33,952 bases of DNA from positions 1-33,952 of the forward strand of contig JAJECN010000008.1 in assembly GCA_022821965.1 (NCBI GenBank). Reading direction: 5' to 3'. This document shows, piece after piece, positions 1 to 33,952 of this stretch (position 1 is its first letter; each line of letters opens with the position of its first letter). This DNA is from Candidatus Poribacteria bacterium (GTDB taxonomy: Bacteria > Poribacteria > WGA-4E > WGA-3G). The notes under the pieces are model-generated. The model made no database searches. It was not told where the DNA came from and saw only the letters and a program-made list of their open reading frames with translations. The position numbers and the translations under genes were made by a program.

Positions 1-1
1 T

Positions 2-3000
2 GCTCAAGATGGAAGTGCCGATGGTGCGTATACAGTCAGTTTAGGTATTGTAGACAAAGCGGGAAATCTGTTGGAATCGGAGCATGCTTTCATTTATGAC
101 TCTCAAGTGCCCCGTCTCTCATCTGTGATGGTGAACACCGAATCTCCGATGGTGCTTATCCCCGAAGGTATTGCTGATATTTCTGAATCTCTAAGTAGTA
201 TCGCGCTTGAATTTGAAGAGGCGACGCGCGTTGATTTTATGAATACTCAGGTTACGTTGATGGGACCGGGTGGAGAAGCGATTCCGCTGACATTGGAAGA
301 TAATGGGACGACGGGTCTGACGGCGAGTTTTCTCCCATTGCGTCAGGTTGGCATGTATACGTTGTCAGTGACAGCGCAAGATGTGGCGGGTAACGTTGCG
401 CCCGGTGCTGTGAATTATCAGTTCTCTGTGGATTTAACCTTGCCAAGTGTGAGTTCAGTGATGATAGGTGGTAAGTCGGGTGATGTTGTTTTCATCAATG
501 GTAGCGATCCAACGATAACTGCGACCTTTTCGGATGACACCGGGACGAGTCTAACCGAAGGTGGTTCGAGCCTCGTCGTAACGAGTGCTTCAGGTGCTGC
601 AGTGCCGGGTCAGACGCGTGTAGAGGGTGGGAACCAGTTGATATGGCAACCGCTATCGCTTCCGACAGATGGCAGCGTAGATGGTAGATATAGTGTAGAG
701 ATCACGCCAGTTGATACGTTAGGTAGGCGCGGTGAAGTCGTCTATCGTGAATTTATCTATGATACAGAGGAGCCTCAAATAACAGCGTCATCACCTTTGC
801 TGTTGAGTCAACCTGTGTCGTATATCAACGGCGATTTGCGTCAGTTTGCGTTTACGGTCGCAGATGTGGGCCCCGCGGATTTGGTTTTAGAGGATCAAAC
901 CCTGATACTCGTTGACGCTGCTGGGGATCCCGTTTCATCAGTCGTGACACATGACGAGTTGACGAACCAACTCTATCTAACGCTCTCATCCCCGTTTGCT
1001 CAAGATGGGAGTGTTGATGGTGAATATACCGTCAAGTTAGGTATTGTTGACAAGGCAGGGAATCTGTTGGATGTAGAGCATGCTTTGATTTATGATTCTC
1101 AAGTGCCACGTCTGTCCTCCGTGATGGTGAACACCGAATCTCCGATGGTGCTTATCCCCGAAGGTATTGCTGATATTTCTGAATCTCTAAGCAGTATCAC
1201 GCTTGACTTTGAAGAGGCAACCCGCGTTGACTTTACGAATACTCAGATTACGTTGATGGGACCGGGTGGAGAAGCGATTCCACTGACATTGGAAGATAAT
1301 GGGACAACGGGTCTGACGGCGAGTTTCCTCTCATTGCGTCAGGTTGGTGTGTATACGTTGTCAGTGACAGCGCAAGATGTGGCGGGTAACGTTGCGTCGG
1401 GTGCTGTGAATTATCAGTTCTCTGTGGATTTAACCTTGCCAAGTGTGAGTTCAGTGGTGATAGGTGGTAAGTCCGGTGATGTTGTTTTCATCAATGGTAG
1501 CGATACGACGATAGTAGCGACCTTTTCGGATAACACGAGGACAAGTTTAACCAGGGAGGGTTCGAGTATCATTGTAACGAGTGATTCAGGTGTTGCCGTG
1601 CCGGGTCAGACACGTGTGGAAAGTGCGAACCAATTGGTATGGCAACCGCTGTCACTGCCGACAGATGGGAGTGTTGATGGCAGATATAGGGTAGAAATCA
1701 CGCCGGTTGATGTATCAGGTCAGCGCGGTGATATTGTCTATCGTGAATTTATCTATGATACAGAGGAGCCTCAAATAACCGCGTCATCACCATTGACGTT
1801 GAGTCAACCGGTGTCGTATATCAGTGGCGACTTGCGTCAGTTGACGTTTACGGTTGCCGATGTGGGTCCTTCAGATCTATTGTGGGAGGCACAAACGATT
1901 ACGTTGTTAGATGCTTCAGGGAATACGGTTTCAACTGCACTGACATTCGATGAGTTATCGAACCAACTCTATCTGACGCTCTCGTCTCCGTTTGCTCAAG
2001 ATGGAAGTGTTGATGGTGAATATACCGTAAAGTTAGGTATTGTTGACAAAGCGGGAAATCGTTTAGATGTGGAGCATGCTTTCATTTATGACTCTCAAAT
2101 GCCAAATCTCTCTTCTGTGATGGTGAATACTGACCCACCGGTGGAACTTGTGCCGAATCGAATTGCCGAGATTTTGGAATCTGTAAGCAGTATCACGCTT
2201 GACTTTGAAGAGGCAACCCGCGTTGATTTCGCCAATACCCAGATTACCTTAATGGGTCCAGATCCATCTGGAGCAACTGATGACTCTGGGGTACCTATTG
2301 AATCTGAGTTTCCACTCACTTTACAAGATGATGGCGCGTCTCAGGTTACCGTTAATTTCTTAAAATTGGAACACATCGGTTCGTATACGCTCTCTGTCAC
2401 ACCGCGAGATGTGGCAGGGAATGCCGCGTCCGGTCCTGTTGCGTACCGTTTCTTTTTGGATATCCCACTGCCACGTGTGAGTTCTATTGTGATTGGTGAA
2501 TCCGAGACAACAGAAAGCGGTGATGTTGCTTATGTCAACGCAAGCACTATAATCATTGGAGCGTTCTTAGTTGACTCAACAGAGACAGGGTTGTCCTTCG
2601 GGACTGAAGGATCGAGTATTACCGTGGTAGATGCCAATAACACTATTGTGCGCGGTGTAACAGGTTCCAATGGGGAAAATCTAATCGTTTGGGAGCCGAT
2701 AGGGCTTACCTCTGATGGCACTACGGATGGGCGGTACAGCGTATACGTGATACCCGTTGATAAAGCTGGACGGCAAGGCAGCACTATCTATCGTGAGTTT
2801 GTTTACGATACCCAAGAGCCTGAGATAATAGCCGCTGCCCCGATCGACTTAAGTCAACCGGTTTCCTATATCAGTCAGAGTTTGACACAGCTCCGTTTCA
2901 CTGTTGCGGATGTTGGACCTGCAGATCTTATGCTATCCGATCAGGAAGTTAGCCTCCGCGATGCGAGCAGCAATTTGGTCCCAGCGCAACTCACGGATGA

Positions 3001-5167
3001 TACCGGAAACCAACTCTTTCTCACGCTCGATCAGCCCTTGCCACTTGATGGTAGTATGGATGGTGAATACACTGTTCTTATTGCGTTAGTAGACAAAGCA
3101 GGGAATCCGTATACAGTTGAACACTCGATTATCTATGATACCCAAGCCCCCACTCTCGTTAGCACAGTACCTGCTGATGGTGCTCAACTCACCGAGGATG
3201 TCACAGAGATACAGGTAACCCTCAACGATGAGGGGGGTAGTGGCATCGACTGGGCAGGAACTACGGTAAGTTTGGTTGATCCGAATGGGACGCAAATATC
3301 TGGTGAACTTATCAGTGACGGCACAGCAGGGTTAACCCTGACGACGAATCAACTCGTTGCGGATGGGCGTTATATCATTCGTGTCCAAGCCGTTGACCGA
3401 GCTGGCAATGGGGATGCCACCGTCTTTGAACGGAACTTCCTCTTGTCAAGACGCTTACCTACCGTGATTTCGACAGACCCGACTACAGCACCGAAAGACG
3501 AAGCGTTTACAAATGAGGAGCTTGAGCGGATAGAGGTGAGGCTTGAAGTAGATGATGAAAACCACCTGTCAACACTTCGCTTGCTGAACGATGTTGAGCA
3601 GGTCGTTGCCGGACAGCAACGGCGAACAAGTAGCCGGCTGATCTATGATCTCGTGCGTCCACTCGCAACTGATGGATCCGAAGATGGTGTTTATACCATT
3701 GAGTTTACACCGATCAGTGCTTCTGGGCGGAGCGGTGGCGTTCAACGATTCACTTTCACGTACGATACACAGTCACCGGAGATTGAGACTGATGAAGTAA
3801 TTAGTCTCGTCGTTGTGCAACCTGAGGTTAATAATTCTTTGACAGAGATTCGTGTCAATCTCACCGATGAAACGTCAGGGATTGATTGGAAAAACCTTGA
3901 TGAGAAATGGCTAACCTTTGAACGCCTCTCGCCAAACCCGACAAAAATTCAAGGACGGGTATCTGACGATGGGCAGGGCAACCTAACTTTCCGGCTCACT
4001 GTCCCACTCGCTGACAACGGTTCTGCAGATGGTGAATACAAAATCACGATTGAACCGAAAGACCGCGCAGGGAACGACGATGAACCGTATGAAAAGGTTT
4101 TTGTCTATGACACCAACCCACCGACAATTGATGAAAGCACGTTGCTTATCAATGAGGTACCACTACTTATTGACATCAATGCAGAGGATTATCCGACTGC
4201 AGTTTCCACAACGGGTGGTGTTGTCATCCAAGCAAATATCTTTGACACAGGGTTAGGGGTCAACTTGGCGCAGTCAAGAATTACAGTGAGGAGTCCGGAC
4301 GGCTCGGAAATCTCTGGCAGTACGCAGCAGAACGGCGTTGACACACTCATTTTCAAATCCGATGGACTCTCGCTCCAAGGGATTTATAAGATCACGGTTG
4401 TCAGCGTCGGGAACGACTCAGAACTCCTCGGATTCGCACCAACGGACTCAATTACCACCGAATTTCTATATGAAACGACCGAACCAACTGCCGCTATAAC
4501 GAGCGATGGTGGTGAAACCGAGTTAACTGACAAGGCACTACCGTTGGAAGGTACAGCCTCTGATCCAGCAGGCACGCAGCGGATTGGTGAGGGTGAGATT
4601 CCAGTTCCAGCGTCAGGTGTGTGGCTTGTCGAAATCGTTGGTACTGGTCCCGACAAGCAGCCTATTGAACCAGTTGCTGCTGTTGATGACAGTGATGCGG
4701 AACAGGAGCCGTGGAGCGTCTGGTCTATTGATTTCCTGCCAACGCGTTCTGGTGAATATGACTTGGATGTTCGAGTCACCGACACTGCGGGGAATTACGC
4801 CATTTATGACATCGGTGAGTATACGATGTCTGTATCGCTCACCTTCCGCGGAAATACCTTTGGATGGCCAAATCCGCTCCGACTCTCGAAACGGGATGTT
4901 GCCTTCTTTTCCTTTGATGTTAACGTTCCACTTGGAGACACGATTGAACTTACACTGAGCATCTATGATTGGAGCGGTGACATGGTACTCTCGCAAACGT
5001 ATCCCGATGTTGTGTCAGGACAGCGTAATGACCAGTTGGTAAAATGGAATTTGGAAAATCAAGCGGGCACCCCTGTCGCACGAGGACTCTACATCTTCCG
5101 CTTAGAAGCAGTCAATGCAGCAGGAAACCGTGCGAACGTTGTTGGTAAGGTATTAGTTGTCGACTAA
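2..5167 (+). CDS. giant Ig-like repeat surface protein with FlgD-like C-terminal domain (5' end outside window)
   Basis: The frame is open from the left edge, and the first codons already match the internal repeat (AQDGSADGAYTV), so the N-terminus lies outside; the TTG at 71 is not a real start. About 1,720 residues are visible. They consist of roughly 110-residue Ig-like domains joined by linkers such as IYDTEEPQI and YDSQVPRLSS. The domains form triplets, giving a 332-residue super-repeat: two near-identical copies, a third with an insertion, a fourth strongly diverged, then two single domains. The last ~100 residues (from FGWPNPLRL to ARGLYIFRLEA and VVGKVLVVD) look like a FlgD-Ig or type IX sorting-type domain. 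I infer a secreted, surface-exposed adhesin-like or structural protein. A PorV-like gene follows 113 bases downstream, which fits type IX-like export but does not prove it. Ligand unknown. Confidence 0.85.
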   Translation, partial: AQDGSADGAYTVSLGIVDKAGNLLESEHAFIYDSQVPRLSSVMVNTESPMVLIPEGIADISESLSSIALEFEEATRVDFMNTQVTLMGPGGEAIPLTLEDNGTTGLTASFLPLRQVGMYTLSVTAQDVAGNVAPGAVNYQFSVDLTLPSVSSVMIGGKSGDVVFINGSDPTITATFSDDTGTSLTEGGSSLVVTSASGAAVPGQTRVEGGNQLIWQPLSLPTDGSVDGRYSVEITPVDTLGRRGEVVYREFIYDTEEPQITASSPLLLSQPVSYINGDLRQFAFTVADVGPADLVLEDQTLILVDAAGDPVSSVVTHDELTNQLYLTLSSPFAQDGSVDGEYTVKLGIVDKAGNLLDVEHALIYDSQVPRLSSVMVNTESPMVLIPEGIADISESLSSITLDFEEATRVDFTNTQITLMGPGGEAIPLTLEDNGTTGLTASFLSLRQVGVYTLSVTAQDVAGNVASGAVNYQFSVDLTLPSVSSVVIGGKSGDVVFINGSDTTIVATFSDNTRTSLTREGSSIIVTSDSGVAVPGQTRVESANQLVWQPLSLPTDGSVDGRYRVEITPVDVSGQRGDIVYREFIYDTEEPQITASSPLTLSQPVSYISGDLRQLTFTVADVGPSDLLWEAQTITLLDASGNTVSTALTFDELSNQLYLTLSSPFAQDGSVDGEYTVKLGIVDKAGNRLDVEHAFIYDSQMPNLSSVMVNTDPPVELVPNRIAEILESVSSITLDFEEATRVDFANTQITLMGPDPSGATDDSGVPIESEFPLTLQDDGASQVTVNFLKLEHIGSYTLSVTPRDVAGNAASGPVAYRFFLDIPLPRVSSIVIGESETTESGDVAYVNASTIIIGAFLVDSTETGLSFGTEGSSITVVDANNTIVRGVTGSNGENLIVWEPIGLTSDGTTDGRYSVYVIPVDKAGRQGSTIYREFVYDTQEPEIIAAAPIDLSQPVSYISQSLTQLRFTVADVGPADLMLSDQEVSLRDASSNLVPAQLTDDTGNQLFLTLDQPLPLDGSMDGEYTVLIALVDKAGNPYTVEHSIIYDTQAPTLVSTVPADGAQLTEDVTEIQVTLNDEGGSGIDWAGTTVSLVDPNGTQISGELISDGTAGLTLTTNQLVADGRYIIRVQAVDRAGNGDATVFERNFLLSRRLPTVISTDPTTAPKDEAFTNEELERIEVRLEVDDENHLSTLRLLNDVEQVVAGQQRRTSSRLIYDLVRPLATDGSEDGVYTIEFTPISASGRSGGVQRFTFTYDTQSPEIETDEVISLVVVQPEVNNSLTEIRVNLTDETSGIDWKNLDEKWLTFERLSPNPTKIQGRVSDDGQGNLTFRLTVPLADNGSADGEYKITIEPKDRAGNDDEPYEKVFVYDTNPPTIDESTLLINEVPLLIDINAEDYPTAVSTTGGVVIQANIFDTGLGVNLAQSRITVRSPDGSEISGSTQQNGVDTLIFKSDGLSLQGIYKITVVSVGNDSELLGFAPTDSITTEFLYETTEPTAAITSDGGETELTDKALPLEGTASDPAGTQRIGEGEIPVPASGVWLVEIVGTGPDKQPIEPVAAVDDSDAEQEPWSVWSIDFLPTRSGEYDLDVRVTDTAGNYAIYDIGEYTMSVSLTFRGNTFGWPNPLRLSKRDVAFFSFDVNVPLGDTIELTLSIYDWSGDMVLSQTYPDVVSGQRNDQLVKWNLENQAGTPVARGLYIFRLEAVNAAGNRANVVGKVLVVD
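82..2073 (+). repeat. two tandem 996-bp super-repeats inside the Ig protein gene
   Basis: The same junction (agcatgcttt and its match) occurs at 81, 1077 and 2073, so the period is exactly 996 bases, or 332 codons. Copies 82-1077 and 1078-2073 are nearly identical over long stretches, especially 110-480 against 1106-1476. This points to recent tandem duplication or ongoing gene conversion. Confidence 0.85.
2074..3119 (+). repeat. third, diverged copy of the Ig super-repeat
   Basis: This copy has the same three-domain order as the two upstream copies. It is about 1,047 bases long because of small insertions (for example the codons for DPSGATDDSGVPIESE near 2261-2308), and it is visibly more diverged. 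A fourth, weaker copy continues to about 4100. Divergence rises toward the 3' end of the gene. Confidence 0.75.
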
Positions 5168-5280
5168 AGAGGAATGGCTGTCAGTTTGCGGCATGTAAAA
5201 CCTGCATAACTGCTATAAGGAACTCTTAAGCGACTGCTGATGGCTGATGACTGACCGCTGAGAAAAAAGGAGAATTTATA

Positions 5281-6264
5281 ATGTTGAAAAGGCGAACTGG
5301 TCTAATCATAATGGTGCTTCTCGTAGTGATTGGGACTGCCCCATGCGTACACGCAGTGAGTATCCATGATGGAGCAGGAACAACCGGTGCTGCTTTCCTA
5401 AAGATTGACGGGGGGAGTCGGCCTGTTGGAATGGGAGGTGCCTTTGCTGGGCTTGCCAACGACATTAACACTATTTTTTGGAATCCAGCAGGGTTGACCG
5501 CTGTAGATGGCCGAGAATTGACCGCAATGCAACACTTCTCGTTTGCGGACATTAACAATCAAACCATCGGATATGCACAGCGAGTAGATCGGCTTGTCTG
5601 GGGCGCGAGTTTCCTCGGCAGTTTCACTGAAATTGAACGCCGACAGGGACCAACAGAGGACCCCGATAGTACAGTAACGGTCGGCGGTTTTGCCACAGGG
5701 TTATCTTTTGCTTATCCGCTGGGCACAGCAATGTCAATCGGGGGCACGGCAAAGGTAATTTCAGAGCAGCTGGACATTCAGAATGCCTACGGTGCCGCGG
5801 CAGATGTCGGTGTGATCTTACGTTTATTTGACAATCATCTTGGGATTGGGGTTGCTGTCCAAAACGCCGGAGTCTTAGATGGTGGGGAGAACCTGCCGAT
5901 GGCACTTCGGGCAGGAGTCGCTTACAGAATGTGGAAGCAGCCTATGGTAGAAAATGGAACGGAAGAAACAATGCCGCCGCGTGAGCTTTGGGCACTCGTC
6001 GCCGATGCCAACCTCCCGCTCATTGATGCGAATCCGAGTTTCCACATCGGAGCGGAACGCTGGTTTTACGATAGCGTCGCTGCACGCCTTGGATACCAGA
6101 TCGGAATGAACGAGAATCCGAGCAATGGGTTATCGCTCGGTGTCGGGGTACGACGTAGTGGTGAGGACGCATTAGCGAATATTGACTTCCAGTTCGATTA
6201 CGCTTTTGTCCCGGACGCTTATGTCGGCAATGCACATCGTATTTCTTTTATCACGCGCTTCTAA
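5281..6264 (+). CDS. PorV/PorQ-like (UPF0164-type) outer-membrane protein
   Basis: 327 residues. The ATG is preceded by an AAGGAG ribosome site about 7 bases upstream. Residues 1-25 form a signal peptide ending CVHA. The mature start holds the hallmark region of the PorV/UPF0164 family: FLKIDGGSRPVGMGGAFAG, then FWNPAGL. The rest alternates in beta-strand style and ends in an aromatic residue (ISFITRF), as outer-membrane barrels do. Known PorV proteins shuttle type IX secretion cargo, while other family members are uncharacterised barrels. The gene lies directly after the Ig protein with a FlgD/type IX-like C-terminal domain and is probably in the same transcript, so a cargo and partner relationship is plausible. 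The family call is firm; the secretion role is inference. Confidence 0.8.
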   Translation: MLKRRTGLIIMVLLVVIGTAPCVHAVSIHDGAGTTGAAFLKIDGGSRPVGMGGAFAGLANDINTIFWNPAGLTAVDGRELTAMQHFSFADINNQTIGYAQRVDRLVWGASFLGSFTEIERRQGPTEDPDSTVTVGGFATGLSFAYPLGTAMSIGGTAKVISEQLDIQNAYGAAADVGVILRLFDNHLGIGVAVQNAGVLDGGENLPMALRAGVAYRMWKQPMVENGTEETMPPRELWALVADANLPLIDANPSFHIGAERWFYDSVAARLGYQIGMNENPSNGLSLGVGVRRSGEDALANIDFQFDYAFVPDAYVGNAHRISFITRF

Positions 6265-6266
6265 GA

Positions 6267-6387
6267 GTTACCAGTTATCGGTTATCAGTTGTCAGTTAAG
6301 AGGTTTTGGGAGTATCCGAACTCCCTTTCTGAAAACTGACAACTGAAAGATGTTTCACAGAAAAATCGTACTGATAACCGATAACTA
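6267..6387. repeat. MITE-like intergenic element, copy 1
   Basis: The left arm has alternating gttatcagttgtcagttaag units from 6271. The right arm has the complementary ctgacaactga and ctgataaccgataacta units and ends at 6387. It fills the gap between two convergent genes: it starts 3 bases after the stop of the PorV-like gene and ends at the stop codon of nadA. Related copies occur at 9586, 10721, 24357 and 27001. Function unknown; it could be a mobile miniature element or a 3'-UTR RNA structure. Confidence 0.7.
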
Positions 6388-7515
6388 CTACACACTTGCT
6401 TCAAGCATTCGCTCAATTGGCGAGCGAGCTTTATCAATCGTCTCGGGACTCAGTGTAATCTCATATTCGTCGAGATCCGCGTCTTGGTCTATCGCTTCCA
6501 GAATGTTGGCTATTTTCCCTAAGCTCACCTGTGCCATGTGTGAGCATCGGACCGAGCAGGCTGTCCAGAATTGAACGTCTGGGAACTCTTGTGCGAGATT
6601 CGAGGTTAATTCACACTCCGAAGCGACAAAGGCACGTTCAATTTGGTTTGCTGCGACGCGCTCCGCTATATCCTTCATAATCTGGCTGGTGCTGCCGTAA
6701 AAATCTGCTTCTTGTAGGACATTCGGACGGCATTCCCAGTGCGCGTAAAGTTTACGGCGAGGATGTCCTTTCGGGATTTCGAACGATTCACGGATTCCGA
6801 GAAGGTCCTGAAGTGTGAATTTTTCGTGGACTTCACAGACTGCACCGCGCGCTGTGTTGTCTTTGCCGGGATAGACGACATTTTTCTCGCCCTTCAGTTC
6901 TTCCTCCAAATTCTGTGCAAAGAAGATATCGGGCACAAAGATTATTGTATCGCCCGGCATTGTTTTCGCGATGTGTGCCGCATTCGCCGACGTGCAACAG
7001 ATATCCGATTCTGCTTTCGCGTCGGCGTAGCTATTCACATAAATCATCACTGGTGCGCCGGGATAAAGGGCTTTCAACTTCCTGACATCTTCTGCGCCAA
7101 AGTTATCGGCGAGTGAGCATCCTGCTGTTTTGTCTGCGACCAACACTGTTTTGCTCGGACTTAAAATTTTCGCTGTTTCCGCCATAAACGGCACACCGTT
7201 AAAGATTAGATACGGTGCCTCTGTTTTCGCAGCGTACATACTCAAACCGAGTGAGTCGCCTTGCTCCTCTTTGTCTGATAATCCGAAAACGAGCGGCTCC
7301 ATATAGTTGTGACCGAGCATCACAACGTTATGTTTCTGCTTCAGGGTCCGTATTCTGTGGATGGTTTTTGCGTGAGCTTCTATATCGAGAAACGTTAAGC
7401 TTGGATGGTGGCGGTTGTACAATTCCTGTTTAACGTCCTCAAGGCTCAATTCCGTCGTACAATTCGGGGCATCTGTTGTGTCGGGAGTTTCTCCCTTAGA
7501 ATGCATGGCAGTCAT
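6388..7515 (-). CDS. nadA: quinolinate synthase A
   Basis: 375 residues from the ATG at 7515. A TTG at 7533 would add six residues but has no better ribosome site. NadA condenses iminoaspartate with dihydroxyacetone phosphate to quinolinate, the precursor of NAD, using an oxygen-sensitive 4Fe-4S cluster in the cytoplasm. Recognisable blocks are VVMLGHNYMEPLVF, KTAGCSLAD, HWECRPNV and WTACSVRCSHM. Candidate cluster ligands are Cys133, Cys262 and Cys320 or Cys324. Length is normal for the family. No nadB or nadC is adjacent, so the gene appears to be a single unit, read from a strong promoter at 7675-7703. Its stop codon directly abuts a MITE-like element shared with the convergent neighbour. 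Confidence 0.95.
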   Translation of the reverse strand: MTAMHSKGETPDTTDAPNCTTELSLEDVKQELYNRHHPSLTFLDIEAHAKTIHRIRTLKQKHNVVMLGHNYMEPLVFGLSDKEEQGDSLGLSMYAAKTEAPYLIFNGVPFMAETAKILSPSKTVLVADKTAGCSLADNFGAEDVRKLKALYPGAPVMIYVNSYADAKAESDICCTSANAAHIAKTMPGDTIIFVPDIFFAQNLEEELKGEKNVVYPGKDNTARGAVCEVHEKFTLQDLLGIRESFEIPKGHPRRKLYAHWECRPNVLQEADFYGSTSQIMKDIAERVAANQIERAFVASECELTSNLAQEFPDVQFWTACSVRCSHMAQVSLGKIANILEAIDQDADLDEYEITLSPETIDKARSPIERMLEASV

Positions 7516-7607
7516 CTTTCTGACACGCTCCAAGTAGATCGCTAATCAAATGGCTGGTGCATGGAACCGGCATACGCGCTTGCAGTCTGGGAAACTGACT
7601 AATTGTG

Positions 7608-7690
7608 CCTATTTTTAGATAGGAAACCCGCAGACTATGTTCTGAATAGCGATTCTTTTTTATTCATTCCTATTAGGATACCCGCAAAAA
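7608..7690. promoter_or_regulatory. pair of operator-like repeats in the nadA leader
   Basis: On the minus strand the block TGCGGGT(A/T)TCCTA followed by an ATAGG-type arm occurs twice, at 7669-7686 and 7608-7633. Each holds a small palindrome (TCCTATTAGGA in one, CCTAT/ATAGG in the other). The first overlaps the nadA -10 box; the second lies in the untranslated leader about 60 bases further on. This layout fits a repressor that senses NAD status, but the regulator is unknown. Confidence 0.4.
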
Positions 7691-7703
7691 TTTTTTTTGT
7701 CAA
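7675..7703 (-). promoter_or_regulatory. sigma70-type promoter of nadA
   Basis: Minus-strand -35 TTGACA at 7703-7698 and -10 TATCCT at 7680-7675, separated by exactly 17 bases that are A/T-rich next to the -35. It faces nadA and gives a leader of about 150 bases. Confidence 0.6.
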
Positions 7704-7731
7704 GCCCTAATGTATCTAAAAGGTCACACAA

Positions 7732-8319
7732 ATGCAAAATTTTTGTCTAAAACCAAGAAAAATTTGTGCTATTGGGCTTATTCTATGCTTAATTTGGGGG
7801 TTAGCACCAACTGCAGAAAGTATTTCAGTCAAATTAAGAGGGAAAATTGCCTTGGGTGGGATTCTTTCGTGCCTGGTGTATGTGACACACACGCTTGTTA
7901 AACGAGACAAGCGGGCAGTAGAGGAATTACATCTTCGTCTCGGCCCGCCTGATCGCGTTGTTCAATTTGAACGTGGATTTGACCTATGGCGCATCGACTC
8001 TTATGGGGAGCGGTCATATATGTTTCGGAACAACCGTTTAATGCCCGAAAAGCCTCTGAAAGCTGTCTGTTCTACTTATGATGCGCTTGACTGGAAGGGT
8101 GGAAGGCTGAAGGAAAAGAAGGAAGGCAGGAAGTATGGCAGAAAGAAACACTCTTCCGTTCTTCCGCCTTTTCTTATTGATACGCCTTTTTCAAGGAACC
8201 CCAAGTGGTTGCAGCTTTACCCTTCGCATCCACGGCGAGCCCCTCGACTTGTATCTTCCTATCTTTATCGGTTGGAAGACGAACATCTGCTTGATCAGCT
8301 ACAGTGGCTTTCACATTAG
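7732..8319 (+). CDS. small membrane-anchored protein with probably disturbed C-terminus
   Basis: 195 residues, ATG preceded by AAAAGG. Residues 1-30 and 38-57 look like hydrophobic segments (ICAIGLILCLIWGLAP; KIALGGILSCLVYVTHTLV). A plausible domain, ELHLRLGPPDRVVQFERGFD then LWRIDSYGERSYMF, runs to about residue 115. I do not recognise the family. From residue ~122 the frame passes through a purine-rich repeat (WKGGRLKEKKEGRKYGRKK). It then reads the reverse complement of the 3' end of the neighbouring minus-strand gene, overlapping it by 146 bases. The last ~70 residues are therefore unlikely to be native; the original 3' end was probably lost when the repeat arose or was inserted. Confidence 0.5.
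   Translation: MQNFCLKPRKICAIGLILCLIWGLAPTAESISVKLRGKIALGGILSCLVYVTHTLVKRDKRAVEELHLRLGPPDRVVQFERGFDLWRIDSYGERSYMFRNNRLMPEKPLKAVCSTYDALDWKGGRLKEKKEGRKYGRKKHSSVLPPFLIDTPFSRNPKWLQLYPSHPRRAPRLVSSYLYRLEDEHLLDQLQWLSH
8098..8178. repeat. purine-rich/pyrimidine-rich inverted repeat between convergent genes
   Basis: A run of GGAAGG/GAAGG units (8098-8137) is followed by CTTCC-rich sequence (8153-8178) that can pair with it imperfectly. It sits where the plus-strand gene from 7732 meets the minus-strand gene ending at 8174. It could act as a two-way terminator or be a dispersed repeat. Confidence 0.4.
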
Positions 8320-8848
8320 TTGTCACGAAAATTGCGTCTATCATCGTAGCATCTTCGCGTACGCCGATACGAAGGACCGTCTCACCTGCATCCTTGAATT
8401 TCCATTCTCGGTCAAACGTGCCGCCATCTAACCAGTGATTGATGCGATCCCAGTGCCATGCGGCACCTTGTGCAACACCCCAGCGGAATTCGGTGTTCTG
8501 GGTTGCTTGTGCGTCTTCGTCGGGATCAGCAGGTTGCCAAGTTACCCAGAACGAATCACTATTGCCATCCCAAGCAATGACGTGCCCCCACAGCGCGTAG
8601 GTATCCGGTTGAGGGATATTGACAATAAACTCAGCATAACCTCTACCTCCACCGCCCGTGGCGGCGGCACCCTCCATCCAGATGAACTTTCCGTCAGATG
8701 CGTTCTTATCGTCCGCTATAATCATGGGTTCCACAATCTCGTTTGCTAACTCGGCTTCGAGCGCAATTTGTACTTCAGCATGAAGTCCAGCACTGCCACA
8801 TAAGAATAGCCCGAGTATCATCAGCGTCAATGTTATTCCATATTTCAT
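8174..8848 (-). CDS. secreted carbohydrate-binding-like protein (paralogue A)
   Basis: 224 residues. I start at the ATG at 8848 because AGGAGG lies 6 bases upstream and a signal peptide follows at once (MKYGITLTLMILGLFLCGSA...LHA). The frame is open further upstream, but that part reads the spacer. The body has the layout of a CBM6/35-type beta-sandwich: ALEAELANEIVEPM, DASDG-like loop, FIWMEG, a glycine-rich turn, DTYALWGHVIAWDGNSDSFW, then WHWDRINHWLDGGTFDREW and a beta strand carrying ATMIDAIFVTTN. It ends with a short tail, GKAATTWGSLKKAY, shared with other secreted proteins in the window. It is a tandem paralogue of the gene at 8913. Sugar specificity cannot be read from the sequence, and no catalytic domain is present. 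Confidence 0.75.
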   Translation of the reverse strand: MKYGITLTLMILGLFLCGSAGLHAEVQIALEAELANEIVEPMIIADDKNASDGKFIWMEGAAATGGGGRGYAEFIVNIPQPDTYALWGHVIAWDGNSDSFWVTWQPADPDEDAQATQNTEFRWGVAQGAAWHWDRINHWLDGGTFDREWKFKDAGETVLRIGVREDATMIDAIFVTTNVKATVADQADVRLPTDKDRKIQVEGLAVDAKGKAATTWGSLKKAYQ

Positions 8849-8854
8849 CGCAAA

Positions 8855-8860
8855 CCTCCT
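8855..8860 (-). promoter_or_regulatory. ribosome binding site fixing the start of the 8174-8848 gene
   Basis: Minus-strand AGGAGG, 6 bases before the ATG at 8848. It rules out the longer open frame that would start at 8968. Confidence 0.75.
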
Positions 8861-8878
8861 TTCCATCTTCTGAAATAA

Positions 8879-8904
8879 GCGGGTGGATAGGTGAATCCAC
8901 CCGC
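8879..8904. terminator. GC-rich palindrome between the tandem paralogues
   Basis: Perfect 10-base arms at 8879-8888 and 8895-8904 with a 6-base loop, directly downstream of the minus-strand gene ending at 8913. There is no T-run, so it may be a processing or stability hairpin or a REP-type repeat rather than a classical terminator. Confidence 0.5.
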
Positions 8905-8912
8905 GGCAGTAA

Positions 8913-9566
8913 TTATCTTCTCGCTTTGAGCTTTGCCCATGTTGTGGCGAGTTTATCTTGTGGTTCAACAGATACTAAGGAATCTGCAGGAATCGGGTCA
9001 CGGGGACCTACTTCTGCTTCGTCCTCAGAAAGATTGTCGGTGATAAAGATGACATCTAACATGGTGGCATCTTCTCGGACTGCGATACGAAGCGTTGTAT
9101 CTCCTGCTGCTTCGATCTCCCATTCACGTTCAAACGTGCCACCATCTAACCAGTGATTGATGCGGTCCCAATGCCACTCGTCACCTTGCGCAACGCCCCA
9201 GCGGAATTCGGTGTTCTGGGTTTCTTGGGCGTTTTCGTCTGGGTCTGCGGGTTGCCATGTTACCCAGAATGAATCGCTATTTCCGTCCCAGGCAAGGACT
9301 TTTCCCCAAAGTGCGTAGGTGCCGGGTGCTGGGATAGGCAGCGTGTATTCTGCCCAGCCTTCACCACCGCCGCCGGTCGTTGGAGGTCCCTCCATCCAGA
9401 TAAACTGACCGCCGGAGGCATTTGCATCATCGGCGATTTCCATCGGTGCTTCGATAGTGTCTGCCATTTCTGCTTCAATTGCCCGCTCGTAGCTGTAACT
9501 TGTCCCAATTGTTAGCAGTAAACCGAACATAAAGAGCGTACCTAATACTAAAGTTTTGAAACGCAT
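8913..9566 (-). CDS. secreted carbohydrate-binding-like protein (paralogue B)
   Basis: 217 residues. ATG at 9566 with an AGGAG ribosome site. Signal peptide MRFKTLVLGTLFMFGLLLTI to about residue 26. The same beta-sandwich plan as the gene at 8174 follows, with long identical blocks (GNSDSFWVTWQPADPDE, NTEFRWGVAQG, WHWDRINHWLDGGTF). It ends VSVEPQDKLATTWAKLKARR, the clearest example of the shared tail. The two genes are 64 bases apart, separated by a palindrome, and are very probably a tandem duplication. Expected location is the periplasm or cell surface; a ligand role in polysaccharide binding is inferred from the fold only. Confidence 0.75.
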   Translation of the reverse strand: MRFKTLVLGTLFMFGLLLTIGTSYSYERAIEAEMADTIEAPMEIADDANASGGQFIWMEGPPTTGGGGEGWAEYTLPIPAPGTYALWGKVLAWDGNSDSFWVTWQPADPDENAQETQNTEFRWGVAQGDEWHWDRINHWLDGGTFEREWEIEAAGDTTLRIAVREDATMLDVIFITDNLSEDEAEVGPRDPIPADSLVSVEPQDKLATTWAKLKARR

Positions 9567-9585
9567 AAACGTGTCTCCTTTTTTA

Positions 9586-9738
9586 TTAGTTATCGGTTGT
9601 CAGTTGTCGGTTGTCGGTAAAGAGGCGCTTTTATAACAATATACCCAAATTTGTTTTCCTTTATATTCTTGACGTACTCCAAGAAGCGGTAAATTGTTAC
9701 ATGAAACCTCTTCACTGATAACTGATGACTGACAACTA
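9586..9738. repeat. MITE-like intergenic element, copy 2
   Basis: Starts tagttatcggttgtcag near 9587, reaches aaagagg at 9619-9625, has an AT-rich core, then cctcttcactgataactgat and ends gacaacta at 9738. The outer ends are inverted copies of each other, as are the gagg/cctc inner boundaries. It ends 5 bases from the stop codon of the gene at 9744. Confidence 0.7.
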
Positions 9739-9743
9739 TTTTG

Positions 9744-10703
9744 TTAAGGGGCTCGAATTTTACCCCACCGCTGAATCTGTAACGCTGATGGTGCTATCGG
9801 CAGCGCATCCGAACTACTGAACCATTTCGGTTGTGCTGCCCATGCGCCGTTGTTAATCAATTCACGTCGGTCGGTTCCATCGGCGCGCATGAGATGGATA
9901 ACCCACCTACCGTCCTTCTCGAATTGGAAAGCAATAGTATTACCATCAGGTGCCCACGCTGGAACAGCCTCATCTGTTGGTGTGTCAGTGAGAGCCTGTT
10001 TGTTCCCGCCGTCAATTGCATCCATGATGTACAAGTCGAAATCAGCAAATTCTACCTCTTGATGCATGGCGGCATACACAATCCGCTTACCATCGGGTGC
10101 CCACGCTGGATAGGTATCCATCAGCGGTTGATGTGTTAATCGCTGTTCCACCCGACTGTTCACATTGACGACGTATATGTCCCAATTGAGTTCCCGTTTT
10201 GAGTGGAAAACGACGGTGTTTCCATCAGGCGCCCAAGCCGGTGCCTCATCTTCAAACGGATTGTCGGTGAGGTGAATTACCTCGCCATTATTGAGATGGA
10301 GCAGATAGATGTCGAAATGCCCATTGCGATTTGACGTAAAAGCGATGCGTTTGCCATCAGGAGCCCATGCGGGTGCTTTGTCTGTCGTCGGGTGATGTGT
10401 TAAGCGACGCTGATCGGTTCCATCAGCCTGCATCACATAAATTTCATGATTCCCATCGCGCCGGGAAAAGAAGGCAATCTGCGTGCCGTCAGGTGCCCAT
10501 GTCGGGTAGTAATCCGCTGCAGGGTTACGCGTGAGATTCGTCGGTTGCTTTCCAGTTGTATCTGTTAGGTAGATTTCCCAGTCGCCACTTACGTCCGACG
10601 CGAACGCGATAGTCGCTGGTGGATGCGACTGGCACAAAGCACTACCAATTAAAAGGGCGAACATCACAAAAACACTGCTCTGATATGCTAACAGAATTCG
10701 CAT
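9744..10703 (-). CDS. secreted TolB-like WD40 beta-propeller protein
   Basis: 319 residues with a signal peptide (VFVMFALLIGSALC) of about 25 residues. Five nearly regular PD40 repeats carry the exact core WAPDG (PTWAPDGTQIAFFS, PAWAPDGKRIAFTS and so on), each followed by a DIY or EIY strand; a sixth blade is built from the less regular ends. This is the TolB C-terminal type of propeller, but there is no TolB N-terminal domain and no tol-pal gene nearby, so it is not TolB itself. I infer a periplasmic or surface protein-interaction scaffold. The C-terminus (LQIQRWGKIRAP) faintly resembles the TTWxxLK tail of neighbouring secreted proteins. It is bounded on both sides by MITE-like elements. 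Confidence 0.8.
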   Translation of the reverse strand: MRILLAYQSSVFVMFALLIGSALCQSHPPATIAFASDVSGDWEIYLTDTTGKQPTNLTRNPAADYYPTWAPDGTQIAFFSRRDGNHEIYVMQADGTDQRRLTHHPTTDKAPAWAPDGKRIAFTSNRNGHFDIYLLHLNNGEVIHLTDNPFEDEAPAWAPDGNTVVFHSKRELNWDIYVVNVNSRVEQRLTHQPLMDTYPAWAPDGKRIVYAAMHQEVEFADFDLYIMDAIDGGNKQALTDTPTDEAVPAWAPDGNTIAFQFEKDGRWVIHLMRADGTDRRELINNGAWAAQPKWFSSSDALPIAPSALQIQRWGKIRAP

Positions 10704-10720
10704 TTTTTGTCTATTTTTTT

Positions 10721-10841
10721 AAGTTATCAGTTATCGGTTGTCGGTTTTCAGTTAATGTCTTATACCGCCGCTGGCAATGATTGTATCGGCGTAGGGGCTG
10801 GGTAACCCAGCCCTTACGAGCTGATAACTGACAATCGGTAG
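10721..10841. repeat. MITE-like intergenic element, copy 3, with nested palindrome
   Basis: Left arm aagttatcagttatcggttg at 10721; right arm ctgataactgacaatcggta at 10821. The core holds a GC palindrome with 9-base arms (10795-10803 and 10805-10813) flanked by gtag and ttac. It fills the gap between the WD40-like gene and the epimerase gene and ends 6 bases from the latter's stop codon. Confidence 0.65.
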
Positions 10842-10847
10842 CCATCA

Positions 10848-11867
10848 TCAGAATTTTCCGTCTCGGACCTCGAAATGGGTCGGTTTCCTGAGTGTGGTGC
10901 CACCTATCCGAACCCATTCTGCCATCCACTCAATCATCTGTTCTAAAGAGACACGTGGGTATCCAAAGAGTTGATGGCATTGAGCGGCATTGCTTAGGAG
11001 TGCTGTTTCTGCCTCCTGTCCCTCAAAAATCGGTGATTTATTGAAGAGTGTTCCGAAACGCGACGCAAGGTATCGGACAGAAACGGTCTCTGGACCCGTT
11101 ACATTAAGTATCAAGGGTGGGCTTTGGCAGTGTGCGAAAGCACGCAACGCAATCACGTTGGCATCCCCTTGCCATATTACGTTTACGTTGCCCATTTTTA
11201 GGGAAATTGGTTCTTCAGCATAAACTTTTTCGGCAATGTCCAATAGTATCCCGTAGCGGAGATCAATCGCGTAATTCAAACGTAGGATCGCCATCGGTGT
11301 GCCGTATTGCAGTGAAAAATGGGTACATATCCGTTCACGGCTCAGACAGGATTGCGCGTATTCGCCGATTGGGGCAACCGGTAAACTCTCAGTTGCGCCG
11401 CCGTGAGAGACTGGAGTCAACGGGTAGACGTTTCCTGTGGAAAAAATGACCAGCCGAGAATCTTTAAACTTTTCCGCCACGCGCCCCGGCATATAACTGT
11501 TCATTGCCCACGTCAGATGTTCATTGTCTGTTGAACCGAATTTCCTACCTGCCATCAAAATTACGTTTTGAGTGTCGGGTAGATTTTGTAGACAATCTTC
11601 CGAAAGCAAGTCAGTGATGATCGTTTCGATACCGGCTTCATGTAAATTTTCGCGCAGCCTTGGGGTCGAAAAACGAGAGACCCCGGTAACCTTTTTGGCA
11701 ATACCTGCAGCGTCGATTGCGCGTTTTGCCTGTTTGGCGAGCGTCGGACCCATCTTCCCGCCAACACCGAGAATGAGGATATCCCCCTCCAATGCTGCGA
11801 TTGACGCTATCACCTCGTCTGACGGTTCTGATAGGCGTGATTCTAATTGGGTTTCTGTTTTTATCAA
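10848..11867 (-). CDS. NAD-dependent epimerase/dehydratase-like protein
   Basis: 339 residues from a TTG start; no in-frame ATG exists nearby and the ribosome site is weak, so the start is uncertain. After a ~28-residue lead comes a Rossmann fold: DILILGVGGKMGPTLAKQA, a nucleotide-binding glycine loop, then VTGVSRFS, an acidic turn, and NVILMAGRKFGS. It has the extended short-chain dehydrogenase layout, including a serine in LVIFSTGNVYPL and GEYAQSCLSRE, where the family usually has YxxxK; here the lysine is replaced by Arg. The later part (NVTGPETVSVRYLASRFG) matches epimerase C-terminal regions. It is cytoplasmic. The substrate is unknown, and the altered catalytic motif means activity should not be assumed. 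Confidence 0.75.
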   Translation of the reverse strand: MIKTETQLESRLSEPSDEVIASIAALEGDILILGVGGKMGPTLAKQAKRAIDAAGIAKKVTGVSRFSTPRLRENLHEAGIETIITDLLSEDCLQNLPDTQNVILMAGRKFGSTDNEHLTWAMNSYMPGRVAEKFKDSRLVIFSTGNVYPLTPVSHGGATESLPVAPIGEYAQSCLSRERICTHFSLQYGTPMAILRLNYAIDLRYGILLDIAEKVYAEEPISLKMGNVNVIWQGDANVIALRAFAHCQSPPLILNVTGPETVSVRYLASRFGTLFNKSPIFEGQEAETALLSNAAQCHQLFGYPRVSLEQMIEWMAEWVRIGGTTLRKPTHFEVRDGKF

Positions 11868-11963
11868 AACGATATGAAAAAGCGAAACTTACAGACTAAA
11901 GCGGTTAAAAAACTTGGTGACGATTAACAATTGTGATCGTCTCTCTGAGGCAGGTTTGTTCAA

Positions 11964-11985
11964 GGGCAGGTTCTGAAACCTGCCC
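11964..11985. terminator. GC-rich palindrome downstream of the LamG gene
   Basis: Arms of 9 bases at 11964-11972 and 11977-11985 around a 4-base loop, 8 bases beyond the stop of the minus-strand gene ending at 11993. No T-run. A half copy (ggcaggtttg) lies just upstream at 11949-11958. Confidence 0.5.
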
Positions 11986-11992
11986 CAACGCG

Positions 11993-12778
11993 TTATCGGA
12001 TTGACTTAATGTTCGCCCAAGATGTGGCGAGTTTACCTTGCGGTTCTACTGGTGTCAGGAATGATGCAGCATCTTGGTTCATGCTTGCTTTGATCTCGTC
12101 TGCTGAAAGTGCGCGATTCCAGAGCCGAACCTCATCAACACTTCCTGTCCACGCTTCACCGCTCCAAGTGCCGATTTGCACTGCGCTCGTATTTTGTGCA
12201 GGTGCAACTGGGTTGCCTGACTCTTCAGAGTACGTTACTTCGCCATCTACGTAGATCTCCACTAAGCCGCTATTATCGTCCGTATGGGTGTAGGCGAGAT
12301 AATACCACTTGCCTGTCGCCAATTTTGTTTCATTGTCGTTGATGTCTTTGAATCCACCGGCTGCACCGTTGGTCCAAACTTTGATACCGTTTGCTGGATT
12401 CATACCGAATCCAAAGCCGATATGTCGGGTTGCACCGCCTTGTCGAGTTCCGAAGATAATGGCGTGTGCGCTTGGAAGCCGATCCAACTGTACCCACGCT
12501 GCTTGTGTGATCGCCCCTTCTATATGAAAAGCAGCGTCGTCTTCAATAAGGACGTGGTCTGCTGAAGCCGCAAATTGCAGTGCCATGCCGAACTTTCCAT
12601 CGATCCATTTTGCATTGCCCTTTAATTCACCCTCAAAACCGTTTGCGGAGAGGTCTTGGGTTGCAGTACCGGAACCTTCATCAAGTGGCATGTATAGGAC
12701 AAGCCCTTCCATTAGGTCCGCGTGAGAAAACGCCACACAGATGAGTAAACAGAGTGTGATTGTTGAAAAGATTTTCAT
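11993..12778 (-). CDS. secreted LamG/concanavalin-like domain protein
   Basis: 261 residues from the ATG at 12778, which has an AAAGGAG ribosome site and begins a signal peptide (MKIFSTITLCLLICVAFSHA). A longer open frame upstream to 13033 only reads the spacer and the end of the next gene. The mature part is one LamG domain: LVLYMPLDEGSGT, DLSANGFEG, the HVLIEDD strand, TQAAWVQLDRLP, KWYYLAYTHTDD, VEIYVDGE and GSVDEVRLWNRALSADEI. It ends TPVEPQGKLATSWANIKSIR, the shared C-terminal tail. LamG domains bind sugars or proteins at the cell surface. A possible -10 (TATAAT on the minus strand at 12872-12867) lies 89 bases upstream without a good -35. Confidence 0.85.
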   Translation of the reverse strand: MKIFSTITLCLLICVAFSHADLMEGLVLYMPLDEGSGTATQDLSANGFEGELKGNAKWIDGKFGMALQFAASADHVLIEDDAAFHIEGAITQAAWVQLDRLPSAHAIIFGTRQGGATRHIGFGFGMNPANGIKVWTNGAAGGFKDINDNETKLATGKWYYLAYTHTDDNSGLVEIYVDGEVTYSEESGNPVAPAQNTSAVQIGTWSGEAWTGSVDEVRLWNRALSADEIKASMNQDAASFLTPVEPQGKLATSWANIKSIR

Positions 12779-12939
12779 GTAGTCTCCTTTGTTGAAAAGT
12801 GAGAATAGTTTAAAGTTATATTGAATTACAAAACGCAGAGCAAAATAGGTGTTTTTCTCTGCTTGAATTATATCGTAGCAGGTTTTCGTTTTTGTTTCAA
12901 CACGCAAGCTTTCAATTTCATTAAAAGATCGGTTGCCTG

Positions 12940-14097
12940 TTAGGGAGATATGCTTTTCGCGCAACGGAACCCGAGGGCACCGATACCAGCATAAGCCGGG
13001 CTTGTCCCATGGCGATTTGAGGCACGCAACCACTCAGGATTGCTGTTCCACCCACCACCGCGCAGGACGCGGAAATCTACAATGTTTTCAAAATTGTTGA
13101 CAATCTCTTCTATATTCTTCGCGCCCGCGGTCGGGTTTCGACGAGGAGAGTTGGCGTAGAAGTCGGCTTGATATTCGTCAAGGCACCACTCCCACACGTT
13201 ACCTGCGATGTCATGCACGCCGTAGGCATTCGGAGGATATTCGCCGACAGGGGTCGTCTCGCCAAGATGTTTGCCGTAGTTTGCCCTGTTGAAATTAATG
13301 CCGTTACCCCACGGATACTGTTTCTTTGCTAAGCCACCGCGTGCTGCTTTCTCCCATTCTGCTTCTGTCGGTAAACGCTTATCTACCCAGACGGCGTAAG
13401 CCATCGCTGCATACCAACTTACATAGCGGACGGGATGGTCCCGCTCCCCAAGTGGGTGGTTATTCCCATTCCAGTCTTGTAGGTAGTTGTCATCGCGAAA
13501 TTTTGCCTTGATGCGGTCTTTTTGCCACGCGGGGTTCGCAAGGAGAAAATCCTTGAATTCTCCGTTGGTTACCTCGTTTACGTCTATGTAAAACGCGTCG
13601 AGGTGAACTTTGTGAACCGGCTGTTCATCGTTGTCAGCGTTCCCGTCGTTGCTGCCCATCTGGAATTCACCTTCTGGAATCAGTACCATTCCCGCTGGAA
13701 TAATGGGTTCGGGTTCAGCAATAATTTCTGGTTCGAGTTCGCGCGGTGAATCAGTTGTTGGAGAGGTAGGTGTTGCGACGGTATAGGTAAGTGTTTGAAC
13801 CCCATCCGTCCACGTAATTGTTAGCGTCAGGGGACCCGCGGTAAAGGGACCGGAGATTGTAACCTTTGTTCCTAATTGTTTTACGACACCTACATTTACG
13901 GATACGTTGCTGGGAACACCGTCAAAAGTAACAGTAATAATTCCGTTTGCATTGATAGTACTTCCATCTGATGGTTCCGCACTCACCAATGCGATTGTGC
14001 CAACCTCATTATCTTCTTCACGCTGCCCACAACTCATCATGTGAACAACGAATAAACATGTAAGTACGAGACCGAACAGTCTAAATAAAATTCTCAT
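12940..14097 (-). CDS. lipoprotein with Ig-like and formylglycine-generating-enzyme (SUMF1) domain
   Basis: 385 residues from the ATG at 14097 (AAAGGA upstream); a TTG one codon earlier is less likely. The signal ends in a lipobox-like VVHMMSC with Cys23, followed by charged residues. Residues ~35-110 form an Ig-like domain (AEPSDGSTINANGIITVTFD ... LTLTITWTDGVQTLTYTV), then a Pro/Glu linker. Residues ~135-383 are an FGE-sulfatase domain (PF03781): GMVLIPEGEFQMGSND, EVTNGEFKDFL, RLPTEAEWEKAARGG, YPWGN, DIAGNVWEWCLDEY, VLRGGGWNSNPEWLRASNR and GFRCAKS. Many bacterial SUMF1-domain proteins are not sulfatase-activating enzymes, and no sulfatase gene is in this window, so formylglycine activity is unproven. 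Location is probably a lipid-anchored envelope protein. Confidence 0.85.
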   Translation of the reverse strand: MRILFRLFGLVLTCLFVVHMMSCGQREEDNEVGTIALVSAEPSDGSTINANGIITVTFDGVPSNVSVNVGVVKQLGTKVTISGPFTAGPLTLTITWTDGVQTLTYTVATPTSPTTDSPRELEPEIIAEPEPIIPAGMVLIPEGEFQMGSNDGNADNDEQPVHKVHLDAFYIDVNEVTNGEFKDFLLANPAWQKDRIKAKFRDDNYLQDWNGNNHPLGERDHPVRYVSWYAAMAYAVWVDKRLPTEAEWEKAARGGLAKKQYPWGNGINFNRANYGKHLGETTPVGEYPPNAYGVHDIAGNVWEWCLDEYQADFYANSPRRNPTAGAKNIEEIVNNFENIVDFRVLRGGGWNSNPEWLRASNRHGTSPAYAGIGALGFRCAKSISP

Positions 14098-14167
14098 CAA
14101 TTATTTCCTTTGCCCTGCTGGCATAGGCTCTTTCTGTAAGAGCAAACTATGCTTGCAGCTTCCAGTA

Positions 14168-15502
14168 TCAATAAACCTCCAAATAGTTGTCCGTCTCCCA
14201 CTGGCTGATGCTCCAATGGTAGTTTCGCCATTCCTCACGTTTGACCTGAATGTAGTAGTTAGCATACTCGTTCCCAAGCGCGTTTTTGATGACTTCGTCT
14301 TCTTCGAGCGCGTCTATGGCTTCGCTGAGCGTCGTTGGCAGGGCACCAATACCCCGTCGCTGCAATTCATCCTCTGGGACCTCGTAAAGGTTGTCCTCGT
14401 TTTGCACGCCGGGGTCCATCTGATTTTCGATACCGTCTAATCCGGCTGCAAGCAGTACCGTCGCTGCGAGGTAAGGATTTGCTGCGCCATCGCTTAATCG
14501 GTTTTCTATGCGCCCCGGTGCGGGAATCCGAATCATTTGCGTCCGATTGTTGGCACCGTAGGTGACGTAAACAGGAGCCCATGATGAACCGGAACGCGGT
14601 GGTCTACGAACTAAACGTTTGTAGCTGTTCACAAGCGGATTTGTGACCGCCGTGACTGCTTTCGCATGTTTCAGAACACCGCCTGTGAACCAATAAGCAA
14701 GTTGAGATAAACCGTTTTTATCGTTCTCATTGAGGAACAGGTTTGTCTGATTCGCCGTATCCCAGAGACTCATGTGAAAATGTGCACCGTTACCCGTGAG
14801 GTTGGTGAACGGCTTCGGCATGAATGTTGCCAATAATCCTCGTTCCTCAGCGATCGTTTTAACCATCCACTTGAAAAAGGTATGCCGATCAGCTGTTGTA
14901 AGGGCATCCGAATAGGTCCAATTCGTCTCAAACTGGCATGTTCCATCTTCGTGGTCGTTCGCGTAAGGTTCCCACCCCAATTCTTGCATATATTTAATAA
15001 GGGTTGTCATCATGTCAAGATTGCGATGCAACGCTCTTAGATCGTAACACGGTTTATCTAAAGTATCAAGTTTATCCCATGGCGTGTATTGCCCTGTCTC
15101 GTCCTGCTTCAAAAGCATGAATTCCGCCTCAATACCGACATTGAAGACGTATCCCATTTCCTTTGTTTTTTCTAATTGTTGTCGTAGAATTGTCCTCGGA
15201 CAGTAGTGCCACGATTTACCTTCAACGAACATATCCCCTGCTACCCACGCTAAGTTTTTTCGCCACGGGACGATTGTCAATGAATTAAAATCGGGAATGC
15301 TCGCCATCTCCGGGTCGTGTGGGTATTGCCCTATCTCGCCTGCTGCAAAACCACCGAAACCCGCACCCTCTTCTGCCATGTCCTCAAGATGTGTAGATGG
15401 GATAACCTTTGCTTTCGGGGTCCCACTCATTTCTACAAAAGAGCAGAGAAAAAACTCAACCCCACTTTCTTCGACGAAGCGTTTGACTTGGTCTTGCGTC
15501 AT
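14168..15502 (-). CDS. glutamine synthetase family protein, GlnT-like
   Basis: 444 residues from the ATG at 15502, with GGAGAA upstream. The open frame extends to 15709, but that part crosses the promoter. Family blocks are clear: FFLCSFVEMSGTPKAKVIP, EGAGFGGFAAGEIGQ, GIEAEFMLL (metal-binding glutamate), DGTCQFETNW, LTGNGAHFHMSLWD (metal/ATP histidine) and the Arg-rich NNRTQMIRIPAPGRIENRL followed by DGAANPYLA. The N-terminal pattern is that of the GlnT (type III-like) branch. Members ligate ammonia or an amine to glutamate using ATP; some make gamma-glutamylmethylamide instead of glutamine. Substrate therefore stays open. No glnB, amt or methylamine gene is adjacent. A candidate promoter lies at 15603-15630. 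Confidence 0.88.
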   Translation of the reverse strand: MTQDQVKRFVEESGVEFFLCSFVEMSGTPKAKVIPSTHLEDMAEEGAGFGGFAAGEIGQYPHDPEMASIPDFNSLTIVPWRKNLAWVAGDMFVEGKSWHYCPRTILRQQLEKTKEMGYVFNVGIEAEFMLLKQDETGQYTPWDKLDTLDKPCYDLRALHRNLDMMTTLIKYMQELGWEPYANDHEDGTCQFETNWTYSDALTTADRHTFFKWMVKTIAEERGLLATFMPKPFTNLTGNGAHFHMSLWDTANQTNLFLNENDKNGLSQLAYWFTGGVLKHAKAVTAVTNPLVNSYKRLVRRPPRSGSSWAPVYVTYGANNRTQMIRIPAPGRIENRLSDGAANPYLAATVLLAAGLDGIENQMDPGVQNEDNLYEVPEDELQRRGIGALPTTLSEAIDALEEDEVIKNALGNEYANYYIQVKREEWRNYHWSISQWETDNYLEVY

Positions 15503-15602
15503 GAAATTGTTCTCCGATACTGTGTGTAAAGGATTATGCCTCAGAAATAAAACTATGGTAAAATCTAAAAGTGCTAACGCCAAAATATGGAAACATGATA
15601 AC

Positions 15603-15630
15603 ATTATATCTGAAATCTTGAAAATTGCAA
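15603..15630 (-). promoter_or_regulatory. candidate promoter of the glutamine synthetase gene
   Basis: Minus-strand -35-like TTGCAA (15630-15625) and perfect -10 TATAAT (15608-15603), spacing 16. The leader to the ATG at 15502 would be about 95 bases. It faces away from the divergent membrane-protein gene. Confidence 0.45.
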
Positions 15631-15648
15631 TGCCTAAAGTTTCGGATG

Positions 15649-15655
15649 AAAGGAG
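15649..15655 (+). promoter_or_regulatory. ribosome binding site fixing the start at 15661
   Basis: AAAGGAG, 5 bases before the ATG at 15661. It decides against the in-frame ATG at 15625. Confidence 0.7.
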
Positions 15656-15660
15656 AAACG

Positions 15661-17202
15661 ATGGAGTTCTTTTCTCGCTTCTACACACTTCTACATAAAA
15701 GGGTGGCACTTTTGATTGGGGGGCTAATTGTTATCTACCTGCTACCGATCTGGTTGTTCCCGTATTTCCCGACGCAAGATGGCGTGAGCCACGTCTATAA
15801 CTCCCAAATCCTAACAGAATACAGCAATCCTGAATATGAATTCCGAGATTATTACGAGATTAACTGGTATCCTTTTCCAAACTGGCTTTCGCACTTTTCG
15901 TTGGCGATGTTAATGTTCGTCTTTCCGCCGCTTATCGCCGAGAAAATCTTTCTGAGTTTCTACGTCATTCTGTTTCCATTCGCAATCTATTATTTCCTCA
16001 ATGCTGTCCAACGTGGACGATATGCCCTCGTCATACTTAGTTTTACCTTTATCTACAATTACCTCTTTCTCATGGGGTTCTACAATTTCGCTGTCAGCGT
16101 CCCTCTCTTTTTCCTCGCGCTCGGCTATTGGTGGAAACACAAGGACGAGATGAACAGAAAACGTATCGTTCTGCTCAATCTGCTCATTGTTATCACCTAT
16201 TTCGCTCATCTCATCTCTTACGCCTTCATCTTGTTTTCTATCGCTTTGCTGGCACTGTTCCATTTCAGACGAGATTTCAAACGGATCCTCATTACAGGCT
16301 GCTATCTCCTACCGGCAGCCCTGCTTCTTATTGCCTACCTCCCTACTTCGGACTTACTGGCAGGCGAACCGCCTGAGTTTGGACTCGGACGGGTCGGAGA
16401 ACTCTTTGTCAACTTGATCGGTATGCATGTGCTAGTTTCTTACACTGAGGCTCCGAGTTGGCTCTCCGTTGCTGTGTCTGCTTTTTTAATCTTTTTCTGT
16501 GTTGTAACAATCTGGCGAAACAGGACGGAGATGGCAGCAGCGCATACTGGACAGAAAGCGTTTCTATGTCTTGCTGGTGTGCTTTTCGGACTCTATTTTA
16601 TTCTACCAAACGCTATCGGTCCAGGCGGTTGGGTCAATGATAGGATTGCCATTTTAGCTACCCTTGTCATATTGGCGTGGTTCCGTGGATTTGATAACCT
16701 GCAGTGGCAACGTGTATTCACAGGGGTCGTCACGTTTTTCGCACTTGTTAATATTGTTTATGTGGGTGTTCTCTTCAAAAATCTCAACGCTGAGATAAGC
16801 GAGTTTAACGCTTTTGTGCAGCGGATTGAGAAGAATAAGGTCATCCTCCCGCTTCACTTTGATCCGAGTGGCAGTTCCGAACGCGTCGGTATCTTTGTCA
16901 ATGCGGCGAATTACTACTGCCTTGACAACGGATGCATCAACCTCGGTAACTATGAGATACAGTTTGACTACTTTCCGATCCGATTCAATGCAGATTTTGA
17001 AACGCCATTAGAAGAAAAAGAGTGGGTGCAAGTTGTGCATTGGCAGCCGGAGAAAATTGATCTCTGCGATTACGCTGACAATGTGGATTATCTGTTGTTG
17101 TGGGATACCCCGGACGAACCTATCGTCGCTGATGCGATTGAGACGTGTTATACGCTGATTGCATCTGAGGGGAAGTTGAAACTTTTTAAGGGTAAGCGAT
17201 AA
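15661..17202 (+). CDS. polytopic membrane protein, possibly GT-C-like glycosyltransferase
   Basis: 513 residues. The ATG at 15661 is chosen because AAAGGAG lies 5 bases upstream; a start at 15625 would lack this. About ten hydrophobic segments are spread over residues 15-380 (for example VALLIGGLIVIYLLPIWLF, LFPFAIYYFLNAV, YALVILSFTFIYNYLFLMGF). They are followed by a soluble C-terminal domain of ~130 residues (KNKVILPLHFDPSGSSERVG...). An early acidic loop, FPTQDGVSHVYNS, followed by NWYPFPNWLSHF, recalls the first extracytoplasmic loop of GT-C glycosyltransferases, where an Asp is catalytic. I do not recognise the exact family. The gene is divergent from glutamine synthetase and stands alone. 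Confidence 0.7.
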   Translation: MEFFSRFYTLLHKRVALLIGGLIVIYLLPIWLFPYFPTQDGVSHVYNSQILTEYSNPEYEFRDYYEINWYPFPNWLSHFSLAMLMFVFPPLIAEKIFLSFYVILFPFAIYYFLNAVQRGRYALVILSFTFIYNYLFLMGFYNFAVSVPLFFLALGYWWKHKDEMNRKRIVLLNLLIVITYFAHLISYAFILFSIALLALFHFRRDFKRILITGCYLLPAALLLIAYLPTSDLLAGEPPEFGLGRVGELFVNLIGMHVLVSYTEAPSWLSVAVSAFLIFFCVVTIWRNRTEMAAAHTGQKAFLCLAGVLFGLYFILPNAIGPGGWVNDRIAILATLVILAWFRGFDNLQWQRVFTGVVTFFALVNIVYVGVLFKNLNAEISEFNAFVQRIEKNKVILPLHFDPSGSSERVGIFVNAANYYCLDNGCINLGNYEIQFDYFPIRFNADFETPLEEKEWVQVVHWQPEKIDLCDYADNVDYLLLWDTPDEPIVADAIETCYTLIASEGKLKLFKGKR

Positions 17203-17296
17203 CTGCATGCGGAAAATTGCAACATTTTTCGGTAGAAGCACTCTCCGAATCGTGCTTTTATAGTAAATCTTGTAATTACTTATACACCAACACAAG

Positions 17297-17317
17297 GGCG
17301 AGGATACAATCCTCGCC
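17297..17317. terminator. palindrome between convergent genes
   Basis: Arms of 9 bases at 17297-17305 and 17309-17317 with a 3-base loop. It lies in the 177-base gap between the plus-strand membrane-protein gene and the end of the minus-strand gene at 17380, so it can act on both. A T-run (tttttt) follows about 15 bases after it on the plus strand. Confidence 0.5.
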
Positions 17318-17379
17318 AGCGGCAGTAGCGGTTTTTTCCCTACCGAATTGTAAACATATCTTCGGATTCTACTATAACT

Positions 17380-18585
17380 TCAATATTGTCCCTTAAGCGT
17401 GAGCGTCGCGATAGTGTGTGTATAGTTGAGAAAGTCAAGCAGCGGGTCTTCTTCGTTGGTGCGGTTTCGGGTCATCTGGTAATCGGCGTTGAGTGTGAAA
17501 TACGGATTAAATTGCCAGTTCACCTGCACATTCGCGCCTATCTGCGTATCCCGACGGTTTAGTGGATTTTCTGGGATATTTCCGGTTTCGTCGAGAATCT
17601 GTCTGCCTTCAAACTGTACCCACAGTCTGGAGAGTCGGAGTCGCAACCAGCGTCCGGTATCAAACCGATAAAAGGAACTCGCTGCGACCTCGGTGCTGAC
17701 GAAGTTGAAGAAATCGACGTTGGAACGATTCAAGAATAGGTTAATCTCTTCTTGAAACATGAGTCCTTCCGTTGCGACTTGTATGAGTTTCGCTGAACCG
17801 ATATGTCGCCAGTCTTTTCGGCGTTCATTGTCGTCCAGTCCTGTCACACCTAAGATGAGGTTGTTCAAATTGGTTTGGTAGCTGCCATGCTCGATCCCAT
17901 ATTCCAGTTTGCCGAGTACCTGTTTGAAAAGCCCAAATTCCACGCGCGATGTCATCTTATGGCTGGTGGAACCGATAAGCAGGAAATCCTCTCTACGCGT
18001 ATTTTCATCGTCAAATCGGTGTAACCGCAGGTTGTATTCTAACACGCGCCCAAAGCGGAGTCCGAGTTGCCGTTCAGTATTGTTATAGATATTCGAGGTT
18101 CGCACGAAACGTTGCAGCCGATGTGAAGCCACAAGTGGCGGTAGACTTGAGACGGGCTGAAAGCTCAGTTCAGTTAAAAATACATCGTTGAATGCGTCGA
18201 ATTCGTTGAGTTTTCCGTCCGCACCGGTATAGTTTTCGACTTGAGGGACGTACTGCAGTTTGAGTCTGAGTTCATCGGTTACTGGTAAATCGCCACTCAG
18301 GTCAACGCCGAAGCGGTTAATCAGACCAGCAAGTTGTGGGTCTTCTTCTCCTGCGAGGCTGCTCGTATATGGATCTACACTCAAACCGAGTTCAATGTGA
18401 TTATTGAATGTATTAGAGAAGTGGGCATTAAGTGCGAGTTCTGCGGATTCTGTTTCAGATGTTTCAGGTTTTCTTTCCAGGAGGTTTTGTCCGAATTCGG
18501 GTTGAAACTGTGCGTACACGCTGCTTACGCCCAGTTGTATACAGATGAAAAGGCATATCACCAAAGAGACGGTTACTCTTCTCAT
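17380..18585 (-). CDS. putative outer-membrane beta-barrel protein
   Basis: 401 residues with a signal peptide ending SVYA before QFQPEFG. The mature protein has alternating strands rich in aromatic and charged residues (LRLKLQYVPQVENY, QLGLRFGRVLEYNLRLHRFD, WLRLRLSRLWVQFEGR, NVQVNWQFNPYFTLNADYQM). It ends in an aromatic residue (LTLKGQY), as outer-membrane barrels do. No named family is recognised. Its ATG overlaps the stop of the upstream gene (ATGA, 4 bases), so it is translationally coupled to the duplicated-module gene at 18582 and thereby to the PIN gene. That pairing is odd for a barrel and may only reflect operon drift. Confidence 0.6.
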   Translation of the reverse strand: MRRVTVSLVICLFICIQLGVSSVYAQFQPEFGQNLLERKPETSETESAELALNAHFSNTFNNHIELGLSVDPYTSSLAGEEDPQLAGLINRFGVDLSGDLPVTDELRLKLQYVPQVENYTGADGKLNEFDAFNDVFLTELSFQPVSSLPPLVASHRLQRFVRTSNIYNNTERQLGLRFGRVLEYNLRLHRFDDENTRREDFLLIGSTSHKMTSRVEFGLFKQVLGKLEYGIEHGSYQTNLNNLILGVTGLDDNERRKDWRHIGSAKLIQVATEGLMFQEEINLFLNRSNVDFFNFVSTEVAASSFYRFDTGRWLRLRLSRLWVQFEGRQILDETGNIPENPLNRRDTQIGANVQVNWQFNPYFTLNADYQMTRNRTNEEDPLLDFLNYTHTIATLTLKGQY

Positions 18586-19076
18586 TTTTCATTTCCCGGG
18601 TGTTCATTTTTGACCTCTTGAACAGTCGGCACTATATTCTGTTCAGTCAGTTTGTGGTTGTCGGCAGCGTAAGAACCTGTCCCTGGTGCACAGAGCCGGA
18701 TGAACCTCGGCATTCCAGCAATACTCAACCTATCTACAAGTGCTTCAAGACCGAGTGTGTAAAGATCCTCATCTGAGATTTCTCGAATACGTGTTGCCAG
18801 TGGTTTCCCATTTTTAGAGATATAAGTTTTCAGCTTGGATATACGGTTCCGTTCCGCTTCTGCTTCTTTGCTTGCTTGGTGAATTTGCTCGACGAGAGTG
18901 TCTATATCTGGCAAATTGTCCTGCCATTCATGCCGTTCAACCGAATAATCGCCAGTGCATGGGGCGTGCATATTAATAATAAGAAAACGGGACGCTCCAG
19001 TTTTACCAAGTTTGTTTGTAAGGGCTTCGACCCCCAGATCATAAAGTTCACTATCGGTTATCTTTAGGATGCTCAC
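18582..19076 (-). CDS. duplicated-module partner of the PIN gene (antitoxin-like)
   Basis: 164 residues from a GTG at 19076 with GGAGGT 8 bases upstream. The protein holds the same ~35-residue module twice. Residues 5-35 are KITDSELYDLGVEALTNKLG... and residues 99-136 are EISDEDLYTLGLEALVDRLS..., both continuing (S/P)RF and T-G-(D/S)-Y. Between them lies a charged helix or coiled coil (residues ~55-92). From memory, single-copy proteins ending in a GDYTKERxxWL-like motif commonly sit next to PIN-domain genes in cyanobacteria and other bacteria. That supports an antitoxin-like or PIN-regulating role, but no DNA-binding domain is evident. It overlaps the PIN gene by 26 bases and the barrel gene by 4. 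Confidence 0.6.
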   Translation of the reverse strand: MSILKITDSELYDLGVEALTNKLGKTGASRFLIINMHAPCTGDYSVERHEWQDNLPDIDTLVEQIHQASKEAEAERNRISKLKTYISKNGKPLATRIREISDEDLYTLGLEALVDRLSIAGMPRFIRLCAPGTGSYAADNHKLTEQNIVPTVQEVKNEHPGNEK

Positions 19077-19539
19077 TGCTATTTACCTCCTGTAACCATG
19101 TATATGGATTTTCGACTCGAACACGCAGATCGGAACTGAACCTTTTGGCTTTCCTAAAGAGCCGGTCATCTGTTGTAAGAAAAATATCTACTTTGCCGCT
19201 CTCGGCGCAAGCCAGATGCAAGGCATCAAACCATTTGAATCCAAGGGTTTCGAGTTGTTTACCTCTTAAATTTTCCGTTGTACCAATCGAAATTTTTTGA
19301 TACGCTGCATTCATCTGAGATTTTATTCGAGAACGTTGAATCCAATTTGGGGTGTTGTTGACTTCGATTGTTAGAACCTCACTGACAACCCAGTGCCAGC
19401 GACTCGCGACGAAAGCTTCAAGGATTTTCTCAATAGCCTCGGTCTCGCGGCGAATCCGATCCTGCGTCTGATCATTAAACGGACGACTTAAACAACACGT
19501 ATCAAGATAAATTTTCCAGTTGTAAAAAGGTGTTTTCAC
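19051..19539 (-). CDS. PIN-domain protein (VapC-like ribonuclease)
   Basis: 162 residues from a GTG at 19539; the ribosome site is weak. The PIN-fold acidic set is present: Asp13 in KIYLDTCCLSRP, Glu54 in VVSEVLTIEV, Asp105 in KWFDALHLACAE and Asp124/125 in FLTTDDRLF. These would bind Mg2+ or Mn2+ for RNA cleavage, as in VapC toxins. It overlaps the downstream duplicated-module gene by 26 bases, a typical toxin-antitoxin arrangement, although here the PIN gene comes first. It starts only 23 bases after thiG, so it may be read with the thiamine genes. Targets are unknown. Confidence 0.85.
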   Translation of the reverse strand: MKTPFYNWKIYLDTCCLSRPFNDQTQDRIRRETEAIEKILEAFVASRWHWVVSEVLTIEVNNTPNWIQRSRIKSQMNAAYQKISIGTTENLRGKQLETLGFKWFDALHLACAESGKVDIFLTTDDRLFRKAKRFSSDLRVRVENPYTWLQEVNSSEHPKDNR

Positions 19540-19562
19540 TCAGTTACTCTGATCTTTTGTCT

Positions 19563-20333
19563 TTATTCTATCATTCCGGTTTGTGGGCTTGAGGCGGTCG
19601 CGTAGAGTTTCCGAGGTATCCGTCCTGCTAAAAACGCGGCTCTCCCTGCTTCGACTGCTTTTTTCATGGCCTCCGCCATCAGAACGGGGCGGTGTGCTTT
19701 CGCGACTGCTGTGTTGAGCAGAACACCATCGCATCCCAACTCCATCGCAATCGCTGCATCTGAGGCAGTGCCGACACCAGCATCCACGATGAGCGGCACC
19801 TGCACGAGGTCCCGAATAATCTGAATATTATACGGATTACGGATTCCCATCCCTGAACCGATCGGCGCACCCAGGGGCATTACGGCAGCGCACCCAATGT
19901 CTTCTAATTTCTTGCATGTAATTGGATCATCGTTACAGTATGGGAGCACCGTGAAGCCGTCTTTCACAAGCGTTTCCGCTGCGCTGAGGAGCTGCTCCAC
20001 ATCTGGAAACAGCGTCTCTTCATCACCGATAACTTCAACTTTGATGAGGGATGTCCCAAGTGCTTCTCGCGCGAGGTTCGCTGTCAGAATTGCGTCCTTT
20101 GCTGTGAAGCAGCCCGCGGTATTTGGGAGGATCGTCATACCGCGTTCACGGAGGAGTGCGAACAGGTTCTCTCCAGATGAATCTGTAAATTTCACGCGGC
20201 GCATCGACACCGTCGCGATTTCTGCACCGCTGGTGGTAATGGCTTCCGTCATTATATGGAAGTTCGGATACCCTGCTGTTCCGATCAGCAGCCGTGATGT
20301 ATATGTTTGGTCTGCGATTTTGAATTCTTGCAT
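19563..20333 (-). CDS. thiG: thiazole synthase
   Basis: 256 residues, normal for ThiG. The enzyme forms the thiazole phosphate ring from deoxyxylulose phosphate, iminoglycine and ThiS-thiocarboxylate. The TIM-barrel blocks are intact: [35 protein letters not shown], the Schiff-base Lys98 in [73 protein letters not shown]. The ATG has no clear ribosome site. It lies 209 bases after thiS, a longer gap than usual for this pair. Confidence 0.95.
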
Positions 20334-20542
20334 ATTTTTAACTATAGGGTTGCTCCGTTTTTTTTTGTTGTCAAAAACGGGTTTTGCCTAATCCGTATTG
20401 CATTTAAAAATCCCTTCCACTTTTAGTATAGCAGCGTCAAAGCCTCTTTATCAAGTATTTTTGGATCCAGTCCAGAGCCATTCAATTATCACAGATCGCT
20501 CTTGGTAGGAGGGGTTTGTACTCTCGATTTTTTGTAATCGTA

Positions 20543-20749
20543 TTATCCGCCTTGGACGGCGCGAATAATCTCAACCTCACTGTTCTCGCGAAGCTCCGTG
20601 GCTTGCCACTTCGTTTTCGGGATGACCTCCCGGTCCACAGCGACAGCGATGCCTGCCTGTGTCGGATTCAGTTCTAAGACGATGAGCAGGTCGTGGATAT
20701 TTATATTAAGGCGAACCTCTTTGGCTTCGCCGTTAATGCGTATTTTCAT
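20543..20749 (-). CDS. thiS: thiamine sulfur-carrier protein
   Basis: 68 residues with a ubiquitin-like fold pattern (MKIRINGEAKEVRLN ... LLIVLELNPTQAGIAVAVDR ... ENSEVEIIRAVQGG). The C-terminal Gly-Gly is the site of adenylation and thiocarboxylation, and the sulfur is passed to ThiG. No thiF or moeB-type activating enzyme is in the window. It lies between thiO and thiG on the same strand. Confidence 0.93.
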   Translation of the reverse strand: MKIRINGEAKEVRLNINIHDLLIVLELNPTQAGIAVAVDREVIPKTKWQATELRENSEVEIIRAVQGG

Positions 20750-20762
20750 ATTTTTTTAGTGT

Positions 20763-20832
20763 TTACGGCACACGGCGTGTGCCTACTACTTTAAGTGTGG
20801 TTACGACACACAGCGTGTGCCTATTACTTTAA
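20763..20832. repeat. two direct copies of a palindromic unit at the thiO 3' end
   Basis: A 32-base unit occurs at 20763 and again at 20801 (period 38). Each centres on a palindrome, ggcacacggcgtgtgcc at 20767-20783 and a one-mismatch version at 20805-20821. The second copy contains the stop codon of the thiO gene ending at 20824. It could be a stability hairpin pair between thiO and thiS. Confidence 0.65.
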
Positions 20833-21960
20833 AAATCGGTCTAATTGAAACGGGGCGATTATCTCTGAAGTTTTACCGGTCAGAATCAGTTTGGCTATTT
20901 CGTAAGCCGTAATGGGTGTGAGTAAAATGCCATTGCGATAATGTCCTGTTGCGTATATCAGGTTCTCAACAGGTGTTTCGCCGAGTATAGGAGCATTGTC
21001 TCTACTACCGGGACGTAAACCCGTCCATGTTTCCAGAAGCGGCAGTTCGTAGATACCCGGCACGGCTTCCCACGCCCCACGGAGCAGCTCAAATGTGCCA
21101 CCAGCCGTTAAGCGTGTGTCAAACCCCATCTCCTCGCTTGTTGCACCGACGATAAGTCTGCCGTCGGTTCTCGGTACCAGATATACCGACGTTGGATACC
21201 TTGCCCTGACAGTGCGGATGACATTTTTAACTGTAATACCGGCTTCCATCTGCAATGCCAACATCTGTCCTTTCACAGGACGCACCGGCGGCCGGAGGGT
21301 ATCTGGTAGTCCTTCAATCTGTGCAGACCAGCATCCTGCTGCGAGAATCAGTGTATCTGCTGCCTGAAAACCGTCTTGTGTTTGAACACCAGCTGCGACT
21401 CCGTTTTCTATAACGACGCTCTCAATGGTGCTATTTTCATGCAGCACGCCTCCACAAGCCTGAAAGGAATGCTGGAGTGCCTTTACCATCAGTCGGTTAT
21501 CAACTTGATGATCGGTCGCACAACGGATGGCTGCGGTCACGCGAGGTGAAAGGGCAGGTTCGATTTCACGCGCTGCGCGTCCAGTCAACCACTCGACATC
21601 TAATCCTAAGTCCTGTTGTGAAGTGTGAAGATGCCGAAGTTGATGTGTATCATCAGGTTCTAATCCGACGATGAGTGTGCCTTCTGCTCGATAACCGACG
21701 GTCATCTCTGCATCCGCTTCTAATTCACGAACCCATTGCGGATAGCGTTGTAAGCCTTGGCAACCGAGTTTGAGCAGTTCCGGTTCTTCGTTATGTGCTT
21801 CAGCGAGGGGCGCGAGCATCCCAGCGGCTGCCCAAGAGGCGGCGCGTCCGGCTTCAGCACGGTCGTAAATGGTGACGGGGACTCCCGATTTCGCAAGCTG
21901 CCATCCGATACCGAGTCCGATCACACCGCCACCAATGATGAGAACTGTTTTGTTTATCAT
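20824..21960 (-). CDS. thiO: glycine oxidase ThiO, copy 1
   Basis: 378 residues. FAD-dependent oxidation of glycine to iminoglycine, the substrate of ThiG, in the cytoplasm. The N-terminal dinucleotide loop (VLIIGGGVIGLGIGWQLAKSG), the motif AGRAASWAAAGMLAP, YRAEGTLIVGLEPDD, RPVKGQMLALQM, VYLVPRTDGRLIVGAT and the C-terminal ATGHYRNGILLTPITA are all intact. It is next to thiS and thiG on the same strand. A close paralogue follows upstream (22067-23206), and by eye roughly three quarters of residues agree. Both look functional. Confidence 0.92.
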   Translation of the reverse strand: MINKTVLIIGGGVIGLGIGWQLAKSGVPVTIYDRAEAGRAASWAAAGMLAPLAEAHNEEPELLKLGCQGLQRYPQWVRELEADAEMTVGYRAEGTLIVGLEPDDTHQLRHLHTSQQDLGLDVEWLTGRAAREIEPALSPRVTAAIRCATDHQVDNRLMVKALQHSFQACGGVLHENSTIESVVIENGVAAGVQTQDGFQAADTLILAAGCWSAQIEGLPDTLRPPVRPVKGQMLALQMEAGITVKNVIRTVRARYPTSVYLVPRTDGRLIVGATSEEMGFDTRLTAGGTFELLRGAWEAVPGIYELPLLETWTGLRPGSRDNAPILGETPVENLIYATGHYRNGILLTPITAYEIAKLILTGKTSEIIAPFQLDRFLK

Positions 21961-22066
21961 TAATTCAGTAGGTGAAGCGACTATTTTTCCAATACATTTT
22001 TTTTCTTCGCATGAAAGGCATGGGACTGACCGCTGGCAACTTCAGGACGCTGACGAACCGTAGCCC

Positions 22067-23206
22067 CTACTCCTTTGAAAACCTGTCCAAGTGAAATGGG
22101 GCGATTGTTTCTGATGTCTCACCCGTCAGAATCAGTTTGGCTATCTCGTAAGCTGTGATGGGTGTGAGTAAGATGCCGTTGCGATAGTGCCCTGTTGCAT
22201 ATATTAGATTTTCGACAGGTGTTTTACCGAGTATGGGGGCATTGTCTCTGCTACCGGGACGTAAGCCTGTCCACGTTTCGATAAGTGGCAGTTCGTAGAT
22301 ACCGGGCACAGCTTCACACGCCCCGTGGAGGAGTTCATATACACCCCCAACGGTCAGGTCCGTGTCAAACCCCAGTTCCTCGGTTGTTGCACCGACGACG
22401 AGTCTACCATCGGTTCTTGGCACTAAATATACCGGCATCGGATACCTCGCCTTGACGGTACGGATGACGTTTTTGAGCATGGTGCCTTCCCGCATTTGCA
22501 ACGCTAACATCTGTCCCTTCACGGGACGCACGGGAGGGATAATAGTATCCGGTAACCCGCTGATCTGTCCAGACCAGCATCCTGCGGCGAGAATACACAC
22601 ATCTGCGCCTTGGAAACCGTCTTGTGTTTGAACACCAGTTGCGGTTCCATTTTCTATGACAATTTTTTCAACAGCACTATTTTCATGCAACACGCCGCCG
22701 CGCCCCTGATAGGCACGCTGGAGTGCCTGAGCCATCAGTCGGTTATCGACTTGATGGTCAGTTTCACAACGAATAGCTGCAGTCACGTATGGTGAGAGGG
22801 CTCCTTCAATTTTACGTGCTTCTTCTCCACTCAACCACTCAACATTCAACCCTAAATCTTGTTGTAAGTTATAAGAATGCCGGAGTTGATATGCATCATC
22901 GGGTTCAATTCCTATAATGAGCGTGCCTTCTGCCCGGTAACCGATTGACATCTCGGTTTCTGCCTCTAATTCATCGACCCATTCCGGGTAGCGTGCTAAA
23001 CTCTGGTTGCTGAGTTTGAGGAGGTCGAGTTCGTCAATGTGTGCTTCAGCAATTGGACCGAGCATACCACCGGCTGCCCAAGAGGCACCGCGTCCGGCTT
23101 GTCCGCGCTCATAAATGGTGACAGCGGCACCCGCTTTCGCAAGCTGCCATCCGATACCAAGTCCAATCACACCGCCACCAATGATGAGAATTTTTTTATT
23201 TTTCAT
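22067..23206 (-). CDS. thiO: glycine oxidase ThiO, copy 2 (tandem paralogue)
   Basis: 379 residues, same domain plan as copy 1: ILIIGGGVIGLGIGWQLAKAG, AGRGASWAAGGMLGP, GYRAEGTLIIGIEPDD, RPVKGQMLALQM, YLVPRTDGRLVVGATTEELG, ATGHYRNGILLTPITAYE. No key residue is missing. It lies 106 bases upstream of copy 1. Two adjacent intact copies of a normally single-copy gene suggest a recent duplication kept for dosage, or one copy oxidising another amino acid (for example sarcosine or a D-amino acid). That is inference. No TPP riboswitch is recognisable in the 62 bases before it. Confidence 0.9.
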   Translation of the reverse strand: MKNKKILIIGGGVIGLGIGWQLAKAGAAVTIYERGQAGRGASWAAGGMLGPIAEAHIDELDLLKLSNQSLARYPEWVDELEAETEMSIGYRAEGTLIIGIEPDDAYQLRHSYNLQQDLGLNVEWLSGEEARKIEGALSPYVTAAIRCETDHQVDNRLMAQALQRAYQGRGGVLHENSAVEKIVIENGTATGVQTQDGFQGADVCILAAGCWSGQISGLPDTIIPPVRPVKGQMLALQMREGTMLKNVIRTVKARYPMPVYLVPRTDGRLVVGATTEELGFDTDLTVGGVYELLHGACEAVPGIYELPLIETWTGLRPGSRDNAPILGKTPVENLIYATGHYRNGILLTPITAYEIAKLILTGETSETIAPFHLDRFSKE

Positions 23207-23268
23207 TCTTCCCTATTCCATTTCTAAAAAAGAAAATTTTGGAAACACAACAATTTTTCATCTTTGAT

Positions 23269-24327
23269 TTAATCCACCGGCATTGCGTGCGCTGGGATTT
23301 CCACACCCTGTTCGCTCCAGAATTTGTATGCACCACGGTGTAGTGGAATAATAAATGCCTTTGGCCCATTTTCTATCGTCATATCTGCCGCGGCTTGATT
23401 TGTCTGGAGCATCATCTGATGTCCTTCCGGTGCGTAAACATGCTTTAGAAGTTTATAGATGGTTTCCTCGCTCACCGCTTTGTTCGCGATAAGTACCGTT
23501 GGCATCAGGAGAGTTCTCACCGGTTTAACTTTGCCTTCATAAGCACCTTCTGGCAAAGATCCAGAGAGATAGAACGGGTACTTTTCATAGAAGCCGTACT
23601 TCTTCGCGGCTACGTCGAGATCAATCATCCGAATCGATTTAATTGCTGTGAGTTGAATAACGGCACTATTCGGTACACTGACGAGCCATTGGAACGCAGC
23701 GACCTGTCCGTCTTGAAGTGCCTCGGCGGCGGCACTGCCACCTTTGTAAATCGGCGTAAACTTGCCCCAGATGCCTGCGAGTCTTGACAGTCGTTCCAAT
23801 GTTTGTGCAGTCCCGGAGCCGCTCGCTCCAGAAGCGATTTTTTTACCGACAATATCCTCAAACTGATGAACATCGCTGTTTGCCAGTGTTGAGAACTGGT
23901 CATAAGCGATGAAAAGCAGTGTCACCATACGAATATTAGTTTTCGGTCCCTCTTCTGCGAAAATTTCTTCGCCGTGGTAGCCGAGGTAGCTCTCAGAGGC
24001 AAAGACGACACCGAGTGCTTCGGTATCGTCGTTCACACGCCGCGTGTTTTCGACTGAACCGGCGGAAGCACCGACAGATATTTTGAGGTGCGGTTCCTGT
24101 TGGGTCAAGATACGACTAACGCCCCCGGCAAATTGTGAAAAGCTACCACCAATTACACCACCTAAAATTGAAAGCCATTCCTTTTCCTGACGCGAGGCAT
24201 CGGTTGTTTTCGCTTTTTCAGTTGATTGCTTATCGCTACATCCGTGAAGGACAACCAGTGCAGTTAGCATGAAAGCGGTGAACATAAGTAATAAATTATG
24301 ATGTGTGCCTCTGTCCTTTGTAAACAT
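23269..24327 (-). CDS. TAXI-family TRAP-type solute receptor lipoprotein
   Basis: 352 residues with a lipobox-type signal (LTALVVLHGC, Cys30) followed by a charged linker. Residues ~50-345 match the TAXI receptor pattern: LSILGGVIGGSFSQFAGGVSRIL, ISVGASAGSVENTRRVN, GVVFASESYLGY, GKKIASGASGSGTAQTLERL, YKGGSAAAEALQDGQVAAF, PFYLSGSLPEGAYEG and LMPTVLIANKAVSEETIYKLLK. TAXI proteins feed TRAP membrane subunits, which are not in the window, so the partner is elsewhere or absent. It is 62 bases upstream of thiO copy 2 on the same strand, but a thiamine link is unproven. Confidence 0.85.
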   Translation of the reverse strand: MFTKDRGTHHNLLLMFTAFMLTALVVLHGCSDKQSTEKAKTTDASRQEKEWLSILGGVIGGSFSQFAGGVSRILTQQEPHLKISVGASAGSVENTRRVNDDTEALGVVFASESYLGYHGEEIFAEEGPKTNIRMVTLLFIAYDQFSTLANSDVHQFEDIVGKKIASGASGSGTAQTLERLSRLAGIWGKFTPIYKGGSAAAEALQDGQVAAFQWLVSVPNSAVIQLTAIKSIRMIDLDVAAKKYGFYEKYPFYLSGSLPEGAYEGKVKPVRTLLMPTVLIANKAVSEETIYKLLKHVYAPEGHQMMLQTNQAAADMTIENGPKAFIIPLHRGAYKFWSEQGVEIPAHAMPVD

Positions 24328-24356
24328 AAGGTTTCCTTTTTCGTTTGTATATTGAA

Positions 24357-24456
24357 TAGTTGTCGGTCTTCGGTTATCGGTTGTCAGTTAACTTCTGTGG
24401 ATGTTGCGACCTTTCTGACGGTCACAAACTGCTCTTTAACCGATGGTTGATAACTA
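24357..24456. repeat. MITE-like intergenic element, copy 4
   Basis: The cleanest copy: it opens tagttgtcgg at 24357 and closes gataacta at 24456, inverted ends of the same sequence. Inside is ttatcggttgtcagttaa, a variable core, then cacaaactgctctttaac, also present in the copy at 27001 (cacaaacatctctttaac). It lies 30 bases upstream of the TAXI gene start. Confidence 0.75.
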
Positions 24457-24537
24457 TAAGAATACCAGATATTTTCCGATATTTCAAGGGGTTTCTGGCT
24501 TGGGTAGAAGCCCAATTTCTCGGAAACTTAAATTTTC

Positions 24538-24566
24538 TTGATAAATCTTCCTAAGGCTGCTAAATT
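24538..24566 (+). promoter_or_regulatory. candidate promoter of the CsgG/FlgT-like gene
   Basis: TTGATA at 24538-24543 and TAAATT at 24561-24566, spacing 17, about 47 bases before the GTG start. Confidence 0.45.
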
Positions 24567-24612
24567 ATAGGCGTAAGAGGTAACCAAAGGAAGAAAAGGA
24601 GGCGAAAAAACA

Positions 24613-25872
24613 GTGAAACGCATCTTTTCATATCTGTTGGTGATAGGATTCGGTCTGTGCTTCGTTATCGGTCCTGTTGCCGTTAGCGACGCTACGACGA
24701 AAAAACGGATTGCTGTCCTCTACTTTGAGGACCACAGTCGCTTTGATTCTCCTACCGGATGCGGTTGTATACCCAGTTTTATCGGGAATCTGATTAGCAA
24801 AAAAAAGCGATGGGATTTGGAAGCAGGATTTGCCAAAATGCTCAATCGGAAGCTCGTCGAAACGAATATGTATGAACCCGTCAGTAAAGATGAGCTCCTT
24901 GATGCTATGGCATTTATGACACTCTCACGGCACGGCTTAAAGAAACTAAATCAAGAGCAACGCGCAACGCTTGCGAAGCATCTCAATGCGGACGTAATTG
25001 TGGTGGGCGATATCCAAAAATTTAATCAGGAACGTTTCAGAACTAACGCTTCCCGGACGCTACGGGAAGGTGGCCGCGAAGCACAGCGGGGACCTGTCGG
25101 CGCAAGTTATATTGCGCCTGTTATTTTGCGGGGATCGATACACCGTGCCACCATTAAACTGAACATGAAATTCTACAATGTGTCCGGCAACACTATAGCA
25201 GAACCCCGAATCTCCGCCAGTCGGGACCACAATTATATCGGCACAAGATTCGCTTCTCTTGAAGCGAGTAGGACAGAGGAAGGGACGAACCTCGCCTTTG
25301 GACAAACGAAAGACAGTCAGCGGAAAAATCCACGCCCGATTGTCAAACCGGTTGAGCTTAATGAAATCCAGTTTGCGAGTGCTGAATACGACAGAACGCT
25401 TTTCGGCATCGTAACCAATGAGGCATTAATTAAAGTCGTTTTGGCACTCCGAGATAGTGTTGGACCCAACTTCATTACACCTTGGGAACCGCAACCTGAG
25501 ACTGCCGAAAAAGGAGAGAAAACCGCTTCAACGGCAGCGGATGGACCTATCAAAGGGCAGATTCTGTATGTCGATGCTGAAAATCCGGATATGATCTATG
25601 TCAATATTGGTTCCGATAGGGGAATAGCCATCAATCAAGAATTTACTGTCTATACCAAGGGCAAGCCGGTGCGAGATATAGATACCGGTGAAATTCTAAC
25701 ACACGTACCGAAGCAGATCGGTACCTTGGCGGTTTCCGAAATTCAGACGGGTAAAGTCTCTATTTTCCGAGTCGTTGAAATAGTGGAGCCTCTGAAAAGA
25801 GGGGATGTCGTTAGAGAGACTACTCCTGAACCCCCGGCATCGGAAACGGAGGCACCCGAGAAACAAGAGTAA
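24613..25872 (+). CDS. CsgG-like protein with FlgT-type C-terminal domain
   Basis: 419 residues from a GTG with AGGAGG 10 bases upstream. Residues 1-27 are a signal peptide. The region 30-260 resembles CsgG/TolB-N type secretion-associated domains (RIAVLYFEDHS, AGFAKMLNRKLVETNMYEPV, LAKHLNADVIVVGDIQKF). Residues ~310-405 look like the FlgT C-terminal domain (GQILYVDAENPDMIYVNIGS, FTVYTKGKPVRDIDTGEILT, VSIFRVVEIVEPLKRGD), found in flagellar and lipoprotein assembly factors. A CGC cysteine cluster sits near residue 49 (PTGCGCIPS). No flagellar or curli genes are nearby. I infer a periplasmic envelope-assembly protein. The next gene follows at 21 bases and is probably co-transcribed. Confidence 0.75.
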   Translation: MKRIFSYLLVIGFGLCFVIGPVAVSDATTKKRIAVLYFEDHSRFDSPTGCGCIPSFIGNLISKKKRWDLEAGFAKMLNRKLVETNMYEPVSKDELLDAMAFMTLSRHGLKKLNQEQRATLAKHLNADVIVVGDIQKFNQERFRTNASRTLREGGREAQRGPVGASYIAPVILRGSIHRATIKLNMKFYNVSGNTIAEPRISASRDHNYIGTRFASLEASRTEEGTNLAFGQTKDSQRKNPRPIVKPVELNEIQFASAEYDRTLFGIVTNEALIKVVLALRDSVGPNFITPWEPQPETAEKGEKTASTAADGPIKGQILYVDAENPDMIYVNIGSDRGIAINQEFTVYTKGKPVRDIDTGEILTHVPKQIGTLAVSEIQTGKVSIFRVVEIVEPLKRGDVVRETTPEPPASETEAPEKQE

Positions 25873-25893
25873 ATTTTGAAAGGAGTGTTATAG

Positions 25894-27003
25894 ATGAAGC
25901 ACGGCTTGACTTTTAACAGTATGTCTACCCCTAAAAGCAAGGTTTATCTGAAATTGCTCCCCATCTACTGCATTTTGACGGTATGTCTCGTCCTGCTATT
26001 CGGATGTGCCGACCCAAGTACGCAAAAGAAGAGTGAGGAGACGGATGCCACTGCCACCAAAAAGATCAAAATCGGCTTGTCTATGGATTCCTTGCGCGTG
26101 GAACGGTGGCAGAAAGACAGGGATATTTTCACGGCTGAGGCAGAGAAACTCGGTGCTGAGGTTATCGTCCAATCTGCTGATGGCGATGAACGCCGACAAA
26201 ACGAACAAGCAGAGAATATGATTACGCAAGGCGTGGATGTGCTTGTTGTCATTCCCAAAGATAGTGTCGCTGCTGCCCAAATCGTCCAAGCTGCGCATGC
26301 AGAGGGAATCAAGGTGATCGCGTATGACCGATTGATCCGAGAAAGTTCACTTGATCTCTATATCTCCTTTGACAATGAGCAGGTTGGGTATTTGCAAGCC
26401 GAGTATATCCTCCGTCAGAAGCCAAAGGGTGCTTACTTTTTGCTCGGCGGTGCGCCAACCGACAATAACGCACAACTCCTTCGGCAGGGGCAGCTCCGTG
26501 CCTTACAGCCCGCGATTGATAGTGGCGATATTCGATTGGTGGCGGGAGGCGAGCATTGGGCGGTTAATTGGGACCCACGTGACGCACTCAAGAAGGCAGA
26601 ACAGGTTTTGACGCAGACAAACAACGAAATAGATGCTGTCGTTGCCTCTAATGATGGCACTGCTGGTGGCGTTATACAGGCACTTGAAGGTCAGAATTTG
26701 GCGGGAACTGTCCTTGTTTCTGGACAGGATGCGGAACTCGCTGCATGCCAACGGATTGTTAAGGGTACACAAACTATGACGGTTTACAAGCCGATTCACC
26801 TCATCGCAACGAAGGCGGCACAAGCCGCTGTTGCACTCGCAAAGGGTGAAACGATCTCCGAAGCCACACAGACCGTTAATAACGGCAAAATTGATGTGCC
26901 ATCAATCCTGCTGACACCCATCCAAGTTGACAAGGAAAACCTGGACGAAGAGGTTATTAAAGATGGGTTTCACACACACGAAGCGGTTTATCAAACAGAG
27001 TAG
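25894..27003 (+). CDS. XylF-like sugar-binding lipoprotein (periplasmic binding protein)
   Basis: 369 residues, ATG with AAAGGAG upstream. Lipobox LLFGC with Cys38, then a charged linker. The binding-protein fold matches XylF: IKIGLSMDSLRVERWQKDRD, AENMITQGVDVLVVIPKDS, VKVIAYDRLI, ISFDNEQVGYLQAEYIL, FLLGGAPTDNNAQLLRQGQ, AVVASNDGTAGGVIQAL, VSGQDAELAACQRIVKGTQT. Known XylF binds D-xylose for an ABC importer. The partner ATPase (xylG) and permease (xylH) are not in the window, so the transport partner is elsewhere and the sugar is uncertain. Its stop codon is the first TAG of the MITE-like element that follows. Confidence 0.85.
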   Translation: MKHGLTFNSMSTPKSKVYLKLLPIYCILTVCLVLLFGCADPSTQKKSEETDATATKKIKIGLSMDSLRVERWQKDRDIFTAEAEKLGAEVIVQSADGDERRQNEQAENMITQGVDVLVVIPKDSVAAAQIVQAAHAEGIKVIAYDRLIRESSLDLYISFDNEQVGYLQAEYILRQKPKGAYFLLGGAPTDNNAQLLRQGQLRALQPAIDSGDIRLVAGGEHWAVNWDPRDALKKAEQVLTQTNNEIDAVVASNDGTAGGVIQALEGQNLAGTVLVSGQDAELAACQRIVKGTQTMTVYKPIHLIATKAAQAAVALAKGETISEATQTVNNGKIDVPSILLTPIQVDKENLDEEVIKDGFHTHEAVYQTE

Positions 27004-27238
27004 TTGTCAGTACGATTTTTCTGCGAAAAATCTTTCGGGACTCGGTTATCAGTTTGCCTCGCAGTGAGAGTTCGGTTTTTCTACGAAAAACTTTTTAGTT
27101 GTCAGTTAAGCGATTTTGGTCGTGGCACATTAGATAACCGCCACAAACATCTCTTTAACTGGTAACTGATGACTGAAAGGGTTGCGTAGCAACCCGTACT
27201 GATAACTATTCCTCTGACAACTGGCAACTGAAAACTAA
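27001..27238. repeat. MITE-like intergenic element, copy 5 (compound)
   Basis: Opens tagttgtcag exactly at the stop codon of the XylF-like gene and ends near ctgaaaacta at 27237. It appears to be two or three units joined together: internal ends such as agttgtcagttaagc at 27101 and gataacta at 27201-27208 recur. It also holds two matching small hairpins, GATTTTTC/GAAAAATC at 27013-27032 and GGTTTTTC/GAAAAACT at 27073-27092. These differ but keep their pairing, which hints at selection on RNA structure or at repeated copying of one hairpin. Confidence 0.7.
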
Positions 27239-27244
27239 TACAAT

Positions 27245-28420
27245 ATGCCTATTTTTCTCATTGGGACGAATGCGCCAGACATCGGAATCGGTGACCGGCT
27301 GAGTTGGATGTGGCGTTCCGATGCCTATCAAAACATCATTGTTATCGCACTTCTTGTTGGCGCGGCATGGCTTCTCCGATATGCTTCACAGCAAGAGTAT
27401 TGGCGGAACGCCGCGAGACAGATTCGCAGAAATCGTCTTGCGATGGTCTGTCTCTTTATTCTCTTGGGCTACCTCGTTATCGGTGTATTGGATAGTATCG
27501 GTTGGCGTGACCCGTTGATACGGCGAACCGACCAGACACTCACCCGAAACGAAAGCGGTGCCGTTGTCTATAGACCGAGAACCTTGAGTCTCCTTGATAG
27601 ACTCTGCACACCTCTTCGAGAGCGGACCGAGAAAACCTATTCTGCTCCGTTAGCAACGCATCTGTATGCGAAAAGTACTCTCCAGACACCGGATGGACGA
27701 ACGGTTCGAGATTATCCGCCGCTTGCGTATCCACGAAGCCATCTCTTAGGTACCGATAAGGTGGGCAGCGATGTCTTCTACCGCGCCCTAAAAGGCATTC
27801 GCACTGGACTTATTATCGGTGGATTTACTACATTGATTGCCGTGCCGTTTGCCATATTTTTCGGTGTCATTGCCGGTTACTTCGGCGGCAGGATAGATGA
27901 TGCTGTTCAGTATATCTACGCCACGCTTGATTCGATCCCATCTATCTTGCTTATCGTTGCCTTCATGCTCCTCTTTGGACAGGGGTTATTCAATCTGTGT
28001 CTCATCATGGGGATCAGCAGTTGGACAGGTCTCTGCCGAGTCTTGCGCGGCGAAACCTTAAAGCTTCGAGAATTGGAGTACATACAAGCCGCCGAAGCGT
28101 TTGGTGTACGTCGTGGGCTTATTATTCTCAAACATCTTATTCCAAATCTGATGCATATTGTGTTAATCTCCACTATCTTGCGATTTAGTGGATTGGTTCT
28201 GGCAGAGGCGTTGCTCAGTTATCTCCAAATCGGCGTTGATCCGACGACGGGAAGTTGGGGGAATATGATTAACACGGCGCGATTGGAACTTGCTCGCGAC
28301 CCGATTGTTTGGTGGAATCTCGCTGCAGCGTTTACGTTTATGTTTGGACTCGTGTTACCTGCGAATCTCTTCGGCGATGCCGTTCGCGATGCCTTGGATC
28401 CGAGGTTGCGGACGGAGTAG
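27245..28420 (+). CDS. ABC transporter permease, OppC/DppC family
   Basis: 391 residues. It opens with two membrane segments (IIVIALLVGAAWLLRYA and AMVCLFILLGYLVIGVLD) in the OppC-N region, then a long extracytoplasmic loop, then the permease domain: SHLLGTDKVGSDVFYRALKG, GLIIGGFTTLIAVPFAIFFG, ATLDSIPSILLIVAFM, the EAA-like ATPase contact loop (ETLKLRELEYIQAAEAFGV) and a final GNMINTARLELARDP then DALDPRLR. Such permeases import peptides or nickel with DppB, DppD and DppF. None of the partners are in the window. The ATG has no clear ribosome site and lies just after a repeat element, so the start is tentative. Confidence 0.88.
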   Translation: MPIFLIGTNAPDIGIGDRLSWMWRSDAYQNIIVIALLVGAAWLLRYASQQEYWRNAARQIRRNRLAMVCLFILLGYLVIGVLDSIGWRDPLIRRTDQTLTRNESGAVVYRPRTLSLLDRLCTPLRERTEKTYSAPLATHLYAKSTLQTPDGRTVRDYPPLAYPRSHLLGTDKVGSDVFYRALKGIRTGLIIGGFTTLIAVPFAIFFGVIAGYFGGRIDDAVQYIYATLDSIPSILLIVAFMLLFGQGLFNLCLIMGISSWTGLCRVLRGETLKLRELEYIQAAEAFGVRRGLIILKHLIPNLMHIVLISTILRFSGLVLAEALLSYLQIGVDPTTGSWGNMINTARLELARDPIVWWNLAAAFTFMFGLVLPANLFGDAVRDALDPRLRTE

Positions 28421-28539
28421 GTAACTGAACGGAAGGGGAGGCTTTATGAAAACGGTATTTAAGTTCGCAATAAGTAGTTTTGGGATTGAAAATAATTTTA
28501 AAAATCTGCCTTAAACCCACGTATTTATTGACTTTTTCC

Positions 28540-28570
28540 TTGATTTTGTTTATGAAAAAAATGCTATAAT
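28540..28570 (+). promoter_or_regulatory. promoter-like site in the gap
   Basis: Plus-strand TTGATT at 28540-28545 and perfect TATAAT at 28565-28570, spacing 19. It faces no evident gene and would direct a transcript through the palindrome at 28584 and antisense to the small gene ending at 28784. Confidence 0.35.
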
Positions 28571-28583
28571 ATAGGAAGTTAAG

Positions 28584-28603
28584 AGGGGAGCGGTCACTCC
28601 CCT
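28584..28603. terminator. palindrome aggggag/ctcccct
   Basis: 7-base perfect arms (28584-28590, 28597-28603), 6-base loop, no T-run. It is similar in design to other GC palindromes in the window and lies 160 bases beyond the permease stop. Confidence 0.4.
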
Positions 28604-28689
28604 ATACAATACAGAAAATTTGAGTTGCATTTATTTTCTGTAGTAGTATTTTCTATTATGGTTCACACCACCATTATAGTGTTGACTAT

Positions 28690-28716
28690 ACACCGTTCTA
28701 TGCAGGAGAACGGTGT
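28690..28716. repeat. perfect 10-base inverted repeat
   Basis: Arms 28690-28699 (acaccgttct) and 28707-28716 (agaacggtgt) with a 7-base loop. It has TTGACT (28682) before it and TATAAT (28723) after it, but these are too far apart to form one promoter. It may be an operator or an insertion scar. Confidence 0.5.
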
Positions 28717-28783
28717 TATGTGTATAATAACCGAAACCTTGAAACTATCTTTTGGAAGTTTATCAAGGAAGCCGTCCTGTAAC

Positions 28784-29191
28784 CTATGCTGCTTCAAATG
28801 CTTCACGCCTAAAGATTTCTGTAATTTTATCCCATTTAGGATATGCAGCTATTTTCACAGCGAGTTCAGCGATCTCTTTGGGGGTTGGTTGCTCACCGTT
28901 GTCTTTACCAAAAATACACTTGCGGGGGTAATCCGTGCATTTACCTTCCTTTTTAAAGATAAAAGCGTTAATTCTCGGTATATCCTCGTTCCATTGTTCC
29001 GAGAGATGCATAATCATGTGGTTAATGTATGCGTATCTCTGTCTTGCCATTTCGCTAAGATATTGGTCCCAACCAAGCAGTTTCCATATCTCTGTCGTTT
29101 TTGCCCAGCCTTGTGAACGGAGGTGCAACATGATAATGTAAGCATCCATCTTGATTTTAGGGTCTCTTGGATTCGGTTTCGGTTTATCCAT
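28784..29191 (-). CDS. small unrecognised protein next to the restriction-modification genes
   Basis: 135 residues from the ATG at 29191, chosen because AAGGAG lies 6 bases upstream. A longer frame to 29326 would translate a terminator hairpin and is rejected. The protein is soluble and helical: MDKPKPNPRDPKIKMDAYIIML, then GWAKTTEIWKLLGWDQYLSEM, RYAYINHMIMHLSEQWNED, two cysteines in GKCTDYPRKCIFG, and PKWDKITEIFRREAFEAA at the end. I do not recognise the family. It is divergent from the methyltransferase gene and may be a control or accessory protein of that locus, but the only support is position. A terminator in its leader suggests regulation. Confidence 0.5.
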   Translation of the reverse strand: MDKPKPNPRDPKIKMDAYIIMLHLRSQGWAKTTEIWKLLGWDQYLSEMARQRYAYINHMIMHLSEQWNEDIPRINAFIFKKEGKCTDYPRKCIFGKDNGEQPTPKEIAELAVKIAAYPKWDKITEIFRREAFEAA

Positions 29192-29197
29192 GTGATA

Positions 29198-29203
29198 CTC
29201 CTT
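29198..29203 (-). promoter_or_regulatory. ribosome binding site fixing the start at 29191
   Basis: Minus-strand AAGGAG, 6 bases before the ATG at 29191. It decides for the 135-residue protein. Confidence 0.65.
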
Positions 29204-29248
29204 GATATAGTGATCTGGAAACTGCTGCATAACTTCAATAAGATTGAT

Positions 29249-29276
29249 AAAAAAGAACCCTTGTGTGTAAGGGGTT
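29249..29276 (-). terminator. intrinsic terminator in the leader of the small gene
   Basis: Minus-strand hairpin AACCCCTT/AAGGGTT (29276-29256, loop of 6, one bulged C) followed at once by CTTTTTTA. It lies 58 bases before the ATG at 29191, on the same strand, where the only minus-strand transcript would be that gene's own leader. A second possible hairpin (ctgct/agcag) lies further upstream near 29290-29315. Confidence 0.6.
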
Positions 29277-29414
29277 GCTTTAAATCTGCTGTTTTTGCTA
29301 CAATAGCAGTAGTCTATGAAAAGCAATCCTGCTTTTTACCTAAAGGGGATCCATCAATTCGCCTTTTTAACTACTGAAATTATAACATATTCATAGAATT
29401 AAAACAAGCGAAAA

Positions 29415-29440
29415 ATCGAGGAATCGAGGAACATCGAGGA
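29415..29440. repeat. three short direct repeats before the methyltransferase gene
   Basis: ATCGAGGA at 29415, 29423 and 29433. They lie just upstream of the AGGTAGGA ribosome site of the gene at 29455. They could be a regulator-binding array or a slippage tract. Confidence 0.6.
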
Positions 29441-29454
29441 AAGGTAGGATAACT

Positions 29455-32331
29455 ATGGCAGACACCCGAACCCCAAAACAGAATCCGGCGCAAACACAGT
29501 CATACCAACACGGAACGGAAACTCGAAGCAACATTCCAGCCACAGGTATCGCACCAGATGGAGATATTCCCTACATGCCTGGAACGAAATATTACTATAA
29601 TCCGCATCTTCAACCTATACTTCGCTTCGCTTCTGAAGGGAAGATTTCATTGCCGACGCGAGTGTCTTTGTTAATAAAAGAGGCACAAAGGCGAACATTG
29701 ACTGAGGACGAGGCATGGGAACTTGTTGATACGCTGCTCCACGCCCAACCGTGGCTAGAGTGGGCAAATAAACGCGAAGAGGGTGAATCCTTTTCTGTTG
29801 ATCCAGTGCCACTCTTTATTCACGAAGAGTTGAGAGCGGAAGCTATCCTTGAAACTGCTCAACGCAACGATCTCCAGCGCGATCTTTTTACCGACCCGCA
29901 GCAGACATACCGAGAAGCCGTGCGATTTTATAAGCATGATGTTCCGTGGGCGAACCGCCTTATTCTGGGTGATAGTTTGGAGGTCATGGATTCCTTAGTA
30001 AACCGCGAAGGAATCGGGGGAGAGGTACAGATGATTTATGTTGACCCTCCGTACGGTATTGACTTCCGTTCCAATTTTCAACCTGATGTTTTTCAAACTA
30101 AAGTTGGGGATAGCGATAGACATCTCACACGCGAAGTAGAACAGATTAAGGCGTATGGCGATACGTGGGAATTAGGAGTTCATTCCTATCTCTCTTATCT
30201 CAGGCAACGTTTGGTCGTTGCGTGTGAATTACTAAAGGATTCTGGAAGTATCTTTGTTCAGATAAGTGATGCTAACGTTCATCGGGTTCGCTGCTTGCTT
30301 GATGAGGTGTTTAAACCAGAAAATTTTGTAGCAGAGATTCCCTTTAGAACTCGAACTACATCTAAAAGTAAGTATTTAACAGTAGTTAACGACTTTATCC
30401 TCTGGTACGCTAAAGAACGGACACAATTGAAATTTCATCGGCTCTTTGTGAAGAAGGAGAGGGGAACTAGATTTTCAAAGGCAGAATTACCAACTGGAGA
30501 AATAGTCTCTGTTTCTGCTGAGGATGATCTACCTGAAGGGACTAAGTTTTTTACACACGATGATCTTAGGGGAGGAGCCAGCCCTGGACAACCCTTTAAA
30601 TTCCGTAATAAAGTATATAATCCAACAAGTCGAGGGGGATGGAGATGTACCCTTGATGGGTTATCAAGATTGGAAAAAGCAGACAGACTCATAGCACAAA
30701 AGAGGAACATAGGCTATAAATATTACTTTTCTGACTTTCCTTATAGTGAGTCAGATAATCTTTGGAACGAACTACTTTATGAACAAAACAAAAGTTACGT
30801 AGTCCAAACAAACGCAACCGTCATCAAACGTTGCATGCTTATGAGCACCGATCCAGGGGACCTGGTAATTGACCCGACGTGTGGAAGTGGTACTACAGCT
30901 TATGTTGCCGAGGAGTGGGGAAGACGCTGGATTACTATTGATACCTCTCGGATTGCAATTACAATAGCGCGTAATAGAATCCTTGCCGCAACTTATCCTT
31001 ATTACAAACTCAAGGACGAATCAGTAGACATTGCCGGTGGCTTGGAACTTAATACTACTCCACATATCAAGTTAAGCGACATCGCAAATAATGTAGCACT
31101 TGATCCGATTTTTGACAAACATGATCGGATCCTTACAGAGAAGTTAGCAACTTTGAACGCCTTATTGTCCCAGGTTACCCCTGAGATTCGGCAAAAGCTT
31201 CGGCGAAAGTTGGAGGCAAAAAGGAAGAAGGACATTACGGATGCCGATCGGCGGCGTTTGGATCTGCCCGAAACGGCATGGGAAGAATGGGAAGTGCCAT
31301 ATGACACAGACTCCATGTGGCCAGAGGCATTGCAAAAGGCATTGCTTGCGTATCGGAAAGCATGGCGGGCGAAGATGGATGAAGTAAACACTTGCATCAC
31401 TGAGACTACGAAACCAGAGGAGTTAGTCGATGATCCGAAGACTGATACAAATCTGATGCGAGTCAGTGGTCCTTTTACTGTAGAATCTGTGCAGCCGAAG
31501 GCAGTATCGTTAGATGCTGAAGCAACTTTTACTGATGAATTGGATACGGAACCTGAGAACGCTGCGGCGTATTTGGAACTGACGTATCAGCTGCTGAAAG
31601 AGGACGGTATTAATTGTGACAATGTAGAAAGGAAATTTGCAAGGCTGGACAGGATTGCGGATGAAAATTTTCACGCGGAAGGCATTTTTGAAGATGACGA
31701 TAGAGATGTAGGTGTTGTGCTTTGCCCGCGACATGGGACAATAACAGCTTTACAAGTGGAGAAATGCTTGCGTAAGGCAAGGCGGCGGTACGAAGTTTTG
31801 TTGTTCGCAGGATTCCACTTTGAAGCGGAGGCACAAGCGATTATTCAGGAGAAACATCGATGGCTAGACACGTACCAAGTACCTATCCCAGCTGATTTCG
31901 TAATGGGCGGGCTGCTCAAACGGAAGCGTAACGATAGGCTTTTCACTGTCGTCGGTGCCCCACGGATAGAGGTGATACCGCTAAGTGATGGGCAATTCAA
32001 GGTTACGATGGAGGGTGTAGATACCTACAATCCATTTGACAACGCTGTTGAATCGACGCGGGCTGATCAGGTAGTGGCATGGTTTTTAGATAGCGATTAT
32101 GATGGTCGAGTCTTCCGCCCTATGCAGTCCTTTTTTCCAAATAAGACGGCATGGAAAAACATCGCAAAGTCGCTGAAAGGGGTAATAGACAAAGATATTT
32201 TAGATGCCTTTTCGGGTACGGAGTCGCTTCCGTTTTCAGAGGGAGAACATCAATGTATTGCTGTGAAGGTAATCGATAAGCGTGGAAATGAGTTGATGCG
32301 TTTTCATACGTTAGGAGGCTCAAATGAATAG
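29455..32331 (+). CDS. site-specific DNA methyltransferase of a helicase-linked restriction-modification system
   Basis: 958 residues, ATG with AGGTAGGA upstream. This is an N4/N6-type amino-methyltransferase: the catalytic motif IV DPPYG lies at residues 197-201, with MIYV before it, and the AdoMet loop DPTCGSGTT at 473-481. That order (IV before I) is the beta class, as in type III Mod proteins. The insert between them (about 300-450) is the likely target-recognition part. The C-terminal ~400 residues are an extra region not seen in simple methylases. The gene overlaps the next by 8 bases, so methylation and restriction subunits are coupled. The recognition sequence cannot be read from the sequence. 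Confidence 0.88.
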   Translation: MADTRTPKQNPAQTQSYQHGTETRSNIPATGIAPDGDIPYMPGTKYYYNPHLQPILRFASEGKISLPTRVSLLIKEAQRRTLTEDEAWELVDTLLHAQPWLEWANKREEGESFSVDPVPLFIHEELRAEAILETAQRNDLQRDLFTDPQQTYREAVRFYKHDVPWANRLILGDSLEVMDSLVNREGIGGEVQMIYVDPPYGIDFRSNFQPDVFQTKVGDSDRHLTREVEQIKAYGDTWELGVHSYLSYLRQRLVVACELLKDSGSIFVQISDANVHRVRCLLDEVFKPENFVAEIPFRTRTTSKSKYLTVVNDFILWYAKERTQLKFHRLFVKKERGTRFSKAELPTGEIVSVSAEDDLPEGTKFFTHDDLRGGASPGQPFKFRNKVYNPTSRGGWRCTLDGLSRLEKADRLIAQKRNIGYKYYFSDFPYSESDNLWNELLYEQNKSYVVQTNATVIKRCMLMSTDPGDLVIDPTCGSGTTAYVAEEWGRRWITIDTSRIAITIARNRILAATYPYYKLKDESVDIAGGLELNTTPHIKLSDIANNVALDPIFDKHDRILTEKLATLNALLSQVTPEIRQKLRRKLEAKRKKDITDADRRRLDLPETAWEEWEVPYDTDSMWPEALQKALLAYRKAWRAKMDEVNTCITETTKPEELVDDPKTDTNLMRVSGPFTVESVQPKAVSLDAEATFTDELDTEPENAAAYLELTYQLLKEDGINCDNVERKFARLDRIADENFHAEGIFEDDDRDVGVVLCPRHGTITALQVEKCLRKARRRYEVLLFAGFHFEAEAQAIIQEKHRWLDTYQVPIPADFVMGGLLKRKRNDRLFTVVGAPRIEVIPLSDGQFKVTMEGVDTYNPFDNAVESTRADQVVAWFLDSDYDGRVFRPMQSFFPNKTAWKNIAKSLKGVIDKDILDAFSGTESLPFSEGEHQCIAVKVIDKRGNELMRFHTLGGSNE

Positions 32332-33838
32332 AAACCATGGCGAGCAACAGGAACTTCCTATTCAGCCAGTAGATGAGCCGATTTTGTGTTCGCCCTACGA
32401 GGAACCTAGCAAACATTGGCATTACGATAGAGAGACTGGCAGGCCAAATCGAATTCCGGGTCGCCGTCCACCTGGTTACTGGATAGATGCTTATAGTACG
32501 CCTTACGAACAACTGGAACTGAGCATCATTCAGCAAGAAGGATGGAGCAGACTTTTGCTCGTGGAAAAGCTTCGCGCAGATGTGAAGAGGTGGCGGAAGA
32601 CTGGCTATAGAAACGCTACGAATGTTACGAAGCGGCTACTGCGGTATTGGCAGCGTGAGGACAGGGAAACTCCGCTTTTCTTCTGCCAGTTGGAGGCGGT
32701 GGAAACAGTTATTTACATTGCTGAAATTCGACGTGCTAAGCATCTTCTCGGTTTCACTCCGGATTTTAAGGACGAAGATTTAGAGCAACTTCGCGACGGG
32801 GAGTTGATTCGTTACGGATGTAAAATGGCGACTGGGAGCGGGAAAACAGTGGTGATGGCTATGCTGATTGCATGGGCATTCTGCAATCGTGGGAGAGAGC
32901 GGGCGGATACGCGGTTTCCATCAGCCGTCCTTGCCGTGTGCCCAGGTCTTATCATTAGAGATCGTTTAAAGGTTTTGCACCCAGGCGAAAAGGGTAATTA
33001 CTATGATAAGTTCGATTTAGTGCCGACGGAGTTCCAGAAGTATCTCATACGAGGTAAGATAAAGATTACTAACTGGCAGCAGTTGCAGTTGAAAACACCA
33101 AATACGGAAAATGGTACATCCTATCGCGTTGTAAACAAAGGCGAGGAAACAGATGAAGCGTACACGATCCGCATTTTGGAGGATCTTGCTGGGCGCGGTG
33201 AGATTATGGTCCTCAACGACGAAGGGCATCACGCCTACCGACTCCTAGACTCTAATATCAGCCTTAGCAGCGAAGATAAAGAGGAACAACGAACAGCTAC
33301 TGTGTGGATTCAGGGGTTGGATCGGATTCAGCAGGCGTGTGGGATTCGTTTTGCTGTTGATTTGTCGGCGACACCTATCTACCTTCGGAGCAGTGGGCAT
33401 CCAGAGGGTAAACCTTTTGATTGGATTGTGAGTGACTTTGGTTTGGGCGATGCAATTGAGAGCGGTATAACCAAGATTCCGCGCATTCCGATTAGCGATA
33501 GTACTGGGCGACCAGAGCCGAGGTATTTTCGGTTGTGGGAACATATCACGAATGAACTCGGCAAAAATCCAAGTCCTGCGGAAATATACGTCAAAGCCCA
33601 TGAGGCACTGACAATGCTTGCCACCCAATGGAGAGAGCAGTTTACTGCAATTGGGGATCCAGCCATACCCAATTGCATGATAGTCGTCTGTCCGGAGACG
33701 AGGATTGCCAAGGAATTTCATCAACGCATCTCTGGAGAAAAAGTATCGGATGGTGAAGTTCGTTATGAGCCCAGTGAAGTTTTTACCGAGTTGGAAAACA
33801 ACGATAAGGATACTAGTAGTGAGTCCATTTTACACTGA
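32324..33838 (+). CDS. truncated restriction subunit (DEAD/DEAH-type helicase, BPTD_3080-like)
   Basis: 504 residues here; intact relatives are about 900-1000, so only the first half remains. The start ATG overlaps the methyltransferase stop. Residues 15-50 carry DEPILCSPYEEPSKHW and RETGRPNRIPGRRPPGYW, a signature I recall from BPTD_3080-type restriction proteins. Helicase motifs follow: MATGSGKT (Walker A, ~168), LNDEGHHA (motif II) and DLSATPIYLR (motif III). The second RecA lobe and any nuclease domain are missing. The reading frame ends at 33838 inside sequence antisense to an IS630 transposase, so the gene is probably broken by insertion and restriction is lost, leaving an orphan methyltransferase. 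Confidence 0.85.
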   Translation: MNRNHGEQQELPIQPVDEPILCSPYEEPSKHWHYDRETGRPNRIPGRRPPGYWIDAYSTPYEQLELSIIQQEGWSRLLLVEKLRADVKRWRKTGYRNATNVTKRLLRYWQREDRETPLFFCQLEAVETVIYIAEIRRAKHLLGFTPDFKDEDLEQLRDGELIRYGCKMATGSGKTVVMAMLIAWAFCNRGRERADTRFPSAVLAVCPGLIIRDRLKVLHPGEKGNYYDKFDLVPTEFQKYLIRGKIKITNWQQLQLKTPNTENGTSYRVVNKGEETDEAYTIRILEDLAGRGEIMVLNDEGHHAYRLLDSNISLSSEDKEEQRTATVWIQGLDRIQQACGIRFAVDLSATPIYLRSSGHPEGKPFDWIVSDFGLGDAIESGITKIPRIPISDSTGRPEPRYFRLWEHITNELGKNPSPAEIYVKAHEALTMLATQWREQFTAIGDPAIPNCMIVVCPETRIAKEFHQRISGEKVSDGEVRYEPSEVFTELENNDKDTSSESILH

Positions 33839-33952
33839 AGGGTATAGTGTTTTGAGTTTGATACGCGCATCTTCGGTAGTAAACTGCCATTGGACAGTCG
33901 CCCGTTGATGATTTCTTCGGTTCTGCCACGCCTGAATCTCGCGTTTTAGGGT
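33811..33952 (-). mobile_element. IS630-family insertion sequence, left part
   Basis: The element breaks the restriction subunit gene. The exact boundary is not certain: IS630 elements duplicate TA, and TA occurs at 33811 (gga-TA-ctag). The rest lies outside the window. Confidence 0.6.
33830..33952 (-). CDS. IS630-family transposase, C-terminal 40 residues
   Basis: The minus strand reads in one frame to the right edge and ends TAA at 33832-33830. The visible end, EIQAWQNRRN then VQWQFTTEDARIKLKTLYPS, matches the C-terminal signature of IS630/Tc1-mariner-type DDE transposases (W-x-F-T-T-x-x-A-R-x-K and the final YP). The N-terminal and catalytic DDE parts lie outside the window. It overlaps the last 9 bases of the broken restriction gene in the opposite direction. 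Confidence 0.8.
   Translation of the reverse strand, partial: TLKREIQAWQNRRNHQRATVQWQFTTEDARIKLKTLYPSV

What the first reader, a model, noticed from the sequence alone, without database searches (positions are those of the whole stretch)
18582..19539. PIN gene with a duplicated-module partner, coupled to thiG and a barrel gene
The PIN gene keeps all its acidic residues. It overlaps a gene that carries one ~35-residue module twice (residues 5-35 and 99-136). Usual partners of this type have the module once. The second copy has lost the conserved ERHEW-like end (it reads AADNHKL), so the two halves may bind different things. The partner then overlaps a beta-barrel gene by ATGA, giving an odd chain of PIN, partner and barrel downstream of the thiamine genes.
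Basis: partly seen in the sequence, partly recalled or inferred. Interest (0 to 1): 0.58.

Follow-up and report, generated by a model that had tools for sequence, protein, structure and literature searches.

The report
PIN toxin with two-module antitoxin
The two genes look like a bacterial toxin-antitoxin pair, a PIN-domain RNA-cutting toxin and a helical antitoxin of an unnamed family; related bacteria usually carry the antitoxin module twice but keep only one of its two tails, and natural gene exchange at this site hints at which parts set the pairing.

Summary
The window belongs to a Poribacteria-like genome. A VapC-fold PIN gene (19051-19539, -) overlaps a two-module partner (18582-19076, -), which overlaps a barrel gene by ATGA. 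The module is about 67 residues, not 35.

The partner is an antitoxin-like family with no confident Pfam or NCBIfam model. It sits beside PIN genes in many phyla: PIN directly upstream in 70 of 85 loci, mostly single-module. In this phylum two modules are the norm: 127 of 146 ORFs. Exactly one of the two modules keeps the conserved tail in 124 of 127; neither in none. Cyanobacteria duplicated the module independently.

The best evidence for antitoxin function is decay. PIN genes are often broken beside an intact partner (12 cases in 8 genomes, 9 at the thi site, 3 shared), never the reverse. Two natural PIN-partner fusions exist. thiG and barrel are neighbours without the cassette in 16 of 44 genomes, so they flank an insertion site. 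Alleles swap there, including PIN plus the first half of module 1.

Toxicity and neutralisation are untested.

The parts
19051..19539 (-). PIN-domain gene (162 aa, GTG start), VapC-fold RNase, candidate toxin
   Evidence: ORF; PF01850 30.7 bits vs cut-off 23.6; acidic residues in invariant columns of 130 PINs; relative L226 model matches VapC chains
18582..19076 (-). two-module partner gene (164 aa, GTG start), candidate antitoxin
   Evidence: ORF; module repeat; linkage, decay and fusion evidence
18951..19073 (-). module 1, first (helical) half; switches together with PIN between species
   Evidence: 57% DNA identity to G078 while the neighbouring tail is 93%
18870..18950 (-). module 1 tail (GDYSVERHEW...), the conserved end kept in one module per protein
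   Evidence: (124 of 127)
18600..18791 (-). module 2, tail lost (GSYAADNHKL)
17380..18585 (-). beta-barrel-like outer-membrane gene, downstream flank of the insertion site; not part of the system
   Evidence: neighbour of thiG also where the cassette is absent; only weak hits to BBP2_2 and EpsL models
19563..20333 (-). thiG, upstream flank of the insertion site; not part of the system
   Evidence: PF05690 E 7.8e-112

Best explanation
A type II toxin-antitoxin cassette, inserted between thiG and a barrel gene. The PIN protein is the toxin, a VapC-fold RNase. The downstream partner is its antitoxin, from a small helical family without a confident Pfam or NCBIfam model. The ancestral antitoxin is one module of about 67 residues: a helical first half and a tail (G-[DN]-Y-[ST]-x-x-R-H-x-W plus a terminal helix). 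Inferred: the tail docks on the PIN, perhaps placing its conserved arginine at the acidic active site, and the first half adds recognition of the cognate PIN. In this phylum the module was duplicated and one tail was then lost, leaving a protein with two helical halves but a single working tail, perhaps a built-in dimer that binds one toxin per chain. Shown here: linkage, decay asymmetry, two natural fusions, one-tail rule, independent duplication, allele exchange. Inferred: toxicity, neutralisation, docking mode.
For: Linkage: PIN directly upstream in 70 of 85 loci from about a dozen phyla, plasmids included; in the own genome all 8 module loci have a PIN or PIN remnant. Decay asymmetry: in 8 genomes, read by hand, 16 canonical pairs with both genes present and the PIN intact, 12 intact partners with a broken or missing PIN, 0 intact PIN without a partner; at the flank-anchored thi site, 9 against 0; 3 loci are in both sets. 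Fusions: one ORF joins PIN and tail (L333) and one joins a divergent PIN and a module-like helix (L335). PIN and partner distances correlate (Mantel r 0.69, n 82; r 0.80, n 130; 0 of 1000 permutations). AlphaFold2 of a natural PIN-TAG-module reading gives mean pLDDT 90.3 and pTM 0.83, with the terminal module helix at 94. The PIN part matches VapC chains (Foldseek prob 1.00; VapC11 6a7v_A Z 11.3, rmsd 2.4, 127 aligned). The cassette is exchanged as a unit at a fixed site.
Against: No toxicity, RNase or binding data exist. 23 of 127 two-module ORFs and 15 of 85 outside loci have no PIN hit nearby. The fold search found no known relative of the partner, so no DNA-binding or antitoxin fold supports the assignment. 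The docking rests on model confidence alone; no coordinates or error matrix could be read, and the chain was tethered by read-through. Some PIN breaks could be assembly errors, though these should hit the partner equally. Genome-wide, PIN distance tracks module 1 first half, module 1 tail and module 2 first half about equally (partial r 0.28, 0.28, 0.33), so specificity is not cleanly placed in one half.
Confidence: 0.85

Rival explanations
1. The PIN-partner pair is not a toxin-antitoxin system but an RNA-processing nuclease with an accessory subunit that regulates a host process such as thiamine or envelope gene expression.
For: The cassette lies inside a thi-barrel gene string with very short gaps and an ATGA overlap; some partners carry TPR domains.
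Against: Presence is patchy: 16 of 44 genomes have thiG next to the barrel without it. Up to 14 module matches per genome lie at scattered sites. PIN decays while the partner survives, which does not fit an enzyme with a helper subunit.
Confidence: 0.1
2. The second module is a functional second antitoxin domain that binds a different target (another PIN or DNA).
For: Module 2 is still recognised by the module profile in all 127 two-module proteins (which selects for this), and its first half tracks the PIN (partial r 0.33). Tail-less second modules are retained over long divergence.
Against: Its tail region shows no relation to the PIN (partial r -0.05), and no DNA-binding family was matched. 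Proteins with a single module exist in the same genome.
Confidence: 0.3
3. Intact partners without PIN are anti-addiction antitoxins kept by selection rather than relics of toxin decay.
For: 12 such loci in 8 genomes; G051 keeps two partners in tandem and no PIN at the thi site.
Against: Many show PIN fragments alongside (for example G083, G076, G082), as expected of simple decay; no selection test was run.
Confidence: 0.25

Closest known systems
VapBC type II toxin-antitoxin systems (PIN toxin)
   Same: PIN domain of VapC fold with the acidic residues; small partner gene overlapping it; multiple copies per genome; partner outlives the toxin.
   Different: The toxin gene usually comes first; the partner matches none of the RHH, AbrB, Phd, DUF433 or UPF0175 antitoxin families by Pfam; the partner module is duplicated in this phylum with only one tail kept.
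PIN-COG2442 (DUF433) pairs of cyanobacteria and Chloroflexi (Makarova 2009, PMC2701414, passages read)
   Same: Small partner of about 70 residues beside PIN genes, common in cyanobacteria and Chloroflexi.
   Different: No member of 51 single-module partners matched a DUF433 model.
FitAB and VapB tail insertion into the PIN active site (recalled, not tested)
   Same: A conserved arginine in a C-terminal tail that could sit at the acidic site.
   Different: Here the tail follows a helical half of unknown fold; docking is a prediction only.

Membership tests
PIN domain (PF01850) | Score above the family cut-off and conserved acidic residues | tested here: met
   30.7 bits against 23.6; D13, E59, D105, D124 in invariant columns
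VapC fold | Structural match to VapC toxins | tested here: met
   tested on relative L226, not on the window PIN itself: Foldseek prob 1.00 but E only 2.9e-3; 6a7v_A Z 11.3, rmsd 2.4, 127 aligned
Type II toxin-antitoxin system | Adjacent co-directional toxin and antitoxin genes as a conserved pair | tested here: met
   70 of 85 outside loci; 104 of 127 two-module ORFs in the phylum
Type II toxin-antitoxin system | Toxin is harmful alone and the antitoxin neutralises it | not testable with these tools
   indirect only: decay asymmetry
VapB antitoxin families known for PIN toxins (RHH, AbrB, Phd, DUF433, UPF0175) | Match to the corresponding family model | tested here: not met
   no such hit for the window partner or for 51 single-module relatives
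DNA-binding autorepressing antitoxin | Known DNA-binding fold | tested here: inconclusive
   predicted helical; no fold match, which excludes nothing
VapBC | RNase activity of the PIN protein | not testable with these tools
   only conserved acidic residues

The most novel reading that the evidence does not exclude
A widespread, unnamed helical antitoxin family for PIN toxins which, after tandem duplication, keeps exactly one toxin-binding tail. At a fixed site in the thi gene string PIN and the first half of the tail-bearing module are exchanged together, with a breakpoint inside the antitoxin gene, while the tail and module 2 stay. Nature has thereby separated a pairing-specific half from a general inhibitory tail within one antitoxin.
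Probability: 0.4. Interest if true: 0.65.

Novelty: new variant of a known kind. Interest (0 to 1): 0.5.

Why it matters
It points to an antitoxin family missing from the Pfam, NCBIfam, PHROGs and PADLOC libraries searched here, although it accompanies PIN genes in about a dozen phyla. The one-tail rule and the natural mosaics make it possible to test directly which part of an antitoxin blocks the toxin and which part chooses it, a recurring question for the many paralogous VapBC pairs in one genome.

Tried and rejected
Rejected: my first idea that the tail is kept in the PIN-proximal module. It fitted the five two-module loci of the own genome, but of 23 partners that precede the PIN, 12 keep the tail in module 1 and 11 in module 2 (an earlier, narrower pattern gave 11, 9 and 3 unclassified).

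Rejected: a functional link of the cassette to thiG or the barrel; empty sites exist in 16 of 44 genomes. Two further genomes (G052, G069) hold unrelated DNA there, and G050 holds a remnant of the partner's first module.

Weakened: specificity lying only in the first half of module 1. It holds for the mosaics at the thi site and for 13 thi-site loci (regression weights 0.50, 0.08, 0.03), but not over 68 loci.

Led nowhere: viral contigs, no confirmed relative; PHROGs, none; solved-structure sequence searches, nothing convincing for the partner and nothing for the PIN; fold search of the partner model, best Foldseek E 3.4 and best VIA Z 2.1, an absence that excludes nothing; literature searches. 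The first joint alignment (A5) misplaced the PIN rows and was discarded. In A7, 3 of 61 rows still overlapped the wrong part.

Caveats of method: the tail pattern was written after viewing the sequences. The counts for 8 genomes were read by hand. The module tree has 68 columns for 247 rows and used the quick method; two Oscillatoria first modules fell outside the cyanobacterial fork. For the joint fold I chose rows whose alignment had been checked, so that selection favours a clean alignment, not a given docking.

Full report
What is there. On the minus strand the window carries, in order, two thiO-like genes, thiS, thiG, a PIN gene (19051-19539), a partner gene (18582-19076) and a barrel gene (17380-18585) (thiS named by eye). 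thiG and PIN are 23 nt apart; PIN and partner overlap by 26 nt; partner and barrel overlap by ATGA. The window is contig C52 of a 5.7 Mb genome. A relative with the same pair is titled Candidatus Poribacteria (L202), so I treat the phylum as Poribacteria-like; the genome itself is unnamed.

The PIN. It matches PF01850 at 30.7 bits (cut-off 23.6). In 130 intact PINs the columns of D13, E32, E59, D105, D124 and D125 are fully conserved. The PIN part of a modelled relative (L226) matches VapC chains with Foldseek probability 1.00, though with E-values only down to 2.9e-3, and reaches VIA Z 11.3 (6a7v_A, rmsd 2.4, 127 aligned) and 11.4 (1w8i, rmsd 3.0, 145 aligned). The PADLOC model PDC-M11A also matches the window PIN at E 6.4e-5.

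The partner. Its two halves align at 40% identity over 58 columns. The module is about 67 residues: a helical first half with conserved G, L-G and R-F, and a tail G-D-Y-S/T-x-x-R-H-x-W followed by a helix. AlphaFold2 on the window protein gives mean pLDDT 79.6, pTM 0.68, all helical, tail 142-164 disordered. No confident match exists in Pfam, NCBIfam, PHROGs or PADLOC; of 51 single-module relatives, 2 gave single weak Pfam hits (E 0.0048, 0.0079) and none an NCBIfam hit.

Distribution. In the own genome 13 module copies lie at 8 loci, each with a PIN or PIN remnant. In the phylum 61 of 84 genomes have the module. I fetched 122 loci there, from the best-scoring listed matches, which favours intact copies; they hold 146 module ORFs, 127 with two modules and 19 with one. 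Of the 127, 104 have a PIN hit within 300 nt on the same strand: 77 before, 23 after, 4 both; 23 have none. Outside, a scan of named genomes confirmed 139 relatives and kept the best 80; with 5 plasmid loci (one record, Smac51, counted twice) this makes 85 loci. PIN lies directly upstream in 70 of 85, downstream in none; of 87 module ORFs 73 have one module and 14 have two, all 14 in cyanobacteria. Titles span Cyanobacteria, Nitrospirae, Chloroflexi, Deltaproteobacteria and Thermodesulfobacteria, Acidobacteria, Planctomycetes, Atribacteria, Armatimonadetes, Bacillota, Gemmatimonadetes and others. Viral contigs gave none. So the single module is the usual form outside this phylum, and the double module is the usual form inside it.

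Independent duplication. In a tree of 247 modules from 68 columns, 20 cyanobacterial rows (7 first, 9 second, 4 single modules) form one starred fork apart from the modules of this phylum. Cyanobacteria therefore duplicated the module on their own. Nine of their 14 double proteins still keep both tails by eye, as expected of a younger duplication.

One tail per protein. With the pattern [DN][YFW][STA]xxR, written after viewing the sequences, 111 of 127 double partners keep the tail in module 1 only, 13 in module 2 only, 3 in both and 0 in neither. The rows are related, so this is not 127 independent events, but the tail is kept at opposite ends in different clades and is never absent.

Why an antitoxin. 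First, decay is one-sided. In 8 whole genomes, read by hand, there are 16 canonical loci with an intact PIN, all with a partner (one of them, G080 near 503k, split by a stop after module 1; one fused to its PIN), plus one divergent pair. In 12 loci the partner is intact and the PIN is broken or absent; in none is a canonical PIN intact without a partner. The one divergent PIN without a profile hit (G081, L334) is followed by a module-like helix that runs on into an unrelated protein. At the thi site, found through its flanking genes and so without regard to either gene, 25 of 44 genomes hold the cassette: in 14 both genes are intact; in G075 the PIN is intact and the partner is split after module 1; in 9 the PIN is broken or absent beside an intact partner (G047, G051, G057, G059, G068, G076, G079, G082, G083); in G072 both are broken. 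Three loci are shared by the two sets, so 18 against 0 in all. If either gene were equally free to decay first, 18 to 0 would be very unlikely; losing the antitoxin first should be lethal, losing the toxin first is harmless. Second, there are two natural fusions in one ORF: PIN plus the tail of a module (L333), and a divergent PIN plus a module-like helix (L335). Third, PIN and partner distances correlate. Fourth, in L226 the PIN stop codon TAG is directly followed by the partner's ATG in the same frame; read through as one chain, it gives mean pLDDT 90.3 and pTM 0.83, the module's terminal helix at 94 and its first half at 71-79. A high pTM with the tail confident suggests, but does not show, that the tail docks on the PIN.

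The site. thiG and the barrel are neighbours without a cassette in 16 of 44 genomes, sometimes overlapping directly (G064), hold a partner remnant in G050 and unrelated DNA in G052 and G069. The barrel has a match in 74 of 84 genomes of the phylum. The thiG-barrel junction thus also exists without the cassette, in other genera of the family too. It has been filled by at least two classes of cassette: between the window and G074 thiG is 92% and the barrel 93% identical in DNA, but PIN is 72%, the linker 39% and module 2 48%.

A natural dissection. Between the window and G078 the DNA identities run thiG 92, PIN 74, module 1 first half 57, module 1 tail 93, linker 84, module 2 90, barrel 85. Between G054 and G047 they run 88, 70, 65, 91, 93, 94, 90. 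In both pairs the break lies near window position 18950, between the first half and the tail. PIN and the first half of module 1 thus moved together while the tail and module 2 stayed with the flanks. This points to the first half as the part that must match the PIN. Against a strict form of this, over 68 loci the partial correlation with PIN distance is 0.28 for module 1 first half, 0.28 for its tail, 0.33 for module 2 first half and -0.05 for the decayed module 2 tail. Only the decayed tail is clearly free of the PIN.

Relation to what is known. It works like VapBC. Passages of Makarova 2009 (PMC2701414; 12 of 38 places shown) list RHH, AbrB, Phd, COG2442, COG2886, COG2880, COG1753 and MerR partners of PIN; this family is not recognisable among them, but COG membership was not tested and the supplements were not read. 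Papers found were seen as listings with abstract starts only; none names this family there, and the library lacks most subscription journals.

Verdict. An ordinary kind of system (a PIN toxin-antitoxin pair) with an apparently unnamed antitoxin family, an unusual and lineage-wide duplicated form, and natural recombinants that make antitoxin specificity testable. Toxicity and neutralisation remain to be shown.

Noticed in passing
L002:1108-1938 (own genome C19) and longer relatives such as L070:2423-3508: Some double-module partners continue after module 2 into TPR repeats (PF00515 E 9.1e-20 for L002), in place of the lost tail; several module ORFs are 270-430 aa.
   Followed up: partly
window 20824-21960 and 22067-23206 (-): Two closely similar thiO-like FAD oxidoreductase genes in tandem upstream of thiS and thiG (PF01266).
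   Followed up: no
L175:2913-4035 (own genome C9): A PIN gene flanked by two partners: a two-module gene upstream and a one-module gene downstream that overlaps it.
   Followed up: partly
L116:3136-4207 (G051): Two partners of different classes in tandem at the thi site, with no PIN gene left.
   Followed up: partly
L334:1755-3200 (G081) and L335:1920-2621 (G079): A divergent PIN type (YLDLNLYCR) whose module-like helix is fused to the PIN in one genome and, in the other, runs on into what looks by eye like a GmrSD-type protein.
   Followed up: no
L343:1783-2118 and L345:1461-1730 (G028): Small proteins that keep the conserved tail but have a different first half, like the tail in the fusion L333.
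   Followed up: no
L217:1985-2707 (Leptolyngbya): A module gene directly after a different PIN-like ORF (by eye) that the PIN profile did not match, a possible change of toxin partner.
   Followed up: no
window 19051-19539: The PIN matches the PADLOC candidate defence model PDC-M11A at E 6.4e-5.
   Followed up: no
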